Below, one piece after another: positions 1 to 64,000 of a DNA stretch of 64,000 nt. Every line of letters starts with the position of its first letter. Positions within the stretch are counted from its first letter, which is position 1. A program made the translations under genes and the position numbers. The notes below the pieces were generated by a model. It was not told the origin of the DNA. It worked only from the letters and a program-made list of their open reading frames with translations, and ran no database searches. Source of the stretch: Ensifer canadensis (GTDB lineage Bacteria > Pseudomonadota > Alphaproteobacteria > Rhizobiales > Rhizobiaceae); NCBI RefSeq assembly GCF_017488845.2, contig NZ_CP083370.1:2232001-2296000 (forward strand). Direction: 5' to 3'.

Positions 1-606
1 AACGCCCTGCGACGGCGCAACGATATCGCGGCGCTTGAGGTCGAGCTCGGCGGTCTTGAGCGCAAGCTCCGCGGCCTGCATGGCGATTTCGGCGTCGCGC
101 ACGTCGACGGCGGTCACCGCGCGCGCTGTGCTGAGGTTGCGATAGCGCTCCAGTTTTTCGCGGGCACTGTCGCGCGTCAGCCGCGCCTGGTCGGCAGCAA
201 TCTTCTGGTCGTCGCTATCGAGCTTGGCGATCACCTGCCCCTGCGCCACCTTTTCGCCGGAGCGCACGAGAATTTCGGTGAGGTTGCCGGTGGCCGTCGG
301 CGTCACGGTGACGGAGTGGATCGCCTCGCCGTTGCCGATCGCGTTCAGCCGGTCATTGACGACAGACGTTGCCGAAGGGCGAACCATGACGAGGATGGCG
401 TCGTTGCCGCCCTGCCTGCGTCCGCCGCTGCCTTGGCCGCCCTCGCCCCCAGCGGCACCGCTCTGCTTGGAGATGGCATCGATCAGCGGATGCGAGACAC
501 CGATCGCGGCCAGCGTTTCGCCTGCTCCGGGCACGAACCGCACCCAGACGCCGGCACCCACCAAAAGCACAACGGCGCTCACCGCCAGCTGTTTCCAAAC
601 CCGCAT
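1..606 (-). CDS. RND efflux periplasmic adaptor (HlyD/MFP family), truncated by window edge
   Basis: The minus-strand frame is open from an ATG at 606 to the first base of the window, so only the N-terminal ~200 residues are present. It starts MRVWKQLAVSAV, giving one N-terminal hydrophobic anchor (about residues 6-22), followed by a Gly/Gln/Arg-rich stretch (GGEGGQGSGGRRQGG). A biotinyl-lipoyl-like segment follows (TGNLTEILVRSGEKVAQGQ, then KLDS), and then a charged, alanine-rich region fitting the coiled-coil hairpin. This order is typical of membrane-fusion proteins that link an inner-membrane RND pump to an outer-membrane channel. A GGAG lies about 7 nt upstream of the start. The pump gene would be expected beyond the left edge; substrate cannot be told. 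Confidence 0.85.
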   Translation of the reverse strand, partial: MRVWKQLAVSAVVLLVGAGVWVRFVPGAGETLAAIGVSHPLIDAISKQSGAAGGEGGQGSGGRRQGGNDAILVMVRPSATSVVNDRLNAIGNGEAIHSVTVTPTATGNLTEILVRSGEKVAQGQVIAKLDSDDQKIAADQARLTRDSAREKLERYRNLSTARAVTAVDVRDAEIAMQAAELALKTAELDLKRRDIVAPSQGV

Positions 607-719
607 TCATGTCTCCAAATATGCAAAACGCGCTCCTGCGCGGCACGCGCCGGCGGAACGTTCCGATTTGCCCAGAGTATCGTTGTTCGCACCTTTGTGG
701 GCAACGGCGGAATGCCATC

Positions 720-735
720 ATTACGCAATTGTAAT
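720..735. promoter_or_regulatory. Inverted repeat, possible operator of the efflux gene
   Basis: Sequence ATTACGCAATTGTAAT has perfect 5-bp arms (ATTAC/GTAAT) around a CAATTG-containing centre, about 115 bp upstream of the adaptor start. It sits in the 316-bp divergent gap (607-922) between the adaptor and the cyclase-family gene. Efflux adaptor operons are often controlled by TetR/MarR-type repressors binding such sites, but no regulator gene is adjacent. I see nothing else definite in this gap. Confidence 0.25.
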
Positions 736-922
736 AAAAGCGTATTTGTTGGCGGCATGATGACATCAGCGCCATCGTGCGCCGGCAATCGCGATCGCCG
801 TGTCATTCCATCAAAACGCACGGGACAAAGACCGTTTACAGCGATTTCCTCTGAGGTATCCTGCAACCGCTGGCAGCCATTGCCATCAGGTTTCGACCGC
901 TTCTTGAGAGGGAAGCAAAGAC

Positions 923-1744
923 ATGTGCGATGCGTGCGTCGTGGAATCCGTAAAGCAGAAAATGTTGTCCCGCCGCAGCTTCTTCAAGGCAGCAGCCGTC
1001 GGCACAGCGGGCATCGCCGCCGCGAGCGCCGGTATCGCCCCGCCGGCGCTCGCCCAGGGACACACCGGCGTCACCGACCTCACCCACGAACTCTACGAGG
1101 AGTTCCCGACCTTCTTCGGCCAGCAGCAGTTCTTCCGCGAGCAAAAGTTCAGCTACGCCAAGGACAAGTTCAACCTGTTCGAGCTCCGGGTGAACGAACA
1201 CACCGGCACCCATGTCGACGCGCCGCTGCATTTCTCCGCCGATGGTCTGTCGGTCGCCGAGCTGCCGGTTGAAAAGCTCGTCGTGCCACTCTGCGTCGTC
1301 GACATCCGCGAGAAGGCGTCCGCCGATGCCGATGCGCAAATAACACCCGACGACATCAAGGCCTGGGTCGCCGCCAATGGCGACATTCCGGAAAACGCCT
1401 GCGTCGCCATGCTTTCCGGTTGGGGAGCGCACCTTGGCACTGACAAGTTCCGCAATGCCGATGCAAACGGCAAGATGCACTTTCCCGGTTTCCACGCCGA
1501 GGCGGCGAAATACCTGCTCGACGAGACCAAGGCGGCCGGCATCGCCGTCGACACGCTTTCGCTCGACCATGGCCCCTCGCCTGATTTCGCCACCCACTAT
1601 GCCTGGCTGCCGGAAGGCCGCTGGGGACTGGAGGCGGCCGCCAACCTCGACAAGGTGCCCGTCAAGGGCGCGACCCTCGTGCTTGGCGCGCCCAAACACC
1701 GCGGCGGCACCGGCGGTCCGGCGCGCGTGTTTGCGCTCGTCTAG
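923..1744 (+). CDS. Cyclase family protein (kynurenine-formamidase-like metal hydrolase), Tat-exported
   Basis: A 273-residue protein. A twin-arginine signal is visible at about residues 15-45 (LSRRSFFKAAAV, then a hydrophobic alanine-rich core ending in ALAQG), so export of a folded protein to the periplasm is predicted. The mature part carries the cyclase-family metal motif HTGTHVDAPLHF, and a later DTLSLDHGPS segment, both expected for Mn/Zn-dependent hydrolases of the kynurenine formamidase/cyclase superfamily. A GAGAGGGAA purine run lies about 12 nt upstream of the start. Exact substrate is unknown; the periplasmic location argues against classical tryptophan breakdown. Confidence 0.85.
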   Translation: MCDACVVESVKQKMLSRRSFFKAAAVGTAGIAAASAGIAPPALAQGHTGVTDLTHELYEEFPTFFGQQQFFREQKFSYAKDKFNLFELRVNEHTGTHVDAPLHFSADGLSVAELPVEKLVVPLCVVDIREKASADADAQITPDDIKAWVAANGDIPENACVAMLSGWGAHLGTDKFRNADANGKMHFPGFHAEAAKYLLDETKAAGIAVDTLSLDHGPSPDFATHYAWLPEGRWGLEAAANLDKVPVKGATLVLGAPKHRGGTGGPARVFALV

Positions 1745-1804
1745 AGCATACCCAGGAAAAATGCGAAGCGGTTTTCCGTGAGGAAATGCGTACAAGCAAA
1801 GAGG
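1742..1804 (+). repeat. Dispersed rhizobial intergenic repeat, family A copy 1
   Basis: Contains the core AGGAAAAATGCGAAGCGGTT followed by TTCCGTGAGGAAATGCG and a CAAAGAG tail. The same core occurs at 15696-15755 and, inverted, at 19837-19931. It starts on the stop codon of the preceding gene. The layout resembles rhizobial intergenic mosaic elements. Confidence 0.7.
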
Positions 1805-1877
1805 GATACCAACCTGCCGATCCGGCGGCGTCCGCCGCCGGACGCCCCCCCGATTGACCCTATGACCAGGAGACGTC

Positions 1878-2282
1878 ATGAGCACCATCGCCCCGCCTGC
1901 CGATCCGGAATCCGACGCGCGCGTAAAAGCCGTGTTCGACGACATTCGCGCCACCCGCAAATCGGATTTCATCAACAATATGTGGCTGTGGCTCGCCTTC
2001 GATGCCGACCTGCTGGAGCAGACCTGGCGCGACGTCAAGGCGGTGATGGCAACGCCCTCCGCGCTCGATCCGCTGGTCAAGGAAATGCTCTACATCGCCG
2101 TTTCCGTCAGCAATGGCTGCGGCTACTGCGCCCATTCGCATACGGCTGCCGCGAGAGCCAAGGGCATGAGCGACGCCGAACATGCCGATCTCTTGCGCGT
2201 GATCTCACTTGCCGCCAGAACCAACCAGCTGGCGACCGCCTTGCAGGTGCCGGTGGACGCTGCCTTCGACAGGACGGCCTGA
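1878..2282 (+). CDS. Carboxymuconolactone decarboxylase/AhpD-like family protein
   Basis: A 134-residue protein with the family redox motif CGYCAHSH at about residues 75-82, within SVSNGCGYCAHSH. Two cysteines spaced CxxC and followed by a histidine match the active site of AhpD-type alkylhydroperoxidases, small all-helical cytoplasmic enzymes. An AGGAGA ribosome-binding sequence lies 7-8 nt before the ATG. It stands alone between a repeat and the helicase gene; the true electron donor or substrate cannot be inferred. It could equally be a non-peroxidase member of the CMD family. Confidence 0.85.
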   Translation: MSTIAPPADPESDARVKAVFDDIRATRKSDFINNMWLWLAFDADLLEQTWRDVKAVMATPSALDPLVKEMLYIAVSVSNGCGYCAHSHTAAARAKGMSDAEHADLLRVISLAARTNQLATALQVPVDAAFDRTA

Positions 2283-2417
2283 CGGCGGTGAGCGCGAGAA
2301 TAAGCGGCTTCGAAATCGCCTGTCTTTCCACAGGCTTGGTGCGGGTGGCGCAGAAAACGGAATAAAAGAAGAACATCCTTTCTGGCCTTTCGCCTCCGAA
2401 TCACTACATTGAGCCGC

Positions 2418-4862
2418 ATGATGAGTGGTTTCGACGACATTCCCTTCTTCGACGAAGAGCCGGCCCCGCGCAAGCAGCCGCCAGCAACGGGCGGCATCGC
2501 CGCGCGCGCCATGGCTGCCCGCGACCGCCAGCAGCGCCCGGATTATCTCTCCGGCCTCAATCCGGAACAGGCCGAAGCGGTCGAATCTCTGGATGGCCCG
2601 GTGCTGGTTCTCGCCGGCGCCGGCACCGGCAAGACCCGGGTTCTCACCACCCGCATCGCCCATATTCTTTCCACCGGCCGCGCCTTCCCCTCGCAGATCC
2701 TTGCGGTGACCTTCACCAACAAGGCGGCGCGCGAGATGAAGGAGCGCGTCGGCGTGCTCGTCGGCCATGCGGTCGAGGGCATGCCCTGGCTCGGCACCTT
2801 CCACTCGATCGGCGTCAAGCTGTTGCGCCGCCACGCCGAGCTGGTGGGCCTGCGCTCCGACTTCACCATTCTCGACACCGACGACGTCGTCAGATTGATC
2901 AAGCAGATCATCCAGGCCGAGGGCCTCGACGACAAGCGCTGGCCGGCCAAGCAGTTCGCCGGCATGATCGACGGCTGGAAGAACAAGGACCTCGACCCGG
3001 CGCAGATCCCCGAGGGCGATGCCCGCGCCTTTGCCAACGGCAAGGGCCGCGAGCTCTACGCCGCCTACCAGAACCGGCTGCGCACGCTGAACGCCTGCGA
3101 CTTCGGCGATCTGCTGCTGCACCCGATCCGCATGTTCCGCAGCAATCCGGATGTGCTGAAGGAATACCACGACAAGTTCCGCTACATCCTCGTCGACGAA
3201 TATCAGGACACCAACACCGCGCAGTACATGTGGCTGCGGCTTCTGGCGCAGCGCGCCAAGGGCGTGCCGCAGAACGTTTGCTGCGTCGGCGACGACGACC
3301 AGTCGATCTATGGCTGGCGCGGCGCGGAAGTGGACAACATCCTGCGCTTCGAAAAGGATTTCCCCGGCGCCAAGGTCATCAAGCTCGAGCGCAACTACCG
3401 CTCGACCGAGCATATTCTCGGCGCCGCCGCGCATCTGATCGCCCACAACGAGGGGCGCCTCGGCAAGACGCTGTTTACCGAACGCACCGACCCGGATGAC
3501 GAGAAGGTGCAGGTGCACGCCGCCTGGGACTCCGAAGAGGAAGCCCGCGCCGTCGGCGAGGAAATCGAACAACTGCAGCGCAAGAGCCACAAGCTCAACG
3601 ACATGGCGATCCTGGTGCGCGCCTCGTTCCAGATGCGCGAATTCGAAGACCGCTTCGTCACGCTCGGCCTGAACTACCGCGTCATCGGCGGCCCGCGCTT
3701 TTACGAGCGGCTCGAGATCCGCGACGCCATGGCCTATTTCCGGCTCGTCTGCCAGCCGGCCGACGACCTTGCCTTCGAGCGCATCGTCAACACGCCGAAG
3801 CGCGGCCTTGGCGACACCACCATTCGCACCCTGCACGACTATGCCCGCGCCCGCGACGTGCCGATGCTTGCGGCTGCGACTGACATCATCGAGACCGACG
3901 AACTGAAGGCCAAGGCCCGCAAGGGGCTGTTCGATGTCGTCGCCGATTTCCGCCGCTGGCAGAGCCTGCTCGAAACCACGCCGCACACCGAACTTGCCGA
4001 GCAGATCCTCGACGAGAGCGGCTACACGGCTATGTGGCAGAACGACAAATCGGCCGAAGCGCCGGGCCGGCTCGAAAACCTCAAGGAACTGATCCGCTCG
4101 ATGGAAGCCTTCGAGAGCCTGCGCGGCTTCCTCGAACACGTCGCGCTGGTGATGGACGCCGAGCAGAACGAAAACCTCGATGCCGTCTCGATCATGACGC
4201 TGCATTCGGCCAAGGGGCTGGAGTTCGACACCGTGTTCCTGCCCGGCTGGGAGGAAGGCCTGTTTCCGCACCAGCGCGCGCTTGACGAGGGCGGCCGCTC
4301 CGGCCTCGAGGAAGAACGCCGTCTTGCCTATGTCGGCATCACCCGGGCAAAGCACCGCTGCCACATCTGGTTCGTCTCCAACCGCCGCATCCACGGGCTG
4401 TGGCAGTCCACCCTGCCCTCGCGCTTCCTCGACGAGTTGCCGAATACCCATGTGGAGGTGGCCGAGACCGAGCAGTCCTATGGCGGGTACGGCCGCGGCG
4501 GCTATGGCCAGTCGCGCTTCGACAAGGCCGATCCCTTCCAGAACAACTACTCCACCCCCGGCTGGAAGCGCGCCCAGCAGAACCGCTCGGATGCGACGCG
4601 CGACAACTGGGGCTCGCGCTCCGGCCACGCCGTCGAGCGCATCGGCTACGGCGAAAGCGGCCCGCGCAGCCGCACCATCGATGGCGAACTGGTGGCGAAA
4701 TCCACCAGCACCGAGCCCTCGCGCTTCACCGTCGGCGACCGCGTCTTCCACATGAAGTTCGGCAACGGCAACATTTCAGCGATCGAAGGCAACAAGCTGA
4801 CGATCGACTTCGACAAGGCCGGGCAGAAGCGCGTGCTGGATGGATTTGTCGAGAAAGCGTGA
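2418..4862 (+). CDS. uvrD: ATP-dependent DNA helicase, UvrD/PcrA/Rep superfamily I
   Basis: About 814 residues. Walker A is GAGTGKTR (about residue 75), motif II is VDEYQDTN, motif III is GDDDQSIYGWRG, and later motifs include LERNYRS, TLHSAKGLEFD and RRLAYVGITRA, the full superfamily-I set. It unwinds DNA 3'-5' in mismatch/excision repair and in clearing replication obstacles. The C-terminal ~150 residues are Gly/Tyr/Ser-rich (GGYGRGGYGQ) and end in a PcrA-type C-terminal module. In-frame starts are TTG 2409, ATG 2418 and ATG 2421; no strong ribosome site decides among them, and I prefer an ATG. Confidence 0.92.
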   Translation: MMSGFDDIPFFDEEPAPRKQPPATGGIAARAMAARDRQQRPDYLSGLNPEQAEAVESLDGPVLVLAGAGTGKTRVLTTRIAHILSTGRAFPSQILAVTFTNKAAREMKERVGVLVGHAVEGMPWLGTFHSIGVKLLRRHAELVGLRSDFTILDTDDVVRLIKQIIQAEGLDDKRWPAKQFAGMIDGWKNKDLDPAQIPEGDARAFANGKGRELYAAYQNRLRTLNACDFGDLLLHPIRMFRSNPDVLKEYHDKFRYILVDEYQDTNTAQYMWLRLLAQRAKGVPQNVCCVGDDDQSIYGWRGAEVDNILRFEKDFPGAKVIKLERNYRSTEHILGAAAHLIAHNEGRLGKTLFTERTDPDDEKVQVHAAWDSEEEARAVGEEIEQLQRKSHKLNDMAILVRASFQMREFEDRFVTLGLNYRVIGGPRFYERLEIRDAMAYFRLVCQPADDLAFERIVNTPKRGLGDTTIRTLHDYARARDVPMLAAATDIIETDELKAKARKGLFDVVADFRRWQSLLETTPHTELAEQILDESGYTAMWQNDKSAEAPGRLENLKELIRSMEAFESLRGFLEHVALVMDAEQNENLDAVSIMTLHSAKGLEFDTVFLPGWEEGLFPHQRALDEGGRSGLEEERRLAYVGITRAKHRCHIWFVSNRRIHGLWQSTLPSRFLDELPNTHVEVAETEQSYGGYGRGGYGQSRFDKADPFQNNYSTPGWKRAQQNRSDATRDNWGSRSGHAVERIGYGESGPRSRTIDGELVAKSTSTEPSRFTVGDRVFHMKFGNGNISAIEGNKLTIDFDKAGQKRVLDGFVEKA

Positions 4863-4969
4863 GCGCAACGAGTCTGCTAGGCTGGCACATCAGGTGGCAA
4901 CCAGTTGGGACAACGGACGATTTGGATTGCCGGCATCGGATTCTAAATCGCCCAGGCGGAACGGCCAAT

Positions 4970-5547
4970 ATGATTGACACCTCCCGCACCGTCGAAGTCA
5001 AAAAATCCTGGCCCCAATTGATAGGAATCCTCGCCGCCGCCGCAGCACTGTCGGCGGCTTCCCTAACAACTGTACTGAACTGGGTGTAGAAGCAGGTTCT
5101 GGTCGCTTGTTGTTCGCCCGCTATCTCGGCTCGATAGCTTGGCCCGCTGCATTCCTGGGTGTACTCGTCCTCTACGTTCCGATGCGACGCAGCGTTATCA
5201 TGTTGTCCCCTCAGGGGTTTAGCGATGCTCGACTGGCTCCGAGCATGATCCCCTGGCCCGCGATCGTCGGCCTCAATCCGATCGAGTATCACAAACAAAA
5301 AATGATTGTGTTGACACTCGATCCGAACACGATCGGCCGCCTACATAAGAAAATTGGCGCGAAGATTCGGCGAAGCGGCATGTTTGGAACACCCAAAGGG
5401 CTCCTAGTGGTCTCGCACGGCCTTGCCATTACTTTTGCCGAGCTACATTCACTACTCCTTGCCTACCATCGCGACCATGGCCACAAGGCTGATGTTGTTC
5501 AAACAGCTTGCGAGTACGGGAGCGTTCATCAAGAGCGTGACGGTTGA
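4970..5547 (+). pseudogene. Frameshifted STM3941-like membrane protein
   Basis: Two adjacent reading frames look like one broken gene. The first (4970-5089) encodes 39 residues with one hydrophobic helix (LIGILAAAAALSAASL). The second (open from about 5050, possible TTG start at 5107, stop 5547) begins with a second membrane segment (WPAAFLGVLVLYVP). It continues with GFSDARLAPSMIPWPAI and then IVLTLDPNTI, a pattern I associate with STM3941-family proteins (two N-terminal helices, then a small PH-like soluble domain). Joining them needs a one-base shift around 5075-5088. Intact, the product would be about 190 residues, the family's usual size. A sequencing error or independent use of the TTG start are alternatives. 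Base composition is less GC-rich than in the neighbours. Confidence 0.5.
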
Positions 5548-5581
5548 AGGAGACGGCACAGCTGCTGGCGACTGTCAGGTC

Positions 5582-6037
5582 CTACAGATGCTCGACGCGA
5601 AGGCGGCCTCCCCAACGATCGTTGAGATATTCGCAGACGAGGGTGCGGTGGCAGCGGTGCGGTTTGTCCTCGGCGCAGAGCAGGCAGGCGCCCTGCAGCG
5701 CCTCCGGCTTCACGTGCTGCTCGACCTTGCGCTCCGCCATCAGGTCGAGAAAGTCCCGCGAAAAGGTCTTCCAGTCGCCCTTGTCGGTCTTGTAGGCCTT
5801 CATGATCGCCTCGGTGGGCGCAAAAAGCGGCTGGTGCACATAGTCGATACCGCCGATCTTCTTCAGGAAGAACGCAAGGTCATTGGCCTTGGCGAAGCCG
5901 GCAAGCTGCGAGGTATTGTGCAGCCGGACATCGACGATCGTCTTGACGCCGGCCTTCTGCAGGCGATCGAAAAAATCTTCCGCCGATGATTTTGTGAAGC
6001 CGATCGTAGAAACCTGCACGTTGTCCATCGCGTCCAC
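5582..6037 (-). CDS. DUF488 domain-containing protein
   Basis: A 151-residue protein. The N-terminus VSTIGFTKSSAEDFF and IVDVRLHNTSQ, plus the C-terminal cysteine/histidine cluster LLCAEDKPHRCHR, are characteristic of the DUF488 family. Its function is not established; the family has a conserved Arg/Cys/His set that looks like an active or metal site. It converges on the broken gene at 4970-5547. An alternative start three codons inside (ATG 6028) is possible. Confidence 0.85.
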   Translation of the reverse strand: MDAMDNVQVSTIGFTKSSAEDFFDRLQKAGVKTIVDVRLHNTSQLAGFAKANDLAFFLKKIGGIDYVHQPLFAPTEAIMKAYKTDKGDWKTFSRDFLDLMAERKVEQHVKPEALQGACLLCAEDKPHRCHRTLVCEYLNDRWGGRLRVEHL

Positions 6038-6079
6038 CCCAGTTGCCCGCTGTCACACAGCCTTCAGCCAAGCTAAAGC

Positions 6080-6541
6080 CTAGATCATCTTGCGGTAGAC
6101 GAGAAAGCCTGAACGCTCCGCCACCTTGTCGTAAAGTGCCATCGCTGTGGCATTGGTCTCATGTGTCTGCCAGTAAACCCGCGGCGAGCCGGCCGTGCGG
6201 GCGGCCTCGTAGACGCCTTCGATCAATGCCGCGCCAACGCCCTTGCCGCGCGCAGCTTCGCTGGTGAAGAGATCCTGGAGATAGCAGTTCGGCCCGATGG
6301 ACGTCGTGCTGCGGTGAAAGAGGTAGTGGGTGAGCCCGACCAGCCGTCCCTCGTTTTCGGCCACCAGCGCGTGCATCGGCTCGTAAGCATCGAAGAATCG
6401 CGACCAGGTCATTGCGGTGATATCAGGATCGAGCGCCGTTGCACCCGACCTTCCATAAAAGGCGTTGTAACCATCCCAGAGCGGCAGCCATTGCTGGTAA
6501 TCGCTGCGGACAATCGGGCGGATGCGAACTGCGTCGGTCAT
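6080..6541 (-). CDS. GNAT-family N-acetyltransferase
   Basis: A 153-residue protein starting MTDAVRIRPI at 6541, preceded by AGGATAGAGA. The acetyl-CoA pyrophosphate loop is AARGKGVGAALI (motif A, RGxGxG-like), preceded by beta-strand NCYLQDLFT, and the end has the usual NATAMALYDKVAERSGF motif B. It transfers an acetyl group from acetyl-CoA to an unidentified amine in the cytoplasm. The reading frame extends upstream to 6688, but the upstream part has no family similarity and a poor ribosome site. Confidence 0.88.
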   Translation of the reverse strand: MTDAVRIRPIVRSDYQQWLPLWDGYNAFYGRSGATALDPDITAMTWSRFFDAYEPMHALVAENEGRLVGLTHYLFHRSTTSIGPNCYLQDLFTSEAARGKGVGAALIEGVYEAARTAGSPRVYWQTHETNATAMALYDKVAERSGFLVYRKMI

Positions 6542-6731
6542 ATCTCTATCCTGCTGGATCGATGCGAATGAACTATGGGGATGATGGCGTGATGTCTTTC
6601 CATTCATAGCCTGCCTGCGCAAGGCGTGCTCAGCCCTCAAGGGGCGAAGGCGCCACGGTCTTCGCGATTGCGAGGACCGTGCACCCACTGAAACAGCCCG
6701 AGCTGGAGCGGACCAGCGACAAAGACTGCCG

Positions 6732-7376
6732 CTACATTCGGCCCTTGGCCATCGCCCCGATGATCTCGTCCACGCCGGTCAGGATCGCGTCGCCCATGAA
6801 GGCGATGTTGTCCATCGAGCGCTCGCCGGCCTCGTGGTGGCCGGCGCCGCAGGCATCGCGGATGACGATCGGCACCAGCCCAAGATCGGCGCCATGGCGC
6901 ACCGTCGGATCGATACCGATTTCGGTTGCAATGCCGCAGATGGCAAACGAGGTCAGTCCGAGATCGCGCAGGATGATGGCAAGGGGCGTGCCCTCGAAGG
7001 CCGAGAACGTGATCTTGTCGAGAATGGCCTCATCGTCGCGCGGCGCCAGTTCCGCCACCAGCTCGAAGCCCGGCGTGCCGCGCAGGAACCAGGGCTTGAC
7101 GGCATCGGGATCGTCCGTGCGCTGCCAGGCCATCGCCTGGCGCATCTGGAACGCGCCCATCAGCGGCTTCGGCATCGACAGATGCCGCAGAAAGATGATG
7201 GGATAGCCGCCGGCGCGCGCGGCCTCCAGAACCTTCAGCACCTCAGCCAGGATCGCCGGGCCATTCTTGACCTGATTGGTGATCCCCGCCTGCATGTCAT
7301 AAACCACCAGCGCCATCCGGTCCGGTCGGCAAAAATCGGCAAGCGTTTTCCCAATGTCCAGTGAAACTGCCATCAT
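6732..7376 (-). CDS. Isochorismatase-fold protein lacking the catalytic cysteine
   Basis: About 214 residues with the cysteine-hydrolase fold: the first catalytic Asp in VVYDMQ and the Lys in ILDKITFSAF are present. The usual nucleophile motif (GxATxxCVxxT) instead reads GIATEIGIDPTVR, so glycine replaces cysteine. The cis-peptide strand and following VIRDACGAG are kept. Relatives with the same change appear to be common, so this is probably an established subfamily with altered or lost chemistry rather than a pseudogene. Purine-rich GGAAGAGGGG precedes tandem ATGs at 7376 and 7373. Confidence 0.85.
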   Translation of the reverse strand: MMAVSLDIGKTLADFCRPDRMALVVYDMQAGITNQVKNGPAILAEVLKVLEAARAGGYPIIFLRHLSMPKPLMGAFQMRQAMAWQRTDDPDAVKPWFLRGTPGFELVAELAPRDDEAILDKITFSAFEGTPLAIILRDLGLTSFAICGIATEIGIDPTVRHGADLGLVPIVIRDACGAGHHEAGERSMDNIAFMGDAILTGVDEIIGAMAKGRM

Positions 7377-7503
7377 TCCCCTCTTCCGGCCCACCTCCTC
7401 CGGCGGCCGTCCTCACGCTTCAATCAAGCACCGGGAATGTGGCGCGGCGGTTCCAAGGTTTCAATACGGCCGGAGGCAGATGTTGGCGGTAACAACCTCC
7501 GTC

Positions 7504-8178
7504 TCAAGCGTCATCGCACCCGCCTGCCCTCGCCCTGCTGATCAAGGTCATGACCTCGGCATCCGAGGTCTGCTCGAAGTCGCGGTAATGCAGGCCGACG
7601 GCGCGGAAGAAGGCGGGGGTGGAGAGACAGACGATGCCGTCGACCGACGGCCGCAGGCTTGCGAGCGCGCTCGCCGGCGCAACGGGAACCGCCAACAGCA
7701 GGCTACGCACACCGGTCCGGCGCAGCGCCTGGATCGCCGCGCGGATCGTGCCGCCGGTGGCAATGCCGTCGTCGACGAGCACCACATTGCGATCCCTCGG
7801 CGAATGCGGCTCGCGATCGCCGAGATAGAGCACCCGCCGTCTTGCGATTTCCGCGCGTTGGCGCTCGGCTTCGGCGGCGATGTAGCCGCGCGGCGGCCGC
7901 ACCAGGCGCACGGCCTCGCGGTTCAGCACCAGTTCCGCCTCTTCGCCATCGACCAGTGCGCCAAGCCCGAATTCCTGATGACCCGGCGCGCCGATCTTGC
8001 GCACGATCAGCACCTCAAGCGGTGCGCGGAGATACGTGGCAATCTCGAAGGCAACCGGAACGCCGCCGCGCGGCAGCGCCATGACCAGGGGCTCCGGCGG
8101 CGCCTCGACGGCCACCGCCTGCGCCAGCCTGCGGCCGGCGTCGGCCCTGTTTTCGAAGAACACCGGTCCCGTGAACAT
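7504..8178 (-). CDS. Phosphoribosyltransferase-family protein
   Basis: A 224-residue protein. The PRPP-binding loop is VVLVDDGIATGGTI and the PPi loop region is LPRGGVPVAFE, both diagnostic for type I phosphoribosyltransferases. It begins MFTGPVFFENRADAGRRLA, a start typical of stand-alone PRTases often found near dienelactone-hydrolase-like genes. GGGAGAGG sits 4-5 nt upstream of ATG 8178; the frame extends to 8274, but that part has no family similarity. Substrate base is unknown. The gap 8179-8426 (248 bp) holds nothing I can identify. Confidence 0.87.
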   Translation of the reverse strand: MFTGPVFFENRADAGRRLAQAVAVEAPPEPLVMALPRGGVPVAFEIATYLRAPLEVLIVRKIGAPGHQEFGLGALVDGEEAELVLNREAVRLVRPPRGYIAAEAERQRAEIARRRVLYLGDREPHSPRDRNVVLVDDGIATGGTIRAAIQALRRTGVRSLLLAVPVAPASALASLRPSVDGIVCLSTPAFFRAVGLHYRDFEQTSDAEVMTLISRARAGGCDDA

Positions 8179-8426
8179 GTCGCCTCTCCCGGCCCGCAGA
8201 AGGCCGCTTGAACCGCCTGGCACCGCGTCACCGCCGACGAAACGCCTGACCATCCGGCAGTTGTCACTCCGCATCGGTGGACAACCGTGTCAATTTCGGC
8301 AGTCGCTAAAATTGCAGCGATTTCCGCCGGGTTTCGTTAAGGCGCCAAAGCTACCAATTGACCCCTGCATATTTGGCATTGACGTAAGCCGCCTTCCTCG
8401 ATTTTAGCACGACAGGCCGTTTCGAA

Positions 8427-9671
8427 ATGAGCTTTCTCCCCGCCCTATCGATCATATGCCTACTGGTGATGCTGCCGGTACTGCTTTCGCTGCAGAAATC
8501 ATCGATGCCAGGCGCTGCGGAGTTCGCTTCCGGCTGTGCCATGACAGCCATTGCCATGACACTGGTGATGCTGGCCGAGATCCAGTCTCTCCGGCCGCTG
8601 CTGCTTGTCGGCTTTGCGTTTCTTGCCATCGCCTGTCTCTTCGTACTCGCCGGGTTCCGCTCGTTCTTCGCTCTACCCAGCTGGAGGCCGGCAATCCTGC
8701 CGCTCGGCGCAACGATGGTTGCAACCATCTCGGTTCTGGCTGCGTTCGGCGCTGAGAGTACCGCGGCTCGGGCGCTGATCACGCTCGGCATCGCCGCCGC
8801 CGTCTTCGTGGTCGCCTCCATTTCCGTCCTGAGGCTGCGCACAGCGAGCGACCCGACAACACGGAAGGCAATCGTCATCGGTGCCGCCATTGCCAGCGTC
8901 ACGCTCCTGCAGATCGCCGCGATCTCGCCCCCTTCCCCCGTGAACGAGGCGGGCCCGGCTCCCCTTGTTGCTTGGAACTTTCTGCTGGCTGCGATGTGGC
9001 TGCTCTACATGCCCATCCTGTTTCTCGGCGTCATCCTGATGACTCATGACCGCGTCATCGCCGATCTCAAGACCACGATTGCCCGCGACGAGTTGACAGG
9101 AGCGCTGTCGCGGCGCGCCTTCATCGAACTTGGCGAACGCATCTTTGCCTCGTGCACGGCGCACGCGCGCCCCGCCGCCTTCCTGCTGCTCGACCTCGAC
9201 TATTTCAAGCAGATCAACGACCGCTATGGCCATGCGGCCGGCGATGCCGCGCTCGGCCATTTCGCCGACACGGTCACCGCCTGCCTTGCCGGACGCGGCA
9301 CATTCGGCCGCATCGGCGGCGAGGAATTCGGCGTGGTGCTGTCTGACCATACCGAAGGCGAAGCGTTTCTGCTGGCCGAGGAGATCGGCCGTACGGTCCG
9401 CGTCACCCCCGTCGGACGTTTCGGCCAGCCGATCCGATTGACTGTCAGCATCGGCATTGCCAGCGCGGGCCTTGGCGATACCATGACCGACGTGATGATC
9501 CGGGCGGACATGGCACTCTACGCCTCCAAGGCCGACGGACGCGACCGCTGCACCATCGCCGGGAGGCTGCAGCCAGACGCCAGCGGTCGCGTGCTTGCCG
9601 CTGCCGCCGCACAGCTTCGCGCTGCCGAGGCCTATTCGCTCGCACCGCAACTGCTGCGCGACACCGGCTGA
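8427..9671 (+). CDS. Membrane-bound diguanylate cyclase (GGDEF)
   Basis: A 414-residue protein. The N-terminal ~200 residues form about six hydrophobic segments. A GGDEF domain follows from RDELTGALSRRAF, with active-site motif GRIGGEEFGVVL, metal-binding LLLDLDYFKQIND, and the terminal ALYASKADGRDR. It makes cyclic di-GMP from two GTP at the inner membrane. The residues before GGEEF (AGRGTFGRI) do not form an RxxD inhibitory site, so product inhibition at that site is not expected. The sensory input is unknown. Confidence 0.92.
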   Translation: MSFLPALSIICLLVMLPVLLSLQKSSMPGAAEFASGCAMTAIAMTLVMLAEIQSLRPLLLVGFAFLAIACLFVLAGFRSFFALPSWRPAILPLGATMVATISVLAAFGAESTAARALITLGIAAAVFVVASISVLRLRTASDPTTRKAIVIGAAIASVTLLQIAAISPPSPVNEAGPAPLVAWNFLLAAMWLLYMPILFLGVILMTHDRVIADLKTTIARDELTGALSRRAFIELGERIFASCTAHARPAAFLLLDLDYFKQINDRYGHAAGDAALGHFADTVTACLAGRGTFGRIGGEEFGVVLSDHTEGEAFLLAEEIGRTVRVTPVGRFGQPIRLTVSIGIASAGLGDTMTDVMIRADMALYASKADGRDRCTIAGRLQPDASGRVLAAAAAQLRAAEAYSLAPQLLRDTG

Positions 9672-9778
9672 TCCGGGAACCTCCGCTCAGCCCGGTTCAC
9701 GTGTCCACCTTGCGCTGGCCATCTTGCATTGATTGGGGCAGAACCTATGTGAACGGTGCAAACCACCGGAGGAAATTC

Positions 9779-10279
9779 ATGTCCCGTTCGTTCCGCGTCT
9801 TGATGCTAGCCAGCCTTGCCGCTTTCGTAACGACAGTCTCTCCCGCCCGGGCCGAAACCGTCGGCGAAGTCGGCGTCGACTGGCTCGGCAACGACATCAT
9901 CGTCGACGCGGTCAGCGATCCCAAGGTCAAGGGTGTGACCTGTCACGTCACCTATTTCGATCGCGGCGTCATCGATAGGCTGAAAAACGGCAACTGGTTC
10001 GAGGATCCATCCAACAACTCGATCGCATGCCGCCAGACCGGCCCGATCGAGATCGGCGACATCGACCTTTCGAAAGAAGGCGAGGAAGTGTTCCGCTCCG
10101 GCTTGTCCTTGATCTGGAAAGACCTGCTCGTCACCCGGATCTATGACCGCAAGAACGACACGCTGATCTATCTTGCCCACTCGCGCGAACTGACCGACGG
10201 CTCGGCCAAGATGTCGATCACGACGATCCCGCTCTACGGGCAGACCGTCAACTGGCAGGAAGGCAAGCCGAAGCCCTGA
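9779..10279 (+). CDS. creA: CreA family periplasmic protein
   Basis: A 166-residue protein. A signal peptide (MSRSFRVLMLASLAAF, cleavage after ARA) precedes the CreA-type core: GEVGVDWLGNDIIVDAVSDP, the cysteine pair in VTCHVTYFD and SIACRQTGP, and a C-terminus with LTDGSAKMSITTIPLYG. The family is conserved in proteobacteria and its biochemical role is not established. GGAGG lies 6 nt before ATG 9779, which rules out the upstream start at 9701. It is followed by a terminator hairpin. Confidence 0.9.
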   Translation: MSRSFRVLMLASLAAFVTTVSPARAETVGEVGVDWLGNDIIVDAVSDPKVKGVTCHVTYFDRGVIDRLKNGNWFEDPSNNSIACRQTGPIEIGDIDLSKEGEEVFRSGLSLIWKDLLVTRIYDRKNDTLIYLAHSRELTDGSAKMSITTIPLYGQTVNWQEGKPKP

Positions 10280-10288
10280 CAAAACGAA

Positions 10289-10315
10289 CCCTCCCGGAAG
10301 AGTGTTCCAGGAGGG
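10289..10315 (+). terminator. Hairpin downstream of creA
   Basis: CCCTCC pairs with GGAGGG around an inner GGAA/TTCC stem; it is followed by CTTTG, so the T-tract is weak. It also lies downstream of the convergent small gene at 10362-10658. Confidence 0.6.
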
Positions 10316-10361
10316 CTTTGTCACCGGCCAGTCCCCACAACTGGCGTCAGGCCATCGATGC

Positions 10362-10658
10362 TCAATAGGTAGGCGGGACGATACCCTGGTAGTAGTCGCC
10401 GTCACCACCCTGATAGCGATCAGTTAACGGCTGCTGGTAGGCACGCGGAACGGTTCTGTAGATACTGCCTGTCGACATCCTATCGACTGGAGCAACGGTG
10501 GTGCGCATCGGGGCGACCCTGGCGCGATACTGTGTTCCGGGAGGATTGTTCGCGTCGATGCCCTGATAGTAGCTGTCAGCCAGAACTGGCCCGGCGGCGC
10601 CGGCAATGAGCGTTGTTACGGAGAGCGCGGCAATGAGTTTCCTTACAGACATGGTCAT
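10362..10658 (-). CDS. Small secreted protein with repeated YYQGI motif, function unknown
   Basis: A 98-residue protein. It begins MTMSVRKLIAAL with a signal peptide (hydrophobic core LSVTTLIAGAAGPVLA, cleavage after LA). The mature ~72 residues carry YYQGI twice: near the N-terminus (SYYQGIDANNPPGTQY) and near the C-terminus (GDYYQGIVPPTY). The middle is rich in Arg, Thr and Pro. AGGAG lies about 8 nt upstream of ATG 10658. I do not recognise a family; the repeated aromatic motif suggests an envelope-associated protein. The frame continues upstream to 10718 without support. Confidence 0.75.
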   Translation of the reverse strand: MTMSVRKLIAALSVTTLIAGAAGPVLADSYYQGIDANNPPGTQYRARVAPMRTTVAPVDRMSTGSIYRTVPRAYQQPLTDRYQGGDGDYYQGIVPPTY

Positions 10659-10855
10659 AGGTTCAACTCCTGTTTCAAAAATACGGTACCCGGCCTCCGA
10701 ACAGGTACGCTGCGACAACGCTAAAGTAGTACAACTGTTCCGTCAGCGCTCATGACGTTTTGTCACGATAGCCTCGCCCAAGCGTGAAAATCATGACGCA
10801 AGTTTAACTTGACCTGCGGGCTTTCTGACCAACGTGCCACGCGCAAAACGCGAAA

Positions 10856-10878
10856 CGCCCCGGGAAAGCCCCAGGGCG
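10856..10878 (-). terminator. Terminator of the mcp-cheW operon
   Basis: On the minus strand CGCCC/GGGCG and an inner CCC/GGG form a GC-rich stem just after the cheW stop, followed by TTTCGCGTTTTG. Confidence 0.6.
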
Positions 10879-10905
10879 CATCGCCAATCCGCGGCTCGAA
10901 GGTGG

Positions 10906-11370
10906 TCAGGCGGCCTGCGCCAGCTCGTCGGCAATCACCGTGTCGAGGTTGAGGAAGCAGACCATGGTCTTTTCCAGCGCGACAATGCCGCGGCAGAAGG
11001 CACGTTGCGCTTCCGGAATGATCTCCGGCGCCGGCTGCAGATCTTCGCTCTTGATGGTCATCATGTCGGATACCTGCTCGACGAGCAGGCCGACCAGCTT
11101 GCCGGCAATGTCGGTGACGATGATCGCCGAACGTTCCGACGGTTCGGTCATCTTCATGCCGAGACGGCAGGCCATGTCGATGACCGGGATCACCGCGCCG
11201 CGCAGGTTGATGAGGCCGAGCACGTAGGGCGGCGTGTGCGGCATCGGCGTCACCGGCGCCCAGCCGCGGATTTCGCGGATCGCCATGATGTCGATGCAGA
11301 ATTCCTGGTCGCCCAGATGAAACGAAACGATTTCGAGATAGGCACCGGACTGCTTGATTGCGTTGGACAT
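10906..11370 (-). CDS. cheW: Chemotaxis coupling protein CheW
   Basis: A 154-residue CheW domain: YLEIVSFHLGDQEFCIDI at the start, the conserved VLGLINLRGAVIPVIDMACRLG, and VGLLVEQVSDMMTI. It links receptors to the CheA kinase in the cytoplasm. The ATG at 11370 lies 2 nt after the stop of the upstream receptor gene, so the two are co-transcribed. No CheA or CheY gene is nearby, so this pair probably feeds a chemotaxis complex encoded elsewhere. Confidence 0.95.
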   Translation of the reverse strand: MSNAIKQSGAYLEIVSFHLGDQEFCIDIMAIREIRGWAPVTPMPHTPPYVLGLINLRGAVIPVIDMACRLGMKMTEPSERSAIIVTDIAGKLVGLLVEQVSDMMTIKSEDLQPAPEIIPEAQRAFCRGIVALEKTMVCFLNLDTVIADELAQAA

Positions 11371-11372
11371 GA

Positions 11373-13526
11373 TCAGAATTCTTCCCAATTCTCACCGGAG
11401 GCCGACGTCGATGGCACGGAGCCCGGTTGGTTGCCGAATGCGCCCGCTAGCTTGCCCATCAGGGCCTTGGCGGGGGATGGAGCTGGACGCGAGGTCGATT
11501 TTGCCGAGGCAAGGTTGTGCAAAGGCACCGCCTTGTGCGTGCCCCTGGGTACGAGCCTTGCAGCTGCAGGCGTCGTTGCGGCTGCGATCTGCGTTGAAGC
11601 CCGCGTCTGGACAGGCGCTGCCGGCTTCACGGTCGTAACTGGCTTCACGCTCGCGGTCGTCTGCGACGGTGCGTTGGAGCGCATCAATGCTTGGACGGTC
11701 CGGCCCTCGTGGAACTGGCCGACGAGTTGCGTCAGCTTTTCCGCGTCCTGCGCCAGCGTGTGGCTGGAGGCGTTGGTCTGTTCGACCATCGCGGCGTTCT
11801 GCTGCGTCATCTGGTCGAGCTGGCCGACCGCCGTGCTGATTTCGTTGAGCCCGGTCGACTGCTCACGCGCCGCCATGACGATGGAACTCATGTGCTCGTT
11901 GATCCGCGCGACATCGGCGCCGATGCGACCGAGCGCCTCGCCCGTCGCCTGCACCAGCCGGACACCGGTGCCGACCTCGTTGCCCGAGCGGCCGACGAGC
12001 GTCTTGATATCCTTGGCGGCGCCTGCGGCGCGCTGCGCCAGCGCGCGCACTTCCTGCGCCACGACGGCAAAACCCTTGCCGGCTTCCCCTGCCCGCGCTG
12101 CCTCGACGCCGGCGTTCAGCGCCAGAAGGATGGTCTGAAAGGCAATCTCGTCGATGACGTTGATGATCGTGCCGATCTCGTTCGAGGCATCCTCGATGCG
12201 GGCCATGGCGCTGATCGCCTCGCCGACGATGCGGCCGGATTCCTGCGCATTGGTGCGGGTCTCGTCGACCATGCGGCTCGCCTCTTCGGCGCGCTGGGTC
12301 GCGGTGCGCACGGTCACCGTGATCTCGTCGAGGGCGGCGGATGTCTGCTCCAGCGATGCGGCCTGCTTTTCGGTGCGGCGCGCCAGGTCGTCGGCGGCGG
12401 TGCGCATCTGGCGGCCATTCGTCTCGATCGAGAGCGCGTTTTCCTTGACGTTGAAGAGCACGTCACGCAGGCGCTCGACCGTCTGGTTGAAATTGCGGCG
12501 CAGCGTATCGAGCTTGCCATCGAAGGGGCGGTCGATGGTGACGGCGAGATCGCCTTCGGCAAGCTGCGTCAGTGCCAGGCCGAGGCTGTCGACCGCAGCC
12601 TGGATGCGGCGAACCGCTTCGTCGCGCTCGCTTTGCTGCTGTTCGCGTTCCTTCTCGATTTCGCGGCGGCTTGCCGCCGCATTCTGCTCGAGCGATTGCT
12701 TTTCTATGGCCGAGGCACGGAAGAGATCGACGGAGCGGGCCATGACGCCGATCTCGTCGCCACGGTCAAGCGCCTCGACCTTGGAGCCGAGCTCGCCCTT
12801 CTGGATGCGCTGCATGCTGTCGCGAAGCCCGAGGATGCCGCGGCGCAACGTCGCCCCGTGAAACCAGAGCAGGCCGAGCAAGGTCGCCATGGCGACGAGA
12901 CCGGCTATAGTCTGCAGCAGAAGCGCATCGGCCGAAACGGCGCGCGCTTCGTCGACCCGCGTCTGAACCAGTTGTGTCGCAGCCTCGGAGAGCTGCGAAA
13001 GTGCTTTACCAAGCCGTTCGCCGGCACCGTCGATCGCGTCGTCGATCTTGCCGAATTCTTCCGTCGAAGCCTTGCCTTCGACCAGCGTCTTCAGGTCGAC
13101 GCCGATTGCCTGGCGAAGTTCGGTGAGATCCGCGTCGAAGGTCGAAAGCGCGTCAGTCCGGCCGAGCAGCGTCGCCAGCGTCTTGATATCCGCCTTGCTG
13201 GCTTCGAGAAGGCTAAGCGTGGTTGCGATGCCTGCGGCGCGCTCCGGATGGATCACGCCTTCGTTACGGTCGACGATGGTATCCATGGCGTTGAGCACGA
13301 GGTTGGTGGTGGCAAGCCGCATCTCGTCGACGGCGGTCAGGCCGCGCTGCGCGGTGATCGCCCCGTTCAGCGCCTCGTTCGAGCGCATGTCCTCATACCA
13401 GCCGACGCCGAGCACGGAGCCGAAGCCAACGAAGGCGGCACCGGCGAGCGTGGCAAGCCGCTGGCTGACGGTGAGGTTCTTTTTCAGGGGCGCAGACGTT
13501 GCGGTCATAGGGCAGTCCATGGTCAC
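11373..13526 (-). CDS. Methyl-accepting chemotaxis protein with CheR-docking tail
   Basis: A 717-residue receptor. The first membrane helix is at about residues 24-44 ([20 protein letters not shown]). A four-helix-bundle-like periplasmic domain and a second helix ([17 protein letters not shown]) follow. A HAMP segment and a long coiled coil come next, and the signalling tip includes [19 protein letters not shown] and [16 protein letters not shown]. It ends ENWEEF, close to the NWETF-type pentapeptide that tethers the CheR methyltransferase. The outer start is GTG 13526; ATG 13520 and ATG 13508 are alternatives and no ribosome site is convincing. The ligand is unknown. Confidence 0.93.
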
Positions 13527-13687
13527 GGACCTGCCAAAACCAGGCGAAGTCCTCCGTTAAAATCGATGCGGAAAGCCGGGCTCGATCAAACCGGATGACG
13601 TCATGTCATGTAGAGGTGAAGCACTTCACCCGCGTTGGCAAAACACTGGCAAACAGACCTTAAGCATTCGCTAAGCCGACCCCCGAA

Positions 13688-14167
13688 TCATGGGGAGAAA
13701 CGCAGCGCGGCGAGATGCTTTTGCTGGAGCGCGGTCGCCCCTTCGAGAAAGCGCAGCAGAACCGCCTGCTCCTCGGCTGAAAAGGTCGCGAGGAAGCCGG
13801 CACCTTCCTCGGCGATCGGCCGGTAATAGGGCGCCGTCAGCATCTCCACTGCATCGGTGTTTTCCACCATCACCTTGCGCCGGTCTTCGGCGCTGCGCGT
13901 CCGCTGCAAGAGGCCGCGTGCCTCCATCCGGTCGATCAGCGCCGTCACCGCCGCTGGCGTCAGTCCCGTCTCCTCGGCAATCGCGCCGGCCGGTCGCGGG
14001 CCGGCATGCAAGAACGCGAGGCAGCGGCGCTCGGCGGCATTGAGCTGCAGCCGCTCGCCCACCGCCTCGTCATAGGCTTGGGTCGCATCCTGCCAGCGCA
14101 TCACGGCGCCGCCAATTGCTCGGACGAGCCCGTCCGGCGCCGGGCTTGACGAATTTACTTCGATCAT
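13688..14167 (-). CDS. MarR-family transcriptional regulator
   Basis: A 159-residue winged-helix protein. The DNA-binding part contains AAERRCLAFLH, then GAIAEETGLTPAAVTALIDRMEARG as helix-turn-helix, and the wing RTRSAEDRRKVMV, the classical MarR DRR signature. It is divergently transcribed from the FAD monooxygenase at 14250 across an 82-bp AT-rich gap, so it probably controls that gene. The ligand is unknown; a phenolic or aromatic substrate of the monooxygenase would be a natural guess. Confidence 0.9.
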   Translation of the reverse strand: MIEVNSSSPAPDGLVRAIGGAVMRWQDATQAYDEAVGERLQLNAAERRCLAFLHAGPRPAGAIAEETGLTPAAVTALIDRMEARGLLQRTRSAEDRRKVMVENTDAVEMLTAPYYRPIAEEGAGFLATFSAEEQAVLLRFLEGATALQQKHLAALRFSP

Positions 14168-14249
14168 CTAAATATTAATCCATCGTACTTTTCATTCATC
14201 GCAACAATATGAACTTCGCTTGCAGCGGACGCAAGCCTTGGAGACGCAT

Positions 14250-15449
14250 ATGCCAAAGCAGAATTCCATCGCGATAACAGGCGCCGGCATTGCCGGCCTG
14301 TCCCTCGCCATTCGCCTGCGCCAGACCGGCCACTCAGTCCAGATCTTCGAGGCGCGGCCGCGGGAGGCGTCCGGCGAAGGCGCCTTCCTGACGCTGGCGC
14401 CGAACGGCATCAATGCGCTGCGCGCGCTCGGCCTTGCCGAGCGTGTCTCTTCCCTCGGCATCCCGACGACCGGCATTGAAATCCTCAACGCCGCTGGCCG
14501 ACGGCTGGCATTGCTCGATGAGCGGGAAGCCCAACGGCAGGCGGGCGCCGCGAGCATCACCCTGCGTCGCGCCGACCTGCTGGAGGCGCTACGCCAGACA
14601 GCGTCGGCGCAGGGCGTCGACATTCGCTATGACCACGCGCTCATCGACATCGAGCGGAAAGCGGACGGCGTGACCTTGCGCTTCGGCAACGGCGAGAGTG
14701 CGCATGCGCATTGGCTCGCCGGCTGCGACGGGGTCTGGTCGCGCACGCGGCGCCTCGCATTGCCCGCCTCGCCCGAGCCGCTCTATACCGGGTTGACAGG
14801 CACCGGCGGCTTTCTCGATTGTCCTCACGTGCCGTCGAGCGGCGGCGTGCTGCGCCTGATGTTCGGCGAAAGCGCCTTCTTCGGCTACATCAAGGCGCAG
14901 GAAGGGCCGGTGTTCTGGTTCGATTCCTTCACGCTCGACGAGGAGACGGCGATCGGCCGGCCGGATCCGGCAGCCCTTGCCGCCCGCACCCGCGCCCAGC
15001 ACGCCGGCGACGCCGCCCCGGTCCGCGACATCGCCGCGGCCGTCACCTCGGTGCCGCGCGCCTATCCGGTCTTCGACATGGGCCACCTGCCGCGCTGGTT
15101 CGACGATCGCGTCGTGCTGCTTGGCGATGCCGCCCATGCGGTCTCTCCCCATGCCGGCCAGGGCGCCTCGATGGCGATCGAGGATGCCGTCGTGCTCGCC
15201 GCCTGCCTCACCGCCTATGGCGCGCCGAGCCGGGCCTTCAGGGCCTATGAGACGCTCCGGCGCGACCGGGTGGAACACATCGTCCGCATCAGCCGCCGCC
15301 GTGGCGCCAAGAAGCAGGCAAAGGGCCCGGTCGCACTGTTCCTGCGCGATCTTCTCCTGCCGCTTCTGTTGCCCTTCGACGCGAAAACGACCCAGGCCGT
15401 CCAGCGCTACCGCGCCGATCTCGACCCGCTGGTGTTGCCGGCCGCCTGA
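14250..15449 (+). CDS. FAD-dependent monooxygenase (salicylate hydroxylase-like)
   Basis: A 399-residue class A flavoprotein monooxygenase. It has the N-terminal dinucleotide fold ITGAGIAGLSLAIRLRQTG, the DG-like segment WLAGCDGVWSRTR, and the second FAD motif VVLLGDAAHAVSPHAGQG. Such enzymes hydroxylate aromatic or polyketide-like substrates using NAD(P)H and O2 in the cytoplasm. GGAG lies 7 nt before ATG 14250. It is divergent from a MarR regulator, which suggests substrate-inducible expression. The substrate cannot be read from sequence. Confidence 0.9.
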   Translation: MPKQNSIAITGAGIAGLSLAIRLRQTGHSVQIFEARPREASGEGAFLTLAPNGINALRALGLAERVSSLGIPTTGIEILNAAGRRLALLDEREAQRQAGAASITLRRADLLEALRQTASAQGVDIRYDHALIDIERKADGVTLRFGNGESAHAHWLAGCDGVWSRTRRLALPASPEPLYTGLTGTGGFLDCPHVPSSGGVLRLMFGESAFFGYIKAQEGPVFWFDSFTLDEETAIGRPDPAALAARTRAQHAGDAAPVRDIAAAVTSVPRAYPVFDMGHLPRWFDDRVVLLGDAAHAVSPHAGQGASMAIEDAVVLAACLTAYGAPSRAFRAYETLRRDRVEHIVRISRRRGAKKQAKGPVALFLRDLLLPLLLPFDAKTTQAVQRYRADLDPLVLPAA

Positions 15450-15454
15450 ACGCC

Positions 15455-15477
15455 GATCTCCGGCCCGGCCGGAGATC
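15455..15477. terminator. Perfect hairpin after the monooxygenase gene
   Basis: GATCTCCGGCC and its exact complement flank one base, giving an 11-bp self-complementary stem starting 6 bp after the stop. The tail is CCTTCCCC, with no U-run, so it may be a Rho-assisted terminator or a 3'-end stabiliser. Confidence 0.5.
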
Positions 15478-15513
15478 CCTTCCCCTTGGCGCTCCGGATG
15501 CTATGATAGGGTC

Positions 15514-15672
15514 ATGAACACGAGAACGCAGAGATCGATCCGGCTTCCGCTGCTTGCGGGTCTTGCGATGGCGCTTGCCGTCGTGACGCTTCTCGCCTTC
15601 CGCGGCTGGATGGCGAACGGCGCCGATATCTTCCTGGCGCTCGCCCAGTCCGGCCTTGCCTGGTGCATCTGA
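15514..15672 (+). CDS. Putative small single-pass membrane protein
   Basis: A 52-residue frame starting MNTRTQRSIRLPLLAG with one long hydrophobic helix (LAMALAVVTLLAFRGW), a basic N-terminus and the C-terminal end LAQSGLAWCI. A possible ribosome site (ATAGGG) precedes the ATG. No family is recognised; it lies between the hairpin at 15455 and a dispersed repeat, so it could be a genuine small membrane protein or chance. The positive-inside arrangement favours a real gene. Confidence 0.5.
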   Translation: MNTRTQRSIRLPLLAGLAMALAVVTLLAFRGWMANGADIFLALAQSGLAWCI

Positions 15673-15695
15673 GCTGACGGGCATTACTGCCGGAG

Positions 15696-15755
15696 GATTT
15701 CCAGGAAAAGTGCGAAGCGGTTTTCCGTCCGGAAATGCTTCAACACAAAGAGATT
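15696..15755 (+). repeat. Dispersed rhizobial intergenic repeat, family A copy 2
   Basis: Core CCAGGAAAAGTGCGAAGCGG, then TTTTCCGTCCGGAAATGC and a CACAAAGAGA tail, in the same orientation as copy 1. Confidence 0.7.
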
Positions 15756-15858
15756 GCCTGCGGCAATTGTCCCATTTGCGTGGCTGCGGCGGAGACGGTA
15801 TCAAAAGCCGATCAACCTGATATGGCCGGCCAAGGCCCCAACTAAATCGGTAGCACGC

Positions 15859-16458
15859 ATGAAAACCATTCGCATCGCCCTTTGGGCCGCCGTCGTCGTC
15901 ATGGCCGGCGTTCTCGGCTGGCTGACCTGCGAGATGACCCAGTCGAAGCAGCAGGGCGCCTCCGGCCCCTTCGGCGTGCCCTTCACGCTGGTGGCGCAGG
16001 ATGGCAAGGAGATCACCGAGAAGGCTTTCTCCGGCAAACCGACCGCGCTGTTCTTCGGCTTCACCCATTGCCCGGAGGTCTGCCCGACGACGTTGTTCGA
16101 GCTGAACGGCTGGCTGGAAAAGGTCGACCCGGAAGGCAACAAGCTGCAGGCCTATTTCATCACCGTCGACCCTGAGCGCGACACGCCTGAAATTCTCGGC
16201 CAGTACGTCTCCAACGTGTCCAAGCGCATCACCGGCATTTCCGGTCCGGCCGACAAGGTGCTGGAGATGGTCAAGGGCTACCGCGTTTACGCCAAAAAGG
16301 TGCCGCTCGACGCCGAAAAGCCTGACGGCGACTACACCATGGACCATACCGCCTCGGTGTTCCTGCTCGACGCCGACGGCAGCTTCTCCGGCACCATCGC
16401 CTACGGGGAAAACCCCGAAACCGCGATCAAGAAGCTCGAGAACCTCACCAAGGGTTGA
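15859..16458 (+). CDS. SCO1/SenC family copper protein
   Basis: A 199-residue protein beginning MKTIRIALWAAVVVMAGVLG, which gives an N-terminal membrane anchor. The thioredoxin-like periplasmic domain carries the copper-binding FGFTHCPEVCPTTL and the distal histidine in YTMDHTASVFLLD. Family members deliver copper to, or reduce, the CuA site of cytochrome c oxidase. No oxidase genes are nearby. The frame is open to 15754, but the upstream part overlaps a repeat region and lacks a signal, so ATG 15859 is used. Confidence 0.92.
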   Translation: MKTIRIALWAAVVVMAGVLGWLTCEMTQSKQQGASGPFGVPFTLVAQDGKEITEKAFSGKPTALFFGFTHCPEVCPTTLFELNGWLEKVDPEGNKLQAYFITVDPERDTPEILGQYVSNVSKRITGISGPADKVLEMVKGYRVYAKKVPLDAEKPDGDYTMDHTASVFLLDADGSFSGTIAYGENPETAIKKLENLTKG

Positions 16459-16613
16459 GGACCGCTCCTGCCCCAATCGAACATCTTTGCTAGCGCCGGC
16501 ATCGCCCGGCGCTTTGCGTTTGCCAAGCTTTCATGCTAGCGGCGGGGGCTTGCAGCGGCGCACGTCGGATAGGGCGTGCGGCGATTATGCAGAGCCAGCC
16601 GAAGGACAGAGCC

Positions 16614-17489
16614 TTGAGCGAGATCAGACTTTTCGTCACCACCACCGAGAAGCAGGCGGAAGCCGTGCTCGACCGCATGAGCGAGGTCTTCGGCGAAGAG
16701 GATTTTGCCATCGGCACGACGGAAGTCGACGAAAAGCGCGACGTCTGGGAAGCCTCGATCTACATGATGGCGGCCGACGAGGAGAGCGTCAACGAGCGGC
16801 TGACGGAGGCGCTTGCCGACGACTTTTCCCATCTTGCCATCGAACGCGAAGTGCTGCCGGATATCGACTGGATCGCCAAGTCGCTCGAGGGGCTGGCGCC
16901 CGTGCGCGCCGGCCGTTTCGTCGTGCATGGCTCCCATGACCGCGACAAGGTCCGCACCGGTGAGATCGCCATCGAGATCGAGGCCGGCCAGGCCTTCGGC
17001 ACCGGCCACCATGGCACGACCGCCGGCTGCCTCGAAGTGCTGGCGACCGTGGCGCGCACCCGCACGGTGCGCAACGTGCTCGACCTCGGCACCGGCAGCG
17101 GCGTGCTGGCGATCGCTGCCTGGAAGCTCCTGCATGTGACGGTGCTCGCCACCGACATCGACCCGATTGCCACCCGCGTTGCCGAGGAAAATGCCCGCCG
17201 CAACGGCGTCGTCACCGGCATGACCTTTGCGACGGCCCCCGGCTTTCACTCCACCGCCTTCAGCGGCAACGGCCCCTTCGACCTGATCATCGCCAACATC
17301 CTCGCCCGTCCGCTGATGAAGATGGCAGCGCAACTGACCGCCAACCTCGCCCCCGGCGGCTCGGTGATCCTCTCGGGCATTCTTGCCGAGCAGCGCTGGA
17401 AGGTGCTTGCCGCCTATAACGGGCAGCACCTGCGCCATGTCCGCACCATCTGGCGCAACGGCTGGGTGACGATCCACCTGGAGAAGTGA
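16614..17489 (+). CDS. prmA: Ribosomal protein L11 methyltransferase
   Basis: A 291-residue SAM-dependent enzyme that methylates ribosomal protein L11. Visible motifs are GTGHHGTTAGCLEVL, the SAM-binding loop VLDLGTGSGVLAIAAWKL, VLATDIDPIA, and the catalytic-region motif FDLIIANILARPL. I choose TTG 16614 (product MSEIRLFVTTTEK), which has GAAGGA 8 nt upstream and matches the N-terminus usual in rhizobial PrmA; ATG 16587 would add nine residues. Monocistronic as far as can be seen. Confidence 0.93.
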   Translation: MSEIRLFVTTTEKQAEAVLDRMSEVFGEEDFAIGTTEVDEKRDVWEASIYMMAADEESVNERLTEALADDFSHLAIEREVLPDIDWIAKSLEGLAPVRAGRFVVHGSHDRDKVRTGEIAIEIEAGQAFGTGHHGTTAGCLEVLATVARTRTVRNVLDLGTGSGVLAIAAWKLLHVTVLATDIDPIATRVAEENARRNGVVTGMTFATAPGFHSTAFSGNGPFDLIIANILARPLMKMAAQLTANLAPGGSVILSGILAEQRWKVLAAYNGQHLRHVRTIWRNGWVTIHLEK

Positions 17490-17555
17490 GGCACGCGTCC
17501 GGAGCGACAGCCGCAGGGTTTCTTCGCAAAGCCTGACCTGGTCTCGGTTTGCAGC

Positions 17556-19424
17556 CTATCCCTTCGCCGGACGGCGGTGGGAGAACTGAGCGATGGATAT
17601 GCCGGCTTTGCGGAAGCCGTTCAGCCAGAGCTCTGCATCCTCTGACAAGGAGCAAATCTTCGCGGTGTTTCGGGCGTAGACGTCTGCATCGAACGCCGCG
17701 GGCATCGCGCGCGTTATGATTGCCGCCTCCTCCGCCCTGCCGAGCTGGGCGAGACAGGCCGCCTGGTTCAATCGGAAGAAATATGGCGGATCGATCAGGG
17801 TTCCGTAGGCGGTCAATGCCGCATCGAACCTGCGCGCGAGATAGTAGCAGTCCCCGAGACTGGAGAGGAACGCCGGCGGCAGGAGCGGCTCGAACTTGCA
17901 GCCCCGTTCGACAAGCGCCAAGCCTTCTTCATGCATTCCCGCATAGGAAAGGATCATGCCTCGGGCGACAAGGACGTTCATGTCGCGCGGGCTCATCGAG
18001 ATCGCAATGTCGGAGTAGCGCAGGGCCTCGTCAATTTTCCCGACCAACAGAAAGCATGCAGCAACGCTGGTGAGGACGAATGGATCGTTTCTGTCGGCAG
18101 CGATCGCCCGCGCGGCATATTCCTGGCACTCAACCTCAAGCCCGGCATCTGTCGCAGCATCAGGCTCACTGAACCGCCAGTATGCGTAGAGCAATCCTAG
18201 CGAGGCGAGAGCGGGCGCATAGGTCGGGTCGACGCGGATCGCCTCCTGCATGTGCCCGCGTGCACCCTGTTCGTCACCGTTGCGCCAGGCAGCCCCTGCC
18301 CGGAGCCAGGACCTATAGGCGGAGATATCCGTCGTCGAACTCCTTGCGCGAACGGCCCCGGCCACCTCTTGAAGATTGAAAAACAGGCGACCTATGATCG
18401 CATCGACGATTTGATCCTGGACCGCGAAGATGTCCGCCATTTCGCGATCGAATCTCTCGGCAAAGACATGCGCCCCTGTCTGTGTGTCGATCAATTGCAC
18501 CGAGGCGCGCAGGCGCTGGCCAGCCAGCCGGACACTGCCTTCGAGGACGAATTCCGCACCGAGCTGCCGGCCCACCTCCGCCACGTTCACCGATTGGCCC
18601 CTGTAGCTGAACGTGGTGTTTCTGGCGACGACGGAGAGATTCCGGAAGCGGCTCAGCTCGGTGATGATGTCCTCGGTGAGGCCGTCGGCGAAGTAGTCCT
18701 GCTCTGTGCTTCCCGACATGTTCGTGAGAGGCAGAACGGCGATGGTGGTAAATTCCCTGCCGCGAGAAAGTGTCGTTTGGAGCAGTGCCCGGGCCGTCTC
18801 CATTCCGAAGATCCTGACCGGCGCAGCAATGTTCTTGAGCTGCACCAGTCCGAGGTCTTTCATCACGACGGGGATCTTGCCTCGGACTTCATTGTGCACC
18901 TTCTCGGACATGCAGATGCCACCCGGCTCGGCCAGCGCTTCCAGTCGCGCTGCGATGTTGACCCCCTCGCCATAAATGTCTGAACCCTCGCCGATGACAT
19001 CGCCGATGTTGATGCCGATGCGGAGCAGGATCTCGCTGGGTTCTGGAACACCGGCATTCGCCTCCGCCATCTTCCGCTGAAGCTCGAGCGCGGCCTCGAC
19101 GACGTCAATCGCGCTGGCGAATTCGACCAGCACGCCGTCGCCCATCAGCTTGACGATGCGTCCTCCATGGGCGCGCACCACCGGGTAGAGCACATGACTT
19201 CGCCGCTCCTTCAGCGTCTCATACGTCCCGGCTTCATCGGCTTCCATCATGCGGGAATAGCCGACCACATCGGCGACGAGGATCGCAACAAGGCGGCGGT
19301 GGATTGATTTCTCGACCACGCTCCCACGTCTCCTTCGGGTGGCGCACTCTGTTGGGAAACCGAACTCGTCCACAATATCGGGATTGTGACCTTGTGCAAA
19401 ATCATCTTGTGGCACGTGCTCCAT
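17556..19424 (-). CDS. Class III adenylate/guanylate cyclase with TPR region
   Basis: Up to 622 residues. The cyclase homology domain starts near residue 43 with the metal-binding ILVADVVGYSRMM, continues with KLMGDGVLVEFAS (second Asp), and includes GINIGDVIGEGSDIYGEGVN. A middle part (TIAVLPLTNMSGS and YFADGLTEDIITELSRF) resembles the TolB/FlgO-like module found in this architecture. The C-terminal half is a run of TPR-like helices. This multi-copy family is typical of rhizobia; it makes cAMP in response to unknown partners bound by the TPRs. A GTG at 19319 may be the true start, since homologues usually begin near EKSIHRRLVAIL. Confidence 0.9.
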   Translation of the reverse strand: MEHVPQDDFAQGHNPDIVDEFGFPTECATRRRRGSVVEKSIHRRLVAILVADVVGYSRMMEADEAGTYETLKERRSHVLYPVVRAHGGRIVKLMGDGVLVEFASAIDVVEAALELQRKMAEANAGVPEPSEILLRIGINIGDVIGEGSDIYGEGVNIAARLEALAEPGGICMSEKVHNEVRGKIPVVMKDLGLVQLKNIAAPVRIFGMETARALLQTTLSRGREFTTIAVLPLTNMSGSTEQDYFADGLTEDIITELSRFRNLSVVARNTTFSYRGQSVNVAEVGRQLGAEFVLEGSVRLAGQRLRASVQLIDTQTGAHVFAERFDREMADIFAVQDQIVDAIIGRLFFNLQEVAGAVRARSSTTDISAYRSWLRAGAAWRNGDEQGARGHMQEAIRVDPTYAPALASLGLLYAYWRFSEPDAATDAGLEVECQEYAARAIAADRNDPFVLTSVAACFLLVGKIDEALRYSDIAISMSPRDMNVLVARGMILSYAGMHEEGLALVERGCKFEPLLPPAFLSSLGDCYYLARRFDAALTAYGTLIDPPYFFRLNQAACLAQLGRAEEAAIITRAMPAAFDADVYARNTAKICSLSEDAELWLNGFRKAGISIAQFSHRRPAKG

Positions 19425-19483
19425 AACGGCGCACGAAAGAGCCGTTGATGTCAGGGTGCCAGCGCCAAAAAGCCAAGCCGAAG

Positions 19484-19523
19484 AAAAACGAAAAGGCCGC
19501 CACGTCTTTCATGACGGGCGGCC
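19484..19523 (-). terminator. Strong Rho-independent terminator of the predicted sRNA
   Basis: On the minus strand GGCCGCCC pairs with GGCGGCC across a 14-nt loop, followed by TTTTCGTTTTT. It ends about 60 bp before the adenylate cyclase start, so most upstream transcripts should stop here. Confidence 0.85.
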
Positions 19524-19680
19524 CTTCGAAACAAAGGCGATGCCAGGGGCATCGCCTGCTGGTTCGGCTTGAGACCGAACCATGCCCGCGAGCCTGAGGA
19601 GGAGGAGCGCTCGAGCGGGCGTCTACCGTTCCGAAATTGACCACCCTTGAGGGAGGAGGAGAACAGAGTGATCAACTATT
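19484..19680 (-). ncRNA. Predicted trans-acting sRNA with CUCCUCC loops (alpha-r14/CUCKOO-like)
   Basis: Reading the minus strand, five hairpins follow one another. (1) 19673-19639, GATCAC/GTGGTC, with loop containing CTCCTCCTCCCTC. (2) 19620-19584, GCCCGC/GCGGGC, with loop CTCCTCCTCC. (3) 19581-19561, GGTTCGG/CCGAACC. (4) 19556-19536, GGCGATGCC/GGCATCGCC. (5) The terminator at 19523-19495 with a U-rich tail. Exposed anti-Shine-Dalgarno CUCCUCC loops and a terminal hairpin are the hallmarks of alphaproteobacterial alpha-r14 (NfeR1-type) and CUCKOO sRNAs, which repress many mRNAs. The 5' end is approximate. It could also be the 5' leader of the cyclase gene, but the terminator argues for an independent RNA. 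Confidence 0.65.
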
Positions 19681-19836
19681 CTCGGAACTGCAGGCTTTTG
19701 AACCACCGGATGTTCGTCCGTGTTCGTTGAGGCGGCTTATAAACTATTATTCCGATAGAGATAGCAGCTTCTTGGCATAGGAGCCATGCAGAAAGCGCAT
19801 ATGTATGGTAAATGAGCAATTGCCCTCTAAAGCATT

Positions 19837-19931
19837 TCCGATTTATGCGGAATCGCAAAAACGCTCTATCTCTTTGTTTTTACACATTTCCTGACGGAAA
19901 ACCGCTTCGCACTTTTCCTGGAAATGCTCTG
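19837..19931 (-). repeat. Dispersed rhizobial intergenic repeat, family A copy 3 (longest)
   Basis: Inverted copy of the family A core (CGGAAAACCGCTTCGCACTT on the plus strand), extended at 19837-19875 by a segment with AGCATTTCCGATTTATGCGG, which gives a two-palindrome mosaic layout. Confidence 0.7.
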
Positions 19932-20055
19932 ATTCTGTGCACGTCCTGCCGCCGGCATGCCCGGCGGGATCTCGCCTCTTTCCTCCCCATGGACGTTTCC
20001 GCTAAGATCGCGCATCTTTCCCGCGGTTCTCCGCCCAATTTACCGGAAATCCCTC

Positions 20056-21891
20056 ATGTTTCAGTCCTTTGAAGTCACCTCCACGCCCCAGTTCGGCAAG
20101 GAGCGCACAGAAGCCTTGCGCGCCACCTTCGCCGCCCTCGGCATCGACGGGTTTCTCGTACCCCGTGCCGACGAGTTCCAGGGCGAGTATGTGCCGGCAT
20201 CGTCGGAGCGGCTTTCCTGGCTCACCGGCTTTACCGGTTCCGCCGGCGTCGCCCTCATTACGCAGCGTCAGGCTGTCGTTTTCGTCGATGGACGTTACGT
20301 GACCCAGCTGAAGGAACAGGTCGACGGCCAGGTCTTTATCGGCGGCGATCTCATCGGCGAGCCGCCGCATCTCTGGCTGGAAAATAACGGCACCAAGGGC
20401 TTCAGGCTCGGCATCGACCCGTGGCTGCACACAGGCGCTGAAGTGCGCCGGCTGGAAAAGGCGCTTGCCGTCCTCGGCGGCTCGCTCGTCTTCCTCGACC
20501 ACAACCCGCTCGACCGCATCTGGACCGGTCGCCCGGCAGCCCCGCTCGGCCGCGTCTCCATCCAGCCGATCGAGCAGGCCGGCGAGCTTGCCAAGGACAA
20601 GATCGCGACCATCGCTGGCGGCCTCGAAAAGGCCGGTGCCAGCGCCGTGGTTTTGACCGACCCCTCCTCCGTCGCCTGGACCTTCAATATCCGCGGTACC
20701 GACGTGCCGCACACGCCGCATCCGCTCGCCCGCGCCATCATCCATGCCGACGGCCGCGCCGAGATCTTCCTCGACAAGCGCAAGACCGGCATCGAGCAGG
20801 AAGCCTATCTCACCCAGATCGCCGAGATCGCAGCACCCTCGACCTTCGACGACCGCCTGTCGACGCTCAGTACTGCGGGTGCTGCCGTCATGCTCGACCC
20901 GGACCTTGCCTCCTTCGCCATTTCCGAGCTGATCCGCTCCAAGGGCGGCAAGATCGTCGAGGCCGTCGACCCAGCCCGCCTGCCCCGCGCCCAGAAGAAC
21001 AGGGCCGAGATCGAGGGCTCGACCCGCGCGCATCTGCAGGATGGCGCCGCGATGGTCGAATTCCTCGCCTGGCTCGACAAGGCCGAGCCCGGCACCGTCA
21101 CCGAGATCGGCGCTGCCAACCAGCTGGAAGCCGCCCGTGCCACCGTCGGCGAGCGCATGCAAAACCCACTCAAGGACATTTCCTTCGACACCATCTCCGG
21201 TGCCGGCTCGCATGCGGCGATCATGCACTACCGCGTGACGACCGAAACCGACCGCGCGATCGAAGCAGGCACCATGTTCCTGATCGATTCCGGCGCGCAA
21301 TACATCAACGGCACCACCGACATCACCCGCACGGTGGCGGTCGGCGCGGTTCCGGAAGAGCAGAAGCGCTTCTTCACGCTGGTGCTGAAGGGCATGATCG
21401 CCATCAGCACCGCGCGTTTCCCCAAGGGCTCGCGCGGTGTCGACCTTGACCCCTTGGCCCGCATCGCGCTGTGGAAGGCTGGCGCCGACTACGCCCATGG
21501 CACCGGCCACGGCGTCGGCTCCTACCTCTCGGTGCATGAGGGACCGCAGCGCATCGCCCGGCTTTCAACCCAGGAACTGCTGCCCGGCATGATCCTGTCG
21601 AACGAGCCCGGCTATTACCGCCCCGGCGCCTTCGGCATCCGCATCGAAAACCTCATCGTGGTGCAACCGGCCGAAGAGATCGCCGGCGGCGACCTGGCGA
21701 TGCTCGGCTTCGACACGATCACCTATTGCCCGATCGACAGCCGCCTGGTGCTGCCGGCGTTGCTGACCGACGAGGAACTGGGCTGGTTCAACGCCTACCA
21801 CGCCGAGACGCGCGAAAAGCTGATGCCGCTGTTGGTGGGCGACGAGACCCGCAACTGGCTGAAGACCGCGACGAAAGCCATCACACGCTGA
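20056..21891 (+). CDS. pepP: Xaa-Pro aminopeptidase (M24B, aminopeptidase P)
   Basis: A 611-residue cytoplasmic metallopeptidase that removes N-terminal residues preceding proline. It has the double creatinase-like N-terminal regions followed by the pita-bread domain. Metal ligands are visible in order: Asp in FLIDSGAQY, Asp in NGTTDITRTV, His in GTGHGVGSYL, Glu in LSNEPGYYRP and Glu in IRIENLIV. The length matches the long three-domain eukaryote-like aminopeptidase P found in alphaproteobacteria. ATG 20056 begins the conserved MFQSFEVTSTP; the upstream open frame to 19957 has no similarity. Confidence 0.93.
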   Translation: MFQSFEVTSTPQFGKERTEALRATFAALGIDGFLVPRADEFQGEYVPASSERLSWLTGFTGSAGVALITQRQAVVFVDGRYVTQLKEQVDGQVFIGGDLIGEPPHLWLENNGTKGFRLGIDPWLHTGAEVRRLEKALAVLGGSLVFLDHNPLDRIWTGRPAAPLGRVSIQPIEQAGELAKDKIATIAGGLEKAGASAVVLTDPSSVAWTFNIRGTDVPHTPHPLARAIIHADGRAEIFLDKRKTGIEQEAYLTQIAEIAAPSTFDDRLSTLSTAGAAVMLDPDLASFAISELIRSKGGKIVEAVDPARLPRAQKNRAEIEGSTRAHLQDGAAMVEFLAWLDKAEPGTVTEIGAANQLEAARATVGERMQNPLKDISFDTISGAGSHAAIMHYRVTTETDRAIEAGTMFLIDSGAQYINGTTDITRTVAVGAVPEEQKRFFTLVLKGMIAISTARFPKGSRGVDLDPLARIALWKAGADYAHGTGHGVGSYLSVHEGPQRIARLSTQELLPGMILSNEPGYYRPGAFGIRIENLIVVQPAEEIAGGDLAMLGFDTITYCPIDSRLVLPALLTDEELGWFNAYHAETREKLMPLLVGDETRNWLKTATKAITR

Positions 21892-21935
21892 GTGGGGCAT
21901 TGCGAAGGGGCTGAAGCGCGTTTCCAGTCCCCAAA

Positions 21936-22002
21936 GCATGTCGCGCAAAGGTGCGCAGTGGTTTTGCGATAACGACATGCGCAAAAACAAGAGCTTAAAG
22001 CG
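21936..22002 (+). repeat. Dispersed intergenic repeat, family C
   Basis: Palindromic: GCATGTCGCGCAAA is echoed by CGACATGCGCAAAAA around GTGCGCAGTGGTTTTGCG. The pattern resembles another short repeat seen widely between rhizobial genes. The rest of the 259-bp gap to 22150 shows only a GGAAAACCGC/GTTTTCC-type half-palindrome near 22060. Confidence 0.5.
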
Positions 22003-22150
22003 CAACAAGCGAATCCGGGAGAGCGCCCGGCGCTGTAGCAAATTGGGGCGGGATGCGGCCGGAAAACCGCACGCAGTTTTCCTCATCCCGCTCTGACGCC
22101 GGCTTTCAAGAAGAAGCACAAAGGCTTGGGGGAAGCCCCGGCTTTTCCTT

Positions 22151-22390
22151 TCAGATTCCCAACAGTTTCTTGGCCTGGCCGAGCGTTGCCTCCGACGCGG
22201 CGTGATCGCCGGCCTTGTGCTGGTCTTCGCCCTGCTTGCGCAGCGCCGTGACCTTCGCCATGTCGGCCTCGGAAAGAGAGGCCGTCGGGATGGCCGCATC
22301 GATCGCAGCCATCATGGTGGGGCACTGGTTGGCAAAGGCCGTCGCAGGCGCAAGCGCGAGAAAAAGGGCAATCGAGATCCTGGTAATCAT
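22151..22390 (-). CDS. Small exported protein of unknown function
   Basis: A 79-residue protein. The signal peptide MITRISIALFLALAP is cleaved after AFA, leaving about 60 residues rich in Ala, Met and Lys with one cysteine (NQCPTMMAAID). The mature part is predicted helical, with a tetratricopeptide-like ending (HKAGDHAASEATLGQAKKLLGI). GGAGGAG lies 6 nt before the ATG, strong support for translation. Similar short periplasmic proteins occur in rhizobia; no role is established. Confidence 0.8.
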   Translation of the reverse strand: MITRISIALFLALAPATAFANQCPTMMAAIDAAIPTASLSEADMAKVTALRKQGEDQHKAGDHAASEATLGQAKKLLGI

Positions 22391-22415
22391 GGTCGCTCCT
22401 CCACCACCGGGAGGC

Positions 22416-22476
22416 TGCAGCAAGTCAAAGTGCAACCGCGACCTTTGCGCGTCAGACAGGGCGCGCGGCGCAGCCG
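22416..22476 (+). repeat. RIME1-like element, right half only
   Basis: Has TGCAGCAAGTCAAAGTGCAA and GACCTTTGCGCGTC with GCGCGCGGCG, matching the right half of the fuller elements at 58617-58716 and 60592-60696 but lacking their left palindrome. Confidence 0.65.
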
Positions 22477-22618
22477 TACCTCTCCGGCAATCAGAGGATG
22501 ATAATCCAGGACGCGCCCGAAGCCAACGCCGGAGCGTTCAGCGCACCCTGCCCTGCCCGCGCCGTCTTCGACGACACGACCAGCGACAGGGATTGCCCGC
22601 ACAAAGGCGGTGAGGAAC

Positions 22619-22933
22619 CTACAGGACGAGATGCCGGATCAGCATCACCACCACCCAGCCGATGACGAGCATGCGCAAGGTGGAGAGATTAAGCCCGAGC
22701 GCAATGGCGAAGGCGACGAACATCGAGACCGCGACGTCGAAGCCGCCATAGACGAAGGCCGGCGCCACCAGCGTCGTCAGCACCGCCGCCGGAACGGCGT
22801 TCAATGCCGATTCGAGCCGCGGCGGGATCTGCTTCATCTGGGTGATGAGCACATAGCCACCGATGCGGGTGATGAAGGTCGCAACGGCCGCCGCGATGAT
22901 CAGATAGATGAGATTGAGGTGTTGCGGGTCCAT
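22619..22933 (-). CDS. azlD: AzlD family small transport subunit
   Basis: A 104-residue protein with about four hydrophobic segments and the family's TRIGGYVLI and ALNAVPAAVLTTLVAP motifs. AzlD partners AzlC to export branched-chain amino acids or related compounds across the inner membrane. The start lies 3 nt after the azlC stop, so both are translated from one message. Confidence 0.92.
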   Translation of the reverse strand: MDPQHLNLIYLIIAAAVATFITRIGGYVLITQMKQIPPRLESALNAVPAAVLTTLVAPAFVYGGFDVAVSMFVAFAIALGLNLSTLRMLVIGWVVVMLIRHLVL

Positions 22934-22936
22934 GGC

Positions 22937-23656
22937 TCAGGCCTCCTTCTCGATGGCGACGGGCGGTGCCGAAACCGTCTCGGTCGGCGGCAGGCAGGCG
23001 GCGAGCAGCACGCCCGCCAGCGCCCCGATGCTGACATGCCAGGGCGAGCCGACGAGATGCATGCCGGCAACCGACGCCACGGCAGAAACCGCAACGATCG
23101 GCAAAAAGCGGTCACGCTTGCGAAAACCCATCACCAGGCCGAGGAAGTAGATCGGCAAGAGCACGTCGAGGCCGATGGCCTTGGGATCGCCGATCAACTG
23201 ACCGAAGATCGCGCCAAGCAGCGTGTTGAAGATCCAGGGGAAATAGATCACCAGGCCGAAGCCGAGATACCAGGGGAAGGTCACCGGCAGGCCACGCTCG
23301 CCGCGCTTCTCGGTCTCGGCATATTGCGGATCGACCAGCAGGAAGAAGGCAAAGAACTTCTGGACCGGGGTGAAATGCCGGATGTATTTGGCGATCGAGG
23401 CGGAATAGAGCACGTGGCGGAAGTTGACGGCGAAGACCGAAAGCACCACCAGCCATGGCTGGACATGGTTGCCGAACAGCTCGATGCCGACCATCTGGCT
23501 GGCGCCGGCATAAACCGTCGCGCTCATGAACACGGTATCGGCGATGGTAAAACCATTGTCGACCGCAAGCGCACCGAACAGCGCGCCAAAGGGTGACGCC
23601 GCTAGCATGATCGGGAAGCCGCCGCGCACGCCTTCCCAGAATTCGTCTTTTCTCAT
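22937..23656 (-). CDS. azlC: AzlC family branched-chain amino acid exporter subunit
   Basis: A 239-residue membrane protein starting MRKDEFWEGVRGGFPIMLA. Family signatures are SPFGALFGALAV, SATVYAGASQMVG and VNFRHVLYSASIA, with about five to seven membrane helices. It forms the large subunit of an AzlCD exporter. GGGAGGATT lies 6 nt upstream of ATG 23656. No Lrp-type regulator, often found beside azlCD, is visible; the 418-bp gap to panB (23657-24074) has no convincing gene. Confidence 0.93.
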   Translation of the reverse strand: MRKDEFWEGVRGGFPIMLAASPFGALFGALAVDNGFTIADTVFMSATVYAGASQMVGIELFGNHVQPWLVVLSVFAVNFRHVLYSASIAKYIRHFTPVQKFFAFFLLVDPQYAETEKRGERGLPVTFPWYLGFGLVIYFPWIFNTLLGAIFGQLIGDPKAIGLDVLLPIYFLGLVMGFRKRDRFLPIVAVSAVASVAGMHLVGSPWHVSIGALAGVLLAACLPPTETVSAPPVAIEKEA

Positions 23657-24074
23657 GGAATCCTCCCGCGGCGCCGGCAATGGGCGCCCGCGGCATGCCG
23701 TCTTTAATCGGGATCGATCAAGGCCACATGCAGCATTTCAAAACTGCGACAGCGACTGTGCACCTCAAGGCGCGCGCGGCTGTCGTCCTGTGCCGGACAG
23801 ATAGGCGTTCCCGCCCCGACCAACAATTCAATTGCGCTTATACAATGATTGAATTTTATGATGCCTGACCGCGGCAGGCTTGAACGAAATGCGCACGGGT
23901 CGATAAGCGATCGCCGTTTTTTCACCGCCGCCTCGCCACCGACCACCTGGCGGTGGGGCATTTATCCGAAGATCGCTCCCCCAGTGGGATAGGGCGCAAG
24001 CCGCATGACCTGCGCCCTCCTGTTCAAAGTCGCCGTGTGCTCGTTGGCGCGGCCAGGTCGTGCAAAGAGATGTG
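23657..24074. other. Intergenic gap without recognised gene
   Basis: Between the azlC start and the panB stop, 418 bp. Short frames exist but lack ribosome sites and similarity. It should hold the azlCD promoter and the panCB terminator; a CACCGCC/GGCGGTG inverted pair near 23920-23955 may be part of the latter. Confidence 0.4.
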
Positions 24075-24896
24075 TCAGCGCTTGACCTGGAACGTATGCT
24101 CGACACCCGGGAACGTGCGCGCCTTGACCTCGTTGGCGTATTCCTCCGCAGCCTTCGAGATCGCCGGCGCCAGTTCGGCAAAATGTTTGACGAAGCGGGG
24201 CTTGAAGTCGTTGAACAGGCCCAGCATATCGTCAGAGACGAGGATCTGGCCGTCGCAGGCCGGCGATGCGCCGATGCCGATGGTCGGCGAGCGCAATTCC
24301 CCGGTGATCTCGCGCGCAACCGGCTCGACGGTGCCTTCGACGACGATCGCAAAAGCGCCGGCATCGTCGATCGCCTTGGCGTCGCGGCGGATCTTGGCCA
24401 CTTCCTTCTCGTTGCGACCGACCGAGCGATAGCCGCCGGTGGTGTTGACGAGCTGCGGCATCAGCCCGACATGGCCGAGAACCGGAATGCCGCGGCTGAC
24501 GAGGAACTCGACCGTCTCGGCCATCTCGGCGCCGCCCTCGAGCTTCACGGCGCTACAGCCGGTTTCCTTCAAAACGCGTGCAGCACTTCGGAAGGCCTGT
24601 TCCTTGGATTCCTGGTAGGAGCCGAACGGCAGGTCGATGACAATGCAGGAGCGCTCCGAGCCGCGCATGACCGCCTGGCCATGGGCGATCATCATCTCGA
24701 GCGTGACGCCGACGGTGGTGTCGAGACCGTAGAGCACCATGCCGAGCGAATCGCCGACCAACAGGAAATCGACATGCGGATCGAGCAGCCGGGCAATCGG
24801 TGTCGTATAGGCCGTCAGGCTGACGATCGGGCGCTCGCCCTTCAGCGCCTCGATATTGGCAGGGCTCAGGCGGCGTCTGGCAGATTGTACGCTCAT
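24075..24896 (-). CDS. panB: 3-methyl-2-oxobutanoate hydroxymethyltransferase
   Basis: A 273-residue enzyme. It adds a hydroxymethyl group from methylene-tetrahydrofolate to 2-oxoisovalerate, making ketopantoate, the first step to pantothenate and CoA. Seen: the substrate/Mg region [16 protein letters not shown], the catalytic-region [18 protein letters not shown], and the C-terminal part [14 protein letters not shown]. Start ATG 24896 lies 2 nt after the panC stop, so the two form a panCB operon. Confidence 0.96.
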
Positions 24897-24898
24897 TC

Positions 24899-25774
24899 TC
24901 AGGCAACCTTTGCAAAATGGGCGGATTTGGCGGCAATCACGCGGTTGTCGAGCAGCTTCGTCGTGCCGAAGCGCACGAAGAGCAGCAGCAGCACCGGCTT
25001 GTCACCGATCTCTTGAATTGTTTCGAGCGTGCCAGGATCGCGCAGCGCCACGACTTCGGGTCGAGCCAGCGGTTCGGCGGAAAGAAAAGCCGTCACGGCC
25101 CTTTCCACTTCGACGGCATCGGTGATCCCGGACGCGACCAGCCGCTCGGCCTCGGCAAGTGCCTTCGGCACGATGGCAGCCGCTTCACGCTCAGCGGCGC
25201 TGAGGTAGACATTGCGCGACGAACAGGCGAGCCCATCGGCCTCGCGCACCGTCGGCACGCCGATGATCTCCACCGGCTGGGCGAGATCATCGACCATACG
25301 GCGAATGATCTGCAGCTGCTGGAAATCCTTCTCGCCGAAATAGGCGCGGTCCGGCTGCACGATGTTGAACAGCTTGGTGACGACAGTCGCAACGCCGGCA
25401 AAGTGGCCGGGACGCACGGAACCTTCAAGCTCGGAGCCGAGCTTCGGCACGTCGACCACCGTTTCCATCGGTCGCGGATACATGTCGGACACCCCTGGCG
25501 AAAACAGGAAGTCGACGCCGCCCTCTTCCAGCATCGCCTGATCGCGGGCGAGATCGCGCGGATATTTGCTCAAGTCTTCGTTGGGGCCGAACTGCAGCGG
25601 ATTGACGAAGATGCTGGCAACGACGACGTCATTTTGCCCGCGCGCACGGCGCACAAGCTCCATATGGCCGACATGCAGATAGCCCATGGTCGGCACGAGC
25701 CCGACCGTCTTGCCTGCCCGCCGGTATTCGGCAAGGGCTGCGCGCAGCTCGGTGATGGTGGTGATGGTCTTCAA
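24899..25774 (-). CDS. panC: Pantothenate synthetase
   Basis: A 291-residue ligase that joins pantoate and beta-alanine with ATP. Motifs: [18 protein letters not shown] (the HxGH-type nucleotide signature), [32 protein letters not shown], and [13 protein letters not shown] (KMSKS-like region). I place the start at TTG 25774 (product [10 protein letters not shown]), because GGAGGG lies 7 nt upstream; a TTG at 25789 would overlap that ribosome site. First gene of the panCB operon. Confidence 0.95.
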
Positions 25775-25970
25775 ATCCGGACCCTCCAATCCGCGAAGGC
25801 GCCGCTAGCGCCCCGCCCCGCGGCCTGTGGCTCTTGGCCCGCTCCGCGAAAAGGCAATTGCACAAAATTTGGCTGCAAACCTCTATCTTGTGCAGCGCAA
25901 AAAGACAAACGGAATTGGTGCCGCTGCGAATAGAGCCAAGCCAATTATCGCACGGTCCGGGCGGGCAAGC

Positions 25971-26357
25971 TCAGCTGTGGGCGGAACTCGGCACCCGCCA
26001 GGGCGGATCGAGCCTGTTGGCGCCTGCGAAATAAAGTACGATGCGGTTGCCGGCGAGATCAAAGATTTCGGCTTCCCGCCACAGCCAGCTCTTGTCGGCG
26101 GGACTGCTCGCAAACAGGATACCGGCCTCGATCAGCCGGCTGACGGTCAGATCCAGATCGTCGCACTCGAAGTAGACGGTTGTGCCGCTGCCGCCCGCCT
26201 CGCCCTGATGCAGCGAAAACGAACTGCCGCCATCCGGGCAGACGAAGCGCACATAATGCGGCCGCGCATCGACGATCGGCTGCAGCCCGAGCGTGCGGTA
26301 GAACTCCCACCCCGCATCGAGATCGGGCATCGTCACCGTCACCTGGTTCAAACGCAT
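25971..26357 (-). CDS. VOC (glyoxalase/bleomycin-resistance) superfamily protein
   Basis: A 128-residue protein made of two beta-alpha-beta-beta-beta modules: MRLNQVTVTMPDLDAGWEFY (metal-site strand and helix), YVRFVCPDGGSSFSLHQ, TTVYFECDDLDLTVSRL and FDLAGNRIVLYFAGANR. VOC proteins bind a metal and act as isomerases, dioxygenases or resistance proteins; the substrate is unknown here. It is divergent from nothing obvious; the 387-bp gap 26358-26744 holds at most a tiny frame. Confidence 0.85.
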   Translation of the reverse strand: MRLNQVTVTMPDLDAGWEFYRTLGLQPIVDARPHYVRFVCPDGGSSFSLHQGEAGGSGTTVYFECDDLDLTVSRLIEAGILFASSPADKSWLWREAEIFDLAGNRIVLYFAGANRLDPPWRVPSSAHS

Positions 26358-26464
26358 CGTGTCTCCTCACATCCCGGGCGCCGACAGTCATCGTTGCTCG
26401 CCGCACCTCTTCACGAGGTCCGGAGACCATGGAACATCCGCCAGAAATGTGCGAGGTGCAAACG

Positions 26465-26620
26465 ATGCGGATTCAGCATGGACCGCCAAACTCTGATCGG
26501 CCTCGTGTGGCACTCGCCGCCGTTCCAGATGTGCTCGCCCATTTCGAGCGCGCCGCCGGCACCTTGCCGAGCGAATTGCCAGTAATCTCGGGTGAACCGG
26601 AAATGCTTGAAAACCTATGA
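26465..26620 (+). CDS. Doubtful small ORF
   Basis: A 51-residue frame (MRIQHGPPNSDRPRVALAA, ending GEPEMLENL) preceded by GAGGTG 7 nt upstream; an ATG at 26429 would add 12 residues. No hydrophobic segment, motif or family is recognised. Listed because it fills the gap between the two VOC genes; it may be a remnant or chance. Confidence 0.2.
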   Translation: MRIQHGPPNSDRPRVALAAVPDVLAHFERAAGTLPSELPVISGEPEMLENL

Positions 26621-26744
26621 TTGCACACCACATCAGCGGGGACACTTCGCATTTCTCAAAAAATGTCTGAACGGCTGTCGGCTGCGTGTCACGCCGAACG
26701 TCCTAGTTATGTTCAATCAAGAAAATCCCTACGAGGAGCATTCC

Positions 26745-27155
26745 ATGCGCATGATTTTTGTAAACCTGCCCGTCAAGGACCTGAAGGCGTCCCGGGCCTT
26801 TTTCGCGGCACTCGGCTATACCTTCAACGAGCAGTTCTCCGACGACACGGCCGCCTGCACGGTGATCTCGGACAATATTTTCGTCATGCTTTTGACCGAA
26901 CCGAAGTTCCGCGGCTTCATCACCGGCGAGATCAGCGATGCCAGCAAGGGCACCGAGGTCATCACCGCCCTTTCCGCCTCGAGCCGCGCCGAATGCGACG
27001 ACATGCTCGCCAAGGCACTCGCTGCCGGTGCCAAGCCCTGGAAGCCGGCACTCGACTACGGCTTCATGTACGGCATCAGCTTCCAGGATCTCGACGGCCA
27101 CGTCTGGGAATTCATGTGGATGGACATGGAAGCCGCCCAGCAGCAGGCCTCCTGA
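26745..27155 (+). CDS. VOC superfamily protein (lactoylglutathione-lyase-like, PhnB/YdfN type)
   Basis: A 136-residue protein starting MRMIFVNLPVKDLKASRAFF. The two half-barrel modules are visible through FFAALGYTFNEQFSDDTA and the closing YGISFQDLDGHVWEFMWMDM. The final Glu in the HVWEF strand is the usual metal ligand. GGAG lies 6 nt upstream of ATG 26745. It is not a close copy of the other VOC gene nearby. The catalytic role is unknown. A strong terminator follows. Confidence 0.88.
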   Translation: MRMIFVNLPVKDLKASRAFFAALGYTFNEQFSDDTAACTVISDNIFVMLLTEPKFRGFITGEISDASKGTEVITALSASSRAECDDMLAKALAAGAKPWKPALDYGFMYGISFQDLDGHVWEFMWMDMEAAQQQAS

Positions 27156-27177
27156 TCTGACGCAATCCCCTTGCCTT

Positions 27178-27212
27178 GCGCCCGCCGCGTTTCGCGGCGG
27201 GCGCTTTTTTTT
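27178..27212 (+). terminator. Rho-independent terminator
   Basis: A perfect 12-bp stem (GCGCCCGCCGCG with its complement) closes a 3-nt loop and is followed by eight T residues, 22 bp after the VOC gene stop. Confidence 0.95.
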
Positions 27213-27366
27213 GTCTGATCCGGTGCACGCAACTATGAGCGAGGCTATCGGCCGCAGAGGTTTTGGGGAGAAATTGCCCGAAAAACCGGATAGTTGGGGA
27301 ACCCATACGTCGAGAAGGCGAGTGAGCCGTCGCTGACGCTTGCAATGAGCAGAATGAGGAAGCCCC

Positions 27367-28020
27367 ATGTCCATGAATGTCGAAGCCAAGCATTGGTCCA
27401 AGGTCGAGCTTTTGCACGAGACCGTGCGCAACCCGAATATCCATGTGCGCGGCACCAACAGCTACTACAGCAACGCTTGGACGGGTTCCTTCGAGGAGAG
27501 CGTCGTTCGCTACCTCTATGGCGACGACTACAGCCTCAAGGCCTGGGAGCCGCAATGGCCGATCGACCAGTTGCGGATCGGAGACTACGTCGCGATCGGT
27601 GCCGAGGCGGTAATCCTGATGGGTGGCAACCACACCCACCGCACCGATTGGGTCAGCCTCTATCCGTTCATCGATATGATTGGCGAAGCCTATATCGGCA
27701 AGGGCGACACGATCATCGGCGACGGCGCCTGGATCGGCATGCGCGCCATGATCATGCCGGGAGTCACCCTTGGTGAAGGCGCCGTCATCGCTTCGGGCGC
27801 GATCGTCACCAGAGACGTGTCGGCTTACACCATCGTTGCCGGCAATCCGGCCCGCCCCGTTCGCCAGCGCTTTCCCGAAGCAGACATCGAGACGTTGCTC
27901 TCACTCGGCATCTACCGATGGGAGAGGTCGAAGTTCGACGCGCTGCGCAATGTCATCTGCGCCGACGACATCGCCGCGCTGAAGGCAGCATCCGAAGCCT
28001 ACGACGCGGAACAGGCATAA
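27367..28020 (+). CDS. CatB-related O-acetyltransferase (xenobiotic acetyltransferase type)
   Basis: A 217-residue left-handed beta-helix acetyltransferase. Hexapeptide repeats appear as IGDYVAIGAEAVILMGG, IIGDGAWIGMRAMIMPG and LGEGAVIASGAIVTRD, and the catalytic-histidine loop is GGNHTHRTDWVSLYPF. SAYTIVAGNPARPVRQRF is the standard family ending. Members acetylate chloramphenicol, streptogramins or sugar hydroxyls; its natural substrate is not evident, and resistance should not be assumed. GAGGAA lies 7 nt before the ATG. Confidence 0.9.
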   Translation: MSMNVEAKHWSKVELLHETVRNPNIHVRGTNSYYSNAWTGSFEESVVRYLYGDDYSLKAWEPQWPIDQLRIGDYVAIGAEAVILMGGNHTHRTDWVSLYPFIDMIGEAYIGKGDTIIGDGAWIGMRAMIMPGVTLGEGAVIASGAIVTRDVSAYTIVAGNPARPVRQRFPEADIETLLSLGIYRWERSKFDALRNVICADDIAALKAASEAYDAEQA

Positions 28021-28054
28021 CGACAACGCCTGCCAGCGCCCCTGATCGTGGGCA

Positions 28055-30238
<2,184 letters not shown>

Positions 30239-30289
30239 TTAGAGCAACTGTCGGGAAAGAAAAGAGCGGCCGTTATCGGTCTCCCCTGA

Positions 30290-31252
30290 TCATCCGGCCG
30301 GAGCGACACTTGGCTCGACGTGGGCGCAGCGGCGGATCTCCAACTCACACCAGCGCTCGTATCGCTTCTGGTAGCGCGCGCGTATCCCTTCCAAATCCTG
30401 CCGGTGGACGCCGCGTCTGGTGTAGATCCATTTGCCTTCCGCAAGGCCGCGCATGACGCGACCAACCGGATCGAGGCCGAACATTTTCAGGATGGCGGCG
30501 CCGCCCTTGTACCAGCCGATGCCATAGAGGTCGATACCTTCGGGCGGAAACTCCTGGTACTCCAGGATCGCCGACACCGTCGCCCAGACGAGGATGCCGT
30601 TCTGCCGCCGGCGTTCGCTGCGCATGGAATCGAGCAGGTAGCTGAGATTGAGGATGGTAGCGAGATAGACCACCTTGGCCTTGCGCGCCTTCGGATGGAC
30701 AAGCAACCCGTTGGCAAGCAGGTCGTCGAAGCCATAGTCACCTTGCAGGAACAGCTTGAAGTGCTTCTTCTCGAAGGCGTAGTAGTCGGTGAAACCGTAG
30801 ATATTGTCGTCGGAGTCCTGCAGGCAGATCAGGCTGTAGGGATCGGAGAAGAAGGCTTTCATATCCTCCTCCGGATCGATCGCGTCGCTCTGAAAGACGT
30901 CCTGCGCCTTGCGGATGACATCATAGGCAACCGCCGTCGATGGCGGGACACGCACCAGGTACGGGCGGTCATCCTCAGCGCTGGAGCGCAGAAACCCGAG
31001 CGGTGCGGCGCCATCGTCCTTCTCGTCCGGCAGTTCGATGCTGCGCGCGCCGCGAAGTCGCGCGACCAGATAGGGGATGAGCGCCGTGCCGGCCACCACC
31101 GCCAGGATGCCGATCACCCCCAGCTGTTTGTTGGCTTCCTTCATCGTCAGGATGTAGCCGACGAAGGCGAGAGAATAGAGCAGGATCAGTTCCGGATGCT
31201 TGCGCATCTGGTCCAGTCGAAGCTGAATTCGCTGCTGGAGCTGTTCCCACAT
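30290..31252 (-). CDS. Conserved membrane-anchored protein, function unknown
   Basis: About 320 residues. The N-terminus is amphipathic (MWEQLQQRIQLRLDQM), followed by two membrane helices (LILLYSLAFVGYIL and LGVIGILAVVAGTALIPYLV) at about residues 27-65. A large soluble domain follows, acidic then mixed, with ILVWATVSAILEYQEFPPE and LYGIGWYKGGAAILKMFGLDP. I do not recognise the family. The soluble part has the size and strand-helix pattern of an acetyltransferase-like fold (toxin-activating lysine acyltransferase-type proteins share a similar layout), but this is weak. ATG 31252 is chosen over TTG 31276. Its setting between ligA and recN may be incidental. Confidence 0.75.
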   Translation of the reverse strand: MWEQLQQRIQLRLDQMRKHPELILLYSLAFVGYILTMKEANKQLGVIGILAVVAGTALIPYLVARLRGARSIELPDEKDDGAAPLGFLRSSAEDDRPYLVRVPPSTAVAYDVIRKAQDVFQSDAIDPEEDMKAFFSDPYSLICLQDSDDNIYGFTDYYAFEKKHFKLFLQGDYGFDDLLANGLLVHPKARKAKVVYLATILNLSYLLDSMRSERRRQNGILVWATVSAILEYQEFPPEGIDLYGIGWYKGGAAILKMFGLDPVGRVMRGLAEGKWIYTRRGVHRQDLEGIRARYQKRYERWCELEIRRCAHVEPSVAPAG

Positions 31253-31335
31253 GCCAAAGCTCGCATATCCGCGCAACGCCTAATAAAGACACGCGCTCGA
31301 CCGGGAGACAACTTGGCGAGAAGGCGTAGCGGGCA

Positions 31336-33009
31336 CTAACCGTTGCCGGAAAGCAATCGGGCGGCGGCCGCCCTCGCCTCTTCGGTGATCGAGGCACCGG
31401 CGAGCATGCGGGCGATTTCCTCGGTGCGGGCCTTGTCGTCCATTCGGGCGACGCGGGTCGAGATCATCTCGGCCTTTTCGGTCGATGGTCCCTTGGAGAT
31501 CAGCAGATGCGTCGCCGCGCGTGCGGCAACCTGCGGCGCATGGGTGACCGAAAGCACCTGCACCGTGCCGGAAAGGCGCTTCAGTCGCTGGCCGATGGCA
31601 TCCGCGACCGCGCCACCGACTCCGGTGTCGATTTCGTCGAAGACGAGGGTCGGCGCCGAGCCGCGGTCGGCAAGCGCCACCTTCAGCGCCAGCAGGAAGC
31701 GCGAAAGTTCGCCGCCCGAAGCCACCTTCATGATCGGCCCCGGCCGGGTGCCCGGATTGGTCTGGACATGGAATTCGACCAGATCGATGCCGTCGACGGT
31801 CGGCTGGGCCGCATCGCTCTGCACTTCGACCATGAAGCGGGCACGTTCGAGCTTCAGCGCCGGCAGCTCGGCCATGACTGCAGCAGACAGCGCCGACGCC
31901 GTGTTCTGTCGCTTGTCGGACAAGGTGCGCGCCGCAGCGTCGAAAGCCACCCGTGCCGCAACAACCTGCATGTCGAGTTGCTTCAGCTTCTCCTCGCCGG
32001 CATCGAGGTCGGCCAGGTCGGAAATCATCCGCACCGCCAGCGCCGGAAGCTCGGCGACCGGCACGGAATATTTTCGGCTGGCGCCACGAAGCGCAAACAG
32101 GCGCTCCTCCACCCGCTCCAATTCCTTCGGGTCGAATTCGGTGTTGCGCAGCGCTCGCTCGACGGCCATTTGCGCATCCGAAAGCTGGTTCAGCGCGGCA
32201 TCCAAGAGCTCGACGGTTTCTTCCAGCAGCCCCGGCGCCTCATGGCTCTTGCGCTCCAGCCGGCGCACCAGCGAGGCAATCAATGGAACCGGCGAGCCGT
32301 TGCCGTTGAGAAATTCGGAGGCTTCGTTGATGTCGCCGGCGATCCGCTCGGACTTCATCATCCGCGCGCGCTTTTCGGCAAGCTCGTCCTCTTCGCCATC
32401 GCGCGGGCTGAGCTTTTCCAGTTCTTCGACAGAGGAGCGCAGATAGTCCGCTTCGCGTGCTGCCGCCTCGACGCGCTCGCGATGCTTCTTCAGTCCGCGT
32501 TCGGCATCTTTCCAGGCGCGGTAGAGGCCGGAGACCTGCTCTGCCTCGTCGGTCGTGCCGCCAAAGGCGTCGAGAAGCGTGCGGTGCGCGTCGATATCGA
32601 CAAGCGCGCGGTCGTCATGCTGCCCGTGGATTTCGACCAGTGTCTGGCCAAGTTGCCGCATCAATTGAACGCTGACCGGCTGATCGTTGACGAAAGCCTT
32701 GGTGCGGCCATCGGCCGACTGCACGCGACGGAAAATCAGATCGCCATCATCGTCGACGCCGTTGTCACGCAGCATCAGCCGTGCCGAGTGCCCCATCGGC
32801 ACGTCGAAGACCGCCGTCACCTGGCCCTTGTCCGAGCCGTGACGCACGAGCGAGCCGTCGCCGCGCCCGCCAAGGGCCAGCGACAGGCTGTCGAGCAGGA
32901 TCGATTTTCCGGCACCTGTCTCACCGGTCAACACGGACAGGCCGGCCTCGAACGCCAGATCAAGCCGTTCAATCAGGACGATATCGCGGATCGAGATCTG
33001 GGCGAGCAT
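31336..33009 (-). CDS. recN: DNA repair protein RecN
   Basis: A 557-residue SMC-like ATPase for double-strand break repair. Walker A is GETGAGKSILLDSL near the N-terminus, a long coiled-coil arm fills about residues 150-380, and the ABC signature VASGGELSRFLLALK and Walker B TLVFDEIDTGVGG are in the C-terminal lobe. GQHDD near residue 115 is the family Q-loop region. It is encoded 20 bp downstream of bamD in the same direction, so it may be co-transcribed. Confidence 0.96.
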   Translation of the reverse strand: MLAQISIRDIVLIERLDLAFEAGLSVLTGETGAGKSILLDSLSLALGGRGDGSLVRHGSDKGQVTAVFDVPMGHSARLMLRDNGVDDDGDLIFRRVQSADGRTKAFVNDQPVSVQLMRQLGQTLVEIHGQHDDRALVDIDAHRTLLDAFGGTTDEAEQVSGLYRAWKDAERGLKKHRERVEAAAREADYLRSSVEELEKLSPRDGEEDELAEKRARMMKSERIAGDINEASEFLNGNGSPVPLIASLVRRLERKSHEAPGLLEETVELLDAALNQLSDAQMAVERALRNTEFDPKELERVEERLFALRGASRKYSVPVAELPALAVRMISDLADLDAGEEKLKQLDMQVVAARVAFDAAARTLSDKRQNTASALSAAVMAELPALKLERARFMVEVQSDAAQPTVDGIDLVEFHVQTNPGTRPGPIMKVASGGELSRFLLALKVALADRGSAPTLVFDEIDTGVGGAVADAIGQRLKRLSGTVQVLSVTHAPQVAARAATHLLISKGPSTEKAEMISTRVARMDDKARTEEIARMLAGASITEEARAAAARLLSGNG

Positions 33010-33029
33010 CCGGGGTCAAATCTTCCGTG

Positions 33030-33896
33030 TCAGGCGCCGATCAGCTTCTTGCCTGCGCGCGCAATCCAGGAATTGCCGCTTTCGCGAGGCTCGAGGCCAC
33101 CCGACTGCAACAGCTTGAAGGAATCACCATACCACTGGCTGTCCGGATAGTTGTGTCCGAGAACGGCGGCAGCGGTCTGCGCTTCGGAGGCCACGCCCAT
33201 TGCGTAATAGGCTTCGACCAGACGGGCCAGTGCTTCTTCGACCTGGTTGGTATTGGGATACTTCTCGACGACGGTGCGGAAACGCGACACGGCGGCGAGG
33301 TATTCCTTGCGCTCGAGATAATAGCGGCCGACCTGCATTTCCTTGCCGGCGAGCTGGTCGCGGGCAAAGCGGATCTTCGCCTGGGCATCCTCGACATATT
33401 GCGAGTCCGGATACTTGTCGACGACGGCCTGCATCGCCTCGATCGCCTTAAAGGCCGGCTTCTGGTCCTGCGTCACGCCCGGGATCTGCTTGGTATAGGC
33501 AAGCCCCTGAATGTACTGCGCATAGGCCGCATCTTCCGACTGCGGATAGAGGTTCAGGTAGCGCCCGGTGGAATTGATCGCCTCCTGGTACTGGCCGTTG
33601 CGATAGCTGACGAAGGCGTTCATCACGAGCGCCTTGCGCGCGTATTCGGAGAAAGGATGCTGCCGGTCGAGCGCTTCGAACTTGCGCGCCGCTTCCGTGG
33701 TCTTGCCGGCATTGAGGTTGGCGAGACCCTGGTTGTACAGCACCTCCGGCGGATCGGTCTCGGCCGTCAGCTTGGTGATGTCGATATCGGGATCGTTCTG
33801 GCAGGCGGTAATCAGGGCGCTGCCGGCAACGGCCGCGACTACCACGGCGAACACACGCGCTGACTTTTTCAAATCAACAGAAACTGCAAGAACCAT
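33030..33896 (-). CDS. bamD: Outer membrane assembly lipoprotein BamD
   Basis: A 288-residue lipoprotein of the BAM complex. The signal peptide ends in the lipobox LITAC, giving a lipidated cysteine near residue 32. Five TPR-like repeats follow, with [34 protein letters not shown] and the family ending WYGDSFKLL. It helps BamA fold beta-barrels into the outer membrane. ATG 33896 has GGGAA about 6 nt upstream; an ATG at 33914 is an alternative. Confidence 0.94.
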
Positions 33897-34019
33897 CGGA
33901 TATTCCCGTTCCATTCTGCGGGCATCGACCCCGCCAGACATGCGCTTTTAGAGCAAGTTGCCTCAATGCCGCAACGTCATGATCGGTGATTCATGCAAAT
34001 TTATGGCGGCGCCGACATG

Positions 34020-34043
34020 AAAATGCCGGCCTTTCGGCCGGCG
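34020..34043 (-). terminator. Terminator of lpxC
   Basis: GCCGGCC/GGCCGGC with a 4-nt loop, then ATTTTC on the minus strand, 26 bp after the lpxC stop. Confidence 0.85.
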
Positions 34044-34068
34044 ACTGGAGGAGAGTGTCTTTTTGTTG

Positions 34069-35022
34069 TTATGCGGACCAGGGCGCGAAGCCCGGAACTG
34101 CAACCGCAACCATGTCGCGCGCACGGGTGCGCTGACGTGGCGTGGCGGTTTCGACGACCTCGTAGGCCGAGGGATCACTGAGCAGAGCCTTGAGCACATT
34201 TGCGTTCATCTTGTGACCACCGCGATAAGAACGGTAGCAGCCGATAAACGGTGCGCCGGCAAGCGAAAGGTCGCCAACGGCGTCGAGCGTCTTGTGGCGC
34301 ACGAATTCGTCCGTATAGCGAAGGCCTTCGACATTGATGACCGAATCGTCATCGGAGATCACGACCGAGTTTTCCAGCGACGAGCCCAGCGCGTAGCCGG
34401 CAGCCCAGAGGCGCTCGACGTCGCGCATGAAGCCGAAGGTGCGGGCACGCGACAGTTCGCGCTTGAACACCGAAGGCGTCATGTCGCCCTTCCAGGCCTG
34501 GCGACCGATCAGCGGGCAGTCGAAATCGATCTCGACCTCGAAGCGCATGCCGTCATAGGGCGTGAATTCCGACCAGGACGCACCTGATTCGATCCGCACC
34601 GGCTTGATCACGCGGATGTAACGACGCTTGACCGCCAGCGCGCGAACGCCCACCTGCTCGATCGCATCGATGAAGGGTTCGGAGCTGCCGTCCATGATCG
34701 GCATCTCGGCGCCATGAACCTCGATGGTGAGGTTGTCGAGGCCGAGCGCGTAGATGGCGGCCATCACATGCTCGATGGTTGCGATCGAGGTGGCCGGCGA
34801 CATGCCGAGAACGGTGCAGAGATCGGTGTTGCCGACCTGCGAGGAAACCGCCTTGAACTCGCTCAGGCGGCCGTTGGCGAGAACGCGCTGGAAAACGATG
34901 CCCGCATCGGCTTCGGCCGGATGAAAGGTGATTTCCACCTCGGCGCCCGAATGAACGCCAATTCCCTTGAGCGTTACCGGGCTAGCAATCGTGGTCTGAA
35001 ATCCGAGCAGTTCGATTCCCAT
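34069..35022 (-). CDS. lpxC: UDP-3-O-acyl-N-acetylglucosamine deacetylase
   Basis: A 317-residue zinc amidase that catalyses the committed step of lipid A synthesis. Zn ligands lie in TIEHVMAAIYALG and in HKTLDAVGDLSLAG (His and Asp); SGAEVEITFHPA and MDGSSEPFIDAI are further family motifs. Start MGIELLGFQTTIASPV at 35022; TTG 35040 would add six residues. It follows ftsZ in the same direction after a terminator, the usual order at the end of dcw clusters, and has its own 337-bp upstream gap. Confidence 0.96.
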   Translation of the reverse strand: MGIELLGFQTTIASPVTLKGIGVHSGAEVEITFHPAEADAGIVFQRVLANGRLSEFKAVSSQVGNTDLCTVLGMSPATSIATIEHVMAAIYALGLDNLTIEVHGAEMPIMDGSSEPFIDAIEQVGVRALAVKRRYIRVIKPVRIESGASWSEFTPYDGMRFEVEIDFDCPLIGRQAWKGDMTPSVFKRELSRARTFGFMRDVERLWAAGYALGSSLENSVVISDDDSVINVEGLRYTDEFVRHKTLDAVGDLSLAGAPFIGCYRSYRGGHKMNANVLKALLSDPSAYEVVETATPRQRTRARDMVAVAVPGFAPWSA

Positions 35023-35301
35023 TCTCGTCGTCACTTTCAATACCTATGGCCATAAGGCCCAAACATCAGGCGGATGCAGCGGTTTTCAGGGCGCAAGAAA
35101 GGCGCCCGAGAGTTTCGGCCCAAAGGCCGGAACTCTGCGTTTCGAACAGACAGCGCGTGATCGAATCGCATGCATCCCCAATTCCGAGCTTGAAAATAGT
35201 GGTTCTGAGGCACCATTCCAAATCACTGTTCGTTTCGTTTTGTTACGCATCTGTAACACGCCGTTCGACGCCGGCAACCTATTGAAAGAATGCTAGAAAT
35301 A

Positions 35302-35331
35302 CAAAAATGCCCGGGCGGTAGCCCGGGCATT
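35302..35331 (-). terminator. Terminator of the ftsQAZ block
   Basis: A perfect 10-bp stem (ATGCCCGGGC and its complement) with 4-nt loop, then TTTTT on the minus strand, 29 bp after the ftsZ stop. The rest of the 35023-35301 gap upstream of lpxC is AT-richer and probably holds the lpxC promoter. Confidence 0.93.
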
Positions 35332-35359
35332 CGGCAAGGTGAAGGAACGGGCCTTCAAA

Positions 35360-37129
35360 TCAGTTCGATTGACGGCGCAGGAACGCCGGGATCTCGAGCT
35401 GATCATCTTCGTGCGAGCGCGCCTGCGGTGCGGCGCGACCGTGATCGTCAAGCTGGCCGCGACGCGGCGCATAGAGGCTGGCCTCCGGCGAAAGCGGACG
35501 GCGCTGCTGGGAAGCCGCACTCGGCGCACCGGCCGTCATGTCGGCGTTGACGCTGGGGCTTTCCCTTTCGCGCAGGCCGAGCGAGCTGGTGATGCGGTTG
35601 AGAAGACCCATCGGGCCGCGCTCTTCCTGCAACTGCGGCGCCGGCTGGGCGCGCTGGTCCATCTCGGCCTTTACGACGGGCGGGAAGTCCTCGACCTTCG
35701 GCATGCGAACCGGCTCGGCCTGCTGGCGCACCACCGGAGCGATCGGCTCCTGGCGCTGAACCGGCTGCGGCTGGACCTGTGCGTGAACCGGCATTTCGAC
35801 CGGACGCTGAACTGGAGCCGGCTGGCGCATGACCGGAGCGGCTTCTACCGGTGCGGCACCGGCAAAGAGCTTGCTCTGGGGACGAAAGTCGTCGTGAGCC
35901 TGCTGCATCGGAGCCGGAGCCTGGGTGGCGGCGCGGGTTGCGATGTCGAGTTCGCGTTCCATTTCCGCTTCGCGGATCGCAAGCGCGATCTGGTCGACGG
36001 AGTTCTGCTGCTGCACCGGCTGGGCGACCGGCTGCTGGACCGGAGCGGGCTGGTGCTGGGCAACCGCCGGCTGCTGTGCCGGAATGGCTGCGGACGGACG
36101 GATGATCGGCTTCTGCGCTGCTACCGAACGAAAGTCGGCCGAACGACCGGCTACCTCCGCGGCCGTGCGATCGATACCGGTGGCAACGACCGATACGCGG
36201 ATCAGGCCTTCAAGTTCTTCGTCGAACGTGGCGCCGAGGATGATGTTGGCGTCCGGATCGACTTCTTCGCGGATGCGGGTCGCAGCTTCGTCGAGTTCGA
36301 ACAGGGTCAGGTCGCGACCACCGGTGATCGAGATCAAGAGGCCCTGTGCGCCCTTCATCGAGGTTTCGTCGAGCAGCGGGTTGGCGATCGCAGCTTCGGC
36401 AGCGGCCATTGCGCGGCCCTCGCCCGAGGCTTCGCCGGTGCCCATCATGGCGCGACCCATTTCGCGCATCACCGAGCGGACGTCGGCGAAGTCGAGGTTG
36501 ATGAGGCCTTCCTTGACCATGAGGTCGGTGATGCAGGCAACACCCGAATAGAGGACCTGGTCGGCCATCGCGAACGCATCGGCAAACGTCGTGCGGTCAT
36601 TGGCGATGCGGAAGAGGTTCTGGTTCGGGATGACGATCAGGGTGTCGACCGACTTCTGCAGTTCGGCGATGCCCTGGTCGGCGAGCCGCATGCGGCGCTG
36701 GCCTTCGAAATGGAAAGGCTTGGTGACGACGCCGACAGTCAGGATGCCCTTGTTGCGGGCGGCCTGCGCGACGATCGGGGCTGCACCGGTGCCGGTGCCG
36801 CCGCCCATGCCGGCGGTGACGAAGCACATGTGGGTGCCATGCAGGTGATCGATGATCTCATCAATGCACTCTTCAGCAGCCGCGCGGCCGACTTCCGGCT
36901 GCGAGCCGGCGCCCAGACCCTCGGTCACGGCGACACCCATCTGGATGACCCGTTCTGCCTTGGTCATGGTCAGCGCCTGCGCGTCGGTGTTGGCAACGAC
37001 GAAGTCGACGCCTTCAAGACCCGCTGTGATCATGTTGTTGACGGCATTGCCGCCGCCGCCGCCAACACCAAAGACGGTGATGCGGGGCTTCAGCTCCGTG
37101 ATATCCGGCTTCTGCAAGTTGATAGTCAT
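35360..37129 (-). CDS. ftsZ: Cell division GTPase FtsZ, long-linker form
   Basis: A 589-residue tubulin homologue. The GTPase core (about residues 1-320) has [13 protein letters not shown], the tubulin signature [10 protein letters not shown] and T7-loop region [12 protein letters not shown] ~250-residue linker very rich in Gln and Pro follows (for example [16 protein letters not shown]), ending in the conserved C-terminal peptide [11 protein letters not shown] that binds FtsA and other partners. It is much longer than E. coli FtsZ (383 residues), as in other rhizobial FtsZ1. GGAAC lies upstream of ATG 37129. Confidence 0.97.
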
Positions 37130-37296
37130 AGTACCCGTTCCTTCTGTTTTCTGGCCGCCTTGCCGAGCCGACCAAATCCTTGAAATTCCAACTTTGTCTT
37201 CGTCCGGCATCGTCCCTGTTCGGTGCCGGCCGTACTCCGCGCATAACCCCGAAAATCGTCTGCGATTTTCGGAAAGGCTTATGCACGTCACAAACC

Positions 37297-37340
37297 TTAG
37301 AGCGCGCTTTGCACGTCCATCCGGACGCGCGGCGCTCTAA
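37297..37340 (-). repeat. RIME1-like half element between ftsA and ftsZ
   Basis: TTAGAGCGC and GCGCTCTAA flank TTTGCACGTCCATCCGGACG; it starts right at the ftsA stop. The palindrome matches the right half of the elements at 58617 and 60592. It sits in the 207-bp ftsA-ftsZ gap, which must also hold any separate ftsZ promoter. Confidence 0.6.
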
Positions 37341-38668
37341 AAACTTTCCTTCAGCCACTGGCCCATGCGGGCGATGCGGCCGTTGCCGTTGCCGATCGAC
37401 GAGAACATGCCGCCCTGGGCCGCATGCGTTTCGAGGTCGGCGACCTGCGGATAGATCATCAGACCGACGGCCGTGGAGAACGCCGGTCCCTTGGCAGCAG
37501 CCGGCAGCCCGGAAACTCCGAGCGGACGGCCGATACGAACATTGCGCGCCAGGATGCGGCGTGCCGCTTCCGGCAGGCCGGTCAACTGGCTGGCGCCACC
37601 CGTCAGCACGATGCGCTTGCCGACGATCGGGCTGAAGCCCGAGCGCTGGATGCGGTCGCGGATGAGCTCCAGCGTTTCCTCGATGCGGGCGCGTACGATC
37701 CGCGACACCAGAGCGCGCGGCACGTGGGTCGGCTGGTCGCGGTCGTCCTCGCCGATCGGCGGGACCGAGACGATGTCGCGCTCGTCGGCGCTGTTGGGCA
37801 GGGCCGAGCCGTGCACGACCTTCAGCCGTTCGGCGTCTTCGATGCGGGTCGAAAGACCGCGCGCCAGGTCCGTCGTCACATGGTGGCCGCCGAGGCTGAC
37901 CGCGTCGGCGTGAACCAGCTTGCCCTCGGCAAAGACCGAGATCGTCGTCGTGCCGCCACCCATGTCGATCGCGGCGCAGCCGAGTTCGACTTCGTCATCG
38001 ACAAGAGCCGCCAGACCGCTGGCATAGGGCGTCGCAACGATGCCCTCGACCGAGAGATGCGCTCGGTTGACGCAAAGTTCGAGATTCTTCAGCGCCGCCC
38101 GCTCCGCGGTCAGCACGTGCATGTCGACGCCGAGCACGTCGCCGAACATGGCGAGCGGATCGCGGATGCCGCGCTCGCCGTCGAGCGAGAAGCCAGTCGG
38201 CAGCGAATGCAGGATGGCGCGGTCGGAACGCAGCGATTGCTGGCCGGCGGCCGACAGCACTCTCTTCAGGTCGCTGGCATCGACTTCCTGGCCACCGAGG
38301 TCGATGGTCGCGGTATAGACGTCGCTCTGCAGGCGGCCTGCGGAAATGTTGACGATGAGGCTGTCGATGGTGAGGCCGGCCATGCGCTCGGCCGCATCGA
38401 CGGCGAGCCGCACGACGCTTTCGACCGCATCGAGATCGGCGACGACGCCGTTCTTCACGCCGCGGGATTTCTGGTGGCCGATGCCGATGATCTCGACGCT
38501 ATGCGTGCGGTTCGGCAGGATCTGGCTTTCGGCGCGCGGCGTCAGCCGGCCGATCATGCACACGATCTTCGTCGAGCCGATATCCAGCACCGAGACGACA
38601 TGAGACCGCTTCGAAGAAAGCGGCTTCAGGCGCGGCAGGCCAAAGCTGGAGGAACCGAACAAACTCAT
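37337..38668 (-). CDS. ftsA: Cell division protein FtsA
   Basis: A 443-residue actin-like protein that links FtsZ to the membrane. ATP-binding segments are VLDIGSTKIVCMIG near residue 26, AIDMGGGTTTISVF, and VLTGGASQLTGLPEAA. The C-terminal end MGQWLKESF is the amphipathic membrane-targeting helix. Its start overlaps the ftsQ stop (ATGA), indicating translational coupling. Confidence 0.97.
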   Translation of the reverse strand: MSLFGSSSFGLPRLKPLSSKRSHVVSVLDIGSTKIVCMIGRLTPRAESQILPNRTHSVEIIGIGHQKSRGVKNGVVADLDAVESVVRLAVDAAERMAGLTIDSLIVNISAGRLQSDVYTATIDLGGQEVDASDLKRVLSAAGQQSLRSDRAILHSLPTGFSLDGERGIRDPLAMFGDVLGVDMHVLTAERAALKNLELCVNRAHLSVEGIVATPYASGLAALVDDEVELGCAAIDMGGGTTTISVFAEGKLVHADAVSLGGHHVTTDLARGLSTRIEDAERLKVVHGSALPNSADERDIVSVPPIGEDDRDQPTHVPRALVSRIVRARIEETLELIRDRIQRSGFSPIVGKRIVLTGGASQLTGLPEAARRILARNVRIGRPLGVSGLPAAAKGPAFSTAVGLMIYPQVADLETHAAQGGMFSSIGNGNGRIARMGQWLKESF

Positions 38669-39615
38669 ATCCGCCCCTCTTTCTTTCTCTCCGTCTCCTG
38701 CGCCTTCAGCATCTTGTCCCTCGCCTTCAAGGCAACTTCGCGCCGGGTGACCGCATCCGGCGTCAATTGAACTGTGGTTCGATCTTCCAGCCGCAGATCG
38801 ACTGCGGCGATGTCGCGCTCGAGCAGCTGGTGCTCGCTTTCCATCTCCGACAGAACCTTCATCGCACGGGCGACATCGTGTTCCGGCAGCTTGACGACGA
38901 TGCCGTTGTCGAGGCGCAGATCCCAGCGACGGCCGGCGACGCGCACGAAGGCCCTCACCCGCGAGCGAATCTCCGGCCAGCGGGAAAACTCGTCGTAGAA
39001 ATCGGCCGCTGCCGTCTCGGCGTCGCGGCCGACGAACAGCGGCAGGGCTGCAAACTTGTTGTCGCGCAGCGGCGCAATCGCGCTGCCGCTGCGCTCGATC
39101 AGCGACAGGTCGGAGCCGTGCTGCCAGATGCCAAAGGCCTTGCGCTCGGTGAGCGTGACTTCGATCGTGCTCGGATAGACCTTGCGAACCGTAACGCCCT
39201 GCACCCAGGGCAGTTCGGCGATCAGCTTGCGCGCTTCGATGATGTCGAGCGCCACCAGCGACGTCGTGCCGTCAAGGCCGAGCTGCTGCAGGATATCGAT
39301 CTCGGAGGTCTGCTCGTTGCCGGAGACGCGCACGTCCTCGATGGCAAAGCCGGCCGCCGTCGTCGATGCCTGCGCGACGTTCTGTGTATGGCCGCCGAGC
39401 GACATGCCGTAAAAGCCGGTGGCGGCGAAAAACGCGACGGCAGCGATCGTGCCGGTATGGGCTGGAAAGCGGACGCGGCCGCTGCCGAGGCTGACCAGGA
39501 AGCGAACGGCCTTGCGAAGCGGCCGCGGCAGAACGCGTGCGCCATCCGCCTCGGCAGCAACTGCGCCCAGCGGGTCACGAACTCTCTTGCCCCTTTTGCC
39601 CCTTACCGCAAGCAC
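38665..39615 (-). CDS. ftsQ: Cell division protein FtsQ
   Basis: A 316-residue bitopic membrane protein. A basic cytoplasmic tail precedes one membrane helix ([19 protein letters not shown]), then the periplasmic POTRA domain ([20 protein letters not shown]) and beta domain ([21 protein letters not shown]). It recruits FtsB/FtsL at the septum. The start is GTG 39615, with GGAGG 6 nt upstream, inside the end of ddl; the frame also has TTG 39636. Confidence 0.94.
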
Positions 39616-40529
39616 GAAGCGTCCTCCACCATCCAAGTCAGAAACTCGCCAAAACCAAGGCCAGCATGCTGAGCCATCTCGGGCACCAGGGAGGTTGGGG
39701 TCATGCCGGGCTGGGTGTTGATTTCCAGCCAGATCAATTCGCCTTCACCGGAGGTACGGTCGTCGAAGCGAAAGTCGGATCGGCTGACGCCCCGGCAACC
39801 GATTGCCTGATGCGCCTTCAATGCGAGTGTTTGTATTTTTTGGTAAATATTTGGTGAAACCTGTGCCGGAATGACGTGTTGCGAGCCACCTTTTACGTAT
39901 TTGGAATCATAATCGTAGAAGGCGTGGCCCTGCGGGATGATTTCGGTGACGCCAAGCGCCTTATCGCCCATGACGCCGCAGGTGAGTTCGCGGCCGGCGA
40001 CATAACGTTCGACCATGATTCGGTCGCCATAACGCCACTCGCTCGAGGTAACGACCTGCGGCGGATGCGACTGATCTTCCTTGACGATGACGACGCCGAA
40101 GCTCGAGCCTTCGCTGACGGGCTTGACGACGTATGGCGGGCGCATCGGATGTTTCGGACCAAAGCCCCGGCGATCCATCACCAGCGCTTCGGCAACCGGA
40201 ACACCGGCGGCGGCGGCCACGTGCTTGGCCTGCGCCTTGTCCATGGCGAGTGCGGAGGCCAGAACGCCAGAATGGGTGTAGGGAATTTCCAGATATTCAA
40301 GAATGCCCTGGATCGTGCCATCCTCGCCGAACGGACCGTGAAGGGCGTTGAAGGCGACGTCCGGGCGCAGCGCGGCCAGAACCGAAGCGACATCGCGCGC
40401 GACGTCTACACGCGTAACGCGGAAACCTTCCGCTTCCAGAGCATCGGCGCATGCAGCCCCGGACGACAGGCTCACCGGTCGCTCCGAAGAAAATCCGCCC
40501 ATAAGGACAGCTACATGCTTGCCGTTCAT
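39603..40529 (-). CDS. ddl: D-alanine--D-alanine ligase
   Basis: A 308-residue ATP-grasp enzyme making the D-Ala-D-Ala dipeptide for the peptidoglycan stem. Seen: [14 protein letters not shown] at the N-terminus, [42 protein letters not shown], and the Mg-binding end [20 protein letters not shown]. Its end overlaps ftsQ by 13 bp. Upstream, the dcw order is broken by the aquaporin and transporter genes, so it must have its own promoter in 40530-40771. Confidence 0.96.
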
Positions 40530-40771
40530 TCATACCCCCGAAAATACGTCACTATCGCAACGCTTGCTTGCGCCTGGCTGAATCCGGCAACGCGAGTCAC
40601 CGGTGGCCATCGGAGGCACTAGAACGGCATTATAGTTAATGAACCGTTTACTTTTATTAACCTTAGTCGGGAAACGATCGGCAGCCGTGCTCGAAAACGT
40701 TGCGATTACAACGCTTTCTGGCACGAAATCAGCGCGTTGGCGCGGCCTGTTTACACAAAACACAAACCGCT

Positions 40772-40810
40772 AAAAAATGAAGGCCCCGCACCAATTCGGT
40801 GCGAGGCCTT
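40772..40810 (-). terminator. Terminator of aqpZ
   Basis: AAGGCC/GGCCTT and CGCACC/GGTGCG form one long stem around AATT, followed on the minus strand by CATTTTTTA. Confidence 0.9.
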
Positions 40811-40861
40811 AACGATTGGCGGTATTTTCGGCTTAACGATCAGTCGTTTTTGCCGAAGCGA

Positions 40862-41548
40862 TTAATCGTCTTCACCGACGATTTTCCAGACGATTCCCGC
40901 GATCGCGGCGCCGACGATCGGAGCCAGCCAGAAGAGCCAAAGCTGCGAAAGCGCCCAGTCTCCAACGAATAGCGCCTGCCCTGTGGAGCGGGCCGGATTG
41001 ACCGATGTGTTGGTGACCGGGATCGACACCAGATGGATCAGCGTCAACGCCAGGCCGATGGCGATCGGCGCAAAGCCTGAGGGCACGCGGCCATGGGTGG
41101 CACCGAGAATGATGAACAGGAAGAAGAAGGTCATCACCACTTCCATCACCAGCGCGGCCGTCAGCGAATAGCCGCCGGGCGAATGTTCGCCATAGCCATT
41201 GGCGGCAAAGTCGCCGAGCTGGAAGTCCGCCTTGCCGCTGGCGACGACGTAGAGCACGGCTGCAGCGACGATCGCGCCCAGCACCTGGGCGATGATGTAG
41301 CCGATGAGGCTGGAGGCTGGGAACTTGCCGGCAACGGTCAGACCAACAGAAACGGCCGGGTTGAAATGGCCGCCGGAAATGCCGCCGACGGCATAGGCCA
41401 TGGTGAGAACGGTGAGGCCGAAGGCGAAGGAAACGCCGAGCAGGCCGATCCCAACAGCCGGAAACGCAGCCGCCAGCACCGCACTGCCGCAGCCGCCGAA
41501 AACGAGCCAGAATGTACCGAGAAATTCCGCAGAAAGCTTCTTGAACAT
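40862..41548 (-). CDS. aqpZ: Aquaporin Z
   Basis: A 228-residue water channel with six membrane helices. Both NPA loops are present ([12 protein letters not shown] and [12 protein letters not shown]), and the selectivity-filter region [12 protein letters not shown] matches water-selective AqpZ rather than glycerol facilitators. GGGAGCG lies 5 nt upstream of ATG 41548. It has its own terminator and sits between ddl and murB, with no functional link to wall synthesis except perhaps osmotic balance. Confidence 0.95.
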
Positions 41549-41871
41549 GCATTCGCTCCCGAAAACCGAAGCTGATCGCTTCAATCGCCCAGAGTTTGCC
41601 ACATTTTGATTCCGGTCAACCCCGGTTGTGACAGGGATGTCATCGCCCGCAAAACACGAAACCGCACGCCGGGCCTTCACTTGTCTGCCTATTTTAGGAG
41701 CAGCCGTGCCTATGATTCGCGCGAGCCATGCACCCTCGGAATAATGCTGCGCCACCCCTCGGATTCGTTCGCATTTCTTACGAATTCAGGGTTTCAACAT
41801 GCGGAAACTTGCGTTAAGACGCCCCGACCGCCTCCCAAGACGGCATGACATCCATATCAGGAACGACAACA

Positions 41872-43182
41872 ATGACAGACGCGACAACCTCCCTGTCGCC
41901 GAAGGATAGCGCGTTGCAGACGCCGGCAGTGAACTCCCCTGCCCGGGTGCTGTTCGCCAGCCTCGTCGGCACCACCATCGAATTCTTCGACTTCTACGTT
42001 TACGCCACCGCAGCGGTGCTCGTATTCCCGCATCTCTTCTTTCCGACGTCCGACCCGACATCGGCCATGCTGCAATCCTTCGCCACCTTCTCCATCGCCT
42101 TCTTCGCCCGCCCGTTCGGCGCAGTGATCTTCGGCCATTTCGGCGACAAGGTCGGCCGCAAGGCGACGCTGGTCGCAGCGCTGATGACCATGGGCATTTC
42201 CACCGTCGTCATTGGCCTCTTGCCGACCTACGCGTCGATCGGCGTCGCGGCCCCGCTCTTGCTCGCCCTTTGCCGCTTCGGCCAGGGCCTCGGCCTCGGT
42301 GGCGAATGGGGCGGCGCCGTGCTGCTCGCAACCGAGAACGCGCCCGAGGGCAAGCGCACATGGTATGCCATGTTCCCGCAGCTCGGCGCCCCGATCGGCT
42401 TCATCCTGTCGGCCGGTACCTTCCTCATCCTCGGCGAAGTCATGACAGATGAGGCCTTCCTCGCCTGGGGATGGCGCGTGCCCTTCATTGCCAGCATCCT
42501 GCTGGTTATCGTCGGCCTCTATGTCCGCCTGAAGATCACCGAGACGCCGGAATTCCAGAAGGCGATCGACAAGCACGAGCGCGTCCAGGTTCCGATCGCG
42601 CAGATCTTCCGGTTCCACAAGCGCAGCCTCGTGCTCGGCACCTTCGTGGCGCTTGCCACCTTCGTCTTGTTCTACCTGATGACGGTGTTCTCTTTGTCCT
42701 GGGGCACGGCCAAGCTCGGCTATTCGCGTGAGCAGTTCCTCGTCGTGCAGATGACCGGTGTCGTCTTCTTCGGCCTGATGATCCCGGTCTCGGGCATCCT
42801 GTCGGACCGCTACGGCCGCCGCCTGGTGCTGATCATCACCACCATCGGCATCGGCGCCTTCGGCCTGGTCATGGCACCGCTCATGGCCGGCGGTCTCGGC
42901 GGCGCCTTCCTGTTCTCCATCCTCGGCCTCGGCCTGATGGGGCTCACCTATGGTCCGATTGGCGCAGCACTCGCCGCCCCCTTCCCGACCTCGGTGCGTT
43001 ATACCGGCGCGTCGATGACCTTCAACCTCGCCGGCATCTTCGGCGCGTCGCTCGCGCCCTACATCGCCACCTGGCTTGCGACCAACTACAGCCTCGACCA
43101 TGTCGGCTACTATCTGCTGGGGGCCGCTGCGATCACGCTCGTTTGCCTGGTGCTGTCGACGGAAGAAGAGGTTTCGGCCTGA
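41872..43182 (+). CDS. MFS transporter, metabolite:proton symporter (ProP/KgtP-like)
   Basis: A 436-residue inner-membrane carrier with 12 hydrophobic segments. Family signatures are GTTIEFFDFYVYATAA (first helix), FGHFGDKVGRKATLV (loop 2-3) and RFGQGLGLGGEWGGAVLLA (helix 4-5), all typical of the MHS group that imports organic acids, betaines or proline with protons. The start chosen is ATG 41872, with AGGAA about 9 nt upstream; ATG 41845 is possible. It faces opposite to its neighbours in the dcw region. The substrate is unknown. Confidence 0.92.
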   Translation: MTDATTSLSPKDSALQTPAVNSPARVLFASLVGTTIEFFDFYVYATAAVLVFPHLFFPTSDPTSAMLQSFATFSIAFFARPFGAVIFGHFGDKVGRKATLVAALMTMGISTVVIGLLPTYASIGVAAPLLLALCRFGQGLGLGGEWGGAVLLATENAPEGKRTWYAMFPQLGAPIGFILSAGTFLILGEVMTDEAFLAWGWRVPFIASILLVIVGLYVRLKITETPEFQKAIDKHERVQVPIAQIFRFHKRSLVLGTFVALATFVLFYLMTVFSLSWGTAKLGYSREQFLVVQMTGVVFFGLMIPVSGILSDRYGRRLVLIITTIGIGAFGLVMAPLMAGGLGGAFLFSILGLGLMGLTYGPIGAALAAPFPTSVRYTGASMTFNLAGIFGASLAPYIATWLATNYSLDHVGYYLLGAAAITLVCLVLSTEEEVSA

Positions 43183-43220
43183 TTTCTGTTGCGCCTCGCC
43201 ACACACGCGGCCTGTTCCAC

Positions 43221-43260
43221 AAAAAACGAAAGAGCCGCAGCGACAACGCTGCGGCTCTTT
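43221..43260. terminator. Bidirectional terminator
   Basis: A 14-bp stem (AAAGAGCCGCAGCG and its complement) with a 4-nt loop. A T-run flanks it on the minus side and TTT on the plus side, so it serves the MFS gene and the convergent orphan gene. Confidence 0.9.
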
Positions 43261-43300
43261 CCGTGGGCCAGTTCTGGTAGCCAAGTCTCCGACCAGTTGC

Positions 43301-43747
43301 CTAGTCCGAACTTGCTCCGATGAAGATAGTTGCAGTTGCATCCGTTCTGAAGAGAAACGCGAAGTCCCAAAACACGGGATAGGCGGGATGCCCGTTGCTA
43401 AGCCAGAAGGTCTCGATTGTTGCTGATGTCTTGACCATCGTGTCGACCTGCGCCTTGAGCAGCTCAACTAAGGAAGTGAATTGTCCGGATTTAAGTGCTG
43501 TACTTGATGGACCAGCGCTAGAGTCACCAACATACAGCACGGCTTCCATAACCTCCGGCCACACCGACCCACTTTGTACTTCTTCTATTCCGCCCAACAC
43601 AGCTCCTGTCCCCAACACCATCTGAACAATTGCAGTTGAATCTATCTGGCTCCCCAGTTGCACCTCGTACAACTTCAGAAAAACGGAATAATTTGTTGAA
43701 CCAGCATTCAAAATGGCAGCGATTTTTCCCAGAGTTCCCTGATCCAT
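43301..43747 (-). CDS. Orphan protein of unknown function inside the dcw region
   Basis: A 148-residue protein starting MDQGTLGKIAAILNAGSTN. It has no signal peptide and one moderately hydrophobic stretch (IVQMVLGTGAVLGGI). The C-terminal part is rich in aromatic residues (FWLSNGHPAYPVFWDFAFLF). No family is recognised. The gene is clearly less GC-rich than its neighbours, has a weak ribosome site, and lies between the MFS terminator and a dispersed repeat next to murB. These features suggest acquisition by transfer. It could be a small effector-like or immunity-like protein, but nothing in sequence proves a role. Confidence 0.6.
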   Translation of the reverse strand: MDQGTLGKIAAILNAGSTNYSVFLKLYEVQLGSQIDSTAIVQMVLGTGAVLGGIEEVQSGSVWPEVMEAVLYVGDSSAGPSSTALKSGQFTSLVELLKAQVDTMVKTSATIETFWLSNGHPAYPVFWDFAFLFRTDATATIFIGASSD

Positions 43748-43910
43748 TGTTAGTCCAGACGTTAGAGTATGCGGAAGTTAGCAGGTGCCAGCTTGGTTGC
43801 GGCACGTCATGACAAGTTGGCTTTAGCCCGCGACCCTCGTTGCCAGCAAGCTCTGATCTTGTCTCCCTGAATCCAATTTCCTGGATCCAGCCTCCGCGCA
43901 AAGATGCCGA

Positions 43911-43953
43911 CCTGGACCCGTGGATGCGAGGATCAAGCCCAAGCATGACGGCG
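43911..43953. repeat. Dispersed palindromic repeat, family D
   Basis: Carries GGACCCGTGGATGCGAGGAT and CAAGCCCAAGCATGACG, resembling the common alphaproteobacterial intergenic unit with GCATCCACG and GAGCATGAC. A frame across it on the minus strand reads LDPRIHGS, a frequent artefact. It borders the orphan gene region on the murB side. Confidence 0.55.
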
Positions 43954-43992
43954 AGAGAAAGAGACTCCGGCTGAGGACGCCAGAAAAGCGAA

Positions 43993-44022
43993 AAGGGCCG
44001 CAGCGTTGCCGCTGCGGCCCTT
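43993..44022 (-). terminator. Terminator of murB (end of proximal dcw block)
   Basis: AAGGGCCGCAGCG and its complement form a 13-bp stem with 4-nt loop, then TTCGCTTTTC on the minus strand, 22 bp after the murB stop. Confidence 0.93.
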
Positions 44023-44044
44023 CATAAAACTATTCCCATAAGCC

Positions 44045-45019
44045 TCAGGCGATGCCGCGGCCGAGGAATTCCTTGATCTCGTAGCCCGGCATGAAGGTAC
44101 CGATGCGCTTGATTTCCCACTCCAGCCGAACACCGGAATGTTCGAGCACGCGGTTCCGCACGGTTTCGCCGAGATATTCGAGCTCGTAGCCCGTCGCCTG
44201 ACCGGTGTTGATCATGAAGTTGCAATGCAGCGGCGACATCTGCGCGCTGCCAATCATCATGCCGCGGCAACCCGCTTCGTCGATCAGCTTCCAGGCCGAA
44301 TGTCCCTCCGGGTTCTTGAAGGTCGATCCCCCCGTCTTTTCGCGAATCGGCTGCACGGTTTCGCGGTGCTGGCGCACGGCGTCCATGTCGGTGCGGATCT
44401 TGTTCTTGTCCTCGGGATAACCTTCGAAGATGGCGTGCGTGAAGATTAGGTCCTTAGCCGCCGCGGAATGGCGATAGCCATAGCCCATGTCGGCATTCGA
44501 CAGCACATGCGTATTGCCCTGACGATCGACCGCGTGCACCTCGACGACGCGCTCGCGGGTCTCCGAGCCGTTGGCGCCGGCGTTCATGCGCAATGCGCCG
44601 CCGATCGCGCCAGGAATGCCGTAGTAGAAATAGAAGCCGCCGATGCCGTTATCGAGCGCCATCGCCGCAATGTTCTTGTCCGGGCAGATCGCGCCGGCCT
44701 TGATGCGGTTCTCGCCGACGAGTTCGAGATCGCCAAAACCCTTGGCCGAAAGCCGGATGACGACACCAGGAATGCCACCGTCACGAACCAAAAGGTTCGA
44801 GCCGACACCCATGACCATGACGGGTACATCAGCCGGAACCAGCTTCAGGAAGGTGATGAGATCGTCAGTGTCGTGCGGCTGGAACATCAGCTCGGCAAGA
44901 CCGCCGGCGCGGAACCAGGTCACGCGATCCATCGGCGCATCGGGCGTGATGCGGCCGCGAACGGCGCTGACTCCGCTTCCGAGTGCTTCGAGTAGTTTCT
45001 GACCGTTGACCTGTTTCAT
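44045..45019 (-). CDS. murB: UDP-N-acetylmuramate dehydrogenase
   Basis: A 324-residue FAD enzyme that reduces the enolpyruvyl group to make UDP-MurNAc. FAD contacts are visible at [13 protein letters not shown] and [38 protein letters not shown] and [23 protein letters not shown] are active-site segments, the latter typical of type I/II MurB. It is last in the proximal dcw block; ATG 45019 follows the murC stop by 2 nt. Confidence 0.96.
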
Positions 45020-45021
45020 GC

Positions 45022-46431
45022 TCAATTTCCTGAAATGTCTGCGAGTTCCCGTGGCAGGGCAGCGGCCCAGTAGGTGATGCTGCCAGCCCCCAAGAGAACC
45101 ACAAAATCACCCGGCTGCGCAATCTTGCTGACAACCGGCGCGATTGTTTCGGGTCCGACCACATGCCGGGCGTCGCGATGACCGCCGGCCTTGATGCGGT
45201 TGACGAGCTCTTCGGCGTTGACGCCGTCGATCGCTTCCTCCCCGGCCGCATAGACAGGCGCGATCAGAACCGTGTCGGCGTCGTTGAAGCAGGCTGAAAA
45301 ATCTTCGAACAGGCTCGCAAGGCGCGAGTAGCGGTGCGGCTGGTGCACGGCGATGATGCGGCCCTGGCATGCCTCGCGCGCCGCCTTGAGCACGGCCTTG
45401 ATCTCGACCGGATGGTGGCCGTAGTCGTCATAGATGCGCACGCCGTTCCAGTCGCCGGTAAAGGTGAAGCGCCGCTTGACGCCGCCGAAGGAGGCAAGCC
45501 CCTTGGCGATCGCCTCGGGGCTGACGCCGAGGCGCTGGGCGACCGCGATCGCGGCCGTGGCGTTCGACACATTGTGGCGGCCGGGCATCGGCAGGCGCAG
45601 ATCCTTCATCGAGATCACCTGGCCGGTGCGGCGACGGCGGATCTCGATATCGAAGACGGAAGTGGCACCGTCCATGCGGATGTTGAGGAAACGAACGTCG
45701 GCCTGCGGGTTTTCGCCGTAGGTGATGACCTTGCGGTCCTCGATCTTGCTGACCATGGTCTGCACTTCGGGGTGATCGAGGCAGAGCACGCCGAAACCGT
45801 AGAATGGCACGTTCTCGACGAACTGGCGGAACGCGGCGCGCACGGCGTCGAAATTGCCGTAGTGGTCGAGATGCTCAGGGTCGATGTTGGTGACGACGGC
45901 GACATCGGCAGGCAGCTTGAGGAAGGTCCCGTCGGACTCGTCGGCCTCGACCACCATCCACTTGCCCTCACCCATGCGGGCATTGGTGCCGTAGGCATTG
46001 ATGATGCCGCCGTTGATGACGGTCGGGTCGAGCCCACCGGCATCGAGAAGGGCAGCAACCATCGAGGTCGTCGTCGTCTTGCCGTGGGTGCCGCCGATGG
46101 CGATCGCATTGCGGAAGCGCATCAGCTCGGCCAGCATCTCGGCGCGGCGCACGACCGGCAGCAGTTTTTCACGGGCGGCGATCAGTTCGGGATTGTCCTT
46201 CTTGATCGCGGTCGACACGACGACCACTTCGGCATCGCCGATGTTCTCGGCCTTGTGGCCGACGTAGACCTCGATGCCCTTTTCGCGCAGCCGCTGGACA
46301 TTGGCGCTATCAGACTGATCGGAGCCCTGCACCCGGTGACCGAGATTGTGCAGCACCTCGGCAATACCGCTCATGCCGATACCGCCGATACCGATAAAAT
46401 GAACCAGACCGATCGTCTTCGGCATTTTCAT
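45022..46431 (-). CDS. murC: UDP-N-acetylmuramate--L-alanine ligase
   Basis: A 469-residue Mur ligase adding the first residue, L-Ala, to UDP-MurNAc. The N-terminal [16 protein letters not shown] (UDP-binding), ATP loop [14 protein letters not shown], and [14 protein letters not shown] in the third domain are standard MurC motifs. Its start overlaps the murG stop by 4 bp. Transcribed with the rest of the proximal dcw block. Confidence 0.97.
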
Positions 46432-47552
46432 GAGCGCTTTTCCTTGAATGTCTCGACTGTCAAACCGCTGGCAATAGCCTCTACCATCGATGCAAGCAAG
46501 CGCGCGGCGTCCGGCTTTCCGGTTTCGCGCGCATTGGCGGCCATCTGCGCCAGCGATTGTGGATTGGCCATGGCCTCAGCAAGAATGCCGGCAAGGCGCT
46601 CGGCGGTCAGCTCCGCCTGGGCGATCACCTTTGCGCCGCCCTTGGCGGCAATCGCCGCGGCATTGGCCGCCTGATCGTGATCGAGCGCATAAGGATAGGG
46701 AACGAGGATCGCCGGCCGGCCGATGACCGCAAGCTCGGAAACCGTCGAGGCGCCCGAGCGGCAGATGACCAGCTGGGCGCCGGCGATGCGCTCGGCCATA
46801 TCGGTGAAGAACGGCGAGACCTCGGCGGGAACGCCGAGCTTCTCATAGGTGGCGATGACGCCGTCGCGATCTTCCGGACGCGCCTGCTGCGTCACCGTCA
46901 GCCGCTGGCGAAGTGCGTCGTCGAGACGGCAGATCGCCTGGGGGATCGCCTTCGAGAAATATTGCGCGCCCTGGCTACCGCCGAAGACGACGAGATGGAA
47001 CGGCGCTTCGCCCGCCGCCGCGACATAAGGCACCTTGGCAGCATCGAGCACGGCCGGACGCACCGGGTTGCCCGTCGTCACCGTCTTGGCGGCAAAGGTA
47101 CCGGTGCCCTCGGGCAGGAAGCCGCCGGCGATCGCCTTGACGCGGGAGGCGAGCGCCTTGTTGGCACGACCCATGACAGCGTTCTGTTCATGGATCATCG
47201 ACGGCACGCCCATGCCGGTTGCCGCCAGCAGCGGCGGCACGGTCGGGTAGCCGCCGAAACCGACGACGGCCTTCGGCCGCAGCCGGGCGATCAGCTGGCG
47301 CGCGGCACGCATGCCGGTCCAGAGCGTCCACAGCGAGCGCACGACATGAATGGGGTTCTTCGAGCCGATGGTTGCCGACGGCACCACATGCACCTCGTCT
47401 GCCGGGAACTTGCCGGCGAAACGCTCGGCGCGACTGTCGGTCACCAGATGCACCGAATAGCCGTTGGCCTTCAGCTCATGGGCGAGCGCCTCGGCCGGGA
47501 ACAGATGGCCGCCGGTACCCCCGGCGGCAAGAAGGATAATGCCTTTGGTCAT
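46428..47552 (-). CDS. murG: Lipid II synthase: UDP-GlcNAc:undecaprenyl-PP-MurNAc-pentapeptide GlcNAc transferase
   Basis: A 374-residue GT28 glycosyltransferase acting at the inner face of the membrane. It has the first glycine loop [40 protein letters not shown] and the UDP-GlcNAc site [25 protein letters not shown]. 3 nt separate it from the ftsW stop. Confidence 0.97.
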
Positions 47553-47555
47553 TCT

Positions 47556-48710
47556 TTACTCCGCCGGCACGCCAATGCCGGACCGAAACAGGCTACGCTC
47601 CACGGCGCGCTTCTCTGGGCGATGGCGCGTGAGCGCCAGGATGAAGCCGGCGGTGACGCAGATCGCCACCATGGACGAGCCGCCATAGGAGATCAGCGGC
47701 AGGGTCATGCCCTTGGCCGGAAGCAGTTCGAGGTTCACGCCGATGTTGATCATCGACTGGATGCCGATCTGCAGCACGAGGCCGGCAACGGCGAAGCGGT
47801 TGAAGTCGTTGCGCTCGCGGAAGGCGTGGTTGAGGCCGCGCAGCACCAGGAAGGCGAAGATCATCACGATCAGCATGCAGAAGACGATGCCGAATTCTTC
47901 AGCCGCCACCGAGAACACGAAGTCGGTGTGGCTATCGGGAATGATGCGCTTGACGATGCCTTCGCCCGGACCGCGGCCGAACCAGTCGCCGCGGATGATC
48001 GCCTCGCGCGCCGTGTCCATCTGGAAGGTATCGCCCTCCCCGGTCAGGAATTTGTCGATACGGCCGGCCACGTGCGGCAGCATGGTATAGGCGACGAAGA
48101 AGCCGCCGAAGGCAGCGCCGGCGAGCACGATGATCCACAGCCACGGCATGCCGGCCATGAAGAACATGCCGCCCCAGACCGCGGTCGTCAGGATCGTCTG
48201 GCCAAGGTCGGGCTGGGCGACGAGCAGCGCGCCGACAATGCCGAAGAGCAGGATGGCAAAGAGATTGCCGGGAATTTCCGGCTGGCGCGCATGTTCCGAA
48301 AACAACCAGGCGCAGACGACCACGAAGGCTGGCTTCATGAATTCCGAGGGCTGGATGGAAATGCCGGCGATTGAGATCCAGCGCATCGAGCCCTTGACCT
48401 CCTGGCCGATGAACAGCACCAGCACCATCATCGCGAGCGACACGCCGAGCAGGATGATCGCGGCGCGGCGCACCTGCCTCGGCGACAGGAAGGAGATGGC
48501 GACCATCACCACCAGCGACGGCAAGAGGAAGACGGCGTGGCGCTTGACGAAGTGGAAGCTGTCGAGGCCGATGCGCTCGGCGACCGCCGGGCTTGCCGCA
48601 AACGACAGCATGAAGCCCACGCCCATCAACAGGATGAAGGTCGCCAGGAAGAACCTGTCGATCGTCCAGAACCAGTCGGCCACAGGGCCACGTTCGGCTC
48701 GGCTTACCAT
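47556..48710 (-). CDS. ftsW: Septal peptidoglycan polymerase FtsW (SEDS)
   Basis: A 384-residue membrane protein with about ten helices. SEDS motifs include GSMRWISIAGISIQPSEFMKP, AQPDLGQTILTT and the ending KGMTLPLISYGGSSM. It polymerises lipid II at the septum with its partner FtsI, encoded in the same cluster. Followed directly by murG. Confidence 0.96.
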   Translation of the reverse strand: MVSRAERGPVADWFWTIDRFFLATFILLMGVGFMLSFAASPAVAERIGLDSFHFVKRHAVFLLPSLVVMVAISFLSPRQVRRAAIILLGVSLAMMVLVLFIGQEVKGSMRWISIAGISIQPSEFMKPAFVVVCAWLFSEHARQPEIPGNLFAILLFGIVGALLVAQPDLGQTILTTAVWGGMFFMAGMPWLWIIVLAGAAFGGFFVAYTMLPHVAGRIDKFLTGEGDTFQMDTAREAIIRGDWFGRGPGEGIVKRIIPDSHTDFVFSVAAEEFGIVFCMLIVMIFAFLVLRGLNHAFRERNDFNRFAVAGLVLQIGIQSMINIGVNLELLPAKGMTLPLISYGGSSMVAICVTAGFILALTRHRPEKRAVERSLFRSGIGVPAE

Positions 48711-48809
48711 CTGTCAGTCCCCTTTATCAGGCGCGCCTGCGCCAAACGTCCGAAACCCCGGCATCACCGCCACCCGTCGCGCGCCGGATGGGCGCGCGGA
48801 CGGCGAGCG

Positions 48810-50201
48810 TCAGATCAGCATCGTCACGCCCTGCAATGCCTTGACGTGCGTCACGAAGGCATCGCCGCGTATTTCAAAGTTCTTATACTGGTCGAAACTT
48901 GCGCAAGCCGGGGATAACATCACCGCCGACGCGCCTTTGTCATCGTGCTCGGCATCTGCTGCGGCATGCGCCACGGCCTTTTCCAGCGTGCCTGAAATCT
49001 CGAAGGGCACCGCCTCGCCGAGCGTTGCGGCAAAGGCCGGTGCGGCCTCACCGATCAGGTAGGCCTTGACGATCTTCGGGAAGAACGGCGACAGCGAAGT
49101 GATGCCGCCCTCCTTCGGAAGGCCGCCGGCGATCCAGTAGATGCGCTCGTAGCTCGACAGCGCCGGGGCCGCTGCATCCGCATTGGTCGCCTTGCTGTCG
49201 TTGACGAATACGACAGCACCCTTGCGGCCGACCGGCTGCATGCGATGCTTCAAGCCGGGGAAGCTTTTCAGCCCCTGGCGTATCTCGTCTTCGCTGACAT
49301 CGACGGCAAGGCATGCGGCGATTGCCGCGGCAGCATTCTGCGCATTATGGCCGCCGCGCAGCGTCTGGATGCCATCGAGATCTACGAAGAGCCGCGACGT
49401 TCCGCCGTGCGCCTCAAGGACGCGCGAGCCTTCGGCATAGATCCCGTCGGCCAGAACATGCCGGCGCGAGATGCGAACCACCTTGGTGCCCGCCCGCTCG
49501 ACGCGATCGGCAATCAGTGCGCAGAAGCTGTCGTCGACACCGACGATCGCCGTGCCGCTGCCGGCCACCAGCCGCTCCTTGATATCGGCATAGTGCTGCA
49601 TGGTGCCGTGCCGATCGAGATGATCGGGCGTGAGATTGAGCAGGATACCGGCCGTCGGGTTGAGCGTCGGCGCCAGATCGATCTGGTAGGACGAGCACTC
49701 GACCACATAGAAGCGGCCGGCCTTCGGGGGCTCAAGCGTCAGTACGGCCGTGCCGATATTGCCGCCGAGCTGGGTGTCACGGCCGCTTTCCCTCAGGATA
49801 TGGGCGATCAGCGCCGTGGTCGTCGATTTGCCGTTGGTGCCGGTAATGGCGATGAACGGGGCATCGGGCGCCTGCGCCCGGCGCTCGCGCACGAAAAGCT
49901 CGACATCGCCGATGATCTCGACGCCAGCGGCATGCGCGAGGTCGACGGTCCAATGCGGCTTCGGATGGGTCAGCGGCACGCCGGGCGAAAGCACGAAGGC
50001 GGCAAAGGCACGCCAGTCGATGCCGTGCAGGTTCGCTGTCGGCACACCCGCCTCGCCGGCCTTGGCGACGCTGTCGGGATTGTCGTCCCAGGCCGTCACC
50101 TCGGCGCCGCCGGCGACGAGCGCCTGCGCAGTCGCCAGCCCCGAACCACCAAGCCCGAAAAGAGCGACCTTCTTGCCCCTGAATGTGCTGACCGCGATCA
50201 T
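48810..50201 (-). CDS. murD: UDP-N-acetylmuramoylalanine--D-glutamate ligase
   Basis: A 463-residue Mur ligase adding D-Glu. Motifs: [20 protein letters not shown] loop [41 protein letters not shown], and [14 protein letters not shown]. The start ATG 50201 is 7 bp after the mraY stop. It is the second enzyme of the stem-peptide series. Confidence 0.97.
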
Positions 50202-50208
50202 CGTCCGC

Positions 50209-51309
50209 TCACCGCAGCTTGAGGGTGGACAGGCCGACCATCGCAAGGATGACGGCGATGATCCAGAAGCGGATCACGACCTGGCTTTCCGTCCAGCCCT
50301 TCTTTTCGAAGTGGTGGTGGATCGGCGCCATCAGGAAGACGCGGCGCCCGGTGCGCTTGAACCAGAACACCTGGATGATCACCGACAGCGTTTCCATGAC
50401 GAACAGGCCACCGATGATGATCATGACAAATTCATGCTTGACCGCGACGGCAACGGTGCCGATCAGGCCGCCGAGCGCCAGCGAACCGGTATCACCCATG
50501 AAGATGGCGGCGGGCGGCGCGTTGAACCAGAGGAAGCCGAGGCCGGCGCCGATGACGGCGCCGAGGATGACGGCGAGCTCGCCCGTGCCGGGCACGAAAT
50601 GGATCTGCAGGTAATTGGCGAAAACGGCGTTACCGGCGAGATAGGCGATGAGGCCGAAGGCGGCCGCCGCGATCATGACGGGCACGATGGCAAGCCCATC
50701 GAGACCATCCGTCAGGTTCACGGCATTGCCGGCGCCGACGATGACGAAGCCACCGAACAGCACGAAGAAATAGCCGAGATTGATCACGAGGTCCTTGAAG
50801 AACGGGAAGGTGACCGAGGAGCCGAAGGTCGAGCCGGCAGCACCGCCCGAAAGCGACGCCTGCATCATGAAGAACACGGCAATCGCGGCGATGATGAACT
50901 CGAAGCCGAGACGCGCCTTGCCGGAAAAGCCTTTGTCCGACTGCTTGGTGACCTTGAGATAGTCGTCATAAAAGCCGATGGCGCCGAAACCGAGCGTGAC
51001 GAGAAGGGTCGAGACCACATAGACGCTGGAAAGATCGGCCCACAGAAGCGATGACACGACGATGCCCGCAAGGATCATCAACCCGCCCATCGTCGGCGTG
51101 CCGGCCTTCTTGAAATGCGTCTGCGGACCATCGGCGCGGATAGGCTGACCCTTGCCCTGACGGATGCGGAGGGAGGCAATCATGCGCGGACCGAAAAGGA
51201 AAACGATCAAGGCCGAAGTGAAAAGCGCTGCACCGGTACGGAACGTGATGTAGCGAAAGAGATTGAAAAACTGAAAGTGGTCCGCCAGTTCCACGAGCCA
51301 GATGAGCAT
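50209..51309 (-). CDS. mraY: Phospho-N-acetylmuramoyl-pentapeptide transferase
   Basis: A 366-residue integral membrane enzyme forming lipid I from UDP-MurNAc-pentapeptide and undecaprenyl phosphate. The catalytic acidic cluster is in [11 protein letters not shown] and [11 protein letters not shown]; the periplasmic-side motif [16 protein letters not shown] is diagnostic. About ten helices. It is preceded by the only sizeable gap (236 bp) in the proximal dcw block. Confidence 0.97.
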
Positions 51310-51392
51310 AAGGGACCTTTCCCCAAAGGTTTAAAATCGGACACCGTCCAACAGAATCATCTGAAAAACGATACGCGCTTGTATGCGAAAGT

Positions 51393-51412
51393 GTTAGGCC
51401 GCGCTGCCTAAC
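51393..51412 (-). other. Hairpin in the murF-mraY gap
   Basis: GTTAGGC and GCCTAAC pair around six bases, without a following T-run. It lies mid-way in the 236-bp gap 51310-51545, which could contain an internal promoter for mraY and downstream genes, or an attenuator. No gene is visible in the gap. Confidence 0.4.
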
Positions 51413-51545
51413 CCAAGGCTGTATCCACCGCCGCCAGCATCGGCGACGACCACTACAACGCAGCGCGCCGCTTGAGGCACGCGAAGATCGTTGTCGTCAT
51501 TTGGTCGACTGCATCATTGCCGCTGAACCGCTTGCAGTCCGGCAA

Positions 51546-52985
51546 TCACGCAGTTGCTTCGTCCCCCTCGGCCTCGGGCTCCGGATAGGCTTCGATCAGC
51601 GCATGCACGATCTTGCCGCAGCCCGTGCCCTTCGAAGACTTGATCATCACCACGTCGCCGGTCGCAACCGCGCCGAGTGCATAGGCCTTCAGTTCGTCCA
51701 CCGTTTCGCGGTAGACGACGGAGATTTCCGGCGGCAACGCGTCGCGCAGGTGGGCCATCAACGGCCCGGCAAGCCAGACATCGGTGATGCCGGCTTCGAC
51801 GAGAGGTTTGGCGAGCGCGGCATGAACGCCGGCGGCGTGTTCGCCCATCTCCAGCATGTCGCCGAGCACGGCGATGCGGCGCCCGCCCGGCGCCGGTGCT
51901 GAATCCTGCAGCAGCGAAATCGCCGCGCGCATCGAGCTCGGATTGGCGTTGTAGCTCTCGTCGATCAGCGTCAGTGTGCCCGCGCCGATCAACAGTTGGT
52001 GCCGGCGGCCCCTGCCCGTTTCGGCCTGCATCGTCGCCAGCGACGAGGCGGCGTAGTCGACATCGGCGCCGACCAGCTTCACCGCCGCGAGCACGGCCAG
52101 CGCGTTCTCGGCGATATGACGTCCAGGAGCGCCGATGGTGATTTCCATCGTCCGGCCGCCAAGGGCGGCCCAAAGCACTGAACCGTCCGCCGCACCGGCA
52201 AACTCGACGAGGCGGAACTCCGCCTTCGGGTTGACGCCGAAGGAGTGGATATAGCTGACGCCAGCCGTACCCGCGGCCTTTTCGAGCAGCTTGTACTGGG
52301 CACTGTCGTGGTTGATGACCGCGTGGCCGCCATTGACGACGCCCTCGAAGATCTCGGCCTTGGCCTCGGCGATCTGGTCCAGGCTGTCGAAGTTTCCGAG
52401 ATGAGCGGCAGCGATGCTGGTGACGATTGCCACATGCGGGCGGACCATCTTCGTCAGCGGCCGGATCTCGCCCGGATGGTTCATGCCGATTTCGAAGATG
52501 CCGAAATCGGTGGCCTCGGGCATGCGCGCAAGCGTCAGCGGCACGCCCCAATGATTGTTGAACGAGGCCACGGAGGCGTGCACGCGCCCTTGCGGCACCA
52601 GCACGTGCCGCAGCATCTCCTTGGTGGTGGTCTTGCCGACGGAACCGGTGACGGCGATGATCTTCGCAGCACTGCGGTCGCGCGCCGCGCAACCGAGCCG
52701 AATCATCGCTTCAAGCACGTCGTCGACGACGATCAGTGGCGCGCTGAGGCGGCCGAGCGCCGGCAGTTTGCCTTCGCTGACAACGAGGAGTGCGGCGCCA
52801 TTGGCGAGCGCAAGGCCCGCATAGTCGTGGCCATCGACCCGGTCGCCCTTGATCGCGAAGAAGGCTTCGCCCTTGCCGACCGAGCGGCTGTCGATCGATA
52901 TGCCGCTTACTCCTTCGGGCAGGTTTCCAACCGGACGGCCGTTCATTGCGGCCAGAAGATCGCTGCTTGTCCAGAGCCAGTTCAA
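51546..52985 (-). CDS. murF: UDP-N-acetylmuramoyl-tripeptide--D-alanyl-D-alanine ligase
   Basis: A 479-residue Mur ligase adding the D-Ala-D-Ala made by Ddl. Motifs: ATP loop VTGSVGKTTTKEML, NHPGEIRPLTKMV, and LIDESYNANPSSMRAAI. Start TTG 52985 gives MNWLWTSSDLLAAMNG, with GGGAGG about 7 nt upstream inside the murE end; the longer frame to 53069 is not used. It overlaps nothing but follows murE by one base. Confidence 0.96.
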   Translation of the reverse strand: MNWLWTSSDLLAAMNGRPVGNLPEGVSGISIDSRSVGKGEAFFAIKGDRVDGHDYAGLALANGAALLVVSEGKLPALGRLSAPLIVVDDVLEAMIRLGCAARDRSAAKIIAVTGSVGKTTTKEMLRHVLVPQGRVHASVASFNNHWGVPLTLARMPEATDFGIFEIGMNHPGEIRPLTKMVRPHVAIVTSIAAAHLGNFDSLDQIAEAKAEIFEGVVNGGHAVINHDSAQYKLLEKAAGTAGVSYIHSFGVNPKAEFRLVEFAGAADGSVLWAALGGRTMEITIGAPGRHIAENALAVLAAVKLVGADVDYAASSLATMQAETGRGRRHQLLIGAGTLTLIDESYNANPSSMRAAISLLQDSAPAPGGRRIAVLGDMLEMGEHAAGVHAALAKPLVEAGITDVWLAGPLMAHLRDALPPEISVVYRETVDELKAYALGAVATGDVVMIKSSKGTGCGKIVHALIEAYPEPEAEGDEATA

Positions 52986-52986
52986 A

Positions 52987-54450
52987 TCACAGACCTCCCA
53001 ATGCCTTGCGGACTTCCGCATGATCCGAGAACGGCAGCGTGACGGAACCGACCGTCTGGCCTTCCTCATGTCCCTTGCCGGCGACGATCAGCGTGTCGCC
53101 GCTTGTCAACATGCCGACGGCGGCACGGATCGCTTCGGCGCGGTCGCCGATTTCGGTTGCACCTGGAGCCGCAGCCATGATTTCCGAGCGGATCACCTCA
53201 GGCACTTCCGAGCGCGGATTGTCATCCGTGACGATCACGACGTCGGCAAGCCGCGTGGCGATCTCGCCCATGATCGGTCGCTTGCCCTTGTCGCGGTCGC
53301 CGCCGCAGCCGAAGACCACGATAACGCGGCCCGTCGTGAACGGCCGCACCGAGGCCAGCACATTTTCGAGCGCATCGGGCTTGTGGGCATAGTCGACATA
53401 GGCAAGCGCGCCGTCCCTGGTCTGGCCGACCAGTTCGAGGCGGCCGGAGGCACCCTGCAGCTTTTCAAGCGCGGAGAACGCCGCCTTGGCGCTGATGCCG
53501 GTGGAGATCGCAAGTCCCGCCGCGACAAGCGCGTTGGCAACCTGGAAATCGCCGGCAAGCGGAATATGGATTTCGAAGATGTCGTCGCCGACATGCACTT
53601 CGGCCGACTGCTTGTGGCGGAAATGTTCGACCCGCTTCAGCGAGATGAATTCGCCCTTGCGGCCGACGGTGCGCACGTCGAGCTTGGCCTTGCGGGCAGC
53701 CGCAATCGCCTGTTCCGACCACTGGTCGTCGGCAAAGACAACCGCGGGCGCGCCCTTCGGCAGTAACGCTTCGAACAGCCGCATCTTGGACGCCATATAG
53801 TGCTCGACCGTCGGATGGTAGTCCATGTGGTCGCGGCCGAGATTGGTAAAGGCCGCAGCCGAAAGCTTGACGCCGTCGAGCCGGCTCTGGTCGAGGCCGT
53901 GGCTGGAAGCCTCCATCGCCGCATGGGTGACGCCGGCATCTGCGAGTTCGGCAAGAAGCTTGTGCAGGGAAACCGGATCGGGCGTGGTGAGAGAACCGTA
54001 GTCGTTGCGGCCGGGCGCCACCACGCCTGTCGTGCCGATCATCGCGGCAGCAAGGCCCGAATGCGCCCAGATCTGCCGGGTGAAGGAGGCGACCGAGGTC
54101 TTGCCGGCCGTGCCCGTCACCGCAACCATCGTCTCAGGCTGGCGACCGTAGAACGCGGCGGCGGCGCGCGCGAGAAAGGCGCGCGGGTTGCCGAGCGAAA
54201 GAACGGGTGCGGAGGATCCATCAGGCTTGACGCCGGATTCAGCGACGACGGCAACGGCGCCGCGCGCAAGCGCGTCGACGATATAGCTGGTGCCGTTTGC
54301 CTTGGTGCCGGAGACGGCGACGAAAAGATCTCCTGGCTGCACATGCCGGCTGTCGGCCGTAATGCCGGCAACCTCGATCTGCGAGGAAGCGCCATCCAGT
54401 TGCGCAGAAAGTTCAGGGAAGCTCGTTCCCGCCAGGTCTTTTATCTTCAT
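52987..54450 (-). CDS. murE: UDP-MurNAc-tripeptide synthetase (meso-DAP adding)
   Basis: A 487-residue Mur ligase. The ATP loop is [16 protein letters not shown], the UDP-binding N-terminal part has [16 protein letters not shown], and the amino-acid-selecting motif DDNPRSE (DNPR) marks specificity for meso-diaminopimelate rather than lysine, as expected for a Gram-negative wall. Start ATG 54450; a GTG at 54459 is possible. Confidence 0.97.
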
Positions 54451-54517
54451 GAACCGCACGTCTCACATCGCTCTCAATTCGCCGGAATCGCGAATCGTCC
54501 GCATTCTCATTTCATGC

Positions 54518-56266
54518 CTAATAAGACACAAGCATGGCAGAACCATCTTCTCCGAACTTCGGTTCGACGCCGAGAAGCGGTGCGGAGCGGCTGATGATGT
54601 CGCGAACCATGGGCGCGGCATTCGAGCCGGCGGTCCGTCCGCCGCCTTCGCCGGTCTTCGGCGCGTCAATGAAAGTCAGCACGATGTACTTCGGATTGTC
54701 GATCGGAAACGCTGCGAGAAAGGCGTTGAAGTTCTGGTCGCTGGCATAGCGGCCGTTGACGACCTTGTCGGCCGTGCCGGTCTTGCCGCCGACGTTGAAG
54801 CCCGGCACCTGCGCGCGCTTGCCCGAACCGGCGATGCCGTTCCAGCGAAGCAGAAAGCGCATGTCGTCGCTGGTGCTTTTCTTGACGACCGTCGTCGCCA
54901 GTTCATCGGCCTGCTCCTGCGAGCGTGGCAGGAAGGTCGGCGGGATCAGCTTGCCGCCGTTGACGAGCGCGGCACCTGCGACAGCCGTCTGCAGCGGCGT
55001 CGTCGAAACGCCGTGGCCGAAGGAGATGGTGATCGAGTTGATCTTCTTCCATTCGCGCGGCTGGCTCGGGGATTTGACTTCCGGCAGCTCGGTCGGCAGC
55101 TTCGACAGCAGGCCGATCCGGGTCAGAAATTCCTTGTGGCCGGGAATGCCGATCAGGTCGGCGATCTTGGCGGTGCCGATGTTCGACGAATACTGGAAGA
55201 TTTCCGGAACGGTCAGCACCCGGCGCTTGCCGTGGAAGTCCTTGATGGTGAAGCCGCCGATGCGGATCGGTGCCGAGGCGTCGAAGCTGTCGTTGAGCGT
55301 TACCTTGCCGGAATCGAGACCCATGGCGATCGTGAACGTCTTGAAGGTGGAGCCCATCTCGAACGTGCCGTTCGACATGCGGTTCATCCAGCCCTCTTCG
55401 GCACCTTCGGCCGGCTTGTTCGGGTCGTAATCGGGGACCGACGCCAACGCCAGCACTTCGCCGGTATTGACGTCGAGCACCACGGCCCCGGCGGCCAGCG
55501 CCTGGTAGTTCTTCATGCCGGCATCGATGACGTCGCGCACGATGTTCTGCACCCGAACGTCGATCGACAGCTTGACCGGCTCGAGCTTGGCATCGCTGGT
55601 CATGCCGATGGCGGCGAGATCGGCGAGCCCCTGCCCGTCGATGTAGCGCTCCATGCCGGCAACACCGCGGTTGTCGATGTTGACGTGGCCGAGAACATGG
55701 GCGGCGGTCGGGCCGCCCGGATAGAAGCGGCGCTTTTCCGGCCGGAAACCGACGCCGGGAATGCCGAGCGCCAGGATTTCGCTCTGCTGCTTCGGGGTCA
55801 ATTGGCGGCGCAGCCACTGGAAGCGCGATTTCGACTTCAGCTTGTTGTAGATGTCGCGGGCGTTGAGATCGGGCAGCACGGTTGCAAGCCGCTCGACCGC
55901 CTCATCCGCATCGACGATCTTGTGCGGCTCGGCATAGAGAGAGACCGTGCGGATGTCGGTGGCGAGGATCTCGCCGTTGCGGTCGAGAATATCCGGGCGC
56001 GAGGCCATCAGATTGTCGGCGCGGCCGATACTCGAAACCGTCTCCGGCTGCGCCATGCCGTATTGCACCAGGCGGCCACCGATGACCGCATAGACGATGC
56101 CGAAGCTGGCGATGATGATCGCCACGCGGTTCTTCGCCTGATTGGTGGTCTTCTTGCGTGTGCCCTGGAAGGTGACGTTGAGCTTGGCCTCGGCCGGCAG
56201 GTTGTTGCCGCCTGCGGAGAAATGCGCCTTGCTCTTCAAGACCATGATGCGGGAGAGAAACGACAT
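54518..56266 (-). CDS. ftsI: Septal transpeptidase FtsI (PBP3)
   Basis: A 582-residue class B penicillin-binding protein. One N-terminal membrane helix (VAIIIASFGIVYAVIGG) precedes the pedestal domain; the transpeptidase has active-site EMGSTFKTFTIAMGL (SxxK), FQYSSNIGTAK (SxN) and VGGKTGTADK (KTG). It crosslinks septal peptidoglycan with FtsW. The start overlaps the ftsL stop by one base. Confidence 0.97.
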   Translation of the reverse strand: MSFLSRIMVLKSKAHFSAGGNNLPAEAKLNVTFQGTRKKTTNQAKNRVAIIIASFGIVYAVIGGRLVQYGMAQPETVSSIGRADNLMASRPDILDRNGEILATDIRTVSLYAEPHKIVDADEAVERLATVLPDLNARDIYNKLKSKSRFQWLRRQLTPKQQSEILALGIPGVGFRPEKRRFYPGGPTAAHVLGHVNIDNRGVAGMERYIDGQGLADLAAIGMTSDAKLEPVKLSIDVRVQNIVRDVIDAGMKNYQALAAGAVVLDVNTGEVLALASVPDYDPNKPAEGAEEGWMNRMSNGTFEMGSTFKTFTIAMGLDSGKVTLNDSFDASAPIRIGGFTIKDFHGKRRVLTVPEIFQYSSNIGTAKIADLIGIPGHKEFLTRIGLLSKLPTELPEVKSPSQPREWKKINSITISFGHGVSTTPLQTAVAGAALVNGGKLIPPTFLPRSQEQADELATTVVKKSTSDDMRFLLRWNGIAGSGKRAQVPGFNVGGKTGTADKVVNGRYASDQNFNAFLAAFPIDNPKYIVLTFIDAPKTGEGGGRTAGSNAAPMVRDIISRSAPLLGVEPKFGEDGSAMLVSY

Positions 56267-56649
56267 CAGCGCGCCACCGAACCTGTTGCGATATTATCGG
56301 TCTTTTTCTCCGACGCCTTGGCGGCGGCGAGCTTCTTTTCTTCTTCCGTCGGCGGCACGTCGGCCTTCAGCATCGGCAGCTCCTGCGGGCGCACGAGTTG
56401 CGTCGACGGCGTCGGTGCCAGTTGCAGATCAGCGCCGAAGGCGCCAACCAGACGTTCCAGCCGGTTCGGCTGCGTCAGCAGCGCCCAGTCGGCGCGCAGA
56501 AGGTCGATCGTGTCTTCTTCCAGCTTGATGGCGGCATCGAGCCTGCGCACCTCTTCCAGCTTGTTTTCGGCACGATGCTTGATCGTGTAGGTGACCGTGG
56601 CGGCTGCCGTCATGACGACGATCAGGACTATGTCGAGTGTTCGCAGCAT
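56266..56649 (-). CDS. ftsL: Cell division protein FtsL
   Basis: A 127-residue bitopic protein. One membrane helix (MLRTLDIVLIVVMTAAATVTY) is followed by a leucine-zipper-like coiled coil (RAENKLEEVRRLDAAIKLEE) and the conserved LLRADWALLTQPNRLERL. An acidic/Lys-rich tail ends the protein. It forms the FtsQLB complex. Divergent in sequence, so the call rests on position, topology and the DWALLTQPNRLE motif. Confidence 0.92.
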   Translation of the reverse strand: MLRTLDIVLIVVMTAAATVTYTIKHRAENKLEEVRRLDAAIKLEEDTIDLLRADWALLTQPNRLERLVGAFGADLQLAPTPSTQLVRPQELPMLKADVPPTEEEKKLAAAKASEKKTDNIATGSVAR

Positions 56650-56656
56650 ATCTCTC

Positions 56657-57682
56657 TCAGCCCCCCAACCGTGCAAGGCTCGCCAGTTCCGGCAGATTGA
56701 AAATGGATAGATCGTTTCCCGGCGATGGCGCTTCCGTGCGGATACCGGCTCTGAGCTTGGCAGACCGGGCGCGCGGATTGAGGGACGCTTCTTCCTCGCT
56801 GGCGGCCACCATAGGCTTTCCAACTGGTGTGAAGGTTGCCGCACGCGCGGTCACCAGTGGCAGATGGCGCGAACCCGCAGCCTTGCCCGAGCGATCCTGG
56901 AAGAAAGCCTTGACGATCCGGTCTTCGAGCGAATGGAAGGTGACGACCACGAGACGGCCGCCCGGCTTCAGCGCCCGCTCGGCGGCAAAAAGCGCCTGGG
57001 CGAGTTCGCCGAGTTCATCGTTGACGAAGATGCGCAGCGCCTGGAAGACGCGGGTTGCCGGATGGATCTTGTCCTTGGCCTTGCGCGGAGTGACGATTTC
57101 GATCAACCCGGCGAGATCGCGGGTGGTTTCGAACGGCGTTTCGGCCCGGCGCTTTTCGATGGCGCGGGCGATGCGGCCCGACTGCTTTTCCTCGCCGAGG
57201 AAACCGAAGATGCGGATGAGATCGGAAACCTTGGCCCGGTTGACGACGTCGGCGGCAGAAACGCCGGCTGCCGACATGCGCATGTCGAGCGGGCCCTTCT
57301 TCTGGAAGGAGAAGCCGCGCTCGGCCTCGTCGATCTGCATCGACGACACGCCGATATCGAGCACCACGCCGTCGAGACTGCCGGCGGGCGCATGCTCGGC
57401 GAGCTGCGAAAAACGGGAGTGAATGAGCTTGAGCTTACCACCCGCGGCCGCAGCCATCGACTGGCCCGCGGCGATCGCCGTCGGATCGCGATCGAGCGCG
57501 ATCACATCGGCGCCAGCATCGAGGATGGCGGATGCATAACCGCCGGCACCAAACGTGCCGTCGAGAATGACCTTGCCGGGGGCCGGATCGAGCGCCGCGA
57601 GAACCTCGCTCAGGAGGACGGGAATGTGACGGACCGGTCCGCCATCGGCTTCAGAAGTTCCTCCGCCTTGTTCCGTCACCAT
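56657..57682 (-). CDS. rsmH: 16S rRNA (cytosine1402-N4)-methyltransferase
   Basis: A 341-residue SAM enzyme (formerly MraW). Seen: [17 protein letters not shown] loop [43 protein letters not shown], and [27 protein letters not shown] lies right before ATG 57682. Longer frame to 58324 runs through mraZ in another frame and is not used. Confidence 0.96.
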
Positions 57683-57696
57683 TCCGCCTCTCCATT

Positions 57697-58137
57697 CTAT
57701 TCCGGACGCAACCCCCGTGATTTGCGCCCTTCCCGGGCCGCCGCTTGCGCCTTTGCAAAGGCCTGCGGCTCCCAGAGCTGAAAATAATCGCCCCGCCCGA
57801 CGAACATCACGTCGGTCGAGATACCGGTGAAGTCGCGGATGAAATCCGTCACCATCAACCGACCTTCCGGATCGAGCTTGACGAAGACCCCGCCCCCGTG
57901 AACGAGCAGCGACATCTCGTTGGCCGCCGGAGAAAAAGGATCCTCGGCCGCCATCTGCCTCTCGAACCGATCCAGGAGCTCCGGCCCACCGACGCTGATC
58001 GCCGGAAAGACGAAATCCTGGAAGCAGTATAGCTCTCGAACGCCTCCATCCGACAGCACGGAACGAAACGCCGAAGGCACGGACACCCGCCCCTTTGCAT
58101 CGATCCGATTGGTAGCATTTGACAAGAAGCGGTTCAT
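57697..58137 (-). CDS. mraZ: Transcriptional regulator MraZ
   Basis: A 146-residue protein with two SpoVT/AbrB-like domains: [19 protein letters not shown] and [17 protein letters not shown]. It is the first dcw gene and in other bacteria binds repeats upstream of its own operon to repress it. I looked for TGGG-type repeats in 58138-58270 and found no clear array. Confidence 0.95.
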
Positions 58138-58616
58138 GACGCGAAACGGCCGCCCAAGACTGACGGGCCATTATCATCGACCCGCGGGAACACTCGACCA
58201 CACCCACAAAACGCCCCCGCCGGACACCAACATGTCCGCCCATCTCCCGAAGCCGGGAGACACTGGAATTTTGCGATGACGGGCCACGACGCGGCCCTTG
58301 CGCAGTACCATTATGGGATATCATGGGACCATATGGGCGTCAATGGGATTGGCTCTTGAACAGCTGGGTAGCTGATCAAATATTGATAGGTTGTTAAGTT
58401 TAACGAAGGGTTACGAAAGCACCCCCGATGCCTCGCAATGCGACGGCCAAACGGCTTCAAATCGTTGGGAAATCGGAATATCAGCAAGATTGCAGCCAAG
58501 CGGGCGGACGGCGCTGCGGCCATGGTTTTCGCGTCCTAGCTGGCACAAAGAGCAAAGGACGTCAGCCGAACTTGCGCTGCCCAAAGCCTCGCTGCTGCTA
58601 AGAGCATCGCCGTCTA
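58138..58616. other. Upstream region of the dcw operon
   Basis: A 479-bp stretch between mraZ and a RIME1-like repeat, AT-richer at 58320-58420. It must carry the main dcw promoter. Small frames exist on both strands but none has a ribosome site or similarity I trust. Confidence 0.5.
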
Positions 58617-58716
58617 CTGCATGTATCCTTAAATCGTATTCGATTTAAGGATACATGCAGCAATTCGAAGTGCTACCGCGACCTTTGCGCGTCTAACAAG
58701 ACGCGCGGCGCTATAG
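58617..58716 (+). repeat. RIME1-like element, full copy 1
   Basis: A left palindrome (CTGCATGTATCCTTAAATCG and its complement, 58617-58660) is followed by a spacer and a right palindrome with CTTTGCGCGTC and GACGCGCGGCG. The same two-palindrome plan recurs at 60592-60696, with partial copies elsewhere. Confidence 0.75.
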
Positions 58717-58727
58717 AAGGAAGAAAT

Positions 58728-59128
58728 CGCCAGTTGGCCTGTAAGCCGGGTTCTGTATGGCCCCATTGCCCGAAGACAACGGAACGTGGCAGCCATTCAT
58801 CTGGGACTACGTTTGCACGCAGCCTCTTGCAACCCACCCGGATGACTGGCCCGGAAACAGGCTGGACGCTTGCGCGCCCGCGTCATCCCTATTCGGTCTT
58901 GCTCCCGGTGGGGTTTGCCGTGCCGTCCATGTCGCCATGTCCGCGGTGGGCTCTTACCCCACCCTTTCACCCTTACTCCGCAAGCGGAGCGGTTTGCTTT
59001 CTGTGGCACTTTCCCTGAGGTCGCCCTCGCCGGACGTTATCCGGCACCGTATTTCCGTGGAGCCCGGACTTTCCTCCCCCCGCGGCCTTTCGGCACTTGC
59101 GGAGCGCGGCTGCCCGGCCAACTGGCAG
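58728..59128 (-). ncRNA. rnpB: RNase P RNA (type A)
   Basis: The minus-strand sequence has the conserved 5' part with GGAGGAAAGTCCGGGCTCC, the core GTAAGGGTGAAAGGGTG with GGTAAGAGCCCACCG, and the 3' end ACAGAACCCGGCTTACAGGC. The terminal GCCAGTTGGCC and GGCCAACTGGC pair as helix P1. About 400 nt, the usual size. It is the catalytic subunit that trims tRNA 5' ends. The 3' tail (TTTCTTCCTTC) is a weak terminator. Ends are estimated from pairing. Confidence 0.95.
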
Positions 59129-59222
59129 GCGGTCCTTAACCGACCGGGAAGCCGAGCGCCAGAGAAAAACGGCGATCTCGACGTTTCGGCTTTGGCACGC
59201 CGCCACACTTTTACTTCAGTGC

Positions 59223-60413
59223 TTAGCGGAACGAGACGGCGAAATCCGTTTCATAGGCCGGATCGTCGATCCGACCATCCATCACCAGCTTGGCGCCAAG
59301 CCGACCGATCTCGTCGGAGCTTTTCGCCGCCTGGCCGTTACCACCCGTGACGACGGCAATACGATCGCCGCCGGCAAAGCCGATATAGGGAAAGCCGTGG
59401 CGGGTGAACGACGTCACGCAGGGGCGGAAATGCGTCGAAGCGGGCTTGAAGCCGGGCATCACCTCGGCGAGCAATCCGCCCATGTGTTCCGCTGCTCCGG
59501 CGCCGGCGCTGCCCCGGAACCACGCCCGCACCTCGGGCTCGCTCTTGAGAATGCGGTCGGTCGGATCGCCGCCGATCTTGATGTAATGCTTGCCGTCGGC
59601 ATAGGCGACCGGCGGCAGCAGGTAGTAGCTCTTCGCCTGCTCCGGCGACGCACCGATCAGCGATGGCATATGGTCATAGGTTGGCAGATCGTCAGCCGCG
59701 ACCTCCGCGAAGAACACGGTGCGCGCCTTGACGACGAGGTCGATCGGTCGGGGAAGAAGCGTGTCGGAAAGGGAAAACCCGCCGGCGGCAACGATCACGC
59801 GTCCCGCAGTGAGTGTTGCGCCCTCTGTCGTCGTGACGACGACGCGGTCGCCGGCCTCGGATACGGACGCCACTTCGCTGCGGACAATCCGGGCGCCGGC
59901 CTTTTCCGCACAGATCGTCTGCGCCAGAACGAGCGCATGTGGATTGATGTAGCCGGCCCCTTGCGCCTCGTGGATGCCGGCAAAGCCCTGGGGGAAACGG
60001 AACCAGGCAAAGCGTTCGGACAGTGCATCTTCGTCCAGAAGCGGCGCCTCGACGCCGAGCGCGTCGCGAGCCTTGGCGACCTTCTCGATATAGTCGTAGC
60101 TTCCGCCCGGCGCCGGGCCGGCGATCAGGCAGCCGACTTCCGCATAGAAATCGATGCCGCTTTGCCCGGCGATCTCTCTGTAACGGTCGATGGAACGCTT
60201 GGCGAGACGCGCCCAGACGGGATCGTCGTCGATCGTGCGGGTGATTCGGGCATTGTCGTAATGGCTGGAAAAGACGCCGCCGTGATTGGCCCAGTCGCTG
60301 GGCTCGTCCGGCCCGACCAAGGCCACCCGTGCGCCGGAAAGCGCCAGGTACCGTGCTGCGGCCGCCCCCATCATGCCCTTGCCGACAATGATGAAATCAA
60401 AGCTTTCCGACAT
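59223..60413 (-). CDS. FAD-dependent oxidoreductase (DAO/glycine-sarcosine oxidase family)
   Basis: A 396-residue flavoprotein. The N-terminal FAD fold is FDFIIVGKGMMGAAAARYLALSG (GxGxxG-like GKGMMG), and the C-terminal flavin/substrate segment is TSFTRHGFPYIGF with VVTGGNGQAAKSSDEIG. This matches amine or amino-acid oxidases of the DAO family; the exact substrate is unknown. Start ATG 60413 with GGGGACGGAC upstream; the frame reaches 60428. It lies between rnpB and a RIME1-like element. Confidence 0.88.
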   Translation of the reverse strand: MSESFDFIIVGKGMMGAAAARYLALSGARVALVGPDEPSDWANHGGVFSSHYDNARITRTIDDDPVWARLAKRSIDRYREIAGQSGIDFYAEVGCLIAGPAPGGSYDYIEKVAKARDALGVEAPLLDEDALSERFAWFRFPQGFAGIHEAQGAGYINPHALVLAQTICAEKAGARIVRSEVASVSEAGDRVVVTTTEGATLTAGRVIVAAGGFSLSDTLLPRPIDLVVKARTVFFAEVAADDLPTYDHMPSLIGASPEQAKSYYLLPPVAYADGKHYIKIGGDPTDRILKSEPEVRAWFRGSAGAGAAEHMGGLLAEVMPGFKPASTHFRPCVTSFTRHGFPYIGFAGGDRIAVVTGGNGQAAKSSDEIGRLGAKLVMDGRIDDPAYETDFAVSFR

Positions 60414-60591
60414 GTCCGTCCCCATCATCTCGATCAGGCGGAGATAGCATGTCAGTGCAGTTATGACACTGCGGGGGCATCACATTTCGAAGATCGCCGG
60501 AACGCGAGACCTGTCCGGCTGGAGCATCTGCCACCGCTCAAGGACGGTCAGCGGATGATGCTCGGTATTCGATAGAATACAATGCCCCTTA

Positions 60592-60696
60592 CTGCATAAT
60601 TCCTTAAATCGGATCCGATTAAGGACGAAATTATGCAGCAAGTTTAAAGTGCTACAGCGACCTTTGCGCGTCTAATAAGACGCGCGGCGCTGTAAA
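60592..60696 (+). repeat. RIME1-like element, full copy 2
   Basis: Left palindrome CTGCATAATTCCTTAAATCG with its imperfect complement ending ATTATGCAG, then AAAGTGCTACAGCGACC, GCGCGTC and GACGCGCGGCGCTGTA. Same orientation as the copy at 58617. The remaining gap 60429-60744 shows nothing else definite. Confidence 0.75.
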
Positions 60697-60744
60697 ACAT
60701 GCTTTGCGCGCACGACCTGGTGCGCGCCATACGGACGGCATCAC

Positions 60745-61272
60745 TTAGTCGATGATGCTCTGGACCTTGCCGCAGTAACGCTTGGAGACCGGGTTCATGC
60801 GCTTGGCAGCGTGGCCGGCATTGTACTTCAGGATGGTGCCGCAGGTGGTGCCGCCGGAAAGCTCATGCGCCACAGCAAGATACTTCATGCCGAACTTGAT
60901 GTTCGTTTCGGGATCGTAGAGACCCTTGGAGGAGCCGGAATAGCCCATCATGCGCGCCGTCGCCGGCTTGATCTGCATCAGGCCGATTTCGCCGGCACTG
61001 CCGCGCGCCATGGCATTGAAATTGCTTTCGACCTTGACCACCGCATGGGCCAGGTCCGCCGGAACGCCGTACTGCTTGGCGTAGGACTGGATCAGGATTG
61101 TGTACTGCGTGCCTTCTAAGATTTCCGGTTTCGGGTAACCTGTCGTCCGTGTAACTGACTTGAGGGATGAGGTCTTGATGGTCTTGTCGATATTCCCCGC
61201 ATACGACGTACCAATCCCGGCGAAGAACATGCCAAAGCATGCCGCCACCGCAGCAACAGACGATATTCTCAT
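60745..61272 (-). CDS. Lytic transglycosylase (SLT domain)
   Basis: A 175-residue exported protein: signal peptide with core VAAVAACFGMFFAGIG, cleavage after SYA. The SLT domain follows with the catalytic Glu in AVVKVESNFNAMARGSAGEIGLMQI and the ending LKYNAGHAAKR. It cleaves peptidoglycan glycan strands non-hydrolytically in the periplasm. ATG 61272 is used; GGAG is 12 nt upstream. Small for the family, so probably a minimal single-domain enzyme. Confidence 0.9.
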   Translation of the reverse strand: MRISSVAAVAACFGMFFAGIGTSYAGNIDKTIKTSSLKSVTRTTGYPKPEILEGTQYTILIQSYAKQYGVPADLAHAVVKVESNFNAMARGSAGEIGLMQIKPATARMMGYSGSSKGLYDPETNIKFGMKYLAVAHELSGGTTCGTILKYNAGHAAKRMNPVSKRYCGKVQSIID

Positions 61273-61500
61273 GTAGTTTGAAGTCTCCGGTCTGGGGAAT
61301 GGGCGGCACGGCGCACCCCGCCGTTCAAGCCTCACTTCCCGATCGTTTCATTGACAGGAAATGAGCGTTGCGCCCTGACGTTCCCTGCAGTTCCAATCAG
61401 CGGCAAATGAATGCCGCATCATGGTAAACATGTGGCAACGCAGCAAATTTGTGCGACAAAAGACCGGGAAAGCTAATTTAGCACGCAAAAATTTTGCGCG

Positions 61501-62265
61501 TCAGGCACCAAACTGCGGTAGTCCCGCAAGCAGACGGTGCAACGTATCGAGGGTCGAGATATCGGCGATGCCGTCGACCCTTTCCTGGCGAAAATGCCGT
61601 TGGAAGGCGGCGACGGCGCCCTCGGTTTTTTCGCAGAATTCGCCAGTGACTTCAATGCCGTAACCATAGAGCGACAGCATGGACTGGATCGCCTCGACCG
61701 GTTGGCCGTGATCGCCGCGCTGAAAAAAGCGACCGCCGCCGATCGGCGCCGGCTCCACCCAGTGCCCGACGCCCTCGCGATGCAGGCGATCCCACGGAAA
61801 TTTTTCACCCGGATCGACCTTGCGAATTGGCGCAATATCGCTGTGTGCGAGGACCCGTTCCGGGGCGATCGACCACCGTTCGCCACAGTCCCGACACAAT
61901 TCGACGACCGCAGCGATCTGTTTTTCGGGAAAATCCGGTAGCCCGCCGGGGTGACCGGCGTTGGCGATCTCGATGCCGATCGAGCAGGAATTGATGTCCG
62001 TCTCGCCCTTCCAGAAGCTTTTGCCCGCATGCCAGGCCCGCAGCGTCTCCGGCACGAGCTGGTCGACGCGACCGTCCTCGTGGACGAAATAGTGGCTCGA
62101 AACCTGGCTTTCCTGGCGGCACAGCCATTCGAGCGCAGATTTCGCCGTCGGCATCCCAGTGTAGTGAAGCACGATCATATCGGGCACCCGCGCATCCGCA
62201 CGGTCGCCGAAGTTGGGCGACGGCATGAAACGTGCACCCGAGTAGTCGCAGTATTTCGACGTCAT
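61501..62265 (-). CDS. N-acetylmuramoyl-L-alanine amidase with peptidoglycan-binding domain
   Basis: A 254-residue enzyme of the AmpD/Amidase_2 type. Zn ligands lie in MIVLHYTGMPT, HYFVHEDGRVDQLV, and LAHSDIAPIRKVDPGEKFPW; a PG-binding-1 domain follows (AIQSMLSLYGYGIEVTGEF). No signal peptide is visible, which suggests cytoplasmic AmpD-like recycling of anhydro-muropeptides rather than secretion. Start ATG 62265 overlaps the DnaJ-type gene stop by 4 bp. Confidence 0.93.
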   Translation of the reverse strand: MTSKYCDYSGARFMPSPNFGDRADARVPDMIVLHYTGMPTAKSALEWLCRQESQVSSHYFVHEDGRVDQLVPETLRAWHAGKSFWKGETDINSCSIGIEIANAGHPGGLPDFPEKQIAAVVELCRDCGERWSIAPERVLAHSDIAPIRKVDPGEKFPWDRLHREGVGHWVEPAPIGGGRFFQRGDHGQPVEAIQSMLSLYGYGIEVTGEFCEKTEGAVAAFQRHFRQERVDGIADISTLDTLHRLLAGLPQFGA

Positions 62266-62969
62266 GCGGCGCGGCGTTCTCTCTCGATCGCCTCATAGGC
62301 GGCGTTCAGCGCGGCCATGCGGTCATTGGCGATCGCATGGAACTCTTGCGGCACGCCACGCGCAACCAGCATGTCCGGATGGTTCTCGGACACCAGCACG
62401 CGGTAGTGCTTGCGGATCTTAGCAAAGTCGTCCTTGGGCGAAACGCCGAGCACCTGATAGGGATCGCGGCCGTCGCTGTGCACGTGGCGCGCCATGATCC
62501 GTTCGAAATGCGCTTCGTCCATGTGGAAGATCTCGGCGACCCGCATCAGGAAGGCCAGTTCCTTTTCATGCACCGCGCCGTCGGACTTGGCGATGTGGAA
62601 CAACCCGTCGATGATGTCTTCCAGGATCGGGCAATTGCTCTCGCAGGACGAGCAGAGCGACGCCATCTTCTCGGCATAGGCTTCGAAACCGGCGACGTCC
62701 TGGCGCGCGAGGTTATAGAGACGGGCAACATTCTGGGCCTGATCGGCGGGAAACTCGAAGATATCGCGAAAGGCCGAGACCTCCGCCTCGGTCACGACGC
62801 CGTCGGCCTTCGCCATCTTGGCCGAAAGCGCGATCATCGCCACGGAGAAAGCCACCTTGCGCCGGGTTTCCGGGTCGCCTTCGAACAGTGTGCGCACGGC
62901 CTCGACCACACCGGCAAGTGCGTTGCCGGTGGCGGTGACGATTTTGAGGAGGCTATCCCAGAATGACAT
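62262..62969 (-). CDS. TerB/DnaJ-domain protein (DjlA-like)
   Basis: A 235-residue protein. The N-terminal ~150 residues are helical and TerB-like (FSVAMIALSAKMAKADGVVT, CSSCESNCPIL, IAKSDGAVHEKEL); the C-terminal J domain has DPYQVLGVSP and the HPD tripeptide in VSENHPDML. J domains stimulate DnaK. No transmembrane helix at the start except a weak hydrophobic stretch, unlike E. coli DjlA. It is translationally coupled to the amidase gene downstream. Confidence 0.9.
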   Translation of the reverse strand: MSFWDSLLKIVTATGNALAGVVEAVRTLFEGDPETRRKVAFSVAMIALSAKMAKADGVVTEAEVSAFRDIFEFPADQAQNVARLYNLARQDVAGFEAYAEKMASLCSSCESNCPILEDIIDGLFHIAKSDGAVHEKELAFLMRVAEIFHMDEAHFERIMARHVHSDGRDPYQVLGVSPKDDFAKIRKHYRVLVSENHPDMLVARGVPQEFHAIANDRMAALNAAYEAIERERRAA

Positions 62970-63127
62970 GCACGATTTTCCTGTCTCTCCAGCCTATAGC
63001 ATGGACTATTGTGGTGGCAAATTGCAAGCGGTGGCCTGCGGCGAACCACGGGAATGACGAATTTGTGATGGCCCCTCACTATTGTCAATCCGTTGCGGTA
63101 ACGTTGCGCCAGCGCGAGGGTTCCCAT

Positions 63128-63211
63128 CTGTTCCCTGGGGAACAGGTCAGCACCTTCGGGAAGAGGCTCAACCCCCTGCCCCACAGCGGGTTGGCGCCGA
63201 GCCTGCCTCTT
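63128..63211. ncRNA. Candidate structured RNA or leader upstream of pfp
   Basis: In the 406-bp gap 62970-63375 two strong inverted pairs stand out: CTGTTCCC/GGGAACAG at 63128-63145 and AAGAGGC/GCCTCTT at 63161-63211, the latter enclosing AACCC/GGGTT. A third GC-rich hairpin lies at 63212-63231. Strand and family are unclear; I could not match 6S, SRP or tmRNA. It may be an sRNA, a pfp 5' leader, or just GC-rich folding. Confidence 0.3.
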
Positions 63212-63375
63212 GCCGCCGCGGTTTGCGCGGCATCATGTCCACGGTCGTTTTCGAGACCGAGGCGACAAAACCCAAGCACTTGCCGACCGGACATCCACAG
63301 ACCTGTCATTTAACTTCCATCGGATTTACGCTAGAGAGGCCCCACCAATTGCATGCCGAATCCCGAGGAGGAAAC

Positions 63376-64000
63376 ATGGCCAAGAAGAAAGTCGCAATGC
63401 TGACGGCCGGCGGGCTGGCGCCTTGCCTGTCATCCGCCGTTGGTGGCCTGATCGAACGCTACACCGACATCGCGCCCGACTACGAGCTGGTGGCCTACCG
63501 CTCCGGCTACCAGGGCGTGCTGCTTGGCGACCGCATCGAGATCACCAGGGACATGCGCGAAAATGCGCATATCCTGCACCGCCACGGCGGCTCACCGATC
63601 GGCAACAGCCGCGTCAAGCTCACCAACGCTGCCGACTGCGTCAAGCGCGGCCTGGTCAAGGAGGGTGAAAACCCGCTGCGCGTCGCTGCCGAGCGCCTCG
63701 CCTCCGACGGCATCGGCATCCTGCACACGATCGGTGGCGACGACACCAACACCACCGCCGCCGACCTTGCCGCCTATCTCGGCGCCAATGGCTACGACCT
63801 GACGGTCGTCGGCCTGCCGAAGACGGTCGACAACGACGTGGTGCCGATCCGCCAGTCACTCGGCGCCTGGACGGCCGCCGAACATGGCGCCCGCTTCTTC
63901 GATCATGTCAGCAACGAACAGAGCGCTGCCCCGCGCACGCTCGTCGTCCATGAAGTCATGGGCCGTCACTGCGGCTGGCTGACGGCGGCAACCGCCCGCT
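63376..64000 (+). CDS. pfp: Pyrophosphate-dependent 6-phosphofructokinase, truncated by window edge
   Basis: The frame runs open from ATG 63376 (product MAKKKVAMLTAGGLAPCLSS) to the window end, about 208 residues of an expected ~400. GGAGGA lies 4-5 nt upstream. Phosphofructokinase motifs: the nucleotide/PPi loop TAGGLAPCLSSAVGG, GIGILHTIGGDDTNTTA, the catalytic GLPKTVDNDV, and HEVMGRHCGWL. The GGDD (Asp in place of the Gly of ATP-PFKs) and the PKTVDND form mark a PPi-dependent enzyme, usual in rhizobia, which lack a standard ATP-PFK. It interconverts fructose-6-phosphate and fructose-1,6-bisphosphate. Confidence 0.93.
   Translation, partial: MAKKKVAMLTAGGLAPCLSSAVGGLIERYTDIAPDYELVAYRSGYQGVLLGDRIEITRDMRENAHILHRHGGSPIGNSRVKLTNAADCVKRGLVKEGENPLRVAAERLASDGIGILHTIGGDDTNTTAADLAAYLGANGYDLTVVGLPKTVDNDVVPIRQSLGAWTAAEHGARFFDHVSNEQSAAPRTLVVHEVMGRHCGWLTAATAR

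Follow-up and report, generated by a model that had tools for sequence, protein, structure and literature searches.

A conserved small RNA gene between prmA and pepP of the Rhizobiaceae with two anti-Shine-Dalgarno loops and an LsrB-type promoter box

The minus strand of a 64,000-nt stretch of Ensifer canadensis DNA (the window) forms five successive stem-loops, two of which expose CUCCUCC and the last of which is a terminator; the structured part is 19688-19491. They belong to a single orthologous, vertically inherited Rhizobiaceae sRNA gene located between prmA and pepP. At a probability of about three in four, the product is an LsrB-activated, trans-acting anti-Shine-Dalgarno sRNA that serves as a translational repressor of several mRNAs. 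The original prediction, of an anti-Shine-Dalgarno kind of sRNA gene with its own terminator, is supported by the hairpins, their covariation and the constancy of the loops. The parts of the RNA, in positions of the window, are as follows.

19689..19729, minus strand: predicted 5′ leader, 41 nt, for the sRNA in its stand-alone form, from the predicted start
19628..19688, minus strand: hairpin 1 (a 7-bp outer and a 12-bp inner stem), its loop with CUCCUCCUCCC at 19661-19651; from folds and covariation
19584..19620, minus strand: hairpin 2, its loop with CUCCUCCUCCUC; from covariation
19560..19582, minus strand: hairpin 3; from covariation
19535..19557, minus strand: hairpin 4, terminator-like, so that the RNA could end as early as about 19528; from the terminator scan
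19484..19527, minus strand: hairpin 5 and U tract, a second, strong terminator; from the terminator scan

The loops exposed by hairpins 1 and 2 are CTCCTCCTCCC and CTCCTCCTCCTC. Five hairpins, two CTCCTCC loops and a GC-rich stem with a U tract had been noted, and folds and terminator scan show all of them to be present in the window. The range originally given for them falls short, since hairpin 1 starts beyond it with an outer 7-bp stem (GUUCCGA/UCGGAAC) and the structured part reaches 19688. This outer stem covaries in one relative (L017), where it is GUUCUGA/UCAGAAC. The minus strand of 19484-19680 folds with -96.8 kcal/mol, as against -65.5 +/- 4.0 for 200 dinucleotide shuffles, none of which is as low (z -7.85). 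Other z-scores are -6.99 and, for the longer predicted transcript, -6.84.

Stems without covariation had been named at the outset as what would count against the prediction. The stems do covary. In alignment A3 (55 rows, 54 distinct), 37 of the 47 pairs have two-sided changes and 96.2% of the base-pair cells are standard pairs, a figure to be read with the fact that the rows are related and were fitted to the model's structure, which favours pairing. In controls with the partners slid, only 34-45% are paired. Two-sided cells number 454 compared with 126 in shuffles, and none of 500 shuffles is as high. Within A3, two-sided changes affect all 19 pairs of hairpin 1 and all eight modelled pairs of hairpin 3 (93.5% of cells paired), and five of the ten pairs in both hairpin 2 (99.8% paired) and hairpin 4 (99.3% paired). 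Through these changes UCCUCC is kept in the hairpin 1 loop in 55/55 rows, in the hairpin 2 loop in 54/55 and in both loops in 54/55. For hairpin 1 the mean entropy of the loop is 0.38 bits and that of the stem 1.47; in hairpin 2 stem and loop are both constant, and it is the most constant part of the RNA. Conservation extends over a block of approximately 345 bp, from about 100 bp ahead of the predicted start as far as the terminator. Because conservation ends there and the base pairs covary strongly, the hairpin structure is beyond chance.

Hairpin 5 is a terminator, as proposed, and hairpin 4, which had no such part in the first account, is also terminator-like in the scan. For counts among relatives, 172 loci were pooled (55 of A3 and 117 among the matches listed; L144 and L213 were excluded as chance matches in GC-rich DNA), leaving 165 after those with the same 90-nt key were dropped; near-copies remain among them, and loci and locus pairs are related, hence not independent. 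Of the 152 loci that could be scored (13 of the 165 could not), 109 have four or more T following hairpin 4, which is therefore the probable 3′ end of the RNA in many relatives. In Sinorhizobium and some of its kin this T run is broken and hairpin 5 follows. Hairpin 5 is present in 35 distinct sequences, that of the window included, with stems that are changed yet paired. From the predicted start near 19729 the transcript would measure 201 nt if it stopped with hairpin 4, and 246 nt if it ran on through the hairpin 5 T run.

By DNA search, 17 of 41 related genomes have the gene, namely all 16 of the genus (its own genome included), one of the nine others of the family and none of the 16 others of the order. 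Two covariance models, R1 from 17 sequences and R2 from 55, were used for wider counts. Across 297 Rhizobiaceae genomes, R1 at E <= 0.01 has matches in 58 genomes and 25 of 109 genera, and R2 at E <= 0.001 in 74 genomes and 29 of 109 genera (synteny was checked for part of the weak ones); these counts reflect stricter filters, by which weak matches are lost, and in the 223 of 297 genomes that lack an R2 match at E <= 0.001 the gene is lost, diverged or missed. Over 347 genomes of the order, six R2 matches exceed 100 bits, all in the gene's own family, and the others reach at most 32.8 bits. At 14 weak R2 places (L221-L234, including two from the own family) neither prmA nor pepP is present within 1.7-3.2 kb of sequence. 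Nearly every genome with a match has a single copy; in its own genome the single R2 match has 158.2 bits and the next, an ar14 copy, 24.0 bits.

The place of the gene is strongly conserved. At 66 of 70 loci (L001-L017 from the DNA search and L033-L085 from R1, with L017 and L043 being the same place) prmA and/or pepP adjoin the RNA, and the remaining four score no more than 27.9 bits. A pattern scan of named genomes for hairpin 2 alone yielded at least 119 stretches, and 117 of 119 among the matches listed are beside prmA and/or pepP. The genera among the matches listed are Sinorhizobium/Ensifer, Rhizobium, Agrobacterium, Neorhizobium, Shinella and Pararhizobium, and also Pseudorhizobium, Ciceribacter, Xaviernesmea and Ferranicluibacter; Mycoplana is seen in the set used for a prmA tree. 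In the window the neighbouring genes are these.

16533..17489, plus strand: prmA, conserved neighbour (Pfam PrmA, synteny)
17556..19424, minus strand: adenylate/guanylate cyclase-TPR gene, downstream and outside the conserved unit (Pfam Guanylate_cyc)
19957..21891, plus strand: pepP (M24 Xaa-Pro aminopeptidase), conserved divergent neighbour (Pfam Peptidase_M24, synteny)

The true pepP start is probably the ATG at 20056, because relatives begin with the same MFQSFEVTS. [At about 19840-19930, between the sRNA promoter and pepP, there is a dispersed repeat (GAGCATTTCC...GGAAATG), and a similar stretch occurs elsewhere in L007.]

As the cyclase gene is on the same strand and starts about 60-170 nt downstream of the RNA, the latter could be thought of as the 5′ leader or attenuator of that gene. 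This is scarcely credible, given that two successive terminators stand before the cyclase gene and that conservation of the RNA extends to loci without a tblastn match to the cyclase, where convergent prmA is downstream instead. At the loci examined, tblastn detected the cyclase at the window's own locus and at no other, and the RNA therefore does not belong to it. The cyclase gene is a local insertion between prmA and the sRNA gene. Its association with the RNA, which the original prediction proposed as a landmark for comparing synteny, is fortuitous, and the neighbours that are conserved are prmA and pepP.

The counterpart in Sinorhizobium meliloti is very probably Sm26/SmelC531, because its collinear place and its length agree. 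In S. meliloti 1021 tmRNA is at 2291143-2291463(+), the 238-nt SmelC531 at 2321050-2321287(-) and rnpB at 2356793-2357134(-) (PMC7143759, PMC2873474 table 4). The landmark in the window is the following.

58726-59125, minus strand: rnpB (RNase P RNA), from Rfam

The order tmRNA(+)-RNA(-)-rnpB(-) has gaps of 29.6 and 35.5 kb in S. meliloti, and of 33.1 and 39.0 kb in the genome of the window, where tmRNA was located with its alpha form (RF01849), RF00023 giving sub-cut-off matches only. For S. meliloti 4H41 the predicted RNA has 195 nt up to hairpin 4 and 240 nt up to hairpin 5. SmelC531 was detected as a sequenced RNA of 238 nt (PMC2873474), and for Sm26 the accessible text of PMC2573895 reports Northern bands of about 200 and about 135 nt, together with signals on microarrays under acid, cold, oxidative and salt stress from a probe upstream of SmelC531. 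Thus 238 nt compares with 240 predicted, and the ~200-nt band with the 195 nt to hairpin 4; place, strand and size agree to about 4 kb and 7 nt in a comparison made from coordinates and lengths only. Some features do not accord. The reported flanks are SMc04453< and SMc01885>, the left one being oriented opposite to prmA(>) of 4H41; the 5′ end of SmelC531, counted from Sm26's predicted last U, is 7 nt inside the predicted start; and the start predicted for Sm26 itself lies another 160 nt upstream. No anti-Shine-Dalgarno, LsrB or family assignment for Sm26/SmelC531 was found in the accessible parts of PMC2573895 and PMC2873474, and the openly licensed literature searched holds neither functional work on it nor a description of the RNA family. 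The statement that the gene was unannotated thus stands for Rfam, and not for S. meliloti, where the counterpart was very probably detected in 2008-2010.

SmelC531 was typed as type 2, cis-antisense (PMC2873474 table 4), which is a further point against the identity. That the RNA is in general a cis-encoded antisense would gain from Agrobacterium-type loci, where its 3′ end is near the end of convergent prmA (e.g. L173, L149). In the window about 2 kb separate its end from prmA, its start is more than 300 nt from the pepP ATG, and covarying stems with constant loops are the pattern of a folded trans-acting RNA and not of an antisense strand, which makes antisense action very unlikely. [SmelC289 and SmelC023, which adjoin proS and polA, were rejected as counterparts, and so was Agrobacterium VrsA, which is in a different place. 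Atu1667 and a ~225-nt VtlR-activated RNA between atu0985 and atu0986 are leads as candidate Agrobacterium counterparts; the available part of the A. tumefaciens LsrB study names no such RNA.]

At the gathering threshold Rfam identifies only RNase P in the whole window. The sRNA has a weak full-length match to ar14 (RF02344) of 19.0 bits, where 58.8 is the gathering value, and 12.4 bits to CcsR1 (RF02791), where it is 65.3. By the Rfam cut-offs, therefore, it belongs to neither, and the suggested ar14 membership is not upheld, though relatives bridge to ar14 (L075 with 55.5, L070 with 39.3 and L056 with 29.0 bits). None of 19 relatives scanned with Rfam reaches cut-off. [Matches to RNAI (27.5 bits) and mir-71 were rejected as hairpin look-alikes below cut-off.] In the ar14 plan, as given in the accessible text of PMC10746234, three hairpins each have CCUCCUCCC. 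In the window exact CCUCCUCCC is found in hairpin 1 only, hairpin 2 having CCUCCUCCU, and in A3 it is present in 46/55 hairpin 1 and 12/55 hairpin 2 loops, with UCCUCC in the hairpin 4 loop of 2/55. The cuckoo RNAs of Reinkensmeier and Giegerich (2015) reportedly have two to four adjacent hairpins with CCUCCUCCC in each loop; by that definition hairpin 1 fits and hairpin 2 has CCUCCUCCU in its place. [A third CUCCUCC loop, in the hairpin 4 terminator and near the ar14 plan, is present at L075 2056-2153(+) and L070 2002-2139(-).]

Variable stems and constant CCUCCUCC loops are common to the sRNA and to ar14/NfeR1 (the kin of SmelA075/SmelA099), and one ar14 copy of the same genome has an LsrB-type box at the same distance from its start. 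In contrast to ar14, the prmA-pepP RNA has the added hairpins 3-5, of which 3 and 4 had been recognized as extra from the start, has no anti-Shine-Dalgarno in its terminator, and is about 245 rather than 123 nt in length. It also has a fixed locus with a single R2 match, while ar14 occurs in multiple copies, seven of them over cut-off elsewhere in this genome. That it is nevertheless a full ar14/NfeR1 (cuckoo) member, merely diverged, would accord with the weak full-length match, the bridging relatives, and the promoter box common to the one ar14 copy, which is the copy that R2 scores at 24.0 bits. With the window and all 19 relatives scanned below gathering, no anti-Shine-Dalgarno in the terminator loop, and a fixed locus as against seven copies elsewhere, full membership is unlikely. 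The RNA is better seen as one branch, distinct and tied to a fixed locus, within a larger anti-Shine-Dalgarno superfamily, common descent being likely. AbcR1 and AbcR2 (ar15) similarly have an anti-Shine-Dalgarno loop, and AbcR1 is also under LsrB control according to the portion of PMC8844928 available; they differ in locus, and no suhB-type match to the window is among nine matches listed. [Two further candidates in the window's own genome, L025 (C1:2012173-2012292) and L026 (C1:1480978-1481089), have CU-rich loops and ar14 scores of about 37 bits, which is under the cut-off.]

Upstream of the predicted start are the following elements.

19787..19800, minus strand: LsrB-type box ATGC-N6-TGCA (TGCA-N6-GCAT on the plus strand), TGCAGAAAGCGCAT, at -71 to -58 of the predicted start
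19775..19789, no strand assigned: adjoining palindrome GCATGGCTCCTATGC, which differs at one position from GCAT-N3-TG-N3-T, the box proposed for VtlR/LsrB
19736..19741, minus strand: -10 element TATAAG, with the start predicted at about 19729

The window thus has the TGCA-N6-GCAT of LsrB/VtlR promoters (about -72 to -57), relative to the predicted start. Of the pooled loci, 160 have at least 420 nt upstream. ATGC-N6-YGCAWR is upstream in 148 of these, where shuffles lead one to expect 1.37, and in 0/152 downstream control stretches; the motif was chosen after viewing these related loci, so that the counts show conservation and not LsrB binding. In 135 of the 148 box-bearing loci the distance from the box to a TATA-like -10 is 58-60 nt. 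Among the 162 loci with at least 300 nt upstream, which served for the VtlR-box count, the palindrome-like element is present in 106 (0.4 expected), and the strict GCAT-N3-TG-N3-T is exact in 37 (9.7 expected). The window is not among the latter, having AG for TG, and a consensus promoter scan of the window yielded no standard -35/-10 promoter. Both points count against LsrB control, which is therefore strongly inferred rather than a result. Box, spacing and TATA together are found at three places in the 8.1-Mb genome, one of which is the sRNA locus. [The other two, C6:64944-65007(+) and C6:191574-191636(-), have a 42-44 nt gap and TATA, and may be LsrB targets or chance.] Of the seven true ar14 copies of the genome, one, which belongs to a tandem pair as NfeR1 does, carries this box at -72, and the remaining six lack it at that distance. 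For NfeR1 itself, the accessible text of PMC10746234 reports that LsrB binds and activates the promoter at TGCA-N6-GCAT, -72 to -57. Activation of AbcR1 by LsrB, as described in the available part of PMC8844928, is disputed for S. meliloti in that of PMC7486931.

How the RNA may act follows from its loops. The 3′ end of 16S rRNA carries the CCUCC core, and the loops repeat this core and therefore should pair with GGAGG leaders. LsrB (VtlR), a LysR-type regulator reported to be redox-sensing, would activate a sigma-70-type promoter from the box at about -71 to -58, as it does for NfeR1, to give a transcript of about 200 nt to hairpin 4 or about 245 nt to hairpin 5. The two CU-rich loops would then pair with GGAGG-type ribosome-binding sites of mRNAs and block their translation in trans, while hairpins 3-5 would protect and terminate the RNA. 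Silencing of mRNAs by means of an anti-Shine-Dalgarno is described for NfeR1 and AbcR1/2 in the accessible texts of PMC10746234 and PMC8844928. If the reading is correct, there is a further LsrB-driven anti-Shine-Dalgarno sRNA beside NfeR1 and AbcR1. Its single fixed place, unlike the situation with ar14, would make a clean deletion possible. The S. meliloti RNA apparently detected in 2008-2010, and uncharacterized in the literature searched, would also acquire an identity and a testable function.

In many relatives the RNA does not stand alone. Directly before hairpin 1 there is an ORF of 46-64 codons in 78 of the 160 loci, and 71 of these 78 have the promoter box upstream of it, as a rule at a distance of about 115 nt. 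The other 82, like the window, have a short leader and yielded no ORF call. [The call requires an ATG, 42-70 codons and a purine-rich stretch, and some stand-alone labels (L151, L164, L182) may hide an ORF; three false ORFs (L006, L106, L158), which begin at or upstream of the promoter box, were removed by eye.] Third codon positions vary most in all three ORF groups, with 5720 changes against 2187 and 1859, 6704 against 3070 and 2963, and 306 against 112 and 38 at the other positions. By this pattern the small ORF of relatives is probably translated, and a dual-function transcript, an mRNA for a small basic protein of 46-64 amino acids whose 3′ UTR is the anti-Shine-Dalgarno RNA, with the ORF lost in Sinorhizobium and other lineages, is somewhat favoured. 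It extends the stand-alone anti-Shine-Dalgarno sRNA explanation and does not contradict it.

A prmA tree of 127 loci (33 of the 160, with too little prmA, are omitted) requires at least eight changes between the two architectures, of which starred branches force two; it does not fix their direction, that is, gain or loss of the ORF. Repeated loss from an ORF-bearing ancestor would be the simpler reading, because ORFs from scattered lineages align. Less favourable to a dual function, changed codons in one ORF group are more often non-synonymous (5212) than synonymous (3473), and a weak test for ORF remnants upstream of hairpin 1, using a loose motif, is positive in 14/41 stand-alone as against 10/14 ORF-bearing loci. 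Nor do the small ORFs of relatives match Pfam (0/8, PF06568 included) or NCBIfam (0/4), while two canonical DUF1127 controls do match PF06568; comparison of the ORF profile with DUF1127 by hhalign gives 40.8%.

Exact coordinates are available for 14 ORF-bearing loci, and in 10 of them the ORF runs into the RNA structure, its stop codon beginning 2-6 nt inside hairpin 1. Since this codon is inside the 5′ arm, ribosomes finishing the ORF would unfold or mask this first anti-Shine-Dalgarno hairpin. The RNA might then be an LsrB redox-regulated, translation-gated riboregulator whose anti-Shine-Dalgarno activity is coupled to translation, Sinorhizobium being among several lineages in which the ORF was dropped and the sRNA kept, though this is a tentative and rather doubtful proposal.

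The nearest published arrangement to the ORF-bearing loci is ccaF1-CcsR of Rhodobacter, as described in the accessible part of PMC12501420. As in these loci, the CCUCCUCCC-type hairpins of CcsR1-4 come after the gene for a small arginine-rich protein, ccaF1. Apart from the low CcsR1 score, they differ in that the window lacks the ORF and that the ORF of its relatives is not recognized as DUF1127. If the dual function is real, the ORF-bearing loci unite a small basic protein, an anti-Shine-Dalgarno RNA and a probable redox regulator, as reported in Rhodobacter, and permit one to ask how dual RNAs arise and lose their protein. [In the window's own genome, two DUF1127 small proteins are encoded beside tandem ar14 copies at L022, 541-684(-) and 1127-1270(-), with a GCATCGCACCCATGC palindrome near, which makes this a second place where small proteins and anti-Shine-Dalgarno sRNAs adjoin.]
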